Assembly (NCBI GenBank): GCA_020831765.1
Contig: JAFIFY010000062.1
Location: 1 to 51,204, forward strand
From: Phycisphaeraceae bacterium
Lineage (GTDB): Bacteria; Planctomycetota; Phycisphaerae; Phycisphaerales; Phycisphaeraceae
Length of the DNA stretch: 51,204 bases
Reading direction: 5' to 3'
Shown here: piece after piece, positions 1 through 51,204 of the stretch
Numbering within the stretch: the first letter of the stretch is position 1
Layout of the letters: each line of letters starts with the position of its first letter
The notes under the pieces: generated by a model
Database searches by the model: none
Told to the model about the DNA's origin: nothing
What the model saw: only the letters and a program-made list of their open reading frames with translations
Made by a program: the position numbers and the translations under genes

Positions 1-7
1 CTGCTCA

Positions 8-91
8 CTCGAAATGTCCTTTTCGCATGGTGTTGCGGTCCGTGATCAAACCGACAATCTATGCGAAAACAGAGGGCATTTCGAGTTTTTT
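8..91 (+). terminator. Compound hairpin with T-run at left edge (candidate terminator)
   Basis: Two nested perfect 9-bp arms are visible. CTCGAAATG (8-16) pairs with CATTTCGAG (77-85), and TTTTCGCAT (20-28) pairs with ATGCGAAAA (61-69). A T-run at 86-91 follows the closing arm. This orientation would end a plus-strand transcript entering from outside the window. The two-tier stem with a 32-nt apical loop is larger than a simple intrinsic terminator, so a structured RNA is possible. Confidence 0.5.
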
Positions 92-140
92 CATGCTTGC
101 CGAGCCTGAGGTACACCAAGGCTTGCTGGGTTAAGGTCTA

Positions 141-170
141 GTCGGTACCCAGTTGGTCCTGGTTGCCGCC
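141..170 (-). repeat. Left copy of a 30-bp rpsA 3'-end repeat
   Basis: This sequence matches 9745-9774, inside the 3' end of rpsA, at 29 of 30 positions (a147 versus g9751 differs). Read on the minus strand it encodes the same peptide, GGNQDQLGTD, then meets a TAG stop at 138-140. It begins 7 bases beyond the cusA stop codon. It looks like a remnant of an rpsA terminus or one edge of an inserted block. Confidence 0.7.
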
Positions 171-177
171 CGTGCGA

Positions 178-3100
178 TCAGTCGTCGCCTGAAGCGGCGG
201 GAACCGGTTCGCCGGATTGGTCGAATCCTCGCTTGAGGCGAAATTCCTGAACCAAGCAGTAGAGCACGGGAACCGTGAACATGGTCAGGAGCACCATGCT
301 CATGCCGCCGACGCTGGGTATCGCCATGGGAATCATGATCTCAGCGCCTCGGCCGGTGGCGGTGAGGACCGGCAGCAGGGCCAGGATGGTGGTGGCCGAA
401 GTCATCAGACACGGTCGAACCCGGCGCAGCCCGGCGGCGATGGTGGCCTCGCGAAGTTCGGCGATGGTGGTGGGTCGTCGTCGATCAAAACTCTGGCGGA
501 GGTAGGTGGCGATGACCACGCCATCGTCGGTGGCGATACCGAACAGCGCAAGGAATCCGACCCACACCGCGACGCTGAGGTTGATGGCATGGAGCTGGAA
601 CAGATCGCGCATGTTGACGCCGAAGATGTCGAAGTTGGCGAACCACGGCTGGCCGTAGAAATAGATCATGGTGAACCCACCGGCCCACGCGACGGCGATG
701 CCGCTGAAGACGATCAGTGTCGTGGAGACGGATCGGAACTGGAAATAGAGGATGAGAAAGATCAGAGCCAATGATACCGGCAGCACCAGGCGAAGCGTCC
801 GGGCGGCGCTGATCTGATGCTCGTAAGTGCCCGCGAAGCGCCAACTCACACCTTCGGGAACGGTCAACGCGCCGGTCTCCACGAGGTGGTCCAGATAGTC
901 GCCCACCCGTTCGACCATCTCGACCTCGGCCAGCCCCGGTTGCTGCCCGAAGGTCACAAAGCCGGTCAGGTAGGTGTCTTCGGTGTAGATCATCTGCGGA
1001 CCGCGGGTAAACTCCACGGCGGCCAGTTCGCCCAGGGGAATCTGTGCTCCTGCGCGCGTCGGCACCAGTACACGTTCGATGGCGTCGATGTCATCGCGCA
1101 GCTCTCGCGGCAGGCGCACGCGCACCGGATATCGCTCACGGCCTTCAACCGTGGTGGTCAGGGCCTGTCCTCCGATCGCCGTGCTGATGATCCGCTGCAC
1201 TTCGGCCACGCGCAGCCCATGGCGGGCAATGGCATCCCGGTCGATTTGAATTTCCAGGTACGGTTTGCCCACCACCCGGTCGGCATTGACGGAACCGGCA
1301 TCGATGCCCGGCACCTGGCGAATGTGGGCCTCCATATCGAGCATAACCCGATCCAGCGTGGGCAGATCCGGCGCGCGCACTTTCACACCCATCGAGGCGC
1401 GCATGCCGGTCTGGAGCATGATCTGACGTGTCTCGATGGGTTGAAGCGGCGGAGCGCCGGTCGAGCCGGGGATGTCGGCCGCGCTGGACAGTTCGTTCCA
1501 GATGTCCCTGGGACTGCGAATATGGTCGCGCCATTGGCGATAGGGCCGACCGTGACGGGAACGATCCGGAATCAACTGACCGTCTTCATTGCGGACAAAC
1601 TCGCCGCGCTCATGAGCGAACTTGAAGCTCAATCGGCGTCCTGCCGCGTCGGTCTTGTACTCGGATCGGTAGTTGATCAGCGTCTCGATCATGGATACGG
1701 GGGCCGGGTCCAATGCACTTTCCACTCGCCCGATCTTGCCGACCACCTGTTCGACCTCCGGCACGCCGGCGATGGCCATATCCTGAAACTTGAGGATGTC
1801 CAACGCTTGGCCGATCGATGCGTGGGGCGTGGTCGTGGGCATCCAGAGGAAGGAGCCTTCATTCAATGGCGGCATGAACTCGCGGCCAAGGCCGGGAAAC
1901 TCATGGACCGCCCAGACCCACGGATCACTTTGCCGAATCGTTTCCGGTTCAATGCCCATGCGCTGCGCGGCGTGCGGCACGAAGGCGAACACGCGTTCAG
2001 CGCCCAGCCAGACGGTCAGCCCGAAGACGACCAGGAACGCCGGTATGCAGAGGAAAGCCGCCTTGTGCGCCAGGCAGAGGCGCAGGATCGAGGCATAGAA
2101 GTACTGGAAGATGTAAAAGGTGCCCAAGAGGCCGACGATCAGGCCGAACACGAAAATCAGGTTTCGTCCCAGACCGCGCTCAGGACCCAGGGGCTCCCAT
2201 AGACCGGTCAGCAGCCAACCCGTCGCCAGCACGGCCAGCACGGTGGCCAGCCATGGCACCAGGCGTGCCCCGCGACCGGCCATGCGGCCACCGCGTCGGA
2301 CTCGCTCGACGACCATATCGATCCGTTCAAGGAAGGGGACGAACCGGCTACTGAGCCCGCCGCCATCGTTCGCCCGCCGGCGGATCGCGGCCGACATCGG
2401 TTCCCAGAGAAGCTGAATCACCACAAGGCCCACCACGGCAAGCCCCGCGATCCAGACCACGCCCCAGCCCATCTCGACGCCGATCACCGTCGCGGCGATG
2501 CCCAGAACGCCCAGGCCAAATCGAAGTAATCGGCGGCCCTGACCGGGCCTGACCCGGCCGGCCACCAGCAGGTGGGTCAGCGCTGGAATCACCGTCAGCG
2601 TGACCATCGCCGCGCCGATCAGCACGAAGGTCTTGGTATAGGCCAGCGGGACGAACATCTTGCCTTCCGGGCCGGTCATGGTGAACACGGCCATGAAGCT
2701 GATCACGGTGGTGGCGATGGCGGTCACGATGGCCGAGCCGACCTCGCGCGTCGCGCGCAGGACGATCGGGAGGCGCGGCTCGGCCCGGTCGGCGGCTCGT
2801 AGGTGCCGGAGGATGTTCTCGGTGACGATGATGCCCATGTCGACGATGGTGCCGATGGCGATGGCGATGCCGGCCAGCGAAACCACGTTGCTGTCAACCC
2901 TGAACCACTTCATGAACAGGAAGCAGAGCAGCACGGCCATCGGCAACGTGGCGCTGATGATCAGCGACACACGGAAATGGAACACCATGATGAGCACGAC
3001 GATGATCGTGATGAGAATCTGCTGAATCAGGGCATCGCTGAGCGTCCCCAGGGTCTCATGGATCAGTCCCGTGCGATCGTAGAAGGGGACGATGTGGAGC

Positions 3101-4317
3101 TTGCTGACGTTGATCCACTCCGGCCAGATTTCACGGGGATGATCTTCACGCTGGAGCCACGCGAGCCATGCTTCCTGATTCAGTTCGGGAGAATCGGCCG
3201 ACCGGTAGGCTTCAAAACCATGCTCGCGAGCGAAGGCGCGGACCTGCTCGGGCGTTGTGCGGGTCCAGTCGATGATGATGCGTGACGGCAGGCCCGGTTC
3301 GATCACCCGGACCTGGTCCCGCACATTGTTGATCGCCGCCAGCGGGTTGTACCCTTCGCGGACGACCACCACGCCGCCGACCGCCTCGGCGCCGTTCTGC
3401 GTCAGCGCTCCGCGCCGGCCGGCCGGTCCCAGTTGGACCCGTGCCACATCACGCACCTGGACCGGTATATTTCCCGGACCCGTACCGACCACGGCGCTGT
3501 TGAGATCCTCGATCCGCCGCACGAATCCGACACCCCGCACCACGTATTCGACATCGTTGATCTCCGTCACGCCCGCCCCGACATCCAAATTGCTGTCGGC
3601 GATGGCGGCGTTCACATCGCTGATCGTCAGGCGGTAGGCTCGAAGCGCATCCGGATCGATATCCACCTGGTACTCGCGAACGAACCCGCCGACCGAGGCC
3701 ACTTCCGCAACACCTTCGGCGGCCAGCAGTCCGAAACGCACGATCCAGTCCTGGATCGATCGCAGTTCATCCAGGTCCCAACCCCCGATCGGATGTCCGT
3801 CCGGATCGCGTCCTTCGAGCGTGTACCAGTAGACCTGGCCCAGCGCCGTGGCATCCGGACCCAGCGTCGGCTGGACGCCTTCAGGAAGCACGCCCGCCTG
3901 TAGGCTGCTGAGTTTTTCGAGAATCCGCGCCCGCGACCAGTAAAACTCGATACCCTCATCGAAGATCACGAAGATCGATGAGAAACCGAACATCGAGCGA
4001 CTGCGCACCTCCTTGACCCCGGGAACACCCATCAGCGCGACGGTCAGTGGGAAGGTGACCTGATCCTGGATGTCCTGAGGTGAACGTCCGGGCCATTCGG
4101 TGAAGACGATCTGCTGGTTCTCGCCGAGATTGGGGATGGCATCGACAGGTATGGGCTGGCGCGGCAACCAGTCGATCTTCCAGTCGAAGGGCGCCACCAG
4201 CACCCCGCCAGCGCCGATCAGCAGCACCAGGAGAATTATGATGAGTTTCTGCTCAAGGCAGAAGCTGAGAATGGCATCCAGCGACGAGGTCCGCCGATCG
4301 GGAGGATGCTCGTTCAT
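178..4317 (-). CDS. cusA: CusA-like heavy-metal efflux RND pump, enlarged
   Basis: This is the inner-membrane pump of a tripartite RND exporter of the heavy-metal (HME) class, probably moving Cu(I)/Ag(I) out through the CusB- and CusC-like partners. At 1379 residues it is about 330 longer than usual CusA proteins. The normal N-terminal helix, porter-domain motifs (PIPVDAIPNLGENQQ, WPGRSPQDIQDQVTFPL) and the TM4-type segment with VSLAGIAIAIG are present. Two insertions stand out: about 50 residues near 350-405 in the porter region, and about 200 residues near 580-790 that add several hydrophobic helices between the two RND halves. The start ATG overlaps the cusB stop (ATGA), indicating translational coupling. 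Metal specificity is inferred from neighbours; the Met relay was not mapped. Confidence 0.93.
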   Translation of the reverse strand: MNEHPPDRRTSSLDAILSFCLEQKLIIILLVLLIGAGGVLVAPFDWKIDWLPRQPIPVDAIPNLGENQQIVFTEWPGRSPQDIQDQVTFPLTVALMGVPGVKEVRSRSMFGFSSIFVIFDEGIEFYWSRARILEKLSSLQAGVLPEGVQPTLGPDATALGQVYWYTLEGRDPDGHPIGGWDLDELRSIQDWIVRFGLLAAEGVAEVASVGGFVREYQVDIDPDALRAYRLTISDVNAAIADSNLDVGAGVTEINDVEYVVRGVGFVRRIEDLNSAVVGTGPGNIPVQVRDVARVQLGPAGRRGALTQNGAEAVGGVVVVREGYNPLAAINNVRDQVRVIEPGLPSRIIIDWTRTTPEQVRAFAREHGFEAYRSADSPELNQEAWLAWLQREDHPREIWPEWINVSKLHIVPFYDRTGLIHETLGTLSDALIQQILITIIVVLIMVFHFRVSLIISATLPMAVLLCFLFMKWFRVDSNVVSLAGIAIAIGTIVDMGIIVTENILRHLRAADRAEPRLPIVLRATREVGSAIVTAIATTVISFMAVFTMTGPEGKMFVPLAYTKTFVLIGAAMVTLTVIPALTHLLVAGRVRPGQGRRLLRFGLGVLGIAATVIGVEMGWGVVWIAGLAVVGLVVIQLLWEPMSAAIRRRANDGGGLSSRFVPFLERIDMVVERVRRGGRMAGRGARLVPWLATVLAVLATGWLLTGLWEPLGPERGLGRNLIFVFGLIVGLLGTFYIFQYFYASILRLCLAHKAAFLCIPAFLVVFGLTVWLGAERVFAFVPHAAQRMGIEPETIRQSDPWVWAVHEFPGLGREFMPPLNEGSFLWMPTTTPHASIGQALDILKFQDMAIAGVPEVEQVVGKIGRVESALDPAPVSMIETLINYRSEYKTDAAGRRLSFKFAHERGEFVRNEDGQLIPDRSRHGRPYRQWRDHIRSPRDIWNELSSAADIPGSTGAPPLQPIETRQIMLQTGMRASMGVKVRAPDLPTLDRVMLDMEAHIRQVPGIDAGSVNADRVVGKPYLEIQIDRDAIARHGLRVAEVQRIISTAIGGQALTTTVEGRERYPVRVRLPRELRDDIDAIERVLVPTRAGAQIPLGELAAVEFTRGPQMIYTEDTYLTGFVTFGQQPGLAEVEMVERVGDYLDHLVETGALTVPEGVSWRFAGTYEHQISAARTLRLVLPVSLALIFLILYFQFRSVSTTLIVFSGIAVAWAGGFTMIYFYGQPWFANFDIFGVNMRDLFQLHAINLSVAVWVGFLALFGIATDDGVVIATYLRQSFDRRRPTTIAELREATIAAGLRRVRPCLMTSATTILALLPVLTATGRGAEIMIPMAIPSVGGMSMVLLTMFTVPVLYCLVQEFRLKRGFDQSGEPVPAASGDD

Positions 4318-6356
4318 CGAGACTCCACTTCCACCAGGGTTTCGACGATCTCACCGCAACGAAGCATGGATGCGCCGTGGTAGGGATTGGCGATTTGTTG
4401 AACGTCCTGAAGCCAGAATCCCTCGCGGCCATTCACCATCGGGCACATTGCCCGATAGACGGTCGCGGTTCCGGTCACACCGAACACGCGGACCATCTCC
4501 GTCAGGTGATCGCTGAATGCCTCGAAGCGCTGACGCTGGTTGGCAAGGTCTTCCTCAGTGCCCAGGGCCTCGAGCGCTTCAGCCATCGTTCGCTTGGAAT
4601 CGCGCCATCGCTTCTGCGCCTCTTCCTCGAGCTCATCAACCTCGATGGCATCGAGCACCGCGCGGACATCTTGCGATCGTCGGCGCGCCTGCTCGGGGGA
4701 GTCTCCGGCCAGACTTTCGACCAGGCCGAAGTTGGCCTGAATCAGGCGTCCCAGCGCGGCCTGAAATTCCTCCGGTGCCTCCAGGGGCTTAACATCCGGA
4801 TCGGCGCCCGGTCGCCGGGCCTGTTCATCACCGTGATCGTGGGCCGGCGCATGATCGCCGGCGGGCTGCATCATGCTCGGTCGCCCCTTGAGTTGAAGCT
4901 CGGCATCCAGCCGGAACGCGCCGCGCGTCACCACGAGCTCGCCTTCCTCCAGGCCATCGAGCACCACGTACCAGTCACCGGCCTTCGGCCCAAGCAGAAC
5001 ATCACGGCCTTCGAATGACGGGCGCTCCTGATCCGGCAACTGCACATAGACCACCGCGCGTCGCCCGGTGATCAACGGCGCGCTGGCGGGAATCACCACG
5101 GGCGGTCGGCCGTGCCGCTCGGGATCATCCTCCGGTTCGTAAATTCCATGGGATCCTGGATCATGATCCCCCGGATGCTCCTGATCATCCGTCTTGCCGT
5201 CCGTCCGCATCATGGCCACGGCCGAATCACTCAGCTTCGCCTCGACCGTACCGCGTACGAACATGCCCGGCTTGAGTCGGCCATCGGGGTTGGGCACATC
5301 CGCCCGCACCCGCACAGCGCGCGTGGCTTCGGTCACCGTGGGTTCAATGAATGTGATCTTTCCCTCGAAGGTCATCCCAGGGAAGCTGGGCATCACAAAA
5401 CTCACCTTCTGGCCCAGGGCCAGCCAATGCAGCTCCGATTCAAAGACTTCCATGCGGCTCCAGAGATGTCCAAGGTCCGCAATCCGGTACACGGGCTGTC
5501 CGGTGGCAAGATAGTCGCCCCTGGCGGCCTGGCGTTCGATCACCGTGCCTCCGATCGGTGCGCGAATGGTCACGTAGTCTTCCACTTCACCACGATCGAT
5601 GAGTTGATCAATCTGTTCAGCGGTCATGCCCAGAAAACGCAGTCGGTCACTCGCCGCCTGAACGGTCCGTTGCGCTGACTGGCGATCGCGGTCTGTGTCC
5701 GCGGGTGTGAAAAGCCCGCTTGCCCGGTGGGCCTGGAGCAACTCTTCCTGCGCGGCGATGAGTTCGGGGCTGTAAAGATCGAAAAGCGGGTCGCCTTGGC
5801 CGACCGTGGCGCCGGTGAAGTCGATGTGCAGTCGTTCAATCCTGCCCGGCACCCAGGCGGTGACCGTCTTGAGTCGTGTCTCGTCGTAGGCGATCTGCCC
5901 GAAGAGTCTCACCGGCACCGTGATGTCGCGCCACTCGGCGGGTTGAACCTGGAGCTGGAGCAGCGCCAGGGCACGCTCACCGAGACGAAGGCGCGGCAAC
6001 TGATCGTCTTCATCATCGTCATCGGCGCGCACCGGTATCAGCGACATGCCGCAGTACGGACAAGGGGCGTTGGGATCAGACAGACGAACCTGTGGATGCA
6101 TCGAGCAGGTGTACAACTGCTGGCGGCCATCACCCACGTCGACCGGTTCGCCCGGGGGTGCATCGGAAGATGGGCCGCCCAGATGCATGCCGATGCCGAT
6201 GCCGACAATGATGAAGATGGCCACCGCGACGCCGCGCAGGTAGGGATACGCCGCTTCCCAGAGGCGACGGCCGGTTGCCGGCGAGGTTGGCGCATTCGAT
6301 TCGGCCGACTGGTCGTCGTGACCCGGAGGGCTGGTCTCGGATTGGTCGCGGCTCAT
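4314..6356 (-). CDS. cusB: CusB-like periplasmic adaptor with two metal-binding domains
   Basis: This is the membrane-fusion adaptor of the efflux system, 680 residues. One membrane anchor lies at about 41-59. A heavy-metal-binding domain at 81-109 has Cys84, Met86, His87, Cys99, Cys102 and Met104 (YTCSMHPQV, PCPYCGMSLIPV). HlyD-type barrel and hairpin domains follow at about 130-370. A His/Asp-rich insertion sits near 380-420 (HPGDHDPGSHG). The C-terminal ~130 residues resemble DUF3347, with MCPMVNGREGFWLQ and a late NPYHGASMLRCGE motif, a second likely copper site. The start codon overlaps the cusC stop by ATGA, and its stop overlaps the cusA start. The combination of metal-binding domains points to copper or silver rather than Zn/Co/Cd, an inference. 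Confidence 0.93.
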   Translation of the reverse strand: MSRDQSETSPPGHDDQSAESNAPTSPATGRRLWEAAYPYLRGVAVAIFIIVGIGIGMHLGGPSSDAPPGEPVDVGDGRQQLYTCSMHPQVRLSDPNAPCPYCGMSLIPVRADDDDEDDQLPRLRLGERALALLQLQVQPAEWRDITVPVRLFGQIAYDETRLKTVTAWVPGRIERLHIDFTGATVGQGDPLFDLYSPELIAAQEELLQAHRASGLFTPADTDRDRQSAQRTVQAASDRLRFLGMTAEQIDQLIDRGEVEDYVTIRAPIGGTVIERQAARGDYLATGQPVYRIADLGHLWSRMEVFESELHWLALGQKVSFVMPSFPGMTFEGKITFIEPTVTEATRAVRVRADVPNPDGRLKPGMFVRGTVEAKLSDSAVAMMRTDGKTDDQEHPGDHDPGSHGIYEPEDDPERHGRPPVVIPASAPLITGRRAVVYVQLPDQERPSFEGRDVLLGPKAGDWYVVLDGLEEGELVVTRGAFRLDAELQLKGRPSMMQPAGDHAPAHDHGDEQARRPGADPDVKPLEAPEEFQAALGRLIQANFGLVESLAGDSPEQARRRSQDVRAVLDAIEVDELEEEAQKRWRDSKRTMAEALEALGTEEDLANQRQRFEAFSDHLTEMVRVFGVTGTATVYRAMCPMVNGREGFWLQDVQQIANPYHGASMLRCGEIVETLVEVESR

Positions 6357-7825
6357 TGCGGTTCTCCGGGTTGAAAATCGGGCAGCGGTCCGCCCAGTGC
6401 CTGGGTCAGGTCAGCCACCGCACGGTGCATGTCGGCGATGATCCGGACACGATCGGCCTGGTCATCCAGCAGTCGCTCCCAGTCATCCAGAAGCTGCAGC
6501 AACGTGATATCGCCCGTCCGGTAGGAAGCCATTGCCAGATCGATGATCCGCTCGGCATCGGGAATCATGCGTCTTTCGAGCCGCCGCAGCATCGACTGAT
6601 TGAACTCCAGTCGCGCGATTGCTTCCTCCACTTTAAACCGAAGCTCATCCCGGGCCGCCTGCGCCTGGGCGCCGGCCCGGCCCACGCCGCGCAGGGCTTC
6701 ACGCTCGCGGGCATCATCGCGCCCCACCCAGATCGGGATGCTCATGCCCACCATGCCCATGATCTCATCCTCCTGGCTTGCCATGCCGTTGCCGCCAGCG
6801 CCCACCCGCCCGTATTGAACGCCGAACATCAGTTCCGGCATCCGCTCTCGCCGAGCCAGCGTCAATCGCCGGTGGTAGGTCTCCGCCTCGGCCTGGGCCG
6901 ATCGAACCATCGGGCTCTGATGTCCGGCAAGCTCAGCCAGCGCGCGGGCATCGAGATGGATCGGCGACCAGGTCAATCGCCCGAACTCGGCCGCCGCGCG
7001 ATCTTCAACTTCCCCGGGCGGAAGATCGAGCGAGTTGGCGGTATCCGCCCCCGGGGATCGTGGCATCGCGATCTCCTCGAGCGTGGGCAGTTGTGTCGCC
7101 CGGCGGAGCATCGCCAGGGCGGTGGCCCGACGACTTTGAAGTTCGTCGATACGGTTTTCAAGTTGGCTGATGCGACGGGAAACGCGCAGCAGATCGCCTT
7201 GGGTGGCATCGCCGATGCGCATCCGTGCCCGCACGGTCTCCTCGATTCGCTCCAATAGCCGCCGGTTTCGTTGGAGAATCTCGATCTGGGCCGAAATGCC
7301 GATGTAGGCCCAGTAAGACCGCCGGACATCGCCCTCGATGCGATCGATCAGGGCTTCGAGCTGATGTCGGGCCTGCTGGACCTCCTGGCGGGCCACCTCC
7401 CGTCGCGCATGAAGTGTCCCGGGGAAGGGCAATCGCTGCTCCAGACCGACGGTAAAGTCCATATCCATCTGACCGAACCCGACCCTCGCCATCGGGTTGG
7501 GAGGAGCGCCGGCCTGGGCGATGCGCTCCTGGAGTTGTTCGATGCGCAGGTGCGCGGCCTCGACCTGGGGATTGGCGGTGATGGCGCGGGCGAGCAGGTC
7601 GTCCAGGGTCGGCTTTCGATCGGTCCATGGAGGCTGATCAACGCGGCTTGAGCTTGGGTGCCCGGGCCCGCCGGCATCCTCGCGGGCCTCGACCACCGAT
7701 CCCAGCGAATGCGCGGATCGATCGCCGCTGATCCATTCATCAAACGGCTGGTTTCTCTGGCAGCCCGCCGACAGCAAGAGCCCGCCGGCCAGAATCATCC
7801 CAAGCCGTGAGGTTGATGATCTCAT
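6353..7825 (-). CDS. cusC: CusC/TolC-family outer-membrane efflux lipoprotein
   Basis: This outer-membrane channel of the RND efflux system has 490 residues from the chosen start. The open frame extends 20 codons further upstream, but that would overlap the preceding gene. The ATG at 7825 gives MRSSTSRLG, then a hydrophobic stretch ending LLLSAGC, a lipobox typical of CusC. Two long coiled-coil repeats with OEP-type segments are visible (for example ANPQVEAAHLRIEQLQERI and AQAEAETYHRRLTLARRERMPEL). There is no strong Shine-Dalgarno, fitting translation coupled to the upstream lipoprotein gene 31 bases away. It overlaps cusB by four bases. Confidence 0.9.
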   Translation of the reverse strand: MRSSTSRLGMILAGGLLLSAGCQRNQPFDEWISGDRSAHSLGSVVEAREDAGGPGHPSSSRVDQPPWTDRKPTLDDLLARAITANPQVEAAHLRIEQLQERIAQAGAPPNPMARVGFGQMDMDFTVGLEQRLPFPGTLHARREVARQEVQQARHQLEALIDRIEGDVRRSYWAYIGISAQIEILQRNRRLLERIEETVRARMRIGDATQGDLLRVSRRISQLENRIDELQSRRATALAMLRRATQLPTLEEIAMPRSPGADTANSLDLPPGEVEDRAAAEFGRLTWSPIHLDARALAELAGHQSPMVRSAQAEAETYHRRLTLARRERMPELMFGVQYGRVGAGGNGMASQEDEIMGMVGMSIPIWVGRDDAREREALRGVGRAGAQAQAARDELRFKVEEAIARLEFNQSMLRRLERRMIPDAERIIDLAMASYRTGDITLLQLLDDWERLLDDQADRVRIIADMHRAVADLTQALGGPLPDFQPGEPQ

Positions 7826-7856
7826 GGATAGAGTCCGGCGGAACGACCCGCGCCGT

Positions 7857-8138
7857 TTAGTGATCATGCGCGGCCTTGGCTTCATCGAGCTTGCTCAGAT
7901 AGCGTTCCGGGTTCTCATTCAGGGCGTCAATGCAGCCGTCGCAGCAGAGCTTGACCTGCCGGCCTTCGACTTCGACCGTGATCGGACCACCCATGGAATC
8001 GAGCTTTTCGCCGCTGACGACGCAGGTGTCCAGCGGATAGTCGGCTTCGACCGTCCTCTCAGTGGTCTCGGTGGTCTCGGTACAGCCATTCAGGGTCAGA
8101 AACAGGGTTGTGACGGCGACGGTGATCATGGATCGCAT
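7857..8138 (-). CDS. Small YHS/TRASH-like metal-binding lipoprotein
   Basis: First gene of the efflux operon, 93 residues. A signal peptide ends in a lipobox-like LTLNGC with the candidate lipidated Cys at 19. The mature part resembles YHS/TRASH metal-binding modules: DTCVVSGEKLDSMGGP (Cys39), a short beta region, then KLCCDGCIDAL (Cys65, Cys66, Cys69) and an ERYL tail. Such modules bind copper or related soft metals, so it may chaperone metal to the CusB adaptor. AGGAG lies 7 bases before the ATG. Transcription probably starts near 8165 from the ECF-type promoter described separately. The exact metal and role are inferred. Confidence 0.85.
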   Translation of the reverse strand: MRSMITVAVTTLFLTLNGCTETTETTERTVEADYPLDTCVVSGEKLDSMGGPITVEVEGRQVKLCCDGCIDALNENPERYLSKLDEAKAAHDH

Positions 8139-8171
8139 CGGAAATCTCCTGGGTAAGGGGTTAATGGTAAG

Positions 8172-8199
8172 AACGATGGATCAGGGCGTCGGGGTTCCC
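8172..8199 (-). promoter_or_regulatory. ECF-type promoter for the efflux operon
   Basis: On the minus strand, GGGAACC (8199-8193) is followed, after a 17-base spacer from GGAACC, by CGTTCT starting at 8175. This fits the classical ECF-sigma layout (GGAAC near -35, CGT near -10). It lies just upstream of the lipoprotein-cusCBA operon and matches the promoter facing the sigma gene in both elements and spacing. Confidence 0.7.
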
Positions 8200-8242
8200 G
8201 ATTCCGGCTCTCAACCGATTTTTTCCTCAGCTCCGGCCCACA

Positions 8243-8270
8243 GGGAACCATTCGGGCCCAGTCCGACGTT
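8243..8270 (+). promoter_or_regulatory. ECF-type autoregulatory promoter of the sigma gene
   Basis: GGGAACC at 8243-8249 and CGTTCT from 8267 are separated by 17 bases counted from GGAACC (8250-8266). The same -35 and -10 elements and spacing occur on the opposite strand 50-100 bp away. An ECF sigma factor commonly activates its own promoter, and the gene starts at 8290. A weak sigma-70 -10-like TATAGT at 8274-8279 is also present. Confidence 0.7.
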
Positions 8271-8289
8271 CTGTATAGTGACAACCTTG

Positions 8290-8880
8290 ATGTCCCGTGA
8301 ACCTCCCAGCAAGTCGGCCGAGCGCTTCAGGACCGAGGTCTGGCCGCTTATGGCTGACTTGCTGCGCCTGGCACGGATATTGACGGGCGATGAATACCTC
8401 GCCGAAGACCTGGTTCAGGAAACCATGCTGCGGGCGTATCGTGGCCTGGAAAGTTGGCGCCAGGGCACGAACATGCGGGCATGGCTGTTGACGATCATGC
8501 GCAACCTGAATGTGGATCGCATTCGGAAGCAGGCTCGCCAGATCACTACCGGATCGATCGAGGAAATGGAGATCGAGCCCTCGGCCGGGGTCCCGATGGA
8601 CGACATCGATCCCGGGAGTTGGCCGAATCCTGACGAGTTGCTTGAGCGATTCAGCGATGACCAGATTGAGGCGGCGCTTCGCCAACTGCCGGATTCCATG
8701 CGCTGGGTGCTGTTGCTGGTGGATGTGCAGCGTCTGAGCGTCGTCGAAGCCGCGGCGATCCTCGGTGTGGCCGAGGGCACGGTCAAAAGCCGGGCCAGCC
8801 GCGCACGAGCGGTGCTGCGGAAACGTCTGCTACCCCTTGCACGCGACAATGGGTGGCTTGATGAATCGGTTCAAGACTAG
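8290..8880 (+). CDS. ECF RNA polymerase sigma factor
   Basis: Sigma-70-family ECF factor of 196 residues. The frame is open for 76 more codons upstream, but that part is not sigma-like, and the ATG at 8290 (MSREPPSKSAERF) gives a normal N-terminus. Region 2 shows YLAEDLVQETMLRAYR and MRAWLLTIMRNLNVDRIRK. Region 4 shows LPDSMRWVLLLVDVQ and the helix-turn-helix VVEAAAILGVAEGTVKSR. A linker rich in acidic residues joins them. It diverges from the copper-type operon, and matching GGGAACC-N17-CGTTCT sites lie on both sides of the shared gap. It therefore probably drives both itself and the efflux operon. The next gene, 7 bases downstream, is a membrane protein suited to be its anti-sigma factor. 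Confidence 0.93.
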   Translation: MSREPPSKSAERFRTEVWPLMADLLRLARILTGDEYLAEDLVQETMLRAYRGLESWRQGTNMRAWLLTIMRNLNVDRIRKQARQITTGSIEEMEIEPSAGVPMDDIDPGSWPNPDELLERFSDDQIEAALRQLPDSMRWVLLLVDVQRLSVVEAAAILGVAEGTVKSRASRARAVLRKRLLPLARDNGWLDESVQD

Positions 8881-8887
8881 GTGAAGC

Positions 8888-9598
8888 ATGACGAATCGTG
8901 AACCAGCCGGCTTTGTTGATGATCTGGACCGCGCCACGTCTGCTCGACTCTCGAAGCTGGGCAGCCGTCCGGTTGATGTTCAGAGACTTTCCGTGCGGCT
9001 GGAATCGCAGCTCGCGCAGGCCGGGATGCCCTCGGCCGCGTCGCGACCGCTGGTGAGATTCGCCGGTAAAACGCGCTGGTGGCGGCCGGCGCTGGGCCTG
9101 GCCGCGGCGCTGGGCCTGGCCTGCATGCTGGTGATTATCTTCATGACCGCGCCCCACGGGGCGACGGCGGCCACCGTCATCGAATTGGGCAGGCTGCACC
9201 AGGACATGGTTGGTGGCCGGGTCGTGGTCGAGACGGTGGGCGATGTCGATGAGGCCAACTCATGGATCAGCCGGCAATCGGCGACGGCGCCGGCCCTTCC
9301 CGGGCATCTTGCAGATGCCCGTATTCAATCCTGCTGCCTGGCCACCATTCAGGGCCGGCTGGTGGCGGTCGCCAAGATGCAATGGAGGGGGGAGCCTGTG
9401 ACTTTGGTCGTTGCCGATCACAAGCACTTCGGGCATCGCATGGGGGTGACTTACCAGCGGGATGGCCGCGACTTCCACGCCCACAGCTTCGAAGGGGTGC
9501 GCATGGTCATGAGCAACATCGGCACGCGATGGCTGTGCGTAATGGGCGACCTTAAAGATGAGCAACTGGTCGACCTGGCCGCGCAGATTCAGTTCTGA
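8888..9598 (+). CDS. Putative membrane anti-sigma factor / metal sensor
   Basis: This 236-residue protein is encoded directly after the ECF sigma gene, so an anti-sigma role is likely. It has an N-terminal cytoplasmic part (1-64), one transmembrane helix (about 66-87) and a periplasmic domain of about 150 residues. The usual zinc-binding anti-sigma HxxxCxxC motif is absent. The periplasmic part instead holds CysCys149-150, HKHFGHRMG (178-186), HAHS (197-200), MVM (206-208) and Cys217, a cluster suited to binding copper. The context (divergent Cus operon) suggests it senses periplasmic metal and releases the sigma factor. That function is inferred; I recognise no named family for the sensor domain. 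Confidence 0.7.
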   Translation: MTNREPAGFVDDLDRATSARLSKLGSRPVDVQRLSVRLESQLAQAGMPSAASRPLVRFAGKTRWWRPALGLAAALGLACMLVIIFMTAPHGATAATVIELGRLHQDMVGGRVVVETVGDVDEANSWISRQSATAPALPGHLADARIQSCCLATIQGRLVAVAKMQWRGEPVTLVVADHKHFGHRMGVTYQRDGRDFHAHSFEGVRMVMSNIGTRWLCVMGDLKDEQLVDLAAQIQF

Positions 9599-9633
9599 AC
9601 TGATTTTGATCAACAACTGGGTGCGATCCAATG

Positions 9634-9664
9634 AAAAGCGCGGCCAGTGGATGGCCGCGCTTTT
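9634..9664. terminator. Bidirectional intrinsic terminator between anti-sigma gene and rpsA
   Basis: A 13-bp perfect stem, AAAAGCGCGGCCA (9634-9646) with TGGCCGCGCTTTT (9652-9664), has a 5-base loop. A-run and T-run flanks allow termination in both directions. It sits in the 113-bp gap between two convergent genes. Confidence 0.85.
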
Positions 9665-9711
9665 CCGGATTTCTGTTGTTGAAGGCGGGTTGTGGCACCG
9701 CCGACGTTGGT

Positions 9712-11490
9712 TCAGCCCTTGTTGGTCGGGCCGAAGGTGATCTTGTCGGTGCCCAGTTGGTCCTGGTTGCCGCCAAGTCCGCCGCCGAGGTTCTTGCGTC
9801 CGGCCGGCGCGCCGGCTGGGGCGGCCTTCTCGTCCTGGTCGGCGGTCCACTGTGCCCGCTTGAGCGAGAGGCCGATCTTGCGGTCGTCCAGGTCCACGCG
9901 AAGGATTTTGACTTCCAGTTCCTCGCCGGCCTTGACCACATCCTGCGGGTTCTCGACCTTGTGATCGGCCAGCTCGGAGATGTGCAGTAGGCCTTCGAGG
10001 TCTTCTTCCAGTTCCACGAAGACGCCGAAGTTGGTGATCTTGGTCACCTTGCCGCGCACGATCATGCCGGGCTGATAGTGGGTGGGGATGGCTTCCAGCC
10101 ACGGATCCTCGCTCATCTGCCGCAAGCCGAGGCTGACCCGCTGCTTGTCCTGGTCCACTTCCAGCACCACGCACTTGAGTTGGTCGCCCTTCTTGAGCAT
10201 CTCGTTGGGATGGGTGAGCTTTCGCGTCCAGGAAAGGTCCGAGACGTGCAGCAGCCCGTCGATGCCCGGTTCGATTTCGATGAACGCGCCGTAGTTGGTG
10301 AGGTTGCGCACCTTGCCCTCGACGACGGTGCCGGGCGGGTACTTCTGGGCGACCAGGTCCCAGGGGTTGACCTCGGTCTGCTTGACGCCGAGGCTGATCT
10401 CCTGCTTGTCCTTGTCGACCTCGAGGACGACCACCTCGATCTCCTCGCCGACGCTGAACATCTCGCTGGGGTGGTTGATTCGCTTGGTCCAGCTCATTTC
10501 CGAGATATGCACCAGGCCCTCGACCCCGTCTTCCAGCTTCACGAACGCGCCATAGCTGACGATGTTGGTCACCACGCCCTGCACGCGGGTATTGGCCGGG
10601 TACTTCTTCTCGATATCCTGCCAGGGGCTGTCTTCCTTCTGCTTCATGCCCAGCGCGATCTTCTCGCGATCGCGGTCGATCGATAGCACCTTGACCTCGA
10701 TCTGGTCCTCGACCTTGAGCAATTCGCTGGGATGATGGATGCGGCCCCAGCTCATGTCGGTGATGTGCAGCAGGCCATCGATGCCGCCCAGGTCCACGAA
10801 CGCGCCGAAGTCGGCCAGGTTCTTGACCGTGCCCTTGACGATGCTGCCCTCGCTGAGGGTTTCCAGCAGCTTGCGGCGGGCTTCTGCGCGTTCTTCTTCG
10901 ATGAGCTTGCGGCGGCTGATGACGATGTTGCGGCGGGGCTCATCGATCTTGAGGATCATGGCCCGGACATTCTGGCCGATGAAGATGCCGATGTCGGCCG
11001 GGCGGCGGATATCCACCTGCGAAGCCGGCAGGAACACCGGCACGCCGATATCCACCAGCAGGCCGCCCTTGATCTTGCGCATCACCTTGCCCTCGATGAT
11101 GTCGCCTTCCTTGCTGGTCTCCAGCAGGCGCTCCCAGCCGCGGATGCGGTCGGCCTTGCGCTTGGAGATGACCACCTGGCCGCCGTCGGATTCCAGGCTT
11201 TCGAGGAAGACCTCGACGGTGTCGCCGATCTCGACCTCTTCAGGATGATCGAATTCGTTGCGATCAAGCACGCCCTCGCTCTTGAGTCCGACCTCGACGA
11301 GGAAATCCGGCCCCGCGTGCCCGATGATCTTGCCCTTGAGAATGCCGCCCGGGGTCAGGTCCTGCAGGGAGTCCTGGAGAACACTGTCCATGACGCTGGC
11401 TTCCATGCTTCCACCCAGCGCCTCTTCCACCATGAGTTGCGCTTCACTTTCATCCACATCCAGTGAAGCAATCAGATTGCGATCGACCAT
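9712..11490 (-). CDS. rpsA: 30S ribosomal protein S1
   Basis: S1 binds mRNA on the small ribosomal subunit and helps start translation. At 592 residues it shows six S1 (OB-fold) repeats. Clear ones read GSIVKGTVKNLADFGAFVDLGGIDGLLHITDMSW, VQGVVTNIVSYGAFVKLEDGVEGLVHISEMSW, VEGKVRNLTNYGAFIEIEPGIDG and VRGKVTKITNFGVFVELEEDLEG in order. The first two domains are more divergent, as is typical. The last ~45 residues form a low-complexity Ala/Gly tail ending QLGTDKITFGPTNKG. Its 3' end holds the right copy of a 30-bp repeat also found at 141-170, so the final ten codons may have been replaced by an insertion. No strong Shine-Dalgarno is seen, as is usual for S1. Confidence 0.97.
   Translation of the reverse strand: MVDRNLIASLDVDESEAQLMVEEALGGSMEASVMDSVLQDSLQDLTPGGILKGKIIGHAGPDFLVEVGLKSEGVLDRNEFDHPEEVEIGDTVEVFLESLESDGGQVVISKRKADRIRGWERLLETSKEGDIIEGKVMRKIKGGLLVDIGVPVFLPASQVDIRRPADIGIFIGQNVRAMILKIDEPRRNIVISRRKLIEEERAEARRKLLETLSEGSIVKGTVKNLADFGAFVDLGGIDGLLHITDMSWGRIHHPSELLKVEDQIEVKVLSIDRDREKIALGMKQKEDSPWQDIEKKYPANTRVQGVVTNIVSYGAFVKLEDGVEGLVHISEMSWTKRINHPSEMFSVGEEIEVVVLEVDKDKQEISLGVKQTEVNPWDLVAQKYPPGTVVEGKVRNLTNYGAFIEIEPGIDGLLHVSDLSWTRKLTHPNEMLKKGDQLKCVVLEVDQDKQRVSLGLRQMSEDPWLEAIPTHYQPGMIVRGKVTKITNFGVFVELEEDLEGLLHISELADHKVENPQDVVKAGEELEVKILRVDLDDRKIGLSLKRAQWTADQDEKAAPAGAPAGRKNLGGGLGGNQDQLGTDKITFGPTNKG
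9745..9774 (-). repeat. rpsA: Right copy of the 30-bp rpsA 3'-end repeat
   Basis: This part of rpsA encodes GGNQDQLGTD and matches 141-170 at 29 of 30 bases in the same orientation. The two copies bracket the copper-type efflux operon, sigma and anti-sigma genes. Flanking sequence beyond the 30 bp does not match. Confidence 0.7.
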
Positions 11491-11845
11491 AAAAAAATTT
11501 GCCCTTGTTGATAGTCAGGCCCGTCCCGAACCGCTCGGGAAATCCACGGGACGACGGCTGAACGCAAAGCCCAGACCGCCATGTCACCGGCCTATTCCGC
11601 CCGGCCACGAACCGAAGCTGCCCGAATAAGCCGCGAATCGATCAGTATACCTGCCAATCCTCTCCAGACCAAACGATAACCCGCATAAATCGGCCAATTC
11701 CAAGGGCATGGCCGAAATGGGGCGATGAAAAAGCCTAAAAGGTCCGATATTGACCGATTTCTGCCTGAAATTGCGGCGTTCCAGGCGTTTTTCTCCTTAA
11801 TTGAGGCCCCGCGGGCTTCGAAATGCGCACCGACCGGGGCCGAAA
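11491..11845. other. Gap between rpsA and yjbQ: rpsA leader and promoter
   Basis: This 355-bp stretch holds no gene that I recognise. Minus-strand transcription of rpsA probably starts near 11637, giving a leader of about 147 nt. A GC-rich hairpin region containing GTCCCG and CGGGAC arms (about 11520-11552) lies close to the rpsA start and could mediate S1 autoregulation, a speculation. A run of A at 11491-11497 (T on the coding strand) precedes the ATG. Confidence 0.5.
11644..11672 (-). promoter_or_regulatory. Candidate sigma-70 promoter of rpsA
   Basis: Read on the minus strand, TTGGTC (11672-11667) and TATACT (11649-11644) are separated by 17 bases. The -10 matches consensus at five of six positions and the -35 at its first three. 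Confidence 0.5.
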
Positions 11846-12256
11846 TCAGGACGGCGAGGCCGCCGCGAGGAACGTGACCTGGACCTGCCGGGTGCGCGGG
11901 CCATCGAACTCGCAGAAGAAAATGCCCTGCCATCGGCCCAGGACCAGTTGCCCGCCGCGCACCTGCACCAGGGCCGACGAGCCCATCATCGATGCCTTCA
12001 CATGGGCAGCGCTGTTGCCCTCGGCGTGTTGGTAAAACGGCTGCCGCCAGGGCACCATGCGGTCGAGCTGTTCGAGCATGTCGTGGACCACATCCGGGTC
12101 GGCGTTCTCATTGATGGTGATGCCCGCGGTGGTGTGCGGGACATGGACCATCACCACGCCATCGCGGATTCCACCCTGACGGACCGCCGCCTGAATCTGC
12201 CCGGTGATGGACTGCATCTCGCTTCGCTGTCGCGTTTGTATGGTGAATGTGCTCAT
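11846..12256 (-). CDS. YjbQ family (UPF0047) secondary thiamine-phosphate synthase-like protein
   Basis: A small single-domain protein of the YjbQ/UPF0047 family, 136 residues from the chosen start. Family signatures are clear: MVHVPHTTAGITINENADPDVVHDML in the centre, then HAEGNSAAHVKASMMGSS, GRWQGIFFCEFDGPR and QVQVTFL at the end. Conserved His and Asp/Glu residues of the family active site are present. The weak thiamine-phosphate synthase activity reported for E. coli YjbQ is known for the family and not shown here. Two starts are possible, 12286 (MASRDKLDRIM) and 12256 (MSTFTIQTRQR). I prefer the second because homologues begin there, but neither has a good ribosome site. Confidence 0.9.
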   Translation of the reverse strand: MSTFTIQTRQRSEMQSITGQIQAAVRQGGIRDGVVMVHVPHTTAGITINENADPDVVHDMLEQLDRMVPWRQPFYQHAEGNSAAHVKASMMGSSALVQVRGGQLVLGRWQGIFFCEFDGPRTRQVQVTFLAAASPS

Positions 12257-12412
12257 GATGCGGTCAAGTTTATCACGGCTGGCCATGGTTCCCGTCCGTC
12301 ATCGCGTGCGATTGAGCGGGAAGTTCAGACGATGCGGTTAGAATGCCTTGGCGGTGTTGTGCATGAGCGCAGCGCGGCCAAAGCGTGACACCTTCAAAGG
12401 AGGCATCCAGCC

Positions 12413-13399
12413 ATGATGAGTCGAACACTTGGACGAAGCGGCATGGAAGTGAGTGCGTTGGGGCTGGGGTGTTGGGCGATCGGCGGGGCGTATACCAGCA
12501 AGGGGGTTCACTGCGGCTGGGGCGATGTGGATGATGCCGAATCGATCCGGGCGGTTCGCCGGGGTGTTGAGTTGGGGGTGACGTTTTTCGACACCGCCGA
12601 GTGTTATGGCGCCGGGCACAGCGAGGAGGTTCTCGGCCGCGCCTTGCGTGGGATGCGCGAGGATGTTGTCATCGCGACGAAATTCGGGCATGTCTTCAAG
12701 GAAGGGTCGAAGGACATTGATGGCGATGATCCATCGGTCCGGCATCTGGAGGAATCGTGCGAGGCGAGCCTGCGACGGTTGGGCACGGATTACATCGATG
12801 TGATGCAGTTTCACATGGGTGGGTGCGATCCCGAGGTCGCCGCCCCCCTGGTGGACAAGCTCGAAGACCTTGTGCGGGCGGGCAAGGTTCTCTGCTACGG
12901 CTGGAGCACGGACGATCCGCATCGCGCCCGGCTATTCGCGAGGGGCGAGCATTGCTCGGTCGTGCAGCATCATTTCAACCTGCTGGAAGCATCCGAGCCG
13001 ATGCTCGAGCTCCTCGATGAACAGCGCCTGGCGGGGATCAATCGGGGCCCGCTGGCCAAGGGCATCCTGACCGGCAAGTTCCGCCACGACAGCACCATCC
13101 CCGCCAACGATGTCCGCCACCGGTGGAATCCGGCCGAAGGGGACATCGCCGAGGCGATCGATGCCGTCGAGGCGATCAGGCCGATCATGGAGGAGGATGG
13201 CCGGACGCTCGCCCAGGCGGCGCTGGGCTGGATATGGGCCCGGCATCCGAGGCTCGTTCCCATCTGTGGTTTCAAAACCGTCAAGCAGGTCGAGGACAAC
13301 ATCAAAGCGCTGGAACACGGCCCGCTGACCGAAGACCAGATGCGGCGGATCGAAGCGAAGCTCAAAGAGATCGGCTGGAAGCGCCGCCGATTCGCCTGA
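12413..13399 (+). CDS. Aldo/keto reductase
   Basis: NADPH-dependent oxidoreductase of the aldo/keto reductase superfamily, 328 residues, cytoplasmic (no signal peptide). The catalytic tetrad is visible: Asp60 (TFFDTAE), Tyr65 (ECYGAGHSEE), Lys90 (VVIATKFGH) and His134 (VMQFHMGG). The C-terminal cofactor region includes FKTVKQVEDNI, typical of the general AKR11/AKR13-like group. A strong AAAGGAGG lies about 10 bases before the ATG-ATG pair, so start 12413 or 12416 are equally good. It stands alone and diverges from yjbQ. The physiological substrate is unknown. Confidence 0.93.
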   Translation: MMSRTLGRSGMEVSALGLGCWAIGGAYTSKGVHCGWGDVDDAESIRAVRRGVELGVTFFDTAECYGAGHSEEVLGRALRGMREDVVIATKFGHVFKEGSKDIDGDDPSVRHLEESCEASLRRLGTDYIDVMQFHMGGCDPEVAAPLVDKLEDLVRAGKVLCYGWSTDDPHRARLFARGEHCSVVQHHFNLLEASEPMLELLDEQRLAGINRGPLAKGILTGKFRHDSTIPANDVRHRWNPAEGDIAEAIDAVEAIRPIMEEDGRTLAQAALGWIWARHPRLVPICGFKTVKQVEDNIKALEHGPLTEDQMRRIEAKLKEIGWKRRRFA

Positions 13400-13433
13400 A
13401 GCGGGGGTGTGGGAGGCCCGGGGGCCGGCGGGA

Positions 13434-14231
13434 TCAGGCCGCGCTGTTGTGCCGACGCCGAAGCAGCAGCAGGCCGCCGATGCCCATCAGCGCCAGGCTG
13501 GCCGGCTCGGGGACAATGGTCAGGACGATGTCGGACTGGGCCGGGTCGGCCTGATCGATGCCTTTGGCGAAACGGACATCGGGGCCGGGGATGCCCAGAT
13601 CGGACTGCGACAGCAGGATCATCGTCAGTGTGTTGTTGGTGTCGGCGTTGATGAAGTCGGCCAGAGCGCCTCCGTTGATCGAGAAGGTGCCGGTGTCGTT
13701 GCCCACCACATCGAAGGTGCCCAGCAGCGTGGTGTTGGCCGGATTCACCGAGGGCCCGCTGGACTCGAAGCCATTTTGCACATCATTGCCAGGGGCGTCC
13801 ATCCAAGTGACATTCTGAGCCCAGAAGTCCAGTGCCTGGTCGGTCATTCCGTAGACGGCGAAGGTGAAGGTCTCGCCGACGCGATTGGTGTTGCTGTAGC
13901 TGACGATGTTGAAGCTGAGGCTGCTGGCCGGCGCGGCGGCGAAGTCCAGGTCGGAGATGTCGAACTGGAGCCACACCTTCTTGCCGCGACGATCGGTACC
14001 GGCGTTCTTGACGTTCATCGGGTCGCCGGCGTTGCCCGCACCACCGGGTTCGGATGAGCCCTTTTCGATGCTGATGGCCTGCTCGGGGTTGATCGTGAGC
14101 AGGGCTGCGCTGGCCTGGTCGATCGCCGGGCCGAGCCCCAGCGACAGGGCCACGACGCAGGCGGCCCCGGTCAAACGGCCATGGATTTGTCCGCGGCGGA
14201 GCGCCCGTGAATCGGTGGTTCGGATCGTCAT
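13434..14231 (-). CDS. PEP-CTERM secreted protein with DNRLRE-like domain
   Basis: Exported protein of 265 residues. Signal peptide at about 20-43 (GAACVVALSLGLGPAIDQASA), then a beta-rich domain with KKVWLQFDISDL and APASSLSFNIVSY, resembling DNRLRE-type domains. The C-terminus is a textbook PEP-CTERM signal: VPEPASLAL, a hydrophobic helix and RRRHNSAA. Proteins of this kind are cut and released by exosortase; no exosortase gene lies in the window. AGAGAGG precedes the ATG by 7 bases. It is divergent from the XylR-like regulator across a 172-bp gap that contains a candidate regulator half-site. The function of the mature domain is unknown. Confidence 0.88.
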   Translation of the reverse strand: MTIRTTDSRALRRGQIHGRLTGAACVVALSLGLGPAIDQASAALLTINPEQAISIEKGSSEPGGAGNAGDPMNVKNAGTDRRGKKVWLQFDISDLDFAAAPASSLSFNIVSYSNTNRVGETFTFAVYGMTDQALDFWAQNVTWMDAPGNDVQNGFESSGPSVNPANTTLLGTFDVVGNDTGTFSINGGALADFINADTNNTLTMILLSQSDLGIPGPDVRFAKGIDQADPAQSDIVLTIVPEPASLALMGIGGLLLLRRRHNSAA

Positions 14232-14352
14232 TGTCTAACCTCTCTCTTCTCTTCATGTGGCCATGTGGAGGGACCGGACTCATGCGCGCATCGCACGTGA
14301 GACCGGCCCTTGCAGTGTAAGTATGCGCGCGAATTCGACCCGCCCATTCGCC

Positions 14353-14397
14353 TTGGCGCAAATCTTTTTTGCTTTCGCGTCAGGGTGGGGATAGCAT
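14353..14397 (+). promoter_or_regulatory. Candidate promoter and half-site before the XylR-like regulator
   Basis: TTGGCGCAAAT (14353-14363) shares the 9-mer TGGCGCAAA with the operator cluster before the prepilin-like gene (15774-15782). Just downstream lie TTGCTT (14369-14374) and TAGCAT (14392-14397) with 17-base spacing. A start 6-7 bases further on would fall at the ATG at 14404, giving a nearly leaderless mRNA. Confidence 0.45.
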
Positions 14398-14403
14398 GGC
14401 GAC

Positions 14404-15726
14404 ATGAAAGCAAGGAGGTCGGCCCCCCCGGAACCCCCGGAACCTGCACAACTGGCGCATCCCCCGGAGCCTTCCGCGCCCCGGCTACCCGTGGCTGCGT
14501 CATCGGGCCAGCCGCGCATCGGTGTGCGGGTGGACTACTCGATGCCTGCCGGTCACGCGGAACTGGCCGGGGTCGCGCGCTATGCAGCGTTGCATGGGCC
14601 GTGGACCATCCAGACCCACCCGCGCGGCGGGTTCATGGGGCTGCCGCCGGATCGACCGTTCGATGGCCAGGGGATGGTGGTTCACGCCAATCAAGCCAGA
14701 CTTCCTTCATACCACGAGGCCTCGTATCCGGTGGTCAACCTCGGGGCGATCGTCGCGGAGACGGGCCTGCCCAGCGTGCTGCCGGACAACCGGGGCATCG
14801 GCCGCCTCGCCGCCGAACACCTGTTGGAACGGGGACTGGAGCGGCTCGGTTTCTGCGGCTTCGTCGGCCATGGCTATTCCGATCAGCGACTGGCCGGGGC
14901 GCGGGAGTTCGCCGACGCTCGCGGCGTGGCGATGCGGGTCTACCCGCAGGAAGAGCTCGGCCATCCCCAAAAGGGCTCGGCCGACTACTACGATCTGGAG
15001 CGGTCGAACCTCATGGCCTGGCTCGAGGGCCTCGACAAGCCCATCGGTGTGATCGGTGCCAACGACATGCGCGCCCGGCACTTGCTGGCGGCCTGCCAGT
15101 GGGCGGGCATCGCGGTGCCCGAACAGGTGGCGATCATCGGTGTGGATGGCGATGAGGTGCTGTGCGAGACCGCCGTACCGGCGCTGAGCAGCATCGGCAT
15201 CGACTTCGAGCGGCTGGGCTACGAGGCCGCGGCCCTGCTCGACCGGCTGATGCGCGGCGAGCGGGCGCCGCAGCGCCCCATCTTGCTGCCGCCCATGGGT
15301 GTGATCGAGCGGCAATCCACCGACATCCTGGCCATCGCTGATCCGGACCTGGCCCATGCGGTGCGGCTGATCCGCGAGCATGCCTCGGACGATGACCTCA
15401 CCATCAAGCGCGTGCTGGCCGAGGTGCCGGTAAGCCGCCGCTCGCTGGAACGGCGTTTTCGCGAGGTGCTGGGCCGCACGCCACAGGCCGAGATCACCCG
15501 CATTCGGGTGGAACAGGCCAGGCGGCTGCTGGCCCGCAGCGACCTGCCGATGCCGCAGGTGGCGGCCCGGTCGGGCTTTCGCAGTGCTGCGCGGCTGGCG
15601 GTGGTGTTCCACCGTGAAACCGGCCAGACCCCAACCGCCTACCGCCGGCATCATCGCCAGAGCGGCCAGCGGCAAGAGGCGTGCAGGGCCATCGGCAGAC
15701 CGCCCGGTCCGGCCCGTTCGGGCTGA
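14404..15726 (+). CDS. XylR-type regulator: LacI-like sensor plus AraC DNA-binding domain
   Basis: Transcription regulator of 440 residues. After a Pro-rich N-terminus of about 35 residues comes a periplasmic-binding-protein-like sensor (about 38-310): IGVRVDYSMPAGHAELAGVARYA, VVNLGAIVAETGLPSVLPDN, RLGFCGFVGHGYSDQRLAG, IGVIGANDMRARHLLAAC and VAIIGVDGDEVLCE. The C-terminal ~100 residues are an AraC/XylS double helix-turn-helix (IKRVLAEVPVSRRSLERRFRE, RTPQAEITRIRVEQARRLL, PMPQVAARSGF). This architecture matches XylR-type sugar sensors, often activators. Nearby palindromic TTGCGCAA sites are its likely operators. Its ligand is unknown, but the nearby sulfatase suggests a sulfated sugar or related glycan. 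Confidence 0.92.
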   Translation: MKARRSAPPEPPEPAQLAHPPEPSAPRLPVAASSGQPRIGVRVDYSMPAGHAELAGVARYAALHGPWTIQTHPRGGFMGLPPDRPFDGQGMVVHANQARLPSYHEASYPVVNLGAIVAETGLPSVLPDNRGIGRLAAEHLLERGLERLGFCGFVGHGYSDQRLAGAREFADARGVAMRVYPQEELGHPQKGSADYYDLERSNLMAWLEGLDKPIGVIGANDMRARHLLAACQWAGIAVPEQVAIIGVDGDEVLCETAVPALSSIGIDFERLGYEAAALLDRLMRGERAPQRPILLPPMGVIERQSTDILAIADPDLAHAVRLIREHASDDDLTIKRVLAEVPVSRRSLERRFREVLGRTPQAEITRIRVEQARRLLARSDLPMPQVAARSGFRSAARLAVVFHRETGQTPTAYRRHHRQSGQRQEACRAIGRPPGPARSG

Positions 15727-15775
15727 ACCTCTGGCAATCGGACCCTTGCGCCCGGCCTTCAGCGCTGACGCCCTG

Positions 15776-15803
15776 GCGCAAAAGTTTTGCGCAATTTGCG
15801 CAA
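15776..15803 (+). promoter_or_regulatory. Overlapping palindromic operator cluster
   Basis: A 17-bp palindrome GCGCAAAAGTTTTGCGC (15776-15792) overlaps the first of two perfect TTGCGCAA sites (15787-15794 and 15796-15803). They lie 30-60 bp before the prepilin-like gene and directly downstream of the XylR-like gene. A weak -10 (TAGATT, 15824-15829) without a good -35 follows, the layout of an activator-dependent promoter. Confidence 0.6.
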
Positions 15804-15832
15804 TGCCGCGCCACCTGCGGGCCTAGATTGTG

Positions 15833-16633
15833 ATGATGAAACCGACAACATGGCGGCCTAAACATTGCCGGTTCGGCTTTACCCTGATCGAACTTCTGGT
15901 GGTCATCTCGATCATCGCGATCCTGTTGGCCATCCTCTTGACCGCGCTGGGCGGCGTCCGGGAAGTGGCACAATCGACCAAATGTTTGTCGAACCTGCGC
16001 AGCATTGGCTTGTCGATCACGACCTACGGCATCGATAACAAGCAGATCATCCTCCCCTCGGAACTGCATCGCGGGGGCACTTGGATCGACACCTGGTCGA
16101 CGATGATGATTAATGCCGGCATGCTCAATGCTCCGCAGACCGGCGGAATGGCCGACTTCGCCGATGGCGACCATATCTTCCGCTGCCCCAGCGGACTGCC
16201 CGCAGGCAACGAGTTCATCCGCCCTGTGGATCGCTTCGACGGCTACGGTGCCATGGCCACACCCAACCGGTCGAACAACGATCACCACCAGCCCTACTGG
16301 ATCGGCAACTGGTACGGGGCCAACGGGTATCACAACTTCGCGCCCACCCCCTCGCCGTTCCCGTTCAAGCGGGTCAACTTCAACAACGCCAACTTCGAGC
16401 GCCTCGACCGCGTGCGCCAGCCCAGCAGTGCCTTTGCCATCTACGATGGCTGGTATTACCACAACGATGGTGGAAGCTGGCCCCGCATCACCTTCGCCGA
16501 GCAGCACAACGCCCGTCACCTCGGGCAGACCCGCGCGAACATGGTCCACTTCGACGGCCATGCCTCATCGCTCGTGTCCGATGAACTCGCCGAAATGAGC
16601 CACGATGACCCCCGCCTGCGGGCCATGGAATGA
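15833..16633 (+). CDS. Prepilin-leader (type II pseudopilin-like) protein
   Basis: Single-pass protein of 266 residues with a type IV prepilin leader: short basic N-terminus, then [20 protein letters not shown], cut before Phe by a prepilin peptidase. The large C-terminal domain is aromatic- and Asn-rich ([31 protein letters not shown]), ending [18 protein letters not shown], a tail common in planctomycete DUF1559-like or H-X9-DG pseudopilins. Such proteins occur in dozens per genome, often beside regulators and polysaccharide genes; the function is unknown. In-frame starts are GTG 15830, ATG 15833 and ATG 15836. No Shine-Dalgarno is visible, and a leaderless start is possible. Confidence 0.88.
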
Positions 16634-16671
16634 GCCGGCGGCATTTCATCGCGGTTGCCTTGTGAAGCGGT

Positions 16672-16714
16672 GCCCGATGGACGGTTGCAGGCCGCGGGCT
16701 AACCCCCATCGGGC
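16672..16714 (+). terminator. Weak hairpin between convergent genes
   Basis: GCCCGATGG (16672-16680) and CCATCGGGC (16706-16714) form a 9-bp stem with a 25-base loop. A TTTT lies 8 bases downstream. It sits between the prepilin-like gene and the convergent sulfatase, so a terminator role is plausible but weak. Confidence 0.3.
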
Positions 16715-16857
16715 GCGCCTGGTTTTGATCACGACTTGACAACCGGCTCCAGCGCCGTGGCGATGAGACGGAAGGGGACCGCAAGTCCCAATCCGGTACC
16801 TCGACCGAACGGAGGAGAGGGGAAGCGATCGGGTTGTGTTGATGCCAGCACGGGAGT

Positions 16858-18321
16858 TCAACGCGGGGCCGGTGGCGGCCAGTGCGTGCCGCGTTGCCCC
16901 TCGAGGCCGAAGGTCGGGCCAGGCGCCGGCGCTTCGCCCTCCGGCAGCCCGGTGAGTTGGCCATCGGTGACCCACGCCTGATGCTGGTCCGGCGCCAGAG
17001 ACTGAATCAGCCTTCCCTCAAGTCGCCGCCGCACCTCCGCCAGTTCCGCTTTGCCGGCGAGGTTGTGCAGTTCACGGGGGTCCTGCTCCATGTCGAACAA
17101 CAGTCGCTGGTTGGCCCGGGGAAAGTAGATGAGCTTGTGGCGTGAATCACGCACCATGAGGTTCGCCTTGGCACCGTATCCCCATTGGCAGAATATGTAC
17201 TGGCGCGCGGCATCACCCAGCATGGATTGCCCCTGGCAATGTTCGGGGATCGGGATGCCCGCCGCATGAAGCAAGGTCGGCATGACATCGGCAAGGCCGA
17301 CGAGCCGGGTGTCGATTTGATGATCACCCGTCCGATCGTGAATCGGCCTGCCGCACAGAACCATCGGAATGCGGGCCGAATCCTCGTTCATCATGTCCTT
17401 GGCCCAGTATCGGTGATTCCCCAGCATGTCACCATGATCGGCCGCGAAGAGAATCACCGTTTTCTCGAGCAGTCCTTCTTCGCGAAGTGTGCCGATGACG
17501 GTGCGGAGTTGATGGTCGATATGCGTGCATAGGGCATAGAAGGCACGAAGCACATCCGGAATCTCGTGATCCATCGGGGCGGCCTTCTGATAAATCCGCT
17601 CAGCCACGCGAACAGGCGTGTTTTCATCCAGGCGCGCCCAGTCGCCGATGTAAGGCTCAGGCGGCGTCTTGTCCCGGTACATGTCCAGGTAAGCCTGAAG
17701 GGGAGCCAGGGGTGGATGGGGATGGGAGAAGGAGAGGTACCAGAAACCCGGCCGGGTCCGGTCCCGACGTTTGATCATCCGGCACATCCGGGATGCGGCC
17801 CAGTTGGTCACATGAAAGCGTTCGGGAAGATGCCATGGGCGCCAGCAGTACTGGTTGTTGTTCATGCCCCCGGCGAAGCGCTGTCCGGCAAGACCATGGT
17901 CGCCAAGAAATAGTTCGTAATCGTCCTGCATGATGCCCTCGCCCGCGCGCCCCTCCTCATCCACCCAGACATCATCGAAGCCGGCGCGATCCCGCTGATT
18001 CATCAGGTGCATCTTGCCGACGGCGTATGCCTGATAGCCCGCATCACGAAAGGCCTGCGCCAGCGTCGTGACTGGCGGAAGCGGCTTATGTCCGTTGTCG
18101 AGACATCCGTGCGTCGCGGGCGTGAGGCCGGTGAGCAGGGTGCGTCGCGCCGGCACACAGACCGGACACTCGCTGTATGCGTTGGCAAAGCGTACCCCGC
18201 TTCCGGCAAGCTGGTTGATCGTCGGGGTCATGATGACCGGATGGCCGGCGCATCCCAGCAGGCTTCCGGGCCATTGATCGACGGTGATCAGAACGATGTG
18301 AGGTGATGTGGCGTTGCCCAT
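16858..18321 (-). CDS. Sulfatase (formylglycine-dependent), cytoplasmic or unconventional export
   Basis: Type I sulfatase of 487 residues from the preferred start. The N-terminal metal site is SPHIVLITVDQWPG, and the sulfatase signature is CPVCVPARRTLLTG, with Cys55 (C-x-P-x-R) the residue converted to formylglycine. A second metal-site segment reads ILFAADHGDMLGNHRYWAKD. The frame opens 12 codons earlier, but ATG 18321 gives MGNATSPHIV directly at the fold and has GGAAAG upstream. No signal peptide is seen, unlike most planctomycete sulfatases. It is close to the regulator and prepilin-like genes. Likely substrates are sulfated polysaccharide fragments; the exact one is unknown. Confidence 0.93.
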   Translation of the reverse strand: MGNATSPHIVLITVDQWPGSLLGCAGHPVIMTPTINQLAGSGVRFANAYSECPVCVPARRTLLTGLTPATHGCLDNGHKPLPPVTTLAQAFRDAGYQAYAVGKMHLMNQRDRAGFDDVWVDEEGRAGEGIMQDDYELFLGDHGLAGQRFAGGMNNNQYCWRPWHLPERFHVTNWAASRMCRMIKRRDRTRPGFWYLSFSHPHPPLAPLQAYLDMYRDKTPPEPYIGDWARLDENTPVRVAERIYQKAAPMDHEIPDVLRAFYALCTHIDHQLRTVIGTLREEGLLEKTVILFAADHGDMLGNHRYWAKDMMNEDSARIPMVLCGRPIHDRTGDHQIDTRLVGLADVMPTLLHAAGIPIPEHCQGQSMLGDAARQYIFCQWGYGAKANLMVRDSRHKLIYFPRANQRLLFDMEQDPRELHNLAGKAELAEVRRRLEGRLIQSLAPDQHQAWVTDGQLTGLPEGEAPAPGPTFGLEGQRGTHWPPPAPR

Positions 18322-18534
18322 GATGGTCTTTCCGAGTTCGGATGCCTCCGCGATCAAGTGCCTGTGAACCGGATTCGCCGGAGGCGGGTTTCGACGCCGA
18401 GTCTATCAGCGGGCTTCCCTGTCGTGGCCGGGGATGAGCGGTCAGGAGCCGGATGGGGACGACCAGTTCCAGTCACCCAAGGCTTGGCCGGTCCGACGCC
18501 GTGTATCCAACCCAACCGGAAACTTATGGCGGGA

Positions 18535-18563
18535 TTGCCGGGCAATGAGTGTTGAGATATTCT
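18535..18563 (+). promoter_or_regulatory. Candidate sigma-70 promoter for the membrane protein/M50/SecA cluster
   Basis: TTGCCG (18535-18540), 17-base spacer, TATTCT (18558-18563). It is 61 bp before the first gene of the cluster. The same TTGCCG -35 with 17-bp spacing occurs before the PEP-CTERM gene at 40925. Confidence 0.45.
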
Positions 18564-18623
18564 AAAGTCACCTGGTCCCGCATTGGACCGAGGCGGATTC
18601 ACGGTCACGGCAGGGAGTTGCGC

Positions 18624-19523
18624 ATGTTCAGCCAATACTACCGTCTCTCCGGTCGCCTTACGTCCCGTTCGTTGCCGGTGGGTCTTGGGGGAACGTTAGT
18701 TGCGTCGGTGCTTCTGGGGCTGGTTTATGGCCTGGTGGTCTACTGGGTGCCGTTCATTTATGTGCTGTTTCTGGCGACGGCGGGCGCGGGATTCGCGGTC
18801 GGTGGGATCGCGTATAACCTGGCCATCTGGTCCCACACGCGCAATGGCCTTCTGGTTCTGGCCGCGTCGGTGCTTGGTGCGGTGACCGCCTATGTGGCTT
18901 CGTTTTTCAGTTGGGTCTTCGTGCTGGCTGATTACGACTGGGGTGTCCTGGCCCCGGCATCCATGATTCGAGCGATCCACTGGATCATCGAGAACGGAAC
19001 ATGGACGCTGGGATCGGGCGGCTCGGCCAATGTCAGCGGATTGCCGCTGTTGCTGATCTGGCTCGGCGAGTTCGCCATCATGCTGGGCGTGGCGGTGTAT
19101 ATCGGCTGGAAGCAGTTTGGCGAAGCGCTCTATTGCGAAGAGACGGGCGACTGGATCAAGAATATCGAACTGGTGGGTCCGTTCATGGGCATCGAAGATC
19201 CCGATGATGTCCAACGTAAGGTCGAGGCCAATGATTTCTCGTGGATCGAGCAGTTGCGTCCCTTCGAGGTGGAAGAAGACGAAGAGTCGGTCAAGCTCCC
19301 GCGAAGCTTCAAGTCGTCCGAGATGGTACTGGCCGGTTCCGAGGCGACGTACCTGGTGACGCTCCGGAACGTGACCAACATCGTCGATAAACAAGGGGCC
19401 GTGACTCGGCGGGTCAGGCCGATTCTCCGCAACCTGACCGTCGATCGTGAATCGTTCGAACTGATCCGCCAGATCGGAGAACAAGCCGCGGCGGACCCCG
19501 ATTCCACCGAGCCGGCGGGGTGA
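18624..19523 (+). CDS. Four-helix membrane protein of unknown function
   Basis: This 299-residue protein matches no family I know. Start ATG 18624 has GGGAG upstream; an upstream in-frame start is less likely. About four hydrophobic helices occur: LGGTLVASVLLGLVYGLVVYW, VPFIYVLFLATAGAGFAVGG, GLLVLAASVLGAVTAYVASF, and LPLLLIWLGEFAIMLGVAVY. A soluble C-terminal region of ~120 residues (KQFGEALYCEETGDWIKN, FSWIEQLRPFEVEEDEESVKL) is acidic and likely cytoplasmic. It precedes the M50/HlyD fusion by 96 bp in the same direction and may be part of the same export machine. A role as accessory membrane component is inference. Confidence 0.8.
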   Translation: MFSQYYRLSGRLTSRSLPVGLGGTLVASVLLGLVYGLVVYWVPFIYVLFLATAGAGFAVGGIAYNLAIWSHTRNGLLVLAASVLGAVTAYVASFFSWVFVLADYDWGVLAPASMIRAIHWIIENGTWTLGSGGSANVSGLPLLLIWLGEFAIMLGVAVYIGWKQFGEALYCEETGDWIKNIELVGPFMGIEDPDDVQRKVEANDFSWIEQLRPFEVEEDEESVKLPRSFKSSEMVLAGSEATYLVTLRNVTNIVDKQGAVTRRVRPILRNLTVDRESFELIRQIGEQAAADPDSTEPAG

Positions 19524-19619
19524 GCGCTATTCCGCTCAGGGATCATCTTGACTTGAACCCGGTCCCGAGCGGATGATATCCGTACTCGACGTTTGCCTTT
19601 CATCCGCTCGGAGTGTGTT

Positions 19620-21845
19620 GTGCCTGTCGATCGACCGACGTTCAGCGAGTTCTGGTACCGCGTGGCGGACCTCAAGCCGCGGCTGCGCAGTGTGGTGCAG
19701 ATTGTTCGCCAGAGCTATCGGGGTGAGATATGGCATGTGCTGTGCGACCCGGCGGGCAATCAGTATTTCCGGCTGGATGAGCCGGGCTACCACTTTGTCG
19801 GAATGCTCGACGGCAGGCGGACCATTCGCGAGGCATGGGAGGCGTGCAATCAGCTTCTGGGCGATTCGGCCCCGACGCAGGGCGAGGCGATCCAGCTCAT
19901 GGGCCAGCTTCACGTGGCCAACCTGCTGCAGGGCGATATTCCGCAGGATGCCGCATCCCTGTTCGAGCGGCAGCGGAAGCGCATCAGCCGCGAGTTTCGC
20001 GGCTACATCAGCAACTTCCTCTTCATCCGCTTCCCGCTGTTCGATCCCAACCGGCTTCTGGAAATGTGGGTCGGCGCCCTGGGCTGGCTTTTCGGGCCGG
20101 TGGGCTGGGTGTTATGGCTGATCCTGATCGGCGCGGGTCTGGCGACCGTTGCCGGCCGGACCAGCGATCTGCTCCTGCCGGCCAACCAGGTGCTCGATCC
20201 TTCCAACCTTCTGTGGCTGTACCTGGGCTTCGGTCTGGTCAAGGCGTTGCACGAGTTGGGCCACGGTCTGGCGTGCAAGCGTTACGGCCTGATCAATGGT
20301 GGGGGGGGTGATGTGCATACGCTGGGCATCATGCTCCTGGTGTTCATGCCGGTGCCTTATGTCGATGCTTCGAGCAGTTGGGCGTTCCGCAGCAAGTGGC
20401 AGCGCGCGTTCGTGGGCGCGGCGGGCATGTATGTCGAGCTGGCCGTGGCGGCTGTCGCCGCGATGGTCTGGGCCTCGACCAACCCCGGGACCGCCGTCAA
20501 CGCCATCGCCTGGAACATGATCTTCGTCGCCAGCGTCTCGACCATCCTCTTCAACGCCAATCCGCTGTTGCGCTTTGATGGCTACTACATCCTCTGCGAT
20601 CTGCTGGAAAGCCCCAACCTCGCCCAGCGCAGCAAGGATTACTTCTACTACCTGGTCAAGAAGTACATCTACAAGGTTCGCCGTCCGCGTGATCCTTCGC
20701 AATCGAGCGTCGAGCGGCCGTGGCTTCTCTTCTATTGGGCCGCTGCGCTGGTCTATCGCGTGTTCATCAGCATCAGCATTCTCTGGTTCGTCGCCCAGTC
20801 GCTGTTCTTTGTCGGCGTGGTTCTGGCACTGGCCGCGATCACCATGTGGGTCATCGTGCCCCTGGGCAAGCTGATCAAGTATCTGCTGACCAATCACGAA
20901 CTGAACCGGACGCGCGGCCGGGCGGTCGCGGCCACCGGAGGCTTCGCCCTGTCGCTGGTGGTGCTCCTGGGCATGGTTCCGATGCCCGATTACAGCCGGG
21001 CGCAGGGGATTGTCGAGCCTGTGCGGCTGGCCGGTGTGTTCGCCGCGGGTGATGGATTCCTGGCCTTGGACGGCCATGGAGAATCCGGCAGCCTGCCGGC
21101 CTCGGGCCAATGGGTACAGGTCGGCCATTCGCTGGGATCGATCAAGAGCCTGGAAACCGAGCGCCGTCTCGGTTCGGTCCGGGCTCAGATCGAGCGGACA
21201 CAAGCCCTGCTGGAGATCGAGCGGCGCCGGGATGGCGGCCGCGTGGCCGTGCTGCTGGGCGAACTGGAAGTGCTCGAGCAGGAAGCGCGGACCCTGGAGC
21301 GCGAGCTGGAGCGATTGGCGGTGCCGGCGCCGATGGATGGCGCCTGGATCAGTGATCGCGATCGGATGCTCGGTGGTTATGTTCAGCGCGGCCAGGCCCT
21401 GGGCCGTGTGGCGGCGGTGGATGAGCTGCGCCTTCGACTGGTGACGACGCAGGACTTTGGGCCTCGCCTCGAGCGTGAACTGGGGCTGGGCGCGAAGGCC
21501 GAGGTGCGCCTGCTGGGCCGACCGGATGTGATCTTTGCCGCGCGCATACATCAATTCCTGCCCGCCGGCTCGCAGGAATCGCCATCGGCGGCGCTGAGTT
21601 ATCACGTGGGCGGCGCGATTCAGACGGCCATGGATGACCCCGACGGCCGCCGCACCGTGGACCGCATCTTCGAGGTCGTGCTCGAGCCTGAGACCATTCC
21701 GCGCAATGCCGAGGGAGAGCCGCTGATCCGTCCCGGCCAGCGCATCGTGGCCCGCTTCAAGCTTCCCGACCGACCGCTGGCTTCACAGCTTTATCTGCGC
21801 GTCCGGCAGTTGGTCCAACGCAAGCTCATCATGGGAGATGGCTGA
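19620..21845 (+). CDS. PqqD-like / M50 site-2-type protease / HlyD-like adaptor fusion
   Basis: Membrane protein of 741 residues with three parts. Residues ~25-105 resemble a PqqD-type winged-helix domain (the RiPP-recognition fold). Residues ~150-450 form a polytopic M50 zinc protease with HELGH at 211-215 and, about 105 residues later, NANPLLRFDGYYIL, whose Asp320 supplies the third metal ligand; both catalytic motifs are intact. Residues ~480-741 look like an HlyD-type periplasmic adaptor: barrel-sandwich halves around a short coiled coil (LEIERRRDGGRVAVLLGELEVL). GTG at 19620 is chosen because GGAG ends 6 bases before it; a TTG at 19593 is possible. The stop overlaps the secA-like ATG by one base. 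Together this suggests substrate recognition, cleavage and export. Confidence 0.88.
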   Translation: MPVDRPTFSEFWYRVADLKPRLRSVVQIVRQSYRGEIWHVLCDPAGNQYFRLDEPGYHFVGMLDGRRTIREAWEACNQLLGDSAPTQGEAIQLMGQLHVANLLQGDIPQDAASLFERQRKRISREFRGYISNFLFIRFPLFDPNRLLEMWVGALGWLFGPVGWVLWLILIGAGLATVAGRTSDLLLPANQVLDPSNLLWLYLGFGLVKALHELGHGLACKRYGLINGGGGDVHTLGIMLLVFMPVPYVDASSSWAFRSKWQRAFVGAAGMYVELAVAAVAAMVWASTNPGTAVNAIAWNMIFVASVSTILFNANPLLRFDGYYILCDLLESPNLAQRSKDYFYYLVKKYIYKVRRPRDPSQSSVERPWLLFYWAAALVYRVFISISILWFVAQSLFFVGVVLALAAITMWVIVPLGKLIKYLLTNHELNRTRGRAVAATGGFALSLVVLLGMVPMPDYSRAQGIVEPVRLAGVFAAGDGFLALDGHGESGSLPASGQWVQVGHSLGSIKSLETERRLGSVRAQIERTQALLEIERRRDGGRVAVLLGELEVLEQEARTLERELERLAVPAPMDGAWISDRDRMLGGYVQRGQALGRVAAVDELRLRLVTTQDFGPRLERELGLGAKAEVRLLGRPDVIFAARIHQFLPAGSQESPSAALSYHVGGAIQTAMDDPDGRRTVDRIFEVVLEPETIPRNAEGEPLIRPGQRIVARFKLPDRPLASQLYLRVRQLVQRKLIMGDG

Positions 21846-23881
21846 TGAGCGCCGGCCCGATGCGCCCGATGATCGGTCCCGGCGGCGCTGTCGATCCGGT
21901 GGGCGAAGCCGGCGCCTGGCGCAACCTGGCTTCGGCGAATCTCCATCCCCGGTCGTTGCAGGGGCTGGATAAGGTCTGGCAGGTGATCGCCGGGCGGCTG
22001 GATGGGATCAAGCCCAGGCGATGGCTGTTTCTGCGCGAAGCGTCACGGATCGTTGTCGAGTCGCGCGCCCTCGAGCACACGGCCGATGCGGTGTTGCGCC
22101 AGGAGTTGCTTGATCTTCGTGAATGGTTCCGGCGCGGCCGCGCTGATCGCCTGATGGTTCGCCGCGCCTTGGCTCTGCTGCGTGAGGCGGCCTGGCGACA
22201 GACGGGCCTGAAGCCATATCGCGTGCAGGTGGCCGCGGCGCTGGCGTTGTGGCGGGGCTGCCTGGTGGAACTGGCCACGGGTGAGGGCAAGACGCTGTCG
22301 GCGGGTTTGGCGGGCGTGATCGGCGGCTGGCGCGGGCGAGGCTGCCATGTTGTGACCGTCAATGATTACCTGGCCCGCCGCGATGCCGAACAACTGCGCC
22401 CGCTCTACCGCTTCGCCGGGGTTTCGGTGGGATTGGTTCAACAGGAAGACGGCCCGGCCCAACGGCGCGAAGCTTACCAGGCCGATGTCACCTATCTGAC
22501 CAACAAGGAAGTATCGGCCGACTACCTGCGTGATCGTCTGGCGATGGGGCCGACCGGTGGATTGTGCCCGGCGCTGACCGCATCCATCGCGGGCGAAGGC
22601 GCGGCCGGAGGCGGACGGGTGGTGCAGCGCGGCCTGGATACGGCCATCATCGATGAAGGGGATTCGATCCTGATCGATGAGGCGGTTACGCCGCTGATCA
22701 TCTCCGGCGATGGCCCCAATCCCGAGCAGATTCAGGCCTATTCCCAGGCCGCCGAGGCGGCCGGCAAGCTGGTCGAAGGCGAGCATTACCGACTCGACCG
22801 GCGATATCGCGAGGTGAACTTCACACGCGGTGGCCGCCAGCGGCTGCGCGACATGCTCGAACCGGAGGGCGGTATCTGGTCCGGAGCGCGGCGGCGCGAG
22901 GAGATGGTCAATCAGGCGCTGGTGGCACGGCATTTCTTCCTGCACGGCGATCAGTACATCGTCAGTGATGAGGGCAAGGTGGTCATCGTCGATGAGTTCA
23001 CCGGCCGGACCATGCCCGATCGCACCTGGCGCGATGGGCTGCATCAGGCCGTCGAGGCCAAGGAGGGGCTGGAGATCCAGCCCGAGAAGATCACTCTGGC
23101 CCGTATCAGCTTTCAGCGATTCTTCCGTTTGTATCGAAAGCTGTCGGGCATGACCGGCACGGCGTGGGAAGCGCGCCGGGAGTTCTGGTCCATCTACCGC
23201 CTGCCCGTGGTCCGCATTCCCACCCATCGCCCCTGCATCCGAAAGCAATGGCCGGATCAACTGTTGGCCGGCCATGAAGAGAAGTGGGAGCGCGTGGCAC
23301 AGCGCGTTGAGGAACTGCATCAGGGCGGCCGGCCGGTCCTGATCGGCACGCGAACCATCGAGGCCAGTGAGAAGCTCAGCGAACGGCTGACCGCCAGAAA
23401 CCTGCCGCACCAGGTGCTCAACGCCGTTCGTCACGAGCAGGAAGCGATGATCGTCGCCGAGGCTGGAAGATTGAAGTCGATCACCGTGGCGACCAACATG
23501 GCCGGACGAGGCACGGACATCCGGCCGGATGCCGAGGTCGTACGGCTTGGTGGGCTTCACGTGATCAGTGCTGAGCGCAACGATGTCCGCCGCATCGATC
23601 GCCAGCTCTTCGGCCGAACCGGCCGGCAGGGCGACCCGGGCACGGCCGAGGCGATCCTTTGCCTCGAGGATGACCTGTTCAAGCGTTACGCACGCGGCTG
23701 GCTGTGGCGAATCGGGCGCGGATGGATGCATGTGCCGATGCTTGGACACTGGCTGGAACGTTGGCTGGTGGCCGGAGCGCAGAAGAAGGCGGCCCGGATC
23801 ATGCGCCGCCAGCGCGAAGGTGTGCTCAAACAGGATGACTGGCTCCGCGAGTATCTGGGCTTTGCCCGGCGGGAAAGCTGA
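21845..23881 (+). CDS. Divergent SecA-like ATPase (accessory translocase motor)
   Basis: SecA-family motor of 678 residues, shorter than the usual ~900. NBD1 carries Walker A ATGEGKT (about 144-150), TVNDYLARRD and Walker-B-type DEGD at 270-273 (usually DEVD), followed by SILIDEAVTPLIISG. The regulatory NBD2 has IGTRTIEASEKLSE, TVATNMAGRGTDI and FGRTGRQGDPG. The C-terminal zinc-finger and linker of canonical SecA are absent, and the scaffold/wing region is shortened. It overlaps the M50/HlyD fusion gene (TGATG) and is thus translated with it. A housekeeping SecA is presumably encoded elsewhere. Export of a special substrate with the preceding gene is inferred. Confidence 0.92.
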   Translation: MSAGPMRPMIGPGGAVDPVGEAGAWRNLASANLHPRSLQGLDKVWQVIAGRLDGIKPRRWLFLREASRIVVESRALEHTADAVLRQELLDLREWFRRGRADRLMVRRALALLREAAWRQTGLKPYRVQVAAALALWRGCLVELATGEGKTLSAGLAGVIGGWRGRGCHVVTVNDYLARRDAEQLRPLYRFAGVSVGLVQQEDGPAQRREAYQADVTYLTNKEVSADYLRDRLAMGPTGGLCPALTASIAGEGAAGGGRVVQRGLDTAIIDEGDSILIDEAVTPLIISGDGPNPEQIQAYSQAAEAAGKLVEGEHYRLDRRYREVNFTRGGRQRLRDMLEPEGGIWSGARRREEMVNQALVARHFFLHGDQYIVSDEGKVVIVDEFTGRTMPDRTWRDGLHQAVEAKEGLEIQPEKITLARISFQRFFRLYRKLSGMTGTAWEARREFWSIYRLPVVRIPTHRPCIRKQWPDQLLAGHEEKWERVAQRVEELHQGGRPVLIGTRTIEASEKLSERLTARNLPHQVLNAVRHEQEAMIVAEAGRLKSITVATNMAGRGTDIRPDAEVVRLGGLHVISAERNDVRRIDRQLFGRTGRQGDPGTAEAILCLEDDLFKRYARGWLWRIGRGWMHVPMLGHWLERWLVAGAQKKAARIMRRQREGVLKQDDWLREYLGFARRES

Positions 23882-24006
23882 TCGAGTAAGCGTGATGCGG
23901 CCGGCAATGGCGGCGGCGAGTTGGGCGTTCTGCCAGATCAGCGTCGGGAGCGGGGTTTTCGAGACGAATCGCGACTCATTGTCCTTCCGCTTAAAGGAGT
24001 TCGATC

Positions 24007-26835
24007 ATGCGACGTCGTTACGCCTGGGTGGCGGCTTGGCTCCTCCTGACGGGCATGGGTTTTGGTTCGCTGGCCGCGCAAGAGCCTGTTGCCCGGCCGC
24101 TTGCCGATATGGAGCTGCTCGTGCCCGAGGGTCGGTATGCACTGGTGACCCTCGATTTCGATGTGCCCGGCGCTCCGGATCACTTCCGCCAGTGGCGATA
24201 TGTCGGGGCGATGCGCGGCGATCGAATCACGATGGACCACGGAACCGGCGTCAGTCGCGATGGAGGTGAACTCCACCTGCGCGGCAATCGGCTCAGCGGC
24301 ACCTTCCATCACAGCTTCTCACAGCGCAACCAGCCTGAGTTGAAGATCACGATCGATGCCCGCGTCGTGGATGGTCGCATTGAAGGCCGGGCGACGATCG
24401 GCGAGCATGTGGGATCGGTCTGGGGAAGGATCAGACCAGGCCGGGAATTGGCTGAACGAAACGCGATCCCGGCCGATGCCGCTTGGCCGAGCTTTCTTGG
24501 CCCGGTCAATGGTGGCGTTGCCGCGCTCCCAACCTCGACGCCGTTGATCGATCACCCGGACCAGATCGAGTTGCTGTGGCGCGCCGAGGCCAACGATATC
24601 GGGCAGGGGATCGGCTCGATCTCACGGTTCATGGATGGCTGGCGGGATGCCAGCGGACTTCGAACGGCCGGGGGTTCGGCATCGCCGGTACTGGCCGATG
24701 GCCGCGTCTATCTTTCGTATTACGTGCCCGCTCCCGGCACACAGACCTCCAGCGCCGCGATCGCGGCGCTGGCGCAGCGGGCGGGGATTACCGAGTCCGA
24801 TGTGCCGTGGTATGCCAGGGAGAAGGTCTGGCCGACGCTGAATGAGGTCGTGTTGGCCATCGATGCTCGGACCGGCGAAACCCTTTGGAAGGCGACGATC
24901 CGGGGGCGGGGTGGTCAGAATATTCAGCACCACAAGGCCGGGCCCTTCAACATGACCCCTTCAGTGGGCGGCGGGCGCGTGTTTGCGATCGGCATGTCGG
25001 GCAATCTGTACGCGCTGGATGCGGTGACCGGGCAGGGGTTGTGGGAACGGCCGCTGGGCCTTGGCGGCGGGGCGCTTTACAGCGCAACGGCACAGGCGGT
25101 CGGCAAGATGGTGGTGGTGCCCTATCGCGGCCGATGGGCGGGGATGGAGGGAGCGACCGGTCGATTGCTCTGGCACTCGCCCGTCCCTTACCAGCATGTC
25201 ATCCTGGCGCGCTGGTCCCATGGATCGGGGGATGTGCTCATCGGAGCGGTGAGCGATGGCGACGGGACGGGAATCGTGGGCATCGATGCGGCCGATGGCG
25301 AAGTGGTCTGGAGACTGGAGGGAATCCGGATTCGATCCGGCGGGCGTGGGCTGGGCTCCGGTGGGCTTTCGGTGCACGGTGACCGCTTGCTGGGTTATGT
25401 CGAGGCCGGGGATGGGCGCGCCGATGCCGTCGCCTGGGCGCTTGGCGAGGAAGCGCCACGCGAACTCTGGCGGGTTCGGGTCGAGCCGCTGCATCCGGGT
25501 AATGTGCCCGTGGTGGTGCGTGATCGATTTCTCTTCACCGCCGACTTGCAGGTGGTGGATATTGAAAGCGGCCGGATCGTGGCCCGAGGGCAGGGGGCGC
25601 GGCCGGGCAATGGCGGCTACCTCCAGGCGATGAACGACCTGGTCTTCGTTCGGATCGATGGCACCCACGGACGCATTGAGACCTGCATATACCGCGTGGC
25701 CGAGGATGGCTCGGTCAACAACCTGACGCCGCGACGCAACTGGAGCCCGCCGATCGGTGCAGGGACAACCAGCTACCATCATCCGATCATGTATCCACTG
25801 GCTGATGGGCGGTTGATCCTTCGCCAGCGCGATGGGCTCTACTGCTGGGATCTGCGGCGCCCGGGCGACGATCCGAGAGTCGCAGCCGCCCAGGCATCAG
25901 CCCAGCGCTTGGCCGAACTGCTTGCCGATGACCGCCGGGCGACACGGCTTGAATCGCTTGAAGCCCTGTCACGCATGGAGGTGAAGGCGACGGTGATCGC
26001 TGCGCCGGCGCTGGCGGCGATGCTGGCCAAGACCGGTGTCGATCCGCTGGCCGAACGTGCTCACTCTCTGCTGGCGAGGATGGCGGATGCCGCCGGGCCG
26101 GCGCTTCTGGAGGCGACGGCGCACGATCGTGCCCTGGTTCGACGCGGGGCGTGGGAACTGCTGACGCTGATCGGCGAAAAGCCTCGGGAAACCGGCGCGC
26201 GTGTGGCCGTGGCGTCGATCGATGATCCGGACCCATCGGTGCGCGCTGCGGCTCGTGATTGCTTTGCATCATTGGGCGCGGATGCGGTGCCCGGTCTGCT
26301 GGAGTGGATCCAGAGCGACGATGCCCAGCGTCGGCGTGTGGGCTTTGAGACCCTCGGGCGATTCGGCCGTGATGCCATGGATGCGCTGCCGGTTCTCTTG
26401 GCCATGCTTGAGAAGCGAGCGACCAACCCCGAGCTTTACGAGGCTGCGCTGGAAACACTGCTCCACATCAGCCCGCCCGGACCGCTGCCGGCCAGTGCCG
26501 AGCCAGGGCTCAGGGCGATCATGCTCGAAAGCACGCGTCCGACCGCGGGGCTGGCGGCTGAGTATCTGCACCGATATGGCCGGCGGATGCTGCCGTTTTT
26601 CATTGAATCCCTCGATCAGGAGAACCATACCGGGCATTATGAATACCGCATCATCCTCCACGCCTGCCGCGCCCTGGTTCTTTACGGCGGGGATGCCCAG
26701 CCGGCCATCCCCGCCCTGCGTGAGTTGGTCGGGCGTGATTGGGCTCACCGGGCTCACTCGGTCCTGCCGCAGGTCAGGCGGACGCTGGAGCGGATCGAGG
26801 CTGAGGTTCGCCAGCGAGGGAATGATGTTGAATGA
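24007..26835 (+). CDS. Secreted PQQ-like beta-propeller protein with HEAT repeats
   Basis: Exported protein of 942 residues; signal peptide MRRRYAWVAAWLLLTGMGFG ending near SLAAQ. Residues ~30-150 form an unnamed beta-rich region. WPSFLGPVNGGVA opens a PQQ-type eight-bladed propeller (about 155-620), with blade signatures such as LAIDARTGETLWKATI, LYALDAVTGQGLWERPL and VGIDAADGEVVWRLEG. From ~635 on come HEAT-like repeats (DDPDPSVRAAARDCFASLGADAVPGLLEWI). PQQ-propeller proteins of this type in planctomycetes are mostly of unknown function; similarity to dehydrogenases does not prove catalysis. AAAGGAG sits 5 bases before the ATG. Confidence 0.9.
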   Translation: MRRRYAWVAAWLLLTGMGFGSLAAQEPVARPLADMELLVPEGRYALVTLDFDVPGAPDHFRQWRYVGAMRGDRITMDHGTGVSRDGGELHLRGNRLSGTFHHSFSQRNQPELKITIDARVVDGRIEGRATIGEHVGSVWGRIRPGRELAERNAIPADAAWPSFLGPVNGGVAALPTSTPLIDHPDQIELLWRAEANDIGQGIGSISRFMDGWRDASGLRTAGGSASPVLADGRVYLSYYVPAPGTQTSSAAIAALAQRAGITESDVPWYAREKVWPTLNEVVLAIDARTGETLWKATIRGRGGQNIQHHKAGPFNMTPSVGGGRVFAIGMSGNLYALDAVTGQGLWERPLGLGGGALYSATAQAVGKMVVVPYRGRWAGMEGATGRLLWHSPVPYQHVILARWSHGSGDVLIGAVSDGDGTGIVGIDAADGEVVWRLEGIRIRSGGRGLGSGGLSVHGDRLLGYVEAGDGRADAVAWALGEEAPRELWRVRVEPLHPGNVPVVVRDRFLFTADLQVVDIESGRIVARGQGARPGNGGYLQAMNDLVFVRIDGTHGRIETCIYRVAEDGSVNNLTPRRNWSPPIGAGTTSYHHPIMYPLADGRLILRQRDGLYCWDLRRPGDDPRVAAAQASAQRLAELLADDRRATRLESLEALSRMEVKATVIAAPALAAMLAKTGVDPLAERAHSLLARMADAAGPALLEATAHDRALVRRGAWELLTLIGEKPRETGARVAVASIDDPDPSVRAAARDCFASLGADAVPGLLEWIQSDDAQRRRVGFETLGRFGRDAMDALPVLLAMLEKRATNPELYEAALETLLHISPPGPLPASAEPGLRAIMLESTRPTAGLAAEYLHRYGRRMLPFFIESLDQENHTGHYEYRIILHACRALVLYGGDAQPAIPALRELVGRDWAHRAHSVLPQVRRTLERIEAEVRQRGNDVE

Positions 26836-26877
26836 GTTGCGAGTGATAATTCAATGACCACGAACAAGGAAAGTATC

Positions 26878-28467
26878 ATGGACAAAAAGTGTTGCGCTCT
26901 GCTGGCGATCACGTTTCTGGTTACGGGTTCGTTCGCGGCTTTGGTGCGGGCGGAAGCGGAAGCCCCGGTTCCCGGTGTGCTCGATCAGCTTGCGCTTGAA
27001 GTCAAACCGCCGGTCCGCTTTGCCGACTATGTCCCTGCTTTCCGCGTGGTCAAGCATGAACTGGTCTTTCATTGGTGGCGGGATGGCGGGCTTGCCGAGC
27101 ATCGGGAAATGGTTGATCTGGTCATGGACGGCGATCGGCCGATCGCCATGTTGCCCGGATATTTCTTTGCGCCTTATCCCGGCGCGGACACGCGCAACTG
27201 GCTCGATGAAACCTTCAATCCGCGCTTCCGTCGGTTTGGCGTTGATATCCCCGACCGAAGCCCGGGCGTGACCGGATCCCGGAGTCATGAAGTCCTGGCC
27301 ACCGGCCGCAGCCTGGTGTTCACCGCGCGCACCGGGGCGTTCAGGGATGATCCTCGCGCCCAGCGCGGAGCCGGTTCGCTGACGACCTTTACCCTGCGTG
27401 TCGATCCGGTGTGGGGTTATGTCATCGATCGCCACACGAAATGGCGCGCTGACCAGCGCCCGGTCGATCGCCAGGGCAGGCCCACGCCGACCTTCCATGC
27501 CGGCATGTGGTATTCCGGCGGCATCACTTCCATCTGGCCCGAGGAGATCACCTATCGCTTCAGCGGCGCGGCCCATGACATGCCCGCCGAAGGTGATGGC
27601 CCGCGATTCACCATCTGGTCGAACAACAGCGAATCCATGTTCCGCCCCCATCATCCCACCGTCCACCCCCGTGGCTTCGTCGCCAACCTTCGCGACCGCA
27701 CCGGCTGGGGCGTGGCTCTGACACATGAGTTCGATCAGCCATCCCGCTACAGCGTCTGTCCAATCTGGGGAGGCTTCCATCCCCATGTGCCGATGATCGC
27801 CGACGAGGCGGAAGATGGCTCGATCAGCGGCGAGTTTCATCAGCGATTGATGACCCTGCCGCCCGAGATCGTCGATCACATCATCGACAACGCCCGGCAG
27901 GTCAACGACCAGGGCCGGGTCATCCTCATCCGCCCGGATGGCGAGGATTTTGAAGACCAGCCGCTGCCGGCCGGAACCCCCGAGCGCGGCTTCCAGCCCG
28001 ACCGAACCCACGGCATCGACACCGGCCAGAACTGCCGCATCACCACACGCCACGCCCGCGGCGGCGAACGCTCACTGGAAGTCGATGGCATGACGGCCGA
28101 GCAGTTCATCAACTTCCGCTTCTTCCCGCGCGACCGGGCGCACACGCGCTTTCTGCCCAACAAGCTCTATCGCCTGGAATGCTGGGTCAAGGTCGAAGGC
28201 GACGATACCGAAGCCTTCATCATTCCCAGCCCCGCGCTGGGTCTGACGCCCCAACGCCTGCTCGATGGCGAAGGCATCGGCACCCATCGCACCCAAACGG
28301 TGCGCGCCGGTGAGGGATGGCGCAAGGTCAGCGTCGAGTTCCGCGGACAGCCGCACGGCAACCCGATGAATGTGCGCTTCGTGGTCATCGGTGAAGGCAA
28401 GGGATATTTCGATGATTTTCGAATCCATCGTGTGACCGACCAGGCCGAGGTGCGCGGAAGCGAGTGA
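26878..28467 (+). CDS. Secreted protein of unknown function with CBM-like C-terminus
   Basis: Exported protein of 529 residues. ATG 26878 is chosen because AAGGA lies just before it and the product then starts MDKKCCALLAITFLVTGSF, a clean signal peptide. I recognise no catalytic motif. The centre is rich in aromatic and charged residues (LVFHWWRDGGLAEHREMVDLV, DPVWGYVIDRHTKWRADQRP). The last ~150 residues resemble a carbohydrate-binding jelly-roll: GGERSLEVDGM, LYRLECWVKVEGDD, GWRKVSVEFRG, GYFDDFRIHRV. It follows the PQQ/HEAT gene by 42 bp and may share its transcript. A role in carbohydrate recognition is a guess. Confidence 0.85.
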   Translation: MDKKCCALLAITFLVTGSFAALVRAEAEAPVPGVLDQLALEVKPPVRFADYVPAFRVVKHELVFHWWRDGGLAEHREMVDLVMDGDRPIAMLPGYFFAPYPGADTRNWLDETFNPRFRRFGVDIPDRSPGVTGSRSHEVLATGRSLVFTARTGAFRDDPRAQRGAGSLTTFTLRVDPVWGYVIDRHTKWRADQRPVDRQGRPTPTFHAGMWYSGGITSIWPEEITYRFSGAAHDMPAEGDGPRFTIWSNNSESMFRPHHPTVHPRGFVANLRDRTGWGVALTHEFDQPSRYSVCPIWGGFHPHVPMIADEAEDGSISGEFHQRLMTLPPEIVDHIIDNARQVNDQGRVILIRPDGEDFEDQPLPAGTPERGFQPDRTHGIDTGQNCRITTRHARGGERSLEVDGMTAEQFINFRFFPRDRAHTRFLPNKLYRLECWVKVEGDDTEAFIIPSPALGLTPQRLLDGEGIGTHRTQTVRAGEGWRKVSVEFRGQPHGNPMNVRFVVIGEGKGYFDDFRIHRVTDQAEVRGSE

Positions 28468-28553
28468 TGTGCCGATGGACGGCTCGGGCCGGACGGTAAC
28501 GCCCCCGTTCAATCATGACCGTAATCGCGCGTGACATGGTGGGTGCCCGCCGA

Positions 28554-28952
28554 TCAACCGCGGCGCTTGGTCAGCTTGCCAAAGTCATCGGTGATGGGAT
28601 GCACCTTGCCGGTCTCGTGGTCCCACCAGTGCACCTCGGGGCCGAGTTGTTCGCCGCGTTTGAGAAAGATGAGTTGATCGCCGCTTCCGTTGCCGCCGAT
28701 GGCGACCGCATCCTCGGGAAAGCCCGTCCACTGCATCGCCGACCGAGTCTGGCGGACCACATCGTTGCAGGTGCGTTTGAGACGTTTCTTGTCGCTTGTA
28801 TCGAAGATCGGATACAGCGACCACTGGTCCGATCCGGTACGAATCGACCCACCATTGTCCGCGACCATGGCGTTGACATAGCTGGCGGGAAAGCTGGCGC
28901 CGATGGCTGCTTCCGTCTTTCGAATGAAAGACTCATCAACGGGAAATGCCAT
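28554..28952 (-). CDS. SMI1/KNR4 family protein
   Basis: Cytoplasmic 132-residue protein of the SMI1/KNR4 (SUKH) superfamily: VDESFIRKTEAAIGASFPASYVNAMVADNGGSI, then DAVAIGGNGSGDQLIFL and the terminal VHWWDHETGKVH strand. Members serve as immunity proteins to polymorphic toxins or as general regulators; no toxin gene is adjacent, so an orphan immunity role is only one option. ATG 28952 is preferred over 28958 because GGAG is then 7 bases upstream. Confidence 0.88.
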   Translation of the reverse strand: MAFPVDESFIRKTEAAIGASFPASYVNAMVADNGGSIRTGSDQWSLYPIFDTSDKKRLKRTCNDVVRQTRSAMQWTGFPEDAVAIGGNGSGDQLIFLKRGEQLGPEVHWWDHETGKVHPITDDFGKLTKRRG

Positions 28953-29000
28953 GGACATTCTCCAACAGGTGCAAGTCGCCGTCCCCCACAGGGCAGCGGT

Positions 29001-29339
29001 TCATCCATCCCCCGTCGGCGGATTCAACCGCAGAGCGTTCGCCTCGGCCCATTCGTGCATGGCGATGAGCACCGGTTGCAGGCTCCTGCCCAGGTCGGTC
29101 AGTGAGTATTCCACCTTGGGCGGCACCTGCTGATAGACCTTGCGCAGGATCAGTCCGCGTGCCTCAAGCTCGCGCAACTGCTGGGTCAGGGTTCGATGCG
29201 ATACACCCGTCAGGGCGCGGTGCAACTGGCTGAAGCGGCGCGTGCCGTCCAGCAACTCATGAATGATCATGACCTTCCAGCGCCCGCCGATGACTTCCAG
29301 CGTCACTTCAACCGGGCAACCGACCGCTTTTCTGCTCAT
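29001..29339 (-). CDS. HxlR-family winged-helix regulator
   Basis: DNA-binding regulator of 112 residues: CPVEVTLEVIGGRWKVMIIHELLDGTRRFSQLHRAL, then GVSHRTLTQQLRELEARGLILRKV and PPKVEYSLTDLGRSLQPVL, a standard HxlR domain. HxlR members often sense reactive electrophiles or oxidants through a Cys near the N-terminus; here Cys8 (VGCPVE) could serve. It is divergent from the isochorismatase-pirin pair, and a perfect palindrome overlaps its own -10. Autorepression and control of the pair are likely. ATG 29339 gives 9-base spacing from GAGG; ATG 29345 is close by. Confidence 0.92.
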   Translation of the reverse strand: MSRKAVGCPVEVTLEVIGGRWKVMIIHELLDGTRRFSQLHRALTGVSHRTLTQQLRELEARGLILRKVYQQVPPKVEYSLTDLGRSLQPVLIAMHEWAEANALRLNPPTGDG

Positions 29340-29364
29340 GGTCATGGGCCTCACGGTTACACGA

Positions 29365-29377
29365 AAGTTACTAACTT
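29365..29377. promoter_or_regulatory. Palindromic operator, likely HxlR site
   Basis: AAGTTACTAACTT is a perfect 13-bp palindrome. It overlaps the -10 of the minus-strand hxlR promoter and lies upstream of the plus-strand promoter, so binding could repress hxlR and tune the other gene. Confidence 0.6.
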
Positions 29378-29400
29378 ACAATTTTGTGCATTCTTGTCAA
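29373..29400 (-). promoter_or_regulatory. Promoter of the HxlR-type gene
   Basis: Minus strand: TTGACA (29400-29395), 16-base spacer, TAAGTT (29378-29373). The -35 is perfect. The -10 is weak and lies within the palindrome. Confidence 0.5.
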
Positions 29401-29421
29401 TCATTTTATACGCGCTAAAGT
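29394..29421 (+). promoter_or_regulatory. Promoter of the isochorismatase-pirin pair
   Basis: TTGTCA (29394-29399), 16-base spacer, TAAAGT (29416-29421). Its -35 overlaps that of the divergent hxlR promoter on the other strand. Confidence 0.5.
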
Positions 29422-29499
29422 GCCCGTACAACGGTGGCCGGTTTCAAGCACGTTGCTTGCCGACGCGGCCGCGCAACTGCCGATTCAAGGAGAACTCGA

Positions 29500-30123
29500 A
29501 TGAGCAAGGGTTTCAACTACCGCCGATTGGACAAGAACGATGCGGCTGTCCTTCTGGTGGATCACCAGTCCGGACTGTGCAACATCGTGGGCGATTTCTC
29601 GCCGGATGATTTCAAGAACAACGTGCTGGCTCTGGCTGATGCGGCCAGGTACTTCAAGCTGCCGACCATCCTGACCACCAGCTTCGAGCAGGGTCCCAAT
29701 GGGCCACTGGTGCCCGAACTCAAGGAACTCTTTCCCGATGCGCCGTACATCGCCCGGCCCGGACTGATCAATGCCTGGGACAACGAAGACTTTGTCAAGG
29801 CCGTCAAGGCCACCGGCAAGAAGCAGTTGATCATCGCCGGCGTGGTCACCGAAGTGTGCGTGGCGTTCCCGGCCCTGTCCGCTCTGGAAGAGGGGTATGA
29901 GGTCTTTGTGGTGACCGATGCCTCGGGCACGTTCAACCACACCACTCGAGAAAGCGCCTGGCTGAGGATGCAGGCGGCGGGGGCTCAGTTGATGACCTGG
30001 TTCGGCGCTGCCTGCGAGCTGCACCGTGACTGGCGCAACGATATCGAAGGGCTGGGGACGTTGTTCTCCAACCATCTGCCCGCGTATCGCAACCTCATCA
30101 CCAGCTACAACGCCAGGGGCTGA
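29500..30123 (+). CDS. Isochorismatase-like hydrolase (YcaC group)
   Basis: Cysteine hydrolase of 207 residues. Asp21 (VLLVDHQSG), a Lys around 107-108 (TGKKQLIIAG) and Cys120 (VVTEVCV) form the usual triad. SFEQGPNGPLVPEL and TFNHTTRESAWLRMQAAGAQLMTW match the YcaC group rather than true isochorismatases. The substrate is unknown. AAGGAG lies 7 bases before ATG 29500, excluding the longer upstream frame. The pirin gene follows after 76 bp, and both lie opposite an HxlR regulator. Such trios occur in stress or detoxification contexts; that role is inferred. Confidence 0.92.
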   Translation: MSKGFNYRRLDKNDAAVLLVDHQSGLCNIVGDFSPDDFKNNVLALADAARYFKLPTILTTSFEQGPNGPLVPELKELFPDAPYIARPGLINAWDNEDFVKAVKATGKKQLIIAGVVTEVCVAFPALSALEEGYEVFVVTDASGTFNHTTRESAWLRMQAAGAQLMTWFGAACELHRDWRNDIEGLGTLFSNHLPAYRNLITSYNARG

Positions 30124-30199
30124 ACCATCGGTCGCGGCGGGTCGATCGCCCGCTTCGGCCATTGAAGACGAGCTTACCTTCAAGCGAAAGGACCACGCC

Positions 30200-31087
30200 A
30201 TGACGACCACCACGACCAGACGTATCGCCCAAGCCCTTCCCGCCCCCGCGCCGCACTGGGTCGGTGATGGCTTCCCGGTGCGGTCGATGTTCTCGATCCA
30301 TGGGCAAGATTCCGCCGCGCTCAGCCCGTTTCTGTTGATGGATTATGCCGGCCCGCACCGGTTCGAACCGGATGCTGGCGGACGGCCGCGCGGCGTGGAT
30401 GAGCATCCGCACCGGGGGTTCGAGACCGTCACCATCGTTTATCAGGGCGAGCTCGAGCACAGGGACTCGGCTGGCAACAGCGGACGGATCGGTCCCGGCG
30501 ATGTGCAGTGGATGACCGCGGCTTCGGGTGTGGTGCATGAGGAGAAGCACTCGGCTACCTTCACACGTGAGGGCGGGACGCTGGAGATGATCCAGTTGTG
30601 GGTGAATCTGCCGGCACATGAGAAGATGGCCCCGCCGCGCTACCAGGAGATATTGAGCCGATCGATCCCAAGCGTGAAGCTGGCCGATGATGCCGGCGCT
30701 GCGCGCGTGATCGCCGGTCGCCTGGGCGAAACGCGGGGCCCGGCCAGGACGGTCACCCCGATGGACCTTTGGGATGTTCGGCTGAACCCGGGCGCTTCGG
30801 TCGAGCTTCCCGTGCCCGATGGGCATAACTCGATCCTGGTGGTCCTGCGTGGCGACATCAGCATCGGGGGCGCGGCCATCCAGAAGCACCAGTGCGCGTT
30901 GCTCGATGCCACCGGCGAATCGGTCCGCATCAGCGCAGGCGACCAGGGCGCGACACTGCTGCTGCTCAGCGGCGAGCCGATCGATGAGCCGGTCGCGGCC
31001 CATGGTCCCTTTGTGATGAACACCACCGATGAGATCCGCCGGGCGATCGCCGATTATCAGGCCGGCCGCATGGGCAGACTGGAATGA
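30200..31087 (+). CDS. Pirin-family bicupin protein
   Basis: Pirin of 295 residues. The N-terminal cupin has the metal-binding pattern HPHRGFETVTIVYQGELEHRDSAG, with His and Glu ligands, then GPGDVQWMTAASGVVHEE. The C-terminal cupin is less conserved (DGHNSILVVLRGDISIGG, FVMNTTDEIRRAIADYQAGRMG). Bacterial pirins include quercetin 2,3-dioxygenases and redox-linked regulators; which applies here is not decidable. Start ATG 30200 has AAAGGA upstream; a much longer frame overlaps the preceding gene and is not used. Likely co-transcribed with the YcaC-like hydrolase. Confidence 0.92.
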   Translation: MTTTTTRRIAQALPAPAPHWVGDGFPVRSMFSIHGQDSAALSPFLLMDYAGPHRFEPDAGGRPRGVDEHPHRGFETVTIVYQGELEHRDSAGNSGRIGPGDVQWMTAASGVVHEEKHSATFTREGGTLEMIQLWVNLPAHEKMAPPRYQEILSRSIPSVKLADDAGAARVIAGRLGETRGPARTVTPMDLWDVRLNPGASVELPVPDGHNSILVVLRGDISIGGAAIQKHQCALLDATGESVRISAGDQGATLLLLSGEPIDEPVAAHGPFVMNTTDEIRRAIADYQAGRMGRLE

Positions 31088-31117
31088 ACGGCCGTCCGGC
31101 GGATAGAAAGCATCTAT

Positions 31118-31153
31118 GGTCTTGCCGCCCAGCAAGGTATGGGCGGCAAGACC
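31118..31153. other. Strong 14-bp hairpin after the pirin gene
   Basis: GGTCTTGCCGCCCA (31118-31131) pairs perfectly with TGGGCGGCAAGACC (31140-31153) around an 8-base loop. No U-run follows, so it is not a standard intrinsic terminator; it may stabilise a 3' end or mark a repeat. Confidence 0.45.
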
Positions 31154-31341
31154 GATGCCGATCAGTCGCGGTGGGGCGGATCGAACTATCGATCGAGTCT
31201 GTCCCATGGATGCCAGCTGGATGGAATGGGTCAGCGACGGGTTGACTCGGATGGCTGATCGTCCCGAAGACGCGGTATGATTCTCTGATCAGTTCCGCGA
31301 ACGCTCAGCCACGGACCCTTCACCGCCACGGAGCCAATCCG

Positions 31342-32727
31342 ATGACTGATGAACAGAGCAACGGCCGCGACCTGACTCGACGCGGATTTCTCAACGCCTC
31401 ACTGGCATGCGCTGCCGGCGGCGCCTTGGCATCGGTGTTCCCCCATCCGCTGATGGCTGGCTCAACGCCAGCCCGACCGCCGCGCCCCAACATCATCTTC
31501 ATCATGGCCGATGACCTGGGCTACGGCGATCTGGGCTCGTACGGGCAGAAGCGCATCGCCACGCCGCACCTCGATCAGTTGGCGGCCGACGGTGTGCGTT
31601 ACACCCAGTGCTATTCCGGCTCGCCCGTCTGCGCTCCGGCGCGCAGCGTGCTCATGACCGGACAGCACACCGGTCACACGCGCGTTCGCGGCAATTTCGG
31701 TGTCAGCGGCCGCGTGCCGTTGCGTGCCGAAGATGTCACTGTCGCTGATCTGCTCAAGGACGCCGGCTACGCCACAGGCATCACCGGCAAGTGGGGCCTC
31801 GGCGAGCCGGGAACCACGGGCATTCCCAGGCGCAAGGGGTTTGATGAGTGGTTCGGATATCTCAACCAGCGGCACGCACACGACTACTACCCTGAATATC
31901 TCTGGCGCAACGAGGAGCGACACGCTCTGGAAGGCAATCGGGGCGGTCGCCAGGAGCAGTATTCCCACGACCTGTTCACCGAGTTCGCGCTCGATTTCGT
32001 CGGCCGGCGGCGGCGCGATCCGTTCTTCCTCTATCTACCGTACACCATTCCGCACAGCCGATACCAGATTCCTGACCTTGGCCGGTATGCCGATGAGCCG
32101 TGGCCCCGTGATGCGCGTGTTCACGCGGCGATGATCACGCGAATGGACCGCGATGTCGGCCGCCTGATGGCGCTGCTCAAGGAGCGGGGCATGGATGAGA
32201 ACACCCTGGTGATGTTCACTTCGGACAACGGCGCTGCCCAGCGATGGGAGGGCATCTTCGATGCCTCGGGGGCACTGCGCGGCCGCAAGCGAGATCTCTA
32301 TGAAGGTGGCATCCGAGTCCCCATGATCGCGCGCTGGCCCGGCAGGATCGAGCGCGGCCGGGTCGATCACACGCCCTGGTATTTCACGGATGTCCTGCCA
32401 ACCTTCGCCCAACTCGCCGGAGCGCCCGTGCCACGCGGCATCGACGGTGCCAGCATCGTCCCATCCCTGCTCGGACGCGCGCAACCCGAGCTTGCCGATC
32501 GCTTCATGTACTGGGAGTTTCATGAAGGCGGCTTCCAGCAGGCCGTCCGGCAAGGCGAGTGGAAGGCCGTCCTGCCCCAGCGCGGCCAACCCATGGAGCT
32601 CTATCACCTTCCCACCGATATCGCCGAAAGCCGAAACGTCGCGCCCGACAACCCCGACATGGTCGGCCGCATTACCGAGTATCTCAAGACGGCCCGCACT
32701 GAATCCGAAGAGTGGCCGGTTGGATAG
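31342..32727 (+). CDS. Tat-exported arylsulfatase-like sulfatase
   Basis: Sulfatase of 461 residues. The N-terminus has a twin-arginine signal (TRRGFLNASLACAAGGALA, Arg13-Arg14). The metal site is IIFIMADDLGYGDLGSYG (Asp57, Asp58), and the formylglycine motif is Cys97 in PVCAPARSVLMTG. The conserved GITGKWGLGEPG lysine motif and VMFTSDNGAA metal site are also present. It is exported folded, so the modifying enzyme must act before export. It is a solitary gene in the same direction as the pirin gene, 254 bp downstream. The substrate is unknown; planctomycete relatives act on sulfated polysaccharides. Confidence 0.95.
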   Translation: MTDEQSNGRDLTRRGFLNASLACAAGGALASVFPHPLMAGSTPARPPRPNIIFIMADDLGYGDLGSYGQKRIATPHLDQLAADGVRYTQCYSGSPVCAPARSVLMTGQHTGHTRVRGNFGVSGRVPLRAEDVTVADLLKDAGYATGITGKWGLGEPGTTGIPRRKGFDEWFGYLNQRHAHDYYPEYLWRNEERHALEGNRGGRQEQYSHDLFTEFALDFVGRRRRDPFFLYLPYTIPHSRYQIPDLGRYADEPWPRDARVHAAMITRMDRDVGRLMALLKERGMDENTLVMFTSDNGAAQRWEGIFDASGALRGRKRDLYEGGIRVPMIARWPGRIERGRVDHTPWYFTDVLPTFAQLAGAPVPRGIDGASIVPSLLGRAQPELADRFMYWEFHEGGFQQAVRQGEWKAVLPQRGQPMELYHLPTDIAESRNVAPDNPDMVGRITEYLKTARTESEEWPVG

Positions 32728-32766
32728 GATCGCGGGGACGTATCCCCGTCACGCCGCTCCTGGCGA

Positions 32767-33183
32767 TCAACGGTCGAACTCGCCCGCAGCCTCGGGCTGG
32801 TGGATTACCTTGGTGATCTCGTAGCGCCGACGTCCGGCGGGCACATCCCATTCCAACGAATCACCAGCGCGGTAGCCCAAGAGAGCCGTGCCCAGCGGTT
32901 CGAGCACGGAAATGCGCCCTTCATCCATGTCCGCATCCTCGGGATAGACGACCGTCCAGGTCTGAGCCCGGCGGCTTCCTTCGGCCCGCACCACCGCGGT
33001 GGAATTCATCGTCACGACATCCGGTGGAACGGCATCGGCTTTCACGATCTGCGCCTGGCCCAGTTCCTGCTCAAGAGCACGCAGATACTCATCGTTTTCA
33101 GTTCGCAGCTCGCGCGTGTGGTGAATCAGTTGCCGCAAGCGATCCAGATCCTGACTGGTGATGACGATGGTTCGAGTCTGCAT
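32767..33183 (-). CDS. Rnk/GreA-type nucleoside diphosphate kinase regulator
   Basis: GreA/GreB-family protein of 138 residues, Rnk-like: a short N-terminal coiled region (QDLDRLRQLIHHTRELRTENDEYLRALEQEL), then the FK506-binding-type C-terminal domain (TVVYPEDADMDEGRISVLEPLGTALLGYRAGDSLEWDVP). The N-terminal hairpin is too short for transcript cleavage, so it probably binds RNA polymerase without GreA activity, as known for Rnk. AGGAG is 6 bases before ATG 33183, correcting a longer frame. It has a 247-nt leader with a strong promoter and an internal terminator, so expression is probably attenuated. Confidence 0.9.
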   Translation of the reverse strand: MQTRTIVITSQDLDRLRQLIHHTRELRTENDEYLRALEQELGQAQIVKADAVPPDVVTMNSTAVVRAEGSRRAQTWTVVYPEDADMDEGRISVLEPLGTALLGYRAGDSLEWDVPAGRRRYEITKVIHQPEAAGEFDR

Positions 33184-33358
33184 GGTGGAACTCCTGATCT
33201 TGCCGAGTGTGAGCGATTGGGCTTGGATGGAACCGATGGGCAATGGTCCGGATGGGCATTGATCTCCAGAAGCGGCGCTATGGCGGTCCTACTGCGCGGC
33301 CACGACCGATGCTGTTTGTGAATCGAGGTTCCATGATTCCTGCTACCTCAGCGCGCAT

Positions 33359-33400
33359 AAAAACACCGCGTTCGAGCCCTTTCGCCGGGTCGAACGCGGT
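33359..33400 (-). terminator. Intrinsic terminator in the rnk leader
   Basis: Perfect 11-bp inverted repeat (33365-33375 with 33390-33400), 14-base loop, and TTTTT on the minus strand at 33363-33359. It lies 176 bp before the rnk start codon on the transcribed strand, so it would block rnk unless relieved. Confidence 0.75.
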
Positions 33401-33430
33401 ATCAGATATTCGGTGCGGATAGTCTCATAT
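33359..33430 (-). ncRNA. Short leader transcript or sRNA ahead of rnk
   Basis: A start near 33430 (from the promoter at 33437-33464) and an intrinsic terminator at 33400-33359 define a transcript of about 72 nt. The stem is 11 bp (ACCGCGTTCGA with TCGAACGCGGT) followed by G and five T on the minus strand. An ORF of 8 codons (MRLSAPNI) spans 33428-33402 and stops one base before the stem. It is either a stand-alone sRNA or an attenuator for rnk. Confidence 0.5.
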
Positions 33431-33436
33431 CAGTTG

Positions 33437-33464
33437 ATTGTAGCGCAAGCGTCATGTGTGTCAA
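33437..33464 (-). promoter_or_regulatory. Strong sigma-70 promoter upstream of rnk
   Basis: TTGACA (33464-33459, perfect -35), 16-base spacer, TACAAT (33442-33437, five of six). This is among the closest consensus matches seen in the window. Confidence 0.75.
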
Positions 33465-33951
33465 CATGACAGCCGACGCACGAACCGCGTCGCAGCGTCA
33501 TGGCCCTGGTGTAACCGTTTGCGGTGGGTTGGCGGATCAGCCGGAGTGATCTGGATGACCGGCTGCAACGCGCGGCAACAGCTCAGGCAGGCAGCGATCA
33601 CCGCGGCCGCGCGTTGTGTTCAGCCTGGTATGGTCAGCCCGCGGTGTGCGGCGCAAGCCGGCCCCGGATTGGGCCTCGCCGGGAAGCTGGTCACCTCGAG
33701 TCCCTCGCCGCCAATTTGATCGGCGGCCCATCGGAGGCTAATGAGGTTGGCCATACCCATATCGGATGGGCCCGAGAGGTTAGATTGATTCGATCACCTT
33801 GGAATCGATCAGACGATCGACACCCGGGTAAGGCCACGTCGCCAAGTTTCGGGGGCTGAATCGGCCTCCTGCGCAAGGCTGATTGGTCCAGTAGTATAAA
33901 ACGCTTGTCAGAAATAGTTTAGGTTCCCATGATCGTGACGTGGTGATGCGG

Positions 33952-33993
33952 GCCTGGTTACCAGGCGGAACAGAATGCGCAATTATTGATTGC
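33952..33993 (+). promoter_or_regulatory. Two palindromes before PEP-CTERM gene
   Basis: GCCTGGTTACCAGGC (33952-33966) is a perfect 15-bp palindrome with a central T. A second element, GCAAT-N5-ATTGC (33979-33993), starts within TGCGCAATT, a 9-mer also present in the operator cluster at 15788-15796. They lie about 110-150 bp before the gene and look like regulator sites. Confidence 0.45.
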
Positions 33994-34103
33994 AAATTCG
34001 CCGTTCTGTGGTAGGTTTGAAAACAGATTCCATTGATTCGGGAAGAGGGCCATCCGTGTCGGCACGGCGGAGGGTGGTTGCCCGAGATGAAGGAGAGCTT
34101 CAG

Positions 34104-34856
34104 ATGAGGATGCGATTATTGAATGCCATGTGCCTGGGTGTCGCCATGGGCGTCGCCGGAGCCCAGGCCGATGCGGCGGCTCTTTATCAGGAAACGTTCG
34201 ACAACACGACGGACCAGGCACCCATTACGAATCTGGATGGATGGAATTGGGCGGTCAATGATGGTGCCGGCAGCAACACGGGCAACCGCCAGTTCGGACT
34301 TCTGAGCAGTAATGCCGGTGTCGGTGGCGATCCAGGTTTCGCCTACAACTTCTCGGGCGTGGGCACCAGAGCGATACTCGCCTGGTATGACGATGCGGTG
34401 TTTTCGCAGAGCGACGTCACTGCTCTGAGCGCCTTTATCGGTCACTCCAATGCCGGTAACGAAACCCGCTTTGCGGTTCGAATCGAGACGATCGATGGCC
34501 CGGAGTGGTTTGTGACCACAGCGTTCGGCACGAACAATGTGGGCGCGGCCACCAACTTCGCCTCGGGCGCGATCGAGTTTTCGGTTCCTTTCACGACCGA
34601 TGGAGCGCAATGGCGCGCCCTGGCCTTCGATGGCCTTGTCGGCGACGCCAGCAGCGGCTTTGATCTATTTAATGGCGCGCAATCCGGTATGGTTGATGAT
34701 CTGCCGGCTGGTGATATCACCGCCGTCGGGGTTTACTCATACACCCAGAACAACTCGGTCACCCGCCTCGACAACTTCACCGTGGTCCCCGAGCCCGCCA
34801 GCCTCACCCTCTTGACCCTGGGCGGCCTGGCCATGCTCACCCGCCGGCGCGGCTGA
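34104..34856 (+). CDS. PEP-CTERM secreted protein, beta-rich
   Basis: Exported protein of 250 residues: signal peptide MRMRLLNAMCLGVAMGVAGAQA, a mature region beginning ALYQETFDN with features of a beta-sandwich (jelly-roll-like strand pattern, DLFNGAQSGMVDDLPAGDI), and a PEP-CTERM tail VVPEPASLTLLTLGG with RRRG end. Only one glycine follows the arginines, a very short tail. AAGGAG is 8 bases upstream of ATG 34104. The domain function is unknown; an adhesin or matrix role is possible for PEP-CTERM proteins generally. Upstream palindromes suggest specific regulation. Confidence 0.88.
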   Translation: MRMRLLNAMCLGVAMGVAGAQADAAALYQETFDNTTDQAPITNLDGWNWAVNDGAGSNTGNRQFGLLSSNAGVGGDPGFAYNFSGVGTRAILAWYDDAVFSQSDVTALSAFIGHSNAGNETRFAVRIETIDGPEWFVTTAFGTNNVGAATNFASGAIEFSVPFTTDGAQWRALAFDGLVGDASSGFDLFNGAQSGMVDDLPAGDITAVGVYSYTQNNSVTRLDNFTVVPEPASLTLLTLGGLAMLTRRRG

Positions 34857-34958
34857 CCCAACCATAACCAGAAAACCCATCGCGACAAGGCGATGGACCA
34901 TCCATGCCCCAAGAAACACCCCCGCCGGCCTGGGATCGAGTAACCCACCAGCCGACCG

Positions 34959-35369
34959 ATGAAACTTACACAACAAGCACGTCGGATTCTGATCATCGCC
35001 GGGATTGGCTTGGCGATCGTGGCCGCTTTCTTCACTGGACGGTACTGGGAACACTTTCAGAACGGGCGTTGGTACCGTGTGCATGCGGAGCGTATTTACC
35101 ATTGGGACTTTGGCGCAGTTCATCTGCATCATGTGACCGACTCAATCGGTTGGCCCTTTCTGGACCCCGGCGATTCAGTCATCAGCATGAGCAATGGAAG
35201 CCACCACAGAATCAAGCTCTATCAATCCAAGCGTGACTTTCAGGAATCGTGGCCGTGGGTGCACGATCTGGAGGCCGAGGGTAACCAACTACGCTGGTCG
35301 GATGGTGTGTATCGGTATAGACTCGGTCTGGAACTGATCGATCACAGCGTGAACGACGCCGTACCGTAG
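34959..35369 (+). CDS. Small N-terminally anchored protein
   Basis: This 136-residue frame starts with a basic N-terminus and one membrane helix (RRILIIAGIGLAIVAAFFTGRYW), then a soluble part rich in Trp, His and Tyr (GRWYRVHAERIYHWDFGAVHLHH, FQESWPWVHDL). No family is recognised and no clear Shine-Dalgarno precedes the ATG. The signal anchor and non-random composition support a real gene. It follows the PEP-CTERM gene by 102 bp in the same direction. Confidence 0.55.
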   Translation: MKLTQQARRILIIAGIGLAIVAAFFTGRYWEHFQNGRWYRVHAERIYHWDFGAVHLHHVTDSIGWPFLDPGDSVISMSNGSHHRIKLYQSKRDFQESWPWVHDLEAEGNQLRWSDGVYRYRLGLELIDHSVNDAVP

Positions 35370-35690
35370 CGGCGCTCAAGCCCATGCCGAAGGACATCGC
35401 GTGCCCGACAGCGATCGTGAAGCATTTCACGGAGTTGCGTATGGCCGTCGGTAATGCTGATACAGCATGTGGCGATACCGGACTCGGTTGGCCGGTGATA
35501 TCGAATGATGGCCCGATGCCGGGCGATCGGCGGGTGCCGGTACGTCGATGGTGCTCTGGTGCGCCGGATGATGCGTTTTTGAAACTCAACGCATCCTGCG
35601 TGGAGGCCTCCCGTGGCGGGTGGGGTATCATGTGGCTGCGGCGTGACCCGGGCCCATTCCGGGTGCGTCCACCTCAGCGGAGACACAGCG
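35370..35690. other. Gene-poor gap
   Basis: Between two small membrane-protein genes; open frames on both strands here lack ribosome sites and recognisable domains. One hairpin, GATGCGTT (35570-35577) with AACGCATC (35588-35595), has no following T-run. Nothing else is seen. Confidence 0.5.
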
Positions 35691-36038
35691 ATGGACCATG
35701 AAAGCACATCGGGCGCTGCCGGCGGGCCGCAACCTCAGTGGATGGTGCGTGGCCGGGATGAGCGCTCGGTACAGTTGTTCGAGGTGATCGCCGCGCCGAC
35801 CGCGGAGGACGCGGAGTCCATCGCCCTCGAGCGCGGGTTCGCGGCCGTGTTCGAGGTCACGCCGGCGTCACCGCCCGACGCCGAGCTCGACCAGTGGCAG
35901 CGATACACCAACTGGCAGTTCGTTCGCCTGCACCAGCGCATCGACAACGTGATGAGGATGTTGATCGCGATCCTGATTATCCTGCTTCTACCGATCATTC
36001 TGCCGATCATCTGGCTGGTGATAGGCCTTGCGCCGTAG
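35691..36038 (+). CDS. Small C-tail-anchored membrane protein
   Basis: This 115-residue protein is unknown. The N-terminal part, QPQWMVRGRDERSVQLFEVIAAPTAEDAESIALERGFAAVFEV, resembles small N-terminal domains seen before membrane segments in planctomycete hypothetical proteins. The C-terminal helix MLIAILIILLLPIILPIIWLVIGLA is one long or two short membrane segments. ATG 35691 has GGAG about 9 bases upstream; an upstream in-frame ATG at 35613 gives an unlikely Cys-rich leader. Confidence 0.7.
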   Translation: MDHESTSGAAGGPQPQWMVRGRDERSVQLFEVIAAPTAEDAESIALERGFAAVFEVTPASPPDAELDQWQRYTNWQFVRLHQRIDNVMRMLIAILIILLLPIILPIIWLVIGLAP

Positions 36039-36250
36039 GCGTCGGGTCTGGGTGCCCATTGGTGGCTTGTCAAAGCCCTCACCCCCAAGCCCCCGCACCC
36101 CAGCCCGCATGAAAGCAGATGTGCTATCAGTGCATGGCGTGTAAGGTAACTCGCATCGAAATGCATGTGCGGGAACGATTTCACAGCAGCCGCCCGATAA
36201 ACTCACTTCCGCAGCGTAGCGCTGAATCGGTCCAGAGCAAGGGCCTGTCT

Positions 36251-36685
36251 TTACGCGCCGATCCCGAGTTGTCGTGTCATTGTCGCGACGTTGTAGTACC
36301 GTCGCACGGCGTGGAAGCGGCCGTCATCATCGAGGTCCGCGAAGACGGAGGCGGGCAGATCGATCGTGCGGCCGGTTGCGGGCAACTCACCTTCGGGCGT
36401 TGTGAGCGGGCCGTCGTTCGTTCCCGTCAGGCGTAGTTCGTAGATCATGCACCCGTCGTGAATGTGGCGGTTGCGGCAGGCGACCTGAATATCACGAAAG
36501 GCACGGAACATCTCGGCGTACGCAGCGCGGATGGCGTCTCTGCCGCGGATAGGTTCGGGGTTGGGCGGATCGTCGAGGGCAGCGTTTCTGGCGTAGATAT
36601 CGACAACAGCATCGACATCGTGCGCGTTGAATGCATGGACAGCGCGATTGTGCCTTTCCAGTGCGATTGCTTCAAGTGCGGGCAT
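36251..36685 (-). CDS. SnoaL-like / NTF2-fold protein
   Basis: Protein of 144 residues with an NTF2-like fold: HNRAVHAFNAHDVDAVVDIYARNAALDDPPNPEPIRGRDAIRAAYAEMFRAF, then DIQVACRNRHIHDGCMIYELRLTGTNDG and GRTIDLPASVFADLDDDGRFHAVRRYYNVATM. This fits SnoaL-like/ester-cyclase families, many without known substrate. AAGGAG lies exactly 6 bases before ATG 36685, fixing the start and rejecting a longer frame. It is monocistronic and divergent from the next gene. Confidence 0.88.
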   Translation of the reverse strand: MPALEAIALERHNRAVHAFNAHDVDAVVDIYARNAALDDPPNPEPIRGRDAIRAAYAEMFRAFRDIQVACRNRHIHDGCMIYELRLTGTNDGPLTTPEGELPATGRTIDLPASVFADLDDDGRFHAVRRYYNVATMTRQLGIGA

Positions 36686-37066
36686 GGAGTGCTCCTTGTG
36701 TGAATGGCCATACCCGACCCTAGTGTCGCCAGGCGGTTGAAACAACCGTGTATCGGAATGGCTGCGGCACTGAACGCAGCGCTCGGATTTCGATGTGCGT
36801 TGTGCGATCTTCGATGGTATGCGCCCATGCAGGCCCTCCAGAGGCAGGCGGCGCTGCGGAAACAGCCCGGCCCCCGGCCGCGCCGAGCTCACGGCCGAAG
36901 CCCGGTCCGCTTGGAATCGAGTTTCCTGACAGTTAACGCTGCACCCTCGCCGGGTGATGGGACGATGCGGCCCGCAAGGCCGCAACATCGAAACCCCGGC
37001 CAGATCCCCCACAGCAACTTCACCACCCACCAGAACGGCACGAACAAAAGATTACAATGTCCTGTC
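36686..37066. other. Divergent gap between SnoaL-like gene and duplicated membrane protein gene
   Basis: A 381-bp region with no supported gene, although the downstream frame stays open through it on the plus strand. A -10-like TACAAT near 37053-37058 lies 9 bases before ATG 37067 without a good -35. Confidence 0.45.
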
Positions 37067-38326
37067 ATGAGGACACACACCCACAGCCTGCCGGCGGGAG
37101 TCGAGCGCGTGAGCGAGGCTCACGGCTTCCGGCTCATCCTGCCCCAACGAAAACTCGGCGCACTGAGTCTGGTCGGCATCCTGCCCATCGGGGTGGGTTG
37201 CCTCTTCTGCGGCATCATCGTGACCTGCATGTACCTGGTCGCCACCGAGGTCATGACCAATGCCGATGTGTCCGCGCAGTGGTTCGGCGTGGTGGCCATG
37301 GTCTTCCTCCTTGGGGTGTTCCTCATGGTCGTTTACATGCCGATATTCACCGGCCTGGCGATCATCGCCGGTTGCGGCGAGATTGTCGTGGACGGCAAGC
37401 GACTCATCTATACCGAACGTGTCGGGCCGCTCCGTAAGTCGTGGTGGCGTCCCCTGCAGCGCATCACCAGCCTGCGCATTACGTCCGACATCTTCCCCAC
37501 GACTCGACACTCCACACCGCCGCTTCCCTTTCGAACCCCTGTCAGATCCGCTCACGGGGCCATCTTCGTCGACTGTAAAATGCCGCATCGCGGAGCGTTC
37601 CTGCTCGCACCGGGCTACCCGAGCGAACTGGTCGAAGCGCTGGCGCATTACCTGGCCGCGCAGCTTCATATCGACGATGCTGCACATGCCGAACGTCGTC
37701 CCTTCACACCCAAGGTCAAGGTGGTCGATGGCACTGCCCCGCTGTCAGCCGACATTCATGACCAGCCTTCGGACAGCAAAGTCGTCGTCGAACACGCGGC
37801 CGGCGGCATCACGCTCACCATCCCGCCCGAGGGCGTGTGGCGCGGCACCAACGGCCTCATGTTCTTCGCCGTCGTCTGGAATGCCTTCGTCGGCTTCTTC
37901 ATCCTCGCCATGGCGGTCAGCCTGCTCACGGGAACCGCAACCAGTTCCAATGGGAACTCGCCGGATCCCTGGATCATCGCGCTGTTCATGATTCCCTTCG
38001 TGGGCGCGGGTATCGGCACCTTGCTCGGCGCGATGCACATGGGCAGGCGTGTTGCCATCATCGATGTGCATGGCAATGTCCTGCTTATCACCCAGAAAGG
38101 GATCTTCGGCATCCGGCAATGGATCTGGTCCCACAAGGACGTTCGCAATGTCATGGTCGATGTCAGCAGCATCTCGGCGAACAGGAAGCCCCTGATGCAG
38201 TTGCAGGTCCACCTGGCCACCGGCAGGAAGCACGGGTTCTTCACCGGACGCGAACTGGACGAACTACGCTGGATGGCAACGACCTTGCGACAGGCGCTGG
38301 GTATCGCCGAGAGCCCACCCGATTAA
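37067..38326 (+). CDS. Membrane protein with internal duplication (two TM-pair plus PH-like units)
   Basis: This 419-residue protein appears to be two copies of one module. Each copy opens with a short strand-rich stretch (GFRLILPQRKLG; GITLTIPPEGVWRG), has two membrane helices (LSLVGILPIGVGCLFCGIIVTCMYL, VVAMVFLLGVFLMVVYMPI; FFAVVWNAFVGFFILAMAVSLL, WIIALFMIPFVGAGIGTLLGAM), then a beta-rich part like bacterial PH domains (CGEIVVDGKRLIYTERVGPLRKSWWRP; RVAIIDVHGNVLLITQKGIFGIRQWIWS). No enzyme motif is visible. ATG 37067 is preferred; upstream codons in the same frame look non-coding. Function unknown. Confidence 0.75.
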   Translation: MRTHTHSLPAGVERVSEAHGFRLILPQRKLGALSLVGILPIGVGCLFCGIIVTCMYLVATEVMTNADVSAQWFGVVAMVFLLGVFLMVVYMPIFTGLAIIAGCGEIVVDGKRLIYTERVGPLRKSWWRPLQRITSLRITSDIFPTTRHSTPPLPFRTPVRSAHGAIFVDCKMPHRGAFLLAPGYPSELVEALAHYLAAQLHIDDAAHAERRPFTPKVKVVDGTAPLSADIHDQPSDSKVVVEHAAGGITLTIPPEGVWRGTNGLMFFAVVWNAFVGFFILAMAVSLLTGTATSSNGNSPDPWIIALFMIPFVGAGIGTLLGAMHMGRRVAIIDVHGNVLLITQKGIFGIRQWIWSHKDVRNVMVDVSSISANRKPLMQLQVHLATGRKHGFFTGRELDELRWMATTLRQALGIAESPPD

Positions 38327-38657
38327 CCGACTGCACGTATCGCCGCCGGCCCGTCTGCCTGTCGCCTCACGCGATCGCACCACCCGCCATGCCCGCCACG
38401 CGCCAGTACGGCCCCACCACGCGCCATCTTCATCCCCACAACTCGCGCTGCCCAACGAAGCGCGGCTTCGCCGAGCAGGAGCCCTTAACCCATACGGCTT
38501 GGCTCACAGCGGGACCCCGCACCCCGGCCCGCCTGGCACAAAATTTCCTGTCTATAGCGCATTGGCTGAACAGCGGATAGGGACGACGCCTGATTGGCTA
38601 TGATGCCGACATACACAACGCCGCGACGAATGCGGCCGCCTGTACGAGGATGCCGAC
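38327..38657. other. Gene-free gap
   Basis: A 331-bp stretch with no supported gene. A short hairpin CGAAGC-GCG-GCTTCG (38457-38471) has no T-run. Nothing else is recognised. Confidence 0.5.
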
Positions 38658-39821
38658 ATGGTCATGCGCTTCACACCTCAGGATATCGGGCACGACTTTG
38701 GGACATATCGCGCCTCCAGCCAGCGTCCGCGATGGTTGATCGCGGCGATTACGGCAATGGTGGCGATCAGCGCGGCGATCGTGGGCATCAGCGCAGATCC
38801 GCCGATGCTTGCATCGAATAGCGCGGCGGAGGATTCTGAAGTGGCCGCGCCGCCCACACTCGCGGCCGAGGCCTTGCGGCCACTGATCGATCGGGATTCG
38901 TTCCGCGTGCATGACATGGCGCTTCTGCCGGACAAGACGATCCTTGCCACCGATGGCACCGAACACCTGGTGCTGCTGCATGAAACCGGCCGGCGGGCGG
39001 GGACGATCCACCTGACCATCAACCGTTACTACAGCGAGTCACCCCTGCGCACCACCGCCGATGGCGGGCGAGTGCTGATCGCCGATCAGTGGGTCGATCT
39101 GGAACGCAACCGGTTGGACCATGTGCTGCGCGTTTCCGAGGCGGTGCGCATGGGCAACCCCAACCCCGAGCCGCTCGATGTATCCGCCGACGGCGCGCTT
39201 GCACTGGTGCATGTGCGCAGCTTTTCAGCAGCGCGGCACAACGCCCTGGCCATCTTCGACACCGAGTCGGGCCGGGTCACGCATCGCGTCCGAGTGGGCG
39301 AGGGTATAAGCCACGCAGCGTTTGCCGGGCGGGACCGGGTCGTGATCGGTCAGGCGAACGGGCGAATTGTCATGGCCGACTTTGCAGGTCAGACGCGGCG
39401 TGAATTTCGCCCTGTCGTCCGTGAGGATCAGCAGCGGCACTGGCACTACTGGCAGTCGGTGCGGTGCGAGCAGCGGCACCACCTGCTGGTCGGGCGCGGC
39501 GAGCGGTTCGTGTTGTTCGATATCACCGCGGGTGAGACGGTTGTCGAACTCGACGGCCTGCAATGCGCGGTGCTGGATGAATCGAATCGGTACCTGATCA
39601 CGCGGCAACGGCCGGACAACATCAAGGCGGCCGAACCCGAGCCCTTGAGGGTGCATCGCATCGCCGATGGCCGGATCATCGCACATCTGGCCGGGCCCGG
39701 CTGGTCCGAGCAACCCCGGATCAGTGATCTGCGGCACAGCCGGCTTTACACGCTCAGCGCCATGCGCACAATCCGGCCCTGGCGCATCGAGATCGAGGGC
39801 GTTATGCTTCATGGAGACTGA
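38658..39821 (+). CDS. Membrane-anchored beta-propeller-like protein
   Basis: Protein of 387 residues: one N-terminal anchor (about 26-46, WLIAAITAMVAISAAIVGI), then a periplasmic-type region of WD/NHL-like strand repeats (DMALLPDKTILATDGTEHLVLLHE, LALVHVRSFSAARHNALAIFDTESGRVTHRVRV, HLLVGRGERFVLFDITAGETVVELDG), so a six- or seven-bladed propeller is likely. No catalytic site is recognised. GAGG precedes the ATG by 8 bases. It is convergent with a PEP-CTERM gene 108 bp away. Function unknown. Confidence 0.8.
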   Translation: MVMRFTPQDIGHDFGTYRASSQRPRWLIAAITAMVAISAAIVGISADPPMLASNSAAEDSEVAAPPTLAAEALRPLIDRDSFRVHDMALLPDKTILATDGTEHLVLLHETGRRAGTIHLTINRYYSESPLRTTADGGRVLIADQWVDLERNRLDHVLRVSEAVRMGNPNPEPLDVSADGALALVHVRSFSAARHNALAIFDTESGRVTHRVRVGEGISHAAFAGRDRVVIGQANGRIVMADFAGQTRREFRPVVREDQQRHWHYWQSVRCEQRHHLLVGRGERFVLFDITAGETVVELDGLQCAVLDESNRYLITRQRPDNIKAAEPEPLRVHRIADGRIIAHLAGPGWSEQPRISDLRHSRLYTLSAMRTIRPWRIEIEGVMLHGD

Positions 39822-39929
39822 CCATCGCGGTCATTGCCGAGGTTGCTTCGCATGGTCCTCAATGCCCTGGGCGGGGTTGGCATCGAGCCGGTGTCGGTGA
39901 TCAGTCGAAACATGCATCGCTGTCCGCGC

Positions 39930-40925
39930 CTACCGCTTGCCTGTGTTTCGTCGCAGGAGCGCGAGTGTGCCGATGCCCAGCAGCGCCAGCGAGGCGGGTT
40001 CGGGCACGGGCCAGCCCATGGTCGGGTCTTCATAGAGGGCTTTGACCTGTTCAGCGGACAGGGCATCGCTATAGATGCGGACCTCATCGATCCAGCCGTC
40101 GAAGAAGCCGAGGTTGACGAACTGGCCACCTGAAAAAACGGTCGATCCGCCGATGATCCATTCGGTTCCCGCAAAGGGCTGGGGAACTCCTTTGTCGCGG
40201 ATCAGCGGCGCGAGGGTATCGCTGTTGTAAAGGATCTTGCCGTTGATGTAGCCGGTGGTCTGGTCGGGGTTGGCCGACTGGATGATGACCAGATGATGCC
40301 ACTGGTCATCGAAGAAGGTGAAATCGGTATCCAATGCGTAGGGCGGTTTGCCGAGCTCGCCGCCGATCGGCCCGCGCGATGAGACGATCGGCGAGCCGCG
40401 GACTTCCGACCCGGTGGTGCTGAACGGATTGCGCCGGATGGTGGTTGTGAAGTGTTCAGCGGTGGGGGCGGGGGGGAAGTGGCCGAACGCGACCCAGTCA
40501 TCGGTGCCGCTGGGGGGAGTAGGCCGTTCGCTGTTGAGTTTCACCCACATGGAAATGGTGACGGGGCTGACGGTTCCGGTAAACCCATTGAAGCCCGGCT
40601 GATAGCCCGCGCCGATGTTCATGCGGCCGTTTTCAGTCCTTCCCGCCCAGCCCGCGGGCCGGAGCAGTTCGGTCTGTACCAGTCGCAGTGCATTGCCGCC
40701 GCCGAGTCCGGCACCGGGGTCGATGTAGGCCACCGAGCCGGGCTGATTGCCCACGATCGGGCCTTCCAGCGTGCCCACGCGCGAGCCCACGCTGTCCAAA
40801 GCCGTGGTGCTGTTGGCTGGTTCTTCAAACCCCCAACGGTGAATCAACTCCGCGTTGGCCGGTGATGAGACGCCCGCGGCCCACGCGATCACCAAGCCCG
40901 ATATCGATAGTATCCGCCGTCTCAT
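39930..40925 (-). CDS. PEP-CTERM protein with LamG-type (laminin G/concanavalin) domain
   Basis: Exported protein of 331 residues: signal peptide MRRRILSISGLVIAWAAGVSSPANA; a LamG/ConA-like domain from ELIHRWGFEE to WIDEVRIYSDALSAEQVKALYEDP, with the signature SMWVKLNSE and WHHLVIIQS; and a PEP-CTERM tail VPEPASLALLGIGTLALL with RRNTGKR. LamG domains bind glycans, so an adhesin or matrix role is plausible. ATG 40925 is supported by GAGAG upstream; a frame open further upstream is not used. A sigma-70-like promoter lies at 41051-41079. Confidence 0.9.
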   Translation of the reverse strand: MRRRILSISGLVIAWAAGVSSPANAELIHRWGFEEPANSTTALDSVGSRVGTLEGPIVGNQPGSVAYIDPGAGLGGGNALRLVQTELLRPAGWAGRTENGRMNIGAGYQPGFNGFTGTVSPVTISMWVKLNSERPTPPSGTDDWVAFGHFPPAPTAEHFTTTIRRNPFSTTGSEVRGSPIVSSRGPIGGELGKPPYALDTDFTFFDDQWHHLVIIQSANPDQTTGYINGKILYNSDTLAPLIRDKGVPQPFAGTEWIIGGSTVFSGGQFVNLGFFDGWIDEVRIYSDALSAEQVKALYEDPTMGWPVPEPASLALLGIGTLALLRRNTGKR

Positions 40926-41050
40926 CGTGCTCTCTTCCTCCACAACAAAAATAAGCCTGAGCAAAACCCTCAAACCCACTGGCCATCGCAGACCAAACCA
41001 CAGCCCGCAACGCATTCAATGACACCATTGTACGGCCATTGAACACAAGC

Positions 41051-41079
41051 AATATACCCGACGAATCCTGTTCCGGCAA
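41051..41079 (-). promoter_or_regulatory. Candidate sigma-70 promoter of the LamG/PEP-CTERM gene
   Basis: Minus strand: TTGCCG (41079-41074), 17-base spacer, TATATT (41056-41051, five of six). It lies downstream of the prepilin-like gene end and 126 bp before the ATG at 40925. Confidence 0.55.
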
Positions 41080-41107
41080 GAAAAATGGCGAAAGAAGTTA
41101 TTAGCCG

Positions 41108-41779
41108 CTACCAGTCTGATATCTGGTCGTAGCGGAAGGTCATCCCCTCACGGTTGCGGACCGACTCGACATGCTGATCGGCGAACAGGACGTTCAGGGA
41201 CCCGCCGTGGTGGGCCCGCCAGTGTTGGGCGCCGTCGTCGAAAACCAACGCGTTCTGGGTGTAGTCGTCCTTGTCCGCATCATCGTTGGAGAAACCCCGG
41301 TAAGTCGAATCGCCGGCGAGCACGAACGATGAGGGATGGACGATCAGGTTCCGAATGACCGGAGCAAAGCTGTTGTGTCGGATGTAAGCGGCGCGTACAC
41401 CGAGAAAATAGCGGTATTCGCTGTCTTCCGGATAGCTGCCGCAACCGGCGAACACCCTGCGATCCTCGGTGTACTGGAAAATCTGCTCCATCCAACTCGG
41501 CTGCCCGGTCGATGCATCAATTTCGCCCCAGGCGATGCTGCCTCCGGCGATGGGGAACCGATCCTGCTCATCATTGGCGTGCATCTCAAGAGACAGCCCG
41601 ATCTGCTTGACCGAGGCGGCACAGACCACACGACGGGCACTTTCGCGAGCGGCCCCCAGGGCCGGCAGCAGAATGCCGATCAACAAAGCAATGATGGAAA
41701 TCACCACCAGTAGCTCGATGAGGGTGAACCCGGTCGCGCAAGGTGGGTGGGTATTCCGTTGTTCCGCTTGATACTGCAT
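41108..41779 (-). CDS. Prepilin-leader (type II pseudopilin-like) protein
   Basis: Protein of 223 residues with a prepilin leader ([35 protein letters not shown]), cut before Phe. The globular part has the Trp/Asp-rich ending common in planctomycete pseudopilins ([23 protein letters not shown]). AAGGAG lies about 8 bases before the ATG. It is followed in the same direction by the LamG/PEP-CTERM gene, which has its own promoter. Role unknown; probable cell-surface or secretion-related protein. Confidence 0.9.
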
Positions 41780-42015
41780 TAGCGACTCCTTCCAGAACCG
41801 GACGCGGCCGGAAGGGAGTTATTGCACCACATCGGAAAAAAGGGCGAAGGAGTTGCCGATCGCAGGAGTTCTCAGAGCCTCGTAACTGATGCTTGAGCTC
41901 TTGTAGCGGTGTCGAGCACGGTTTGCGAATGAATTCCAGATCGCCGCGACGGAAAGACCCGGTCGGCGTTGCGGACGTAGCTTACCGCCGCCATATTCCG
42001 GCGAGCCCCGAGGTT

Positions 42016-42118
42016 CAGAAGAACAGGTGATCAGTAGACCGCAGTTGAGCCGGCCTGTCCAGCCACGGCCGCCCAAACGTCAACGACGGTCTGCTTCCAT
42101 CTCCTGCTCAACTGCTTG
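42016..42118. repeat. Inverted-repeat element, copy A
   Basis: The left arm contains GAACAGGTGATCAG (42021-42034), AGACCGCAG (42036-42044) and GCAGTTGAGC (42041-42050). The right arm ends GCTCAACTGC (42106-42115), the exact complement of the last. Purine-rich left and pyrimidine-rich right arms match copies B and C. Confidence 0.6.
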
Positions 42119-42124
42119 ATTGAC

Positions 42125-42146
42125 AAACCGCCCCGAGGCGGTTTTT
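42125..42146. terminator. Intrinsic terminator with 8-bp stem
   Basis: AAACCGCC (42125-42132) pairs with GGCGGTTT (42137-42144) around CCGA, followed by TTTTT on the plus strand. On the minus strand it lies 120 bp beyond the HAD gene end with a weaker T-tail, so it probably serves that gene. Confidence 0.6.
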
Positions 42147-42266
42147 CAATCGGGGCGACTGACCGAGCTTCGGACCAAGGAATGCAATTCGGCCGTACAT
42201 CACAATGCTCTTGCTGCCGCCAGAATCATGGATCATGCGCATCGTAGACTCAATTCGTGTGATTGC

Positions 42267-42947
42267 CTACTGGCCACGCGTGATGAACTGGCCCAATGCG
42301 GCCAAATCGCCAAACTCGCCAACCAACGGCGCGGCCCATTCAGGCCGTGCCCGGCTACGTCGATTGATCCATGCAACCGGGATGCCTGACGTGATCGCTC
42401 CACGAACATCCGCGATCAAAGAGTCCCCAACGTGAAGAACACTTTCCCGAGGAGCCCCTAGAAGCTCGATTGCGGCTTGGAACATCTCGGGACGTGGCTT
42501 GTAGCTGCGACAGCCTTCGCTTGTCACCATATGCTGGAACTCCCAGCCATTGTGTGCCAATGCCGCGCGAAGGTCGTCTTGGTCAATGTTTGAAACCACG
42601 CATGTCGGCACCTCGAGACTGGCGAGGAATGAGGCGGATTCGGGGAATGCCGTCGGTGCACGCCAGTACGCATAGAGTGGCTCGGACAATTCCTCTGGCG
42701 AAAGAGGGCATTCAAAGCGGTCAAGCACTTCCCCAAGAGTCTCCAACTCCAACTCGCGCTGAGTCCGGAAAGCCTCACCATGGGACGTGGAGCACCGCTC
42801 CGAGAACTTCCATGCATCAATCACCTGACGTGCCGTCGGTTTCAGAGGCGATTGGCTGGCGATCATCTGTACCAGACGAGAGATGATCTCGTCGTCCTCA
42901 GCAACGAGAGTCCCGTAGAAATCCAGCAGGATCGCCTGATATTGCAT
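42267..42947 (-). CDS. HAD-superfamily hydrolase (haloacid dehalogenase-like)
   Basis: HAD hydrolase of 226 residues. Motif I is LLDFYGTLV, where the second Asp of DxD is Tyr, as in dehalogenase-type members. Motif II is CVVSNID, motif III is the Lys in YKPRPEMF, and motif IV is HVGDSLIADV. The cap is alpha-helical (residues ~20-95). Substrate unknown; phosphatase or dehalogenase activity are both possible. Start ATG 42947 follows AGAGGGTG; a longer upstream frame is rejected. Confidence 0.92.
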   Translation of the reverse strand: MQYQAILLDFYGTLVAEDDEIISRLVQMIASQSPLKPTARQVIDAWKFSERCSTSHGEAFRTQRELELETLGEVLDRFECPLSPEELSEPLYAYWRAPTAFPESASFLASLEVPTCVVSNIDQDDLRAALAHNGWEFQHMVTSEGCRSYKPRPEMFQAAIELLGAPRESVLHVGDSLIADVRGAITSGIPVAWINRRSRARPEWAAPLVGEFGDLAALGQFITRGQ

Positions 42948-43036
42948 CACCCTCTGCTCCGTGCGTAACGATGGCTCGGTTTGTAAGCCCAGTCGCCTTC
43001 CCCGCGAGTTTGAGCGGGGCCATGGTACCCGCAATG

Positions 43037-43156
43037 AATAGAGAGTAGAAACTAGACCGCAGGAGAGACCCCCTGGTTCCGCCGACGCGGGTGGGGAGCC
43101 CTGTATTCTTCTGGTTGCTCTCCTCTCTACTCTCTCCTTTCTCCTGCTCTATTTTT
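43037..43156. repeat. Inverted-repeat element, copy B
   Basis: Left arm AATAGAGAGTAGAAACTAG then AGACCGCAG (43054-43062) and GAGAGACC; right arm is pyrimidine-rich (TCTCCTCTCTACTCTCTCC, then TTTCTCCTGCTCTATTTTT), broadly complementary to the left. Same family as copies A and C. Confidence 0.6.
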
Positions 43157-43180
43157 GCTTTCGGCAAAAATTGGGGTGCC
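43141..43180. repeat. Junction repeat resembling the tRNA-Pro 3' flank, copy 1
   Basis: CTCCTGCTCTATTTTT, a stem-loop TTTTTGC-TTTCG-GCAAAAA (43152-43170), and TTGGGGTG. The whole arrangement matches 44387-44429, where the last bases are the 3' acceptor strand of tRNA-Pro. Stem bases differ between copies, but pairing is kept in both. Confidence 0.6.
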
Positions 43181-43281
43181 TGTCATGGTATCGAAACCCT
43201 CTGGCGGCGCTTGCTCGATGGCCGTGCAAATGCTGGGTCACGAGCGAGCATTGGCGTGCCCAGGAGCAATCCTATCAGGGA

Positions 43282-43824
43282 TCATCGTTCGCGGACGGTC
43301 AATCGTACCGGCGGGGACTCAACTCGCTGAGTCCACACTCTCCCGTCAGGAACCTGTGTCGGTTGTTCCTCTTTGATTCGTCCGACCCATCGCTGATCGC
43401 CTTCCGAAAACTCGAGGAATAGCGCCCTGACATGGTAGACGCCCGGCTCAAGCCGCCAACTCACCTGACCATCATTCAAGCCAGCACGACTGAACCGTCG
43501 CTCCAAGGTCTCACCTGGAGCAATTGCCTTGAACGGTCCAGGAGCCCTCGCGCCGACTGGAAGCTGCGACGCGGTCGCCCCTTCCCCCTTCACCGTGAAA
43601 CTCAGGTAGCCGGTCGCAACAACGAGGGTATCGGAGCCGACGTTCTGCGCAATCACCGTGACGAACGCATCGTGCGGCGAATCGACCACATCGTCGCTCA
43701 ACTCCAGTCGCAGACGCAGGTCGGGCGGCGGATCACCAGTCGGGCTGACGGCGGGCATGGTGCAAGCTGTCATCAACGAAGCCGCAAAGGCGACCAATAG
43801 CAGGATGCATACCGGTGGGATCAT
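43282..43824 (-). CDS. Secreted lipoprotein of unknown function
   Basis: Lipoprotein of 180 residues: hydrophobic signal MIPPVCILLLVAFAASLMTAC with lipobox LMTAC (Cys21), Pro-rich linker, then a beta-rich domain (DLRLRLELSDDVVDSPHDAFVTVIAQNVGSDTLVV, GVYHVRALFLEFSEGD) that looks like an Ig-like or CARDB-type fold. AGGAG is 6 bases before the ATG. It lies between two direct repeats with the four-helix-bundle gene. No function is known. Confidence 0.8.
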   Translation of the reverse strand: MIPPVCILLLVAFAASLMTACTMPAVSPTGDPPPDLRLRLELSDDVVDSPHDAFVTVIAQNVGSDTLVVATGYLSFTVKGEGATASQLPVGARAPGPFKAIAPGETLERRFSRAGLNDGQVSWRLEPGVYHVRALFLEFSEGDQRWVGRIKEEQPTQVPDGRVWTQRVESPPVRLTVRER

Positions 43825-43895
43825 GTCGGGCTCCTGGTCATTGGACGCGCGACGCGTCCCACGGTTCCCGTAAAACGCCGATCTTCATGTTGTCT

Positions 43896-44258
43896 TCATA
43901 GCTGTCGTTTCGCCAGACCGTTGATCAGGCCGGAGAGCATGCGGGCGATCTCCTCAAGGTCGGTCTTGAGTAGTTCCTGCCCAGCGGGTTTGAGCAAGCC
44001 TTGCCGTGCAGCCGGTTCCAGCAGTGGCACGCACTCCTGCACGCTGCCGCGGGCGATGCCGAAAAAGTTGCGGCGGTCGGGCTTGGTAAACCTGCCGTTG
44101 CCCTCGGCGATGTTGGCGGCGATGGACAGGGCGGCGCGTTTGAGCTGGTCGGCGAGGAAGAAGTAGCCGCGCGGAAAATCGCGGATCAGGGTGCAGATGG
44201 CGTCGGCGAAGGTGATGGCCTTCTGATAGACCTGAAGGTTCTCGAACATGATGGCCAT
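43896..44258 (-). CDS. Four-helix-bundle protein (23S rRNA-IVP / S23 type)
   Basis: Protein of 120 residues of the four-helix-bundle family found in 23S rRNA intervening sequences: MFENLQVYQKAITFADAICTLI, FLADQLKRAALSIAANIAEGNGR, FFGIARGSVQECVPLLEPA and ELLKTDLEEIARMLSGLINGLA. Relatives include the Avd accessory proteins of diversity-generating retroelements, but no reverse transcriptase lies in the window. Start ATG 44258 with AAAGGG upstream. It is flanked on its 5' side by inverted-repeat copy C. Function of these stand-alone genes is unknown; some occur as small mobile units. Confidence 0.9.
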   Translation of the reverse strand: MAIMFENLQVYQKAITFADAICTLIRDFPRGYFFLADQLKRAALSIAANIAEGNGRFTKPDRRNFFGIARGSVQECVPLLEPAARQGLLKPAGQELLKTDLEEIARMLSGLINGLAKRQL

Positions 44259-44279
44259 GAAATGCCCTTTCAAGCCTCG

Positions 44280-44397
44280 AACAGGAGAACAGGTGAGCAG
44301 GAGACCGCAGGTGAGCGCGTGCCATCAATCGCGCCCTTGCACTGCCGACGGCACCTGAAGTTTCTCCTGTCTACTGCTCCACCGCTCTCCTGCTCTA
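44280..44397. repeat. Inverted-repeat element, copy C
   Basis: Left arm AGGAGAACAGGTGAGCAG, AGACCGCAG (44302-44310), GTGAGC; right arm TTTCTCCTGTCTACTGCTCC then CTCTCCTGCTCTA. It shares GAACAGGTGA-CAG with copy A and the right end CTCCTGCTCTATTTTT with copy B. It lies between the four-helix gene and tRNA-Pro. Confidence 0.65.
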
Positions 44398-44418
44398 TTT
44401 TTCGGCTTCGCCGAAAAA

Positions 44419-44429
<11 letters not shown>
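44387..44429. repeat. Junction repeat at the tRNA-Pro 3' end, copy 2
   Basis: CTCCTGCTCTATTTTT leads into a 9-bp stem-loop TTTTTCGGC-TTC-GCCGAAAAA (44398-44418), then T-CGGGGTG, the discriminator and 3' acceptor strand of tRNA-Pro. A near copy is at 43141-43180. Confidence 0.6.
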
Positions 44430-45157
<728 letters not shown>

Positions 45158-46681
45158 ATGAGTCGAATCAACACCAACGTCAACAGCCTGATTGCCCAGC
45201 GTGTGCTCGGACAGAACAATCGAACACTGTCCAACACCATGCAGCAACTGGCCACCGGTCTGCGGATCAACCGCGGAGCGGACGACCCGGCCGGCCTGAT
45301 CGCCAGTGAGAAGCTGCGGGCCGAACAGGCACGTCTTGGCGCCGCCATTGGTAACGTCGAACGCGCTGACAGCGTCATGAACATCGCCGAAGGCGGCCTT
45401 CAGGAAGTCAGCAAGCTCCTGCTGGACCTCCAGGGCCTGATCACCGAGACGGCCAACACCGCCGGCCTGAGCAATGAGGAGAAGGAAGCCAACCAGCTTC
45501 AGATCGACAGCATCCTCAGCACCATCGACCGCATCGCCGGCACGACCAACTTCCAGGGCACCAAGCTGCTCAACGGCAACTACGACTTCCGGGTTGATGG
45601 TGTCCACGCCAATGTGCAGGACTATGAAGTCAACGCCGCCAAGTTCACCGGCTCCAGCCAGGCCATCAAGGCCACGGTCACGCAGTCGGCCCAGCGTGGC
45701 GGTCTGATGATCCATGTCGGCGCGGCCCTGAATCTCAGCGCCGCCACCGACACCTTCAGCTTCGTGGTCAACGGGATGGAAGGCAGCAAGGAGTTCAGCT
45801 TCTCCAGCGGCTCCACTCTGGCCGACATGCGCGATTCGATCAACGCCTTCAAGAGCGTCACCGGCGTCTCGGCCTCGGTGCAGGGCACCAGCGGTGTTCT
45901 GCTTCGAAGCGTCGATTTCGGTTCCGATGCGTTCGTGGGTGTGCAGGTCACCGGCGGCGGCAACAAGGTGATCGGCTCGGGCACCGGCATTCGCGAGATG
46001 TCGGCGACCCAGAACAACACCGTCAAGGGTGGGGCGGCCACGGCGTTCACCACGGTCAGCGAGGTTCGCCATACCGGCAAGGATATCGGCGGCACGATCA
46101 ACGGCCTGGTCGCCCGCGGTCAGGGCACCACGCTCTCGGTCATCAGTGATCAGCTTGATGCCAGCATCACGATGAAGAACACCACCGCCGCGACCCAGAC
46201 TCCCGGCAGCGTCACCGCACTGACCGTTCGTGGCGGCGGGGCCACCTTCGCGCTGGGCGCCAGCATCGATATCAACAACCAGGCGCGAATCGGGCTGGGT
46301 AATGTCTCCAGCCGTGTCCTGGGCACCACGGATATCAGCGGCACCACCTACCGTTTGCAGGACCTGGGGTCCGGCCGGCACGCCAACGCGGTCAACGGCA
46401 AGCTCGAAGACGCCCAGAAGATCGTCAATACCGCGATCGACAACGTCTCGCGCCTTCGTGGCCGCATCGGCGCCTTCCAGGCACTGACCCTCCAGAGCAC
46501 GGCCAACAGCCTGGGCGTGGCCATGGAGAACGTCACCGCCGCCGAAAGCGCCATCCGTGACACCGACTTCGCCAAGGCCGCCGCGTCCATGACCCGGAAC
46601 CAGATTCTGGTCCAGGCCGCCACCAGTTCACTGGCTCTGGCCAACAGCCAGCCCCAGTCAGCCCTGATGCTCATCGGTTGA
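45158..46681 (+). CDS. fliC: Flagellin
   Basis: Flagellar filament protein of 507 residues. The N-terminal D0/D1 starts MSRINTNVNSLIAQRVLGQNNRTLSNTMQQLATGLRINRGADDPAGL, with the conserved EKLRAEQARLGAAIGN and TNFQGTKLLNG. A variable centre (about 165-400) of beta strands makes the outer domain. The C-terminal D1/D0 ends LGVAMENVTAAESAIRDTDFAKAAASMTRNQILVQAATSSLALANSQPQSALMLIG, the standard flagellin end. AGGAGAGGG lies about 8 bases upstream of the ATG. A strong terminator follows. No other flagellar gene is in the window. Confidence 0.97.
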   Translation: MSRINTNVNSLIAQRVLGQNNRTLSNTMQQLATGLRINRGADDPAGLIASEKLRAEQARLGAAIGNVERADSVMNIAEGGLQEVSKLLLDLQGLITETANTAGLSNEEKEANQLQIDSILSTIDRIAGTTNFQGTKLLNGNYDFRVDGVHANVQDYEVNAAKFTGSSQAIKATVTQSAQRGGLMIHVGAALNLSAATDTFSFVVNGMEGSKEFSFSSGSTLADMRDSINAFKSVTGVSASVQGTSGVLLRSVDFGSDAFVGVQVTGGGNKVIGSGTGIREMSATQNNTVKGGAATAFTTVSEVRHTGKDIGGTINGLVARGQGTTLSVISDQLDASITMKNTTAATQTPGSVTALTVRGGGATFALGASIDINNQARIGLGNVSSRVLGTTDISGTTYRLQDLGSGRHANAVNGKLEDAQKIVNTAIDNVSRLRGRIGAFQALTLQSTANSLGVAMENVTAAESAIRDTDFAKAAASMTRNQILVQAATSSLALANSQPQSALMLIG

Positions 46682-46717
46682 TCGAAGACGATCACCGGCA
46701 ACGATCGATGAAACCCG

Positions 46718-46759
46718 GCGGTGGCTCCCATGTGCGATGGGGGCCGCCGCTTTTTTTTT
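46718..46759 (+). terminator. Intrinsic terminator of flagellin gene
   Basis: A 14-bp stem including two G-U pairs, GCGGTGGCTCCCAT with ATGGGGGCCGCCGC, and a 5-base loop, followed by nine T (46751-46759). It lies 37 bp after the flagellin stop. Confidence 0.9.
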
Positions 46760-46844
46760 GGCGTGCCGGACATGATCCGTGATTCGGAAGTGTAAGTCCT
46801 CCACGGACCTGGATGGCCGGAACCGTTGGTTGATCACCTCGAAG

Positions 46845-46932
46845 AGCGCGAAGGGGGAGAAGAAAGTCGAGAGTCGAGCGGCGATGGAACGTTTGTTCCA
46901 CTTTCTACTTTCCACTCTCCACGCTCTGTCGC
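46845..46932. repeat. Inverted-repeat element, copy D (diverged)
   Basis: A purine-rich left arm (AAGGGGGAGAAGAAAGTC, GAGAGTCGAGCGGCGA) meets TGGAAC-GTTT-GTTCCA at the centre (46885-46900). A pyrimidine-rich right arm (CTTTCTACTTTCCACTCTCC) follows. It has the arm style of copies A-C but lacks AGACCGCAG. Confidence 0.5.
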
Positions 46933-47066
46933 CAGTGGCGGCCCCGACCCGTTCGGCTACAATGCCGACGGAAAGCACGGGTGGGCGGATCGCGATCGGC
47001 AGGGCCGGACCGGGCCGCGCGGCGGGCCGACCCGATCCTTCGTGAGCGGGACCAGGAGTCTGATGC

Positions 47067-47468
47067 ATGGCTGTCCGCATGGAACTGGCTCGAATCCTGA
47101 TCCGTGAGACCGACGATACCCATGTCGTCGAGCTTCGCGAGGCCGAGGGGGAGCGGATTTTTCCCATTGTCATCGGTTTCACCGAGGCCGCCGCGATCGA
47201 GCGCCGACTCATGGGCCACAAGCCGCCGCGCCCCCAGACCCATGAACTGCTGGCGGGCATCATCACCGCCCTGGGGGCGCAGATCGAAAAGATCATCATC
47301 GCCGACCTCAAGGAGCACACCTTCTTCGCCCGGCTTCTGCTTCGCCAGGGCGACCGGCTGGTCGAGATGGACTGTCGGCCCAGCGATGCCATCGCGCTGG
47401 GCGTGGCGACGGAGGTGCCGATATTCGCCGCCGAGCATGTGCTGGACGCGGTGACCGAGCAGAATTGA
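47067..47468 (+). CDS. Bifunctional nuclease family (BFN / DUF151) protein
   Basis: Protein of 133 residues with a BFN domain: VELREAEGERIFPIVIGFTEAAAIERRLMGHKPPRPQTHELLAGIITALGAQIEKIIIADLKEHTFFARLLLRQGDRLVEMDCRPSDAIALGVATEVPIFAAEHVLD in order, with all the usual conserved blocks. Nuclease activity is reported for one plant member and is not shown for bacterial ones. Start ATG 47067; an internal ATG (47079) is possible. It precedes the Mla-type ATPase gene and may share its transcript. Confidence 0.92.
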   Translation: MAVRMELARILIRETDDTHVVELREAEGERIFPIVIGFTEAAAIERRLMGHKPPRPQTHELLAGIITALGAQIEKIIIADLKEHTFFARLLLRQGDRLVEMDCRPSDAIALGVATEVPIFAAEHVLDAVTEQN

Positions 47469-47683
47469 ATCGCGCGGCTCGGCCGCCCTGCCGGTCGATC
47501 GCGCAAGTTCATGCGGATCGACGTTCGGCAAACCGCCCGCCGCGACGCCGGGGGGCTGGCGGCGAAACCACACAGGTGAACGCATTGTCTTCAATCCCTC
47601 CCGACTCCATCCCCACCGGACCGACGCCCGCCGATGCGGTCGCGCCAAGAAACGCCGGCGGCAACATGGAGTTGAGGAATCGC

Positions 47684-48598
47684 ATGCCGGTTCCTTCCGA
47701 GGGCCTGGATGCCATTGAAACGCCCGCGCCCGTGATCGAGGTGCGGGACCTGGTCAAATCGTTCGACGGCAAGGTCATTCTGGATCGGATCAATCTTGAA
47801 GTTCGGCGTGGCGAGACGATGGTCATCATGGGCGGGTCCGGCTCGGGCAAGAGCACGCTGCTGCGTTGCCTGATCGGAAGCCTGAAGCCCGAGTCCGGCT
47901 CGGTGCGGCTCTTTGGCCGGGAGATCACGCAACTGGATGAGGACGGTCTGAACGCGACGCGCAAGCGGCTGGGGATTCTGTTTCAGTCCGGGGCGCTGTT
48001 CAACTCGATGACGCTTCGCCAGAACATCGCGCTGCCCCTGTCCGAGCACACATCACTGCCGCCGGAGACGATCGAGATCATGGTGAAGATCAAGCTGGAG
48101 CTGGTGGGTCTTCGTGAACATGCGGAGAAATATCCGGGTCAGATATCCGGCGGGATGAAGAAGCGCGCCGGCCTGGCCCGCGCCCTGGCCATGGACCCGC
48201 AGATACTCTTCTACGATGAGCCTTCGGCGGGGCTGGACCCGGTGACCAGCGCTGAGATTGATATGCTGATCAAGAGCCTTTCGCGGCAACTGGGCGTCAC
48301 CAGCGTGGTGGTCACCCATGAAATGGATTCGGCCTTCACCGTGGCCGATCGGATGGCGATGCTCGATAAGGGCCGCATGATTCTGGTCGATCGCCGCGAA
48401 ATGTTTGAACGCATCCGGGATGGGCGGGAACCGGAGGATGAGCAACTGGCCACGATCCGGCAGTTTTTGCTGGGCGCTGCCGAAGGGCCGATCACGCGAC
48501 GACGCCAATCGACCAGTTATGCTGAGGACCTGCTGGGCTCAGCGGCCCGGGAACACAGCCGGCCTTCGCTGTTGCCCACGCGGTCGAGCGACCAGTGA
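47684..48598 (+). CDS. MlaF-like ABC transporter ATPase
   Basis: ATP-binding protein of 304 residues of the Mla/Ttg2 lipid-transport class. It has Walker A GGSGSGKS (50-57), a Q-loop (LFQSGALFNSMTLRQNI), the signature ISGGMKKRAGLARA, Walker B ILFYDEPSAGLDP and the H-loop VVTHEM, all in order and near the MlaF pattern. The frame opens much earlier, but the ATG at 47684 has GAGG 6 bases upstream and starts MPVPSEGLDAIE. MlaD follows; no MlaE permease is adjacent. Role: energising phospholipid movement to keep the outer membrane asymmetric, inferred. Confidence 0.92.
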   Translation: MPVPSEGLDAIETPAPVIEVRDLVKSFDGKVILDRINLEVRRGETMVIMGGSGSGKSTLLRCLIGSLKPESGSVRLFGREITQLDEDGLNATRKRLGILFQSGALFNSMTLRQNIALPLSEHTSLPPETIEIMVKIKLELVGLREHAEKYPGQISGGMKKRAGLARALAMDPQILFYDEPSAGLDPVTSAEIDMLIKSLSRQLGVTSVVVTHEMDSAFTVADRMAMLDKGRMILVDRREMFERIRDGREPEDEQLATIRQFLLGAAEGPITRRRQSTSYAEDLLGSAAREHSRPSLLPTRSSDQ

Positions 48599-48708
48599 CC
48601 GCCGAACGGCGCCCGTCTTCGGCGATGAATGCCGCCGGCCGCGCAGCTCGTGTGCGATGCGGAGCCCAACGATGAACCATCGACCCGAATCAGGAGCCGT
48701 GCCCAACC

Positions 48709-50025
48709 ATGTCGATCAAGCATGACAACGTCCGTGCCGGGATTTTTGTGCTGCTGGGCCTGGTGATTTTCGTCTCCATCATCATGATCCTGGCGGATTT
48801 TCGGCGCTTCACGACGCCGATGGAGAGGATCGAGGTTTTCTTTTTGCTCAGCGACGGCGTGGATGGGCTCAAACCCGGCTCACCGGTGACCCTGGGCCAT
48901 CAGCCGATTGGTGTGGTGGCGGCCATCGAGGATGTCCATACCCGAAATGAACGCCCGCGCGTGATCGGCAAGAAGGTGGTGGCCCGTATCCCCCAGCGAT
49001 ACAAGCTTGGCTGGGATGCGAGGATCGTCGTGGACAGCCCGTTGATCGGCTCTGGAGGGAAGCTCAATATCGAGACCACAGGCCGGGCGGCGTCACCGAT
49101 ATTGCCCGAGGATCAGCGCGAAGAACGCCTGCGACAAATCTTAAGAGAGCGTGATTATGAGGTGGACGTCCAGGAACTGATCGATGCCTTTCCCGCCGCC
49201 GCCATCCCGGGCCATGTGCCGGGCAACCGGATGGTCCGCGATTTTATCCGGCAGATCGGTATTGGGGACAGGCAGGTGGAACAGGTTCCAAAGATAGTTG
49301 GATCCCTTGCCAAGATTCTCGAGGATGTTGGTGAAATCATCGAGCCAGTCAAAGCCAAGAAAGACGTTTGGGTAGAGTCGATCGATTCGACCATTGCCGA
49401 TGTAGGGCGGGTTTCCGGCCAGGCACGTGAATGGGTCGATGCCTTGGAGGGACGGCGCGCGGCTTGGATCGAGTCGGTCGACACCTTCGCGGCCAATGCC
49501 AACAAACTGGCGGCCGATCTGGTCAAGCTGGTCGAAGACCACCGTGAAGATGTCAGCGCGATCGTTGAATCGGCCAAGAAACTGGCCACGGCGATTGAGG
49601 CGTCCTTCAAGCAGGACGGCGCTCCTGCGGTCGCGAAATTTCACAAGGCGGTGGATGACATCGCCGCCCTGGTCGCCGGTCAGAAGCCGGTGCTTGAGCA
49701 GGCGATGGCGAGTATGGCCATCACCGCTGGGCAGCTCAAGCTCGCCGCGATCGAGGTTCGGCGTTCGCCCTGGCGCCTGCTCTATGAACCGGGCTCGCGC
49801 GAGCTGGAAACCGATAATCTCTATGATGCGGTGCGTTCCTTCACACTCGCCGCCGAGGCGCTGCGGGCGACTTCGGCCAGCCTCAACGCCATGGCCGCGC
49901 GGGAGCACATCAGCAGGGAAGAGATCGAAGCCAAGCAGGAGTACCTGGATGAACTGTTCAAGCGCTTCCAGAAGGCCGAAAAGCGCTTCTGGGAAGAGCT
50001 CGATCGCGTTGATCCCCGCAAGTAA
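48709..50025 (+). CDS. MlaD-like MCE-domain protein
   Basis: Protein of 438 residues. An N-terminal membrane helix (GIFVLLGLVIFVSIIMIL, about 11-28) anchors an MCE domain (about 38-125: VFFLLSDGVDGLKPGSPVTLGHQPIGVVAAIED, IPQRYKLGWDARIVVDSPLIGSGGKLNIE). The remaining ~300 residues are long amphipathic helices (AASFKQDGAPAVAKFHKAVDDIAALV), as in periplasm-spanning MCE proteins with tunnel-forming C-terminal helices. AGGAG lies 13 bases before ATG 48709. It pairs with the preceding ATPase; the permease is missing locally. pyrH follows by 28 bp. Confidence 0.92.
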   Translation: MSIKHDNVRAGIFVLLGLVIFVSIIMILADFRRFTTPMERIEVFFLLSDGVDGLKPGSPVTLGHQPIGVVAAIEDVHTRNERPRVIGKKVVARIPQRYKLGWDARIVVDSPLIGSGGKLNIETTGRAASPILPEDQREERLRQILRERDYEVDVQELIDAFPAAAIPGHVPGNRMVRDFIRQIGIGDRQVEQVPKIVGSLAKILEDVGEIIEPVKAKKDVWVESIDSTIADVGRVSGQAREWVDALEGRRAAWIESVDTFAANANKLAADLVKLVEDHREDVSAIVESAKKLATAIEASFKQDGAPAVAKFHKAVDDIAALVAGQKPVLEQAMASMAITAGQLKLAAIEVRRSPWRLLYEPGSRELETDNLYDAVRSFTLAAEALRATSASLNAMAAREHISREEIEAKQEYLDELFKRFQKAEKRFWEELDRVDPRK

Positions 50026-50053
50026 AGCCCTTCACGCCCAGGAACCAACCACT

Positions 50054-50845
50054 ATGACCGCACTGCCCGAGCCCCCGGCCCCGAACCCGCTCAGCGATGA
50101 TGGCGACGATGCCCCCGCCCCCGCCCCCGGAGCTCAATATCGGCGTGTGCTTCTGAAGATCAGCGGCGAAGCCATGGGCATCAAGGGTCAGATGGGGGTT
50201 GATGGCGATGAGCTGCAACTGATCGCCCGTGAGATTACCGAGGCCGCCCGGCTGGGAGTCCAACTGGCCGTGGTGGTCGGGGGCGGCAACATCATCCGGG
50301 GCGCGGAGATGGCCCGCGAAAGTCACATCAACCAGGTCACGGCCGACTATATGGGCATGCTCGGCACGGTGATCAACGGACTTGCGCTCAAGGAAGTGCT
50401 TGAGGCGATGGGCCAGCCGGCGCGGGTGCTCAGCGCGGTGAATCTTTCGGCCGTGGCCGAGACATTCATACGCGGCCGGGCCCTGCGGCACATGGAGAAG
50501 GGGCGCGTGGTCATCTTCGTCGCCGGCACGGGCAATCCGTTCTTCACCACCGATTCAGCCGCCGCGCTCCGAGCCGCGGAGATCGGGGCCGACATCCTGC
50601 TCAAGGCCACCAAGGTCGATGGCATCTACGACAAAGATCCGATGCGACATTCCGATGCCACGCGATTCCAGACCATCTCCTTCGACGAGGCCATCCGGCT
50701 CAATCTCAAGGTCATGGACCTGACCGCGTTCGACATGTGCCGTCAGCGCGGCATCCCCATCATCGTCTTCAACATGAAAGCGCCAGGCCACATCGCCGAA
50801 GTCATCAGCGGCCAACCCCACGGCACCCGCGTGACCCTGGAATAG
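50054..50845 (+). CDS. pyrH: Uridylate kinase (UMP kinase)
   Basis: UMP kinase of 263 residues, phosphorylating UMP to UDP in pyrimidine synthesis. The family core runs from RRVLLKISGEAMG through AVVVGGGNIIRGAEMARESHINQVTADYMGMLGTVINGLAL, FIRGRALRHMEKGRVVIFVAGTGNPFFTTDSAAALRAAEIGADILLKATKVDGIYDKDPMRH to FNMKAPGHIAEVISGQPHGT. The first ~28 residues are a Pro/Ala-rich extension absent in most homologues. The frame is open far upstream across the MCE gene; ATG 50054 is the sensible start. GGAA is the only weak ribosome site. Confidence 0.97.
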   Translation: MTALPEPPAPNPLSDDGDDAPAPAPGAQYRRVLLKISGEAMGIKGQMGVDGDELQLIAREITEAARLGVQLAVVVGGGNIIRGAEMARESHINQVTADYMGMLGTVINGLALKEVLEAMGQPARVLSAVNLSAVAETFIRGRALRHMEKGRVVIFVAGTGNPFFTTDSAAALRAAEIGADILLKATKVDGIYDKDPMRHSDATRFQTISFDEAIRLNLKVMDLTAFDMCRQRGIPIIVFNMKAPGHIAEVISGQPHGTRVTLE

Positions 50846-51034
50846 CCGCGCGGCAAAGACGACGCACGCTCAACGCTCATATCTTGATACCCGGTCGGAA
50901 TCGCCGGCCGCGCATGACCTGCCTCGGGTGGCAATTCAAGACGGACGGACGACTTCCGCTCCCGCGTGACGGCGGCCTGCCCTTTGACTGGCCGCGCTGC
51001 CGTTGAGCACGGGCCCCTTTGTTGTGCTTGCATC

Positions 51035-51204
51035 ATGACCCAGGCGACGCTCGAAACTGAAACCGATGCCGCGACGCGGGCCGTGCCCGACGTCGAGCCG
51101 GATGTCGTGACCGATCCGTCTTGCTACGCCCCTGCTCGCGCTGGCTCGGCAACCGCCGATCGAGCCGCCATTGCCGCACGATCCATCCATGGGCCCGCGC
51201 GGTC
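51035..51204 (+). CDS. Start of an unidentified gene, cut by the window end
   Basis: An open frame of 56 codons begins at ATG 51035 (MTQATLETETDAATRAVPDV) and runs off the end. It is Ala/Asp/Thr-rich without a recognised domain, so identity and reality are uncertain. No clear ribosome site is seen. Confidence 0.35.
   Translation, partial: MTQATLETETDAATRAVPDVEPDVVTDPSCYAPARAGSATADRAAIAARSIHGPAR

Follow-up and report, generated by a model that had tools for sequence, protein, structure and literature searches.

Matching divergent ECF-type promoters of a putative sigma/anti-sigma operon and a copper-type efflux operon in a Phycisphaeraceae bacterium: a candidate copper-responsive switch

Gene content of the locus and its divergent promoters

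The window analysed here, a stretch of 51,204 nucleotides from a Phycisphaeraceae bacterium (contig JAFIFY010000062.1 of assembly GCA_020831765.1), contains an efflux operon and an ECF sigma factor operon that diverge from a common intergenic gap (Table 1). By its predicted products, the minus-strand operon encodes a pump of the copper/silver CusCBA type together with a small TRASH/YHS-like protein, homologues of which are found beside many orthologous sigma genes. That the pump is of the copper type had been proposed in the initial sequence-only reading of this DNA, and the assignment is backed by the heavy metal binding domain of the adaptor and by the methionine triad of CusA. Indeed, the alignment score of the window pump is 585 bits with CusA versus 349 bits with the zinc pump ZneA, and its residues M826, M876 and M967, as read from the alignment, stand at the three methionine positions of CusA, which we take to be M573, M623 and M672. 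The same triad is present in the pumps of all 15 relatives (of 19) whose fragments cover the three positions. Besides, the window pump is longer than the CusA chain of the PDB by ~330 residues, and the stretches around residues 349-407 and 606-808, which are unmatched in the CusA alignment, point to large insertions.

Table 1. Features of the divergent locus (positions in the window; protein assignments are predictions)
Feature	Position	Strand	Details
CusA-type heavy-metal RND pump, 1379 aa	178..4317	-	TIGR00914, 729 bits (cut-off 701)
CusB-type adaptor, N-terminal heavy metal binding domain, C-terminal DUF3347	4314..6356	-	PF16576, PF19335, PF11827
Outer-membrane efflux protein, CusC-like	6353..7885	-	PF02321, E 1.2e-43
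Small secreted lipoprotein-like protein with TRASH/YHS-like cysteine site, first gene of the efflux operon	7857..8138	-	PF24273, PF04945 weak, below cut-off
Efflux-operon promoter, ECF-type	8170..8199	-	-35 GGGAACC 8199-8193, -10 CGTTCT 8175-8170, spacer 17
Sigma/anti-sigma operon promoter, ECF-type	8243..8272	+	-35 GGGAACC 8243-8249, -10 CGTTCT 8267-8272, spacer 17
ECF sigma factor, 196 aa, sigma-70 regions 2 and 4	8290..8880	+	PF04542, PF08281 over cut-off
Predicted membrane anti-sigma and copper sensor, 236 aa	8888..9598	+	N-terminal helices 9-44, likely transmembrane helix 66-87, outer domain from about 95

The gap between the two operons holds one copy of the 30-base sequence GGGAACC-N17-CGTTCT on each strand. 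The sequence-only reading had recognized the identical elements and their 17-base spacer exactly as they are found; it placed them at 8199-8172 and 8243-8270, where the inner ends are right and the outer ends fall two bases short of 8170 and 8272. With spacers of 15-19 bases allowed, 0.02 matches are expected by chance in the whole window, and two or more matches occurred in none of 100 shuffles. Across the full genome of 4,714,536 bases (4.71 Mb), the pair in the gap provides the only two exact matches. The start codon of the sigma gene was picked by its position relative to the promoter, with the ATG at 8290 located 18 bases past the end of the plus-strand CGTTCT.

The sigma factor consists of regions 2 and 4 only, as in ECF factors; the solved sequences closest to it are those of SigH, and its C-terminus past region 4 contains zero cysteines, at variance with the Cys-rich extension of the CorE type. 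It is followed, after 7 bases, by the gene of the predicted anti-sigma. A search of the source genome with the CueR model (TIGR02044) gave no match; CueR is the regulator that this model covers, and another copper regulator may exist. On the far side of the sigma operon, a converging open frame (9712-11490) resembles ribosomal protein S1 by eye, and a secreted protein encoded at 13434-14231 on the minus strand has VPEPASLALMGIGGLLLLRRR and a few more residues at its end, resembling by eye a PEP-CTERM sorting signal.

Conservation of the promoters and their neighbours among relatives

A homologue of the second gene, i.e. the one behind the sigma gene, was found in 33 of the 151 genomes sampled from the order. 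We retrieved 35 loci from these genomes (L033-L067) and a further 15 from Phycisphaerae and other Planctomycetota, three of which were treated as new and used (L069, L072 and L075). The system is also carried by the complete genomes CP087563.1 (strain syqfu) and CP066225.1 (strain ZRK32). The sigma gene lies upstream of the second-gene homologue in 35 of 35 relative loci, the copy of L060 being cut by the contig end. Some genomes carry the sigma/anti-sigma pair twice, namely G025 (L044 and L057), G026 (L048 and L055) and G109 (L056 and L064). After a first inspection of the relative loci, the motif definition was relaxed to KGAACY-N17-CGTT, a post-hoc loosening that leaves the comparison between spacers unaffected. 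In this form the motif, which belongs to the GGAAC/CGT promoter type of ECF factors, precedes the sigma factor's own gene in 35 of the 38 assessable loci (it is absent in L040, L041 and L059), and a copy on the opposite strand occurs within 350 bases in 16 of the 38; the divergent site of L039 has a 16-base spacer. From CGTT to the sigma start, the distance is 15-26 bases in 30 of 35 loci, with a full range of 7-79.

The spacer is all but fixed. Among 31 non-redundant upstream regions (four near-duplicates were dropped), 41 sites with a spacer of 17 were counted in 28 regions, and among all other lengths between 8 and 27 bases only spacer 16 occurred, once, while dinucleotide-shuffled versions of these regions yielded a mean of 0.04 sites at spacer 17 and a maximum of 1 in 100 shuffles. 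Over the 35 whole loci (382,831 bases), 69 sites were found at spacer 17 versus 0-12 at other spacers. The -35 element varies at its first position, where either G or T is found, and 14 of 15 loci have the same base in both of their promoters (Fisher p 0.002, with kinship ignored); no alignment column of the sigma factors clearly tracks this variant. On this comparative sequence evidence, the conserved gap motif is a promoter pair. The comparison of orthologous gaps had been suggested by the sequence-only reading, with loss of both motifs as the outcome that would count against it; the opposite outcome was obtained, which supports its claim that the sigma factor activates both itself and the Cus-like operon. 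The comparative evidence is strong for the promoter part; we infer self-activation and copper control.

As the element is inversely repeated between divergent genes, it could instead form an operator bound by a repressor or a two-component regulator. We regard this as very improbable, since the interval between the mirror elements ranges from 22 to 219 bases across the 16 loci whereas the inner spacer stays constant at 17, a behaviour that fits a promoter pair and not a dyad operator. Moreover, many loci have a single site upstream of sigma without a mirror partner, and a simple scan of the window gap for a sigma-70-type promoter found none. The likeness of the two motifs might also be fortuitous in GC-rich DNA, in line with the fact that looser versions are no commoner in the source genome than a control: GGAACY-N17-CGTTY has 13 matches there, versus 21 for the reversed pattern. 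However, the conservation of a fixed spacer in relatives and the shuffle statistics given above refute a fortuitous likeness, to which we attach next to no probability. Because the loose motif is not enriched in the source genome, the strength of the case for the promoter pair comes from its position and from its conservation in relatives.

The same counts led us to drop a wider regulon in the source genome, where the loose sites are fewer than in the control and mostly inside open frames (10 of the 11 sites outside the gap lie in frames of at least 100 aa). Five copper P-type ATPase loci were inspected in the source genome, and no good site was found at any of them. With no further target standing out, the sigma system looks like a local switch in this genome. 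Among relatives, KGAACY-N17-CGTTTA has 57 matches in the 33 anti-sigma-bearing genomes and 5 in 20 genomes without the anti-sigma. Part of the 57 lie in the sigma loci themselves, and only local sites were counted as evidence because the reversed-pattern control finds about 47 matches in the same 33 genomes.

At the local level, the sites keep company with copper genes. A homologue of the window TRASH/YHS, CusC, CusB or CusA protein is encoded in 27 of the 35 loci L033-L067; four of the remaining eight have metal genes according to Pfam (L050, L053, L061 and L064), and a metal gene was not found among the scanned frames of L059, L063, L065 and L066. In L038, a site with a 17-base spacer stands ahead of the gene for a P-type ATPase that carries YHS and HMBD domains; the gene behind such a site encodes a multicopper oxidase in L053, a protein whose Metal_resist match falls just below cut-off in L064, a cytochrome c in L061 and CusB by itself in L067. 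Sites of this kind also precede genes for TRASH/YHS proteins (L036, L044, L046, L047 and L051) and for small secreted proteins that have no Pfam family (L041 and L043).

Small secreted proteins of roughly 86-112 aa, similar to each other by eye, are encoded behind KGAACY-N17-CGTT at L041:562-828 (+), L043:442-762 (+), L049:11947-12204 (-), L055:8292-8627 (-) and L061:6896-7165 (+), and possibly represent a new periplasmic copper-response protein. Extra mirror pairs of sites are also seen away from sigma between other divergent genes, at about 5389/5477 in L053, 5394/5446 in L057, 6631/6759 in L061 and 7582/7651 in L064 (oriented coordinates); the genes that flank them include multicopper oxidase, TRASH/YHS and cytochrome genes.

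The predicted membrane anti-sigma protein

The protein encoded directly behind the sigma factor is likely, from its sequence features, both an anti-sigma and a copper sensor, with one membrane helix and an almost invariant Cys-Cys pair outside. The periplasmic sensor invoked in the initial reading is best understood as the C-terminal domain of this predicted protein; a separate sensor gene, as in CnrYXH, was sought between its gene and the converging frame and none was found. Positive charges ahead of the membrane span suggest that its N-terminus lies inside the cell. The AlphaFold2 model (pLDDT 82.9, pTM 0.61) predicts helices at 9-26, 31-44 and 66-87, the last of which fits a membrane span, followed by a well-predicted outer alpha/beta domain in which all the conserved cysteine, histidine and methionine residues would be located. 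In the window protein, the outer-domain residues of this kind are C149, C150, H199, M206, M208, C217 and M219. Over 32 aligned second-gene proteins, C150 is conserved in 32, C149 in 31, M206 in 28, H104 in 27, C217 in 26 (i.e. missing in 6), M208 in 25, H199 in 24 and M219 in 23.

The protein could not be placed in a known family by the searches performed. A scan of Pfam and NCBIfam gave no family over cut-off, the NrsF family (PF06532) gave no match at E 0.1, a profile search of the PDB retrieved no relative and no sequence match to CnrY, and a plasmid collection contained no match. Comparison of the modelled outer domain with known folds yielded best Z scores of about 6 (Tsi3) and 5.7 (C-terminal part of RseB), with Foldseek E values no better than 0.014; these fold matches are too weak for a structural kinship to Tsi3 or RseB to be named. 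In a search of the phylum covering 392 genomes, at least 20 matched at E 1e-3 and at least 8 (9 places) at E below 1e-15. The anti-sigma has so far been seen clearly only in the order of the window within the Planctomycetota, apart from a more distant member elsewhere in the class; since at most 7 candidates were scored per genome, its absence from other orders carries little weight. No description of the family or the system was found in the literature searched, which is not proof of absence. We give about even chances to the proposal that the protein behind sigma is the first member of a class of one-helix anti-sigma factors not described before, in which the outer Cys-Cys pair and a Met/Cys cluster would bind Cu(I) directly and replace CusRS and CueR as the sensor for CusCBA.

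Copper control: proposed mechanism and precedents

What is observed directly is the pair of promoters with its exact conservation, its location ahead of the sigma and copper genes, and the order of the genes. Building on them, we consider it quite probable that two divergent promoters serve a single ECF sigma factor, which a membrane anti-sigma would release on copper and which would then induce itself and the CusCBA operon. At rest, the one-helix anti-sigma encoded by the next gene would keep the sigma factor at the inner membrane; the outer domain of this anti-sigma may bind copper via C149, C150 and C217, together with nearby methionines and a histidine. A rise in periplasmic copper would make the anti-sigma change shape or lead to its cleavage, and the sigma factor would be freed. 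The freed factor would fire both promoters, boosting itself and its brake on one side, while on the other the TRASH/YHS protein would be induced along with the CusCBA pump.

It is conceivable, though we think unlikely, that the promoters and the sigma/anti-sigma pair work as proposed but the signal is not copper itself, and that the outer cysteines sense thiol/disulfide stress or another soft metal (Ag, Au or Cd), copper efflux being one output. A Cys-Cys pair can react with oxidants, four relatives lack a nearby metal gene in the scanned frames, and the SigF regulon of Caulobacter was tied at first to chromate and cadmium (PMC3511200) and later to copper (PMC8224329). Against this, the neighbours are overwhelmingly of the copper type, the pumps keep the copper methionines, and the conserved methionines of the outer domain suit Cu(I) or Ag(I) better than oxidants. 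Release of the sigma factor by copper is the reading that we retain.

The arrangement had rightly been called less usual in the sequence-only reading, but ECF/anti-sigma pairs had been linked to copper genes before, namely SigF-NrsF in Caulobacter and RpoQ-RsqA in Cupriavidus. In Escherichia coli, the CusCFBA pump is controlled by the two-component system CusRS; the window pump is of the same type and shares the three CusA methionines, but we infer that it is under the control of the linked ECF sigma factor. The target of CnrYXH of Cupriavidus metallidurans is an RND pump. This system likewise combines an ECF sigma factor, a membrane anti-sigma and outside metal sensing for metal resistance. 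As described in PMC4598750, it governs nickel and cobalt resistance, unlike the system proposed here, and CnrY embraces its sigma factor with two helices; the model of the window protein also has two helices ahead of the membrane helix, whereas the sensor CnrX is a separate protein. CorE of Myxococcus xanthus is an ECF sigma factor for copper genes as well, but it senses copper through its own Cys-rich C-terminal tail and, in the available text of PMC3107203, has no linked anti-sigma; the window sigma factor has no such tail.

The nearest working precedent is SigF-NrsF of Caulobacter crescentus, in which highly similar promoters precede sigF (CC3253) and the target operon CC3254-CC3257, and two conserved outer cysteines of NrsF are needed to hold the SigF regulon at its basal level (PMC3511200). 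This regulon is induced by copper and needed for copper tolerance, a sigF mutant being copper-sensitive (PMC8224329). An ECF sigma factor, a membrane anti-sigma with conserved outer cysteines and paired promoters are thus features that both systems would have in common. However, six membrane helices are predicted for NrsF, which also has a dedicated Pfam family to which the window protein has no match, and the SigF promoter is GTAACC-N16-CGAA, with DUF692/DUF2282 genes and no CusCBA pump among the targets in the available text. In Cupriavidus metallidurans, the copper- and gold-induced gig operon forms a divergon with the ECF sigma factor RpoQ and the predicted membrane anti-sigma RsqA (PMC10304878), an organization similar to that of the window. 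In contrast to the window, the target operon is gigPABT and rpoQ-rsqA depends on the housekeeping sigma factor; RpoQ-dependent initiation at gig is not demonstrated in the available text of that paper. Since the window protein has no match to the NrsF family and the sigma factor lacks the CorE extension, neither label was applied here. What would be new is the anti-sigma family, control of copper genes by ECF/anti-sigma pairs being already known.

To conclude, many relatives have the same arrangement, which suggests that a membrane protein not yet described forms the core of a switch dedicated to copper sensing. Planctomycetota have abundant ECF sigma factors, few of them with assigned signals; little on copper control in this phylum was found in the literature searched. 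For one ECF/anti-sigma family, a concrete candidate for the signal can hereby be named, together with a defined promoter and a small group of targets. If the anti-sigma itself binds copper, it would be a further periplasmic copper reader beside CusS-type kinases, CorE and NrsF, and might serve as a part for copper biosensors.

Follow-up and report, generated by a model that had tools for sequence, protein, structure and literature searches.

The locus described here pairs a PqqD/RRE-M50-HlyD fusion protein with a short SecA-type ATPase, and with a probability of about two in three we regard the two as the core of a dedicated candidate exporter for large to giant proteins marked by an N-terminal LEPR/LEDR-x-LL tag and devoid of a Sec signal peptide. 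The genes reside on a stretch of 51,204 nucleotides (the window), contig C170 of a 4.7 Mb Phycisphaeraceae genome assembled in 193 contigs (G000). The anatomy of the genes, the conserved catalytic residues, the co-occurrence with tagged proteins and the gene neighbourhoods were observed directly. The locus is an ordinary, not a unique representative of a module described in 2015; compared with that description, the putative LEPR/LEDR-tagged cargo, the RRE fold, the invariant protease residues, the DUF3467 partner and the wider host range are new.

Gene content of the locus and anatomy of its proteins

Three co-directional genes encoding a membrane protein, the fusion and the SecA-type ATPase were found at positions 18624 to 23881 (Table 1), where the first-pass annotation had correctly placed them. 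Its observation of three consecutive genes, including a PqqD-M50-HlyD fusion and a truncated SecA whose genes share one base, was confirmed by family matches and by the TGATG overlap; its interpretation was supported in part. For the fusion gene, the GTG at 19620 with GGAG ahead of it is a likelier start than the TTG at 19593, from which all fusion residue numbers given here are counted.

Table 1. Features of the candidate export locus in the window, and tagged genes on other contigs of the same genome
Feature	Location	Strand	Remarks
Membrane protein gene	18624..19523	+	299 aa, four hydrophobic segments
PqqD/RRE-M50-HlyD fusion gene	19620..21845	+	741 aa from GTG 19620; 750 aa from TTG 19593
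RRE/PqqD-like winged-helix domain, residues 27-117	19671..19943	+	PqqD match, fold match
M50 site-2-protease-like membrane domain, residues 118-461	19944..20975	+	Peptidase_M50 and daptide_HExxH matches
HELGH zinc-binding motif (H220, E221, H224)	20250..20264	+	invariant in aligned fusions
NPLLRFDG motif with third zinc ligand D329	20559..20582	+	N321, N323, D329 invariant
HlyD/MacA/AcrA-like periplasmic adaptor domain, residues 463-737	20979..21803	+	fold match
Short SecA-type ATPase gene, 678 aa	21845..23881	+	family matches, predicted structure, tree
Walker A TGEGKT of short SecA	22277..22294	+	
Tagged gene of G000	contig C187		2218 aa; DUF7948, SBBP, CARDB, dockerin
Tagged tandem pair of G000	contig C142		1980 aa (PKD, dockerin) + at least 1190 aa

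The fusion protein matched PqqD (E 4e-4) and Peptidase_M50 (E 5e-6), both slightly below the Pfam cut-offs, as well as RND_mfp (E 5e-5). The best family match of its N-terminal half was the daptide intramembrane protease (daptide_HExxH, NF041824; E 8.5e-48) with a score of 163.4 bits, which does not reach the curated cut-off of 300. An AlphaFold2 model, built from 59 related rows without those derived from plasmids, reached a mean pLDDT of 91.2 and a pTM of 0.81. Residues 27-117 of this model resembled the lasso-peptide B1 RREs 6jx3, 5v1u and 5v1v (VIA-align Z 9.2-9.5), all of which were solved together with a leader peptide, and residues 463-737 resembled MacA, MexA, AcrA and EmrA (Z 13-16.6). 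The M50 middle part had no counterpart among the fold matches listed, which is uninformative because the adaptor domain fills that list. Both HELGH and NPLLRFDGYY are present in the fusion; an HExxH motif occurred in all 44 fusions inspected for it, and H220, E221, H224, N321, N323 and D329 were invariant in 59 aligned fusions. Judged from sequence conservation, the invariant zinc-binding and catalytic residues suggest that the M50 domain is an active protease.

The SecA-type protein matched SecA_DEAD (3e-92), P-loop_SecA and PP_bind, and is truncated, aligning with residues 33-605 of Bacillus subtilis SecA. Its AlphaFold2 model (pLDDT 86.7, pTM 0.84) superimposed on residues 16-609 of the same protein with a VIA-align Z of 43. 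NBD1, the PPXD (preprotein clamp), NBD2 and the first scaffold helix are kept. Since the protein stops at the position corresponding to about 605-609, it is devoid of the helical wing and the two-helix finger, the parts of SecA that engage SecY, and it also lacks the C-terminal tail. A second, full-length SecA is encoded in G000 by a frame of 1379 aa (contig C134). The SecA of the window is therefore a paralogue, as the first-pass annotation had assumed, and not the only SecA of the organism, which would have spoken against its idea. In a tree computed without the sequences of Kamneva et al. (see below), 61 short SecAs formed one clade separate from nine housekeeping SecAs (SH-aLRT 100). At least two SecA proteins were counted in each of 46 genomes with the fusion, including those in which the short SecA lies far from it, and exactly one in each of six genomes without it (p=5e-8). 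The SecA-like protein in the loci of two genomes (L107, L127) has no Walker A motif, and no SecA lies within reach of the fusion in Thalassospira (L038) and in an Omnitrophota MAG (L207); thus, SecA may not be the motor in every module.

The first gene begins with the ATG at 18624, preceded by GGGAG. The hydrophobic segments of its product were judged by eye, and neither Pfam nor NCBIfam yielded a match. It occupies the place held in most relatives by the gene of a GAF-HlyD adaptor (HLYD1), which in G000 is located alone on another contig (C96:61690-63579). We rejected the four-segment protein, proposed before as a part of the system, as a conserved component, as it had no relative in any of the other loci compared; the gene is probably not a conserved part of the module. 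Likewise rejected was the RND operon at 178-7885 of the window, because it encodes a complete pump of the heavy-metal type, adaptor and pore included. The OEP gene at 6353-7885 is part of this pump, and the operon under study contains no TolC-type gene. Neither a DUF3467 gene nor a dedicated partner TolC was located in G000.

Distribution of the fusion and its association with tagged proteins

Within the family of the organism, the fusion was present in 46 of 51 genomes, and at least 561 relatives were matched in a scan of named genomes. About ten phyla are represented among the best 80, which stem from Planctomycetota, Verrucomicrobiota, Kiritimatiellae, alpha-, beta-, gamma- and deltaproteobacteria, Nitrospirota, Spirochaetales, Elusimicrobia, Fibrobacteres, Omnitrophota and Rokubacteria. 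In 74 of these 80 loci a SecA-type gene lies within 10 kb of the fusion gene, so that the adjacency is not limited to one genome; the pairing is kept far above chance. Within reach, 76 of the loci have a GAF-HlyD protein and 60 a small HlyD-type adaptor, and several relatives harbor a TolC-type gene in or near the locus. No ABC transporter was found among the typed genes of the window locus and the annotated loci. Near one fusion locus (L045) we also noticed a gene for an ECF-type sigma factor.

The lead to a possible cargo was provided by alphaproteobacterial plasmids, in which the fusion operon is preceded by a giant gene and a DUF3467 gene. On these plasmids, the tagged giant gene is followed in turn by the genes for DUF3467, GAF-HlyD, fusion, SecA, small adaptor and TolC, with one part missing in some records; two records annotate the product of the giant gene as a LEPR-XLL domain protein. 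We searched for the tag with the NCBIfam model NF012209 (LEPR-8K), which describes the N-terminal motif and has a curated cut-off of 17 bits. G000 possesses three tagged genes, all on contigs other than that of the window. Two of their products exceeded the cut-off in the genome search; by protein scan one did so again, the other, with its long frame, scored 16.8. The third gene, which lies in tandem, was recognised by eye. In the same family, tagged proteins were detected in 39 of the 51 genomes and in none of the five in which no fusion was found, some of these five being incomplete (p=3e-4).

The association was also seen across the phylum. Among 244 planctomycete genomes at least 90% complete, the tag occurred in 16 of the 23 whose fusion match was strong (350 bits, a line set after the list had been seen) and in 6 of the 221 others, corresponding to an odds ratio of 82 (p=3e-15). 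Leaving out the family of the organism still gave p=9e-9, and counting any fusion match, the tag was present in 20 of 74 genomes versus 2 of 170 (p=8e-10). Exceptions were seven strong-fusion genomes without a tag recognised by the NCBIfam model and two tagged genomes without the fusion. Close proximity of tag and fusion genes was dropped as the main proof in this set, as only a modest excess emerged (3 cases observed against 0.34 expected, p=0.005). Outside it, 33 of 41 genomes or records picked for the fusion carried the tag, including all five plasmids, the longest tagged frame comprising 14,390 aa. The 288 alphaproteobacteria without the fusion at E 1e-60 gave one weak tag match, and 14 well-known control genomes gave none. 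The Fisher value of 1e-36 for 33/41 versus 1/288 compares a set of mixed phyla with an alphaproteobacterial background and should be understood to denote a large effect rather than an exact probability; in all these counts the lineages are not independent, several genera being closely related. A profile of the LEDR variant (A3) was positive in 16 of 32 Planctomycetia that have a distant fusion, against 0 of 40 planctomycetes without one. We treat this result as supporting only, since two of the tested genomes had contributed to the training of the profile, and most positives come from few, closely related genera.

The consensus of the tag is [LF]-E-x-L-E-[PD]-R-[VLI]-L-L-S-[AG]-[DTS]. Seventy of 72 matches were situated no more than 150 residues from the start of the frame, a figure that shows the position of the tag and not its frequency because part of the set had been retrieved by means of the tag itself. 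The 81 tagged N-termini tested are, as far as their sequence tells, without the hydrophobic stretch typical of a signal peptide, as none contained 14 residues with a mean hydropathy of at least 2.0 up to the tag. With a position matrix, the tag or its variants LEDR, LEQR, LEER and MESR were found at the beginning of 21 long frames that lie in loci of the fusion or of SecA. Detached short SecA genes adjoin DUF3467 and tagged giant genes in two genomes (G020 and G050; loci L112 and L114) and LEDR-tagged genes in two others (G191 and G102; L120 and L124). In Dyella sp. OK004, a tagged frame of 12,776 aa ends about 5 kb before the TolC, GAF-HlyD, fusion and SecA genes. These data indicate that the cargo of the module is likely to consist of large to giant proteins with an N-terminal LEPR/LEDR-x-LL tag.

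Relation to described systems

The assumption that the pathway is undescribed did not hold, because the module has been in print since 2015 as T1SS-related. Under the name 'secondary SecA_DEAD', Kamneva, Poudel and Ward (PLoS One 2015; PMC4452313) described proteins without a wing-scaffold domain in Planctomycetes, Verrucomicrobia and Proteobacteria, whose genes adjoin M50, GAF-HlyD, HlyD and sometimes OEP genes. They read the module as related to T1SS with SecA in place of the ABC ATPase, and proposed that SecA hydrolyses ATP and the M50 protein forms the pore, calling the broader role completely unknown (PMC4452313). The window locus agrees with this description: it encodes a second SecA_DEAD protein without the full wing-scaffold domain beside a Peptidase_M50 protein with an HlyD domain, and the GAF-HlyD protein exists in G000, though on another contig, being adjacent in most relatives. 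Therefore, it is a member of this published, uncharacterised module. The text of Kamneva et al. does not mention a substrate, a signal, LEPR, PqqD/RRE or DUF3467 (PMC4452313). In the open-licence literature we found no tie between LEPR-XLL proteins and an export machine, a later paper elsewhere being possible, and a literature search for DUF3467 was without result.

Several other systems share traits with the module. HlyD-like adaptors, a TolC-type pore in some loci and a very large cargo are reminiscent of T1SS (HlyB-HlyD-TolC), in which, however, an ABC transporter takes the place of the SecA-type ATPase and the M50 membrane protein, and the signal is C-terminal whereas the tag of the module is N-terminal. 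As in accessory Sec systems (SecA2 or SecA2-SecY2), a second SecA would serve a subset of proteins, but that of the module is without wing and two-helix finger and is genetically tied to M50-HlyD. The PqqD-like plus M50 architecture of residues 30-420 is shared with the daptide HExxH protease (NF041824) and the YydH and LiaK proteases; the window fusion differs from the daptide protease by the added HlyD domain and by its score (163 versus 300 bits), and from all three by its link to large proteins instead of a RiPP pathway. The tagged proteins of G000 and its relatives belong with the LEPR-XLL (LEPR-8K, NF012209) proteins, scoring above the curated cut-off in genome searches.

Proposed export route and competing explanations

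The first-pass annotation had suggested an export machine with parts for recognition, proteolysis, bridging by an adaptor and ATP-driven transport, and this is supported by our results. We infer that the RRE domain reads the tag, that the M50 domain cleaves, that SecA drives transport and that the cargo passes through adaptors and TolC. The cytosolic RRE/PqqD domain of the fusion, a candidate binder of the LEPR tag, would bind it; the short SecA, with its DEAD motor and polypeptide clamp but without SecYEG-engaging parts, would pass the polypeptide on, either to the fusion itself or to a channel that the fusion forms; the M50 domain may cut near the tag, at or close to LLS[AG]; and the HlyD-like domain, the GAF-HlyD adaptor and the small adaptor could constitute a periplasmic conduit to a TolC-type pore. 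The role of leader reader previously assigned to the PqqD-like part is thus retained for a tag of large proteins and abandoned for a peptide. More tentatively, and at somewhat less than even odds, these genes may represent a separate class of machine, SecYEG-independent and SecA-powered, in which an RRE of the RiPP type reads the LEPR/LEDR tag, an intramembrane protease removes it and giant surface proteins leave via TolC, with a spread over some ten phyla.

The main competing explanation is an accessory role beside SecYEG, through which the tagged proteins would cross with the short SecA as a SecA2-like factor, the fusion later removing the tag and sorting to the outer membrane. We judge this unlikely, given that the short SecA is without the SecY-engaging wing and finger and that a hydrophobic signal-peptide core was seen in none of the tagged N-termini tested; the retained motor and preprotein clamp would suit it, as would the SecA2-only pathways of Gram-positive bacteria, which run through the housekeeping channel (literature cited in PMC4452313). 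Quite improbable is a coincidence in which the fusion and the tagged proteins are functionally unrelated and just occur in the same lineages, those with large, complex genomes. Counts from closely related genera that are not independent lend some weight to it, but the link appears in several phyla, persists against the alphaproteobacterial background and without the family of the organism, and is accompanied by tagged genes inside the loci or beside detached SecAs.

The small modified-peptide substrate envisaged at first was not borne out either; the evidence points to large or giant tagged proteins, which in G000 are encoded elsewhere. A daptide- or epipeptide-like RiPP pathway, in which the PqqD-M50 part would mature a small modified peptide and the adaptor export it, could account for the RRE fold and for the daptide protease as best match of the N-terminal half. 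We consider it very improbable, as the daptide score stays below the cut-off, neither the window locus nor the annotated loci examined revealed a peptide-modifying enzyme, and the fusion is linked to cargo genes of large size. Near the window genes no candidate for a small RiPP precursor was recognised, the conserved partners found being DUF3467 and large tagged genes. M50 proteases frequently have signalling roles, and the GAF domain of the partner adaptor and the sigma factor gene near the L045 locus would fit regulated intramembrane proteolysis of an anti-sigma factor or similar protein, SecA then being a neighbour by descent. To this we assign the smallest chance of all, since the covalently attached MacA/AcrA-like adaptor, the TolC genes in some loci and the link to the tag point to export.

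For many bacterial proteins of 5,000 to 14,000 residues it is not known how they leave the cell. Linking such giant proteins with the SecA/M50/HlyD module of 2015 gives each side a testable partner, a short N-terminal tag on the one and defined exporter genes on the other. The value for follow-up studies lies in this link between tag and exporter, which provides evidence for the long-missing cargo and signal of the module. If the export reading is true, there would be a SecA-driven route of the TolC type with an N-terminal signal, and a leader-recognition domain known from RiPPs would serve protein secretion.

SecA proteins

In the SecA-like proteins of two fusion loci, L107 (5056-7203, minus strand) and L127 (9157-11109, plus strand), the Walker A motif has been lost, while other features of the fold are partly kept. 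These proteins are perhaps structural partners and not motors. The housekeeping SecA of the genome containing the window is a frame of 1379 aa (G000:C134:86295-89477; locus L044), much longer than the E. coli SecA of 901 aa, and housekeeping SecAs of comparable length also occur in relatives.

DUF3467 genes and tagged giant frames

A small DUF3467 protein recurs in the module (e.g., L034:5726-6046); its gene either separates the GAF-HlyD gene from the tagged giant gene or adjoins detached SecAs. Genomes of Sulfuritalea, Verrucomicrobia, gammaproteobacteria and Dyella contain tagged open reading frames with lengths between 12,000 and 14,390 aa (e.g., G293:C11:76104), which rank among the longest bacterial proteins.

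Other features of the window

The complete RND operon comprises an AcrB-type pump of 1379 aa, a CusB-like adaptor with DUF3347 and a heavy-metal-binding domain, and an outer-membrane factor. The tRNA gene was the sole RNA gene detected in the window.

Additional features of the window
Feature	Position	Strand	Remark
Tripartite RND efflux operon	178-7885	-	
PEP-CTERM-type protein	13434-14231	-	C-terminal end VPEPASLALMGIGGLLLLRRRH
Prepilin-type N-methylation protein	15830-16633	+	weak DUF1559 match
tRNA-Pro (TGG)	44419-44492	-	

Distant plasmid-borne relatives of the fusion

Escherichia and Citrobacter plasmids (among the plasmid records H33-H41) carry a distant relative of the fusion, annotated there as HlyD adaptor, with 28.7% identity over residues 126-420. 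Such relatives were also present in Azospirillum, Burkholderia and Variovorax (same records). The plasmid-borne proteins probably constitute a separate subfamily.
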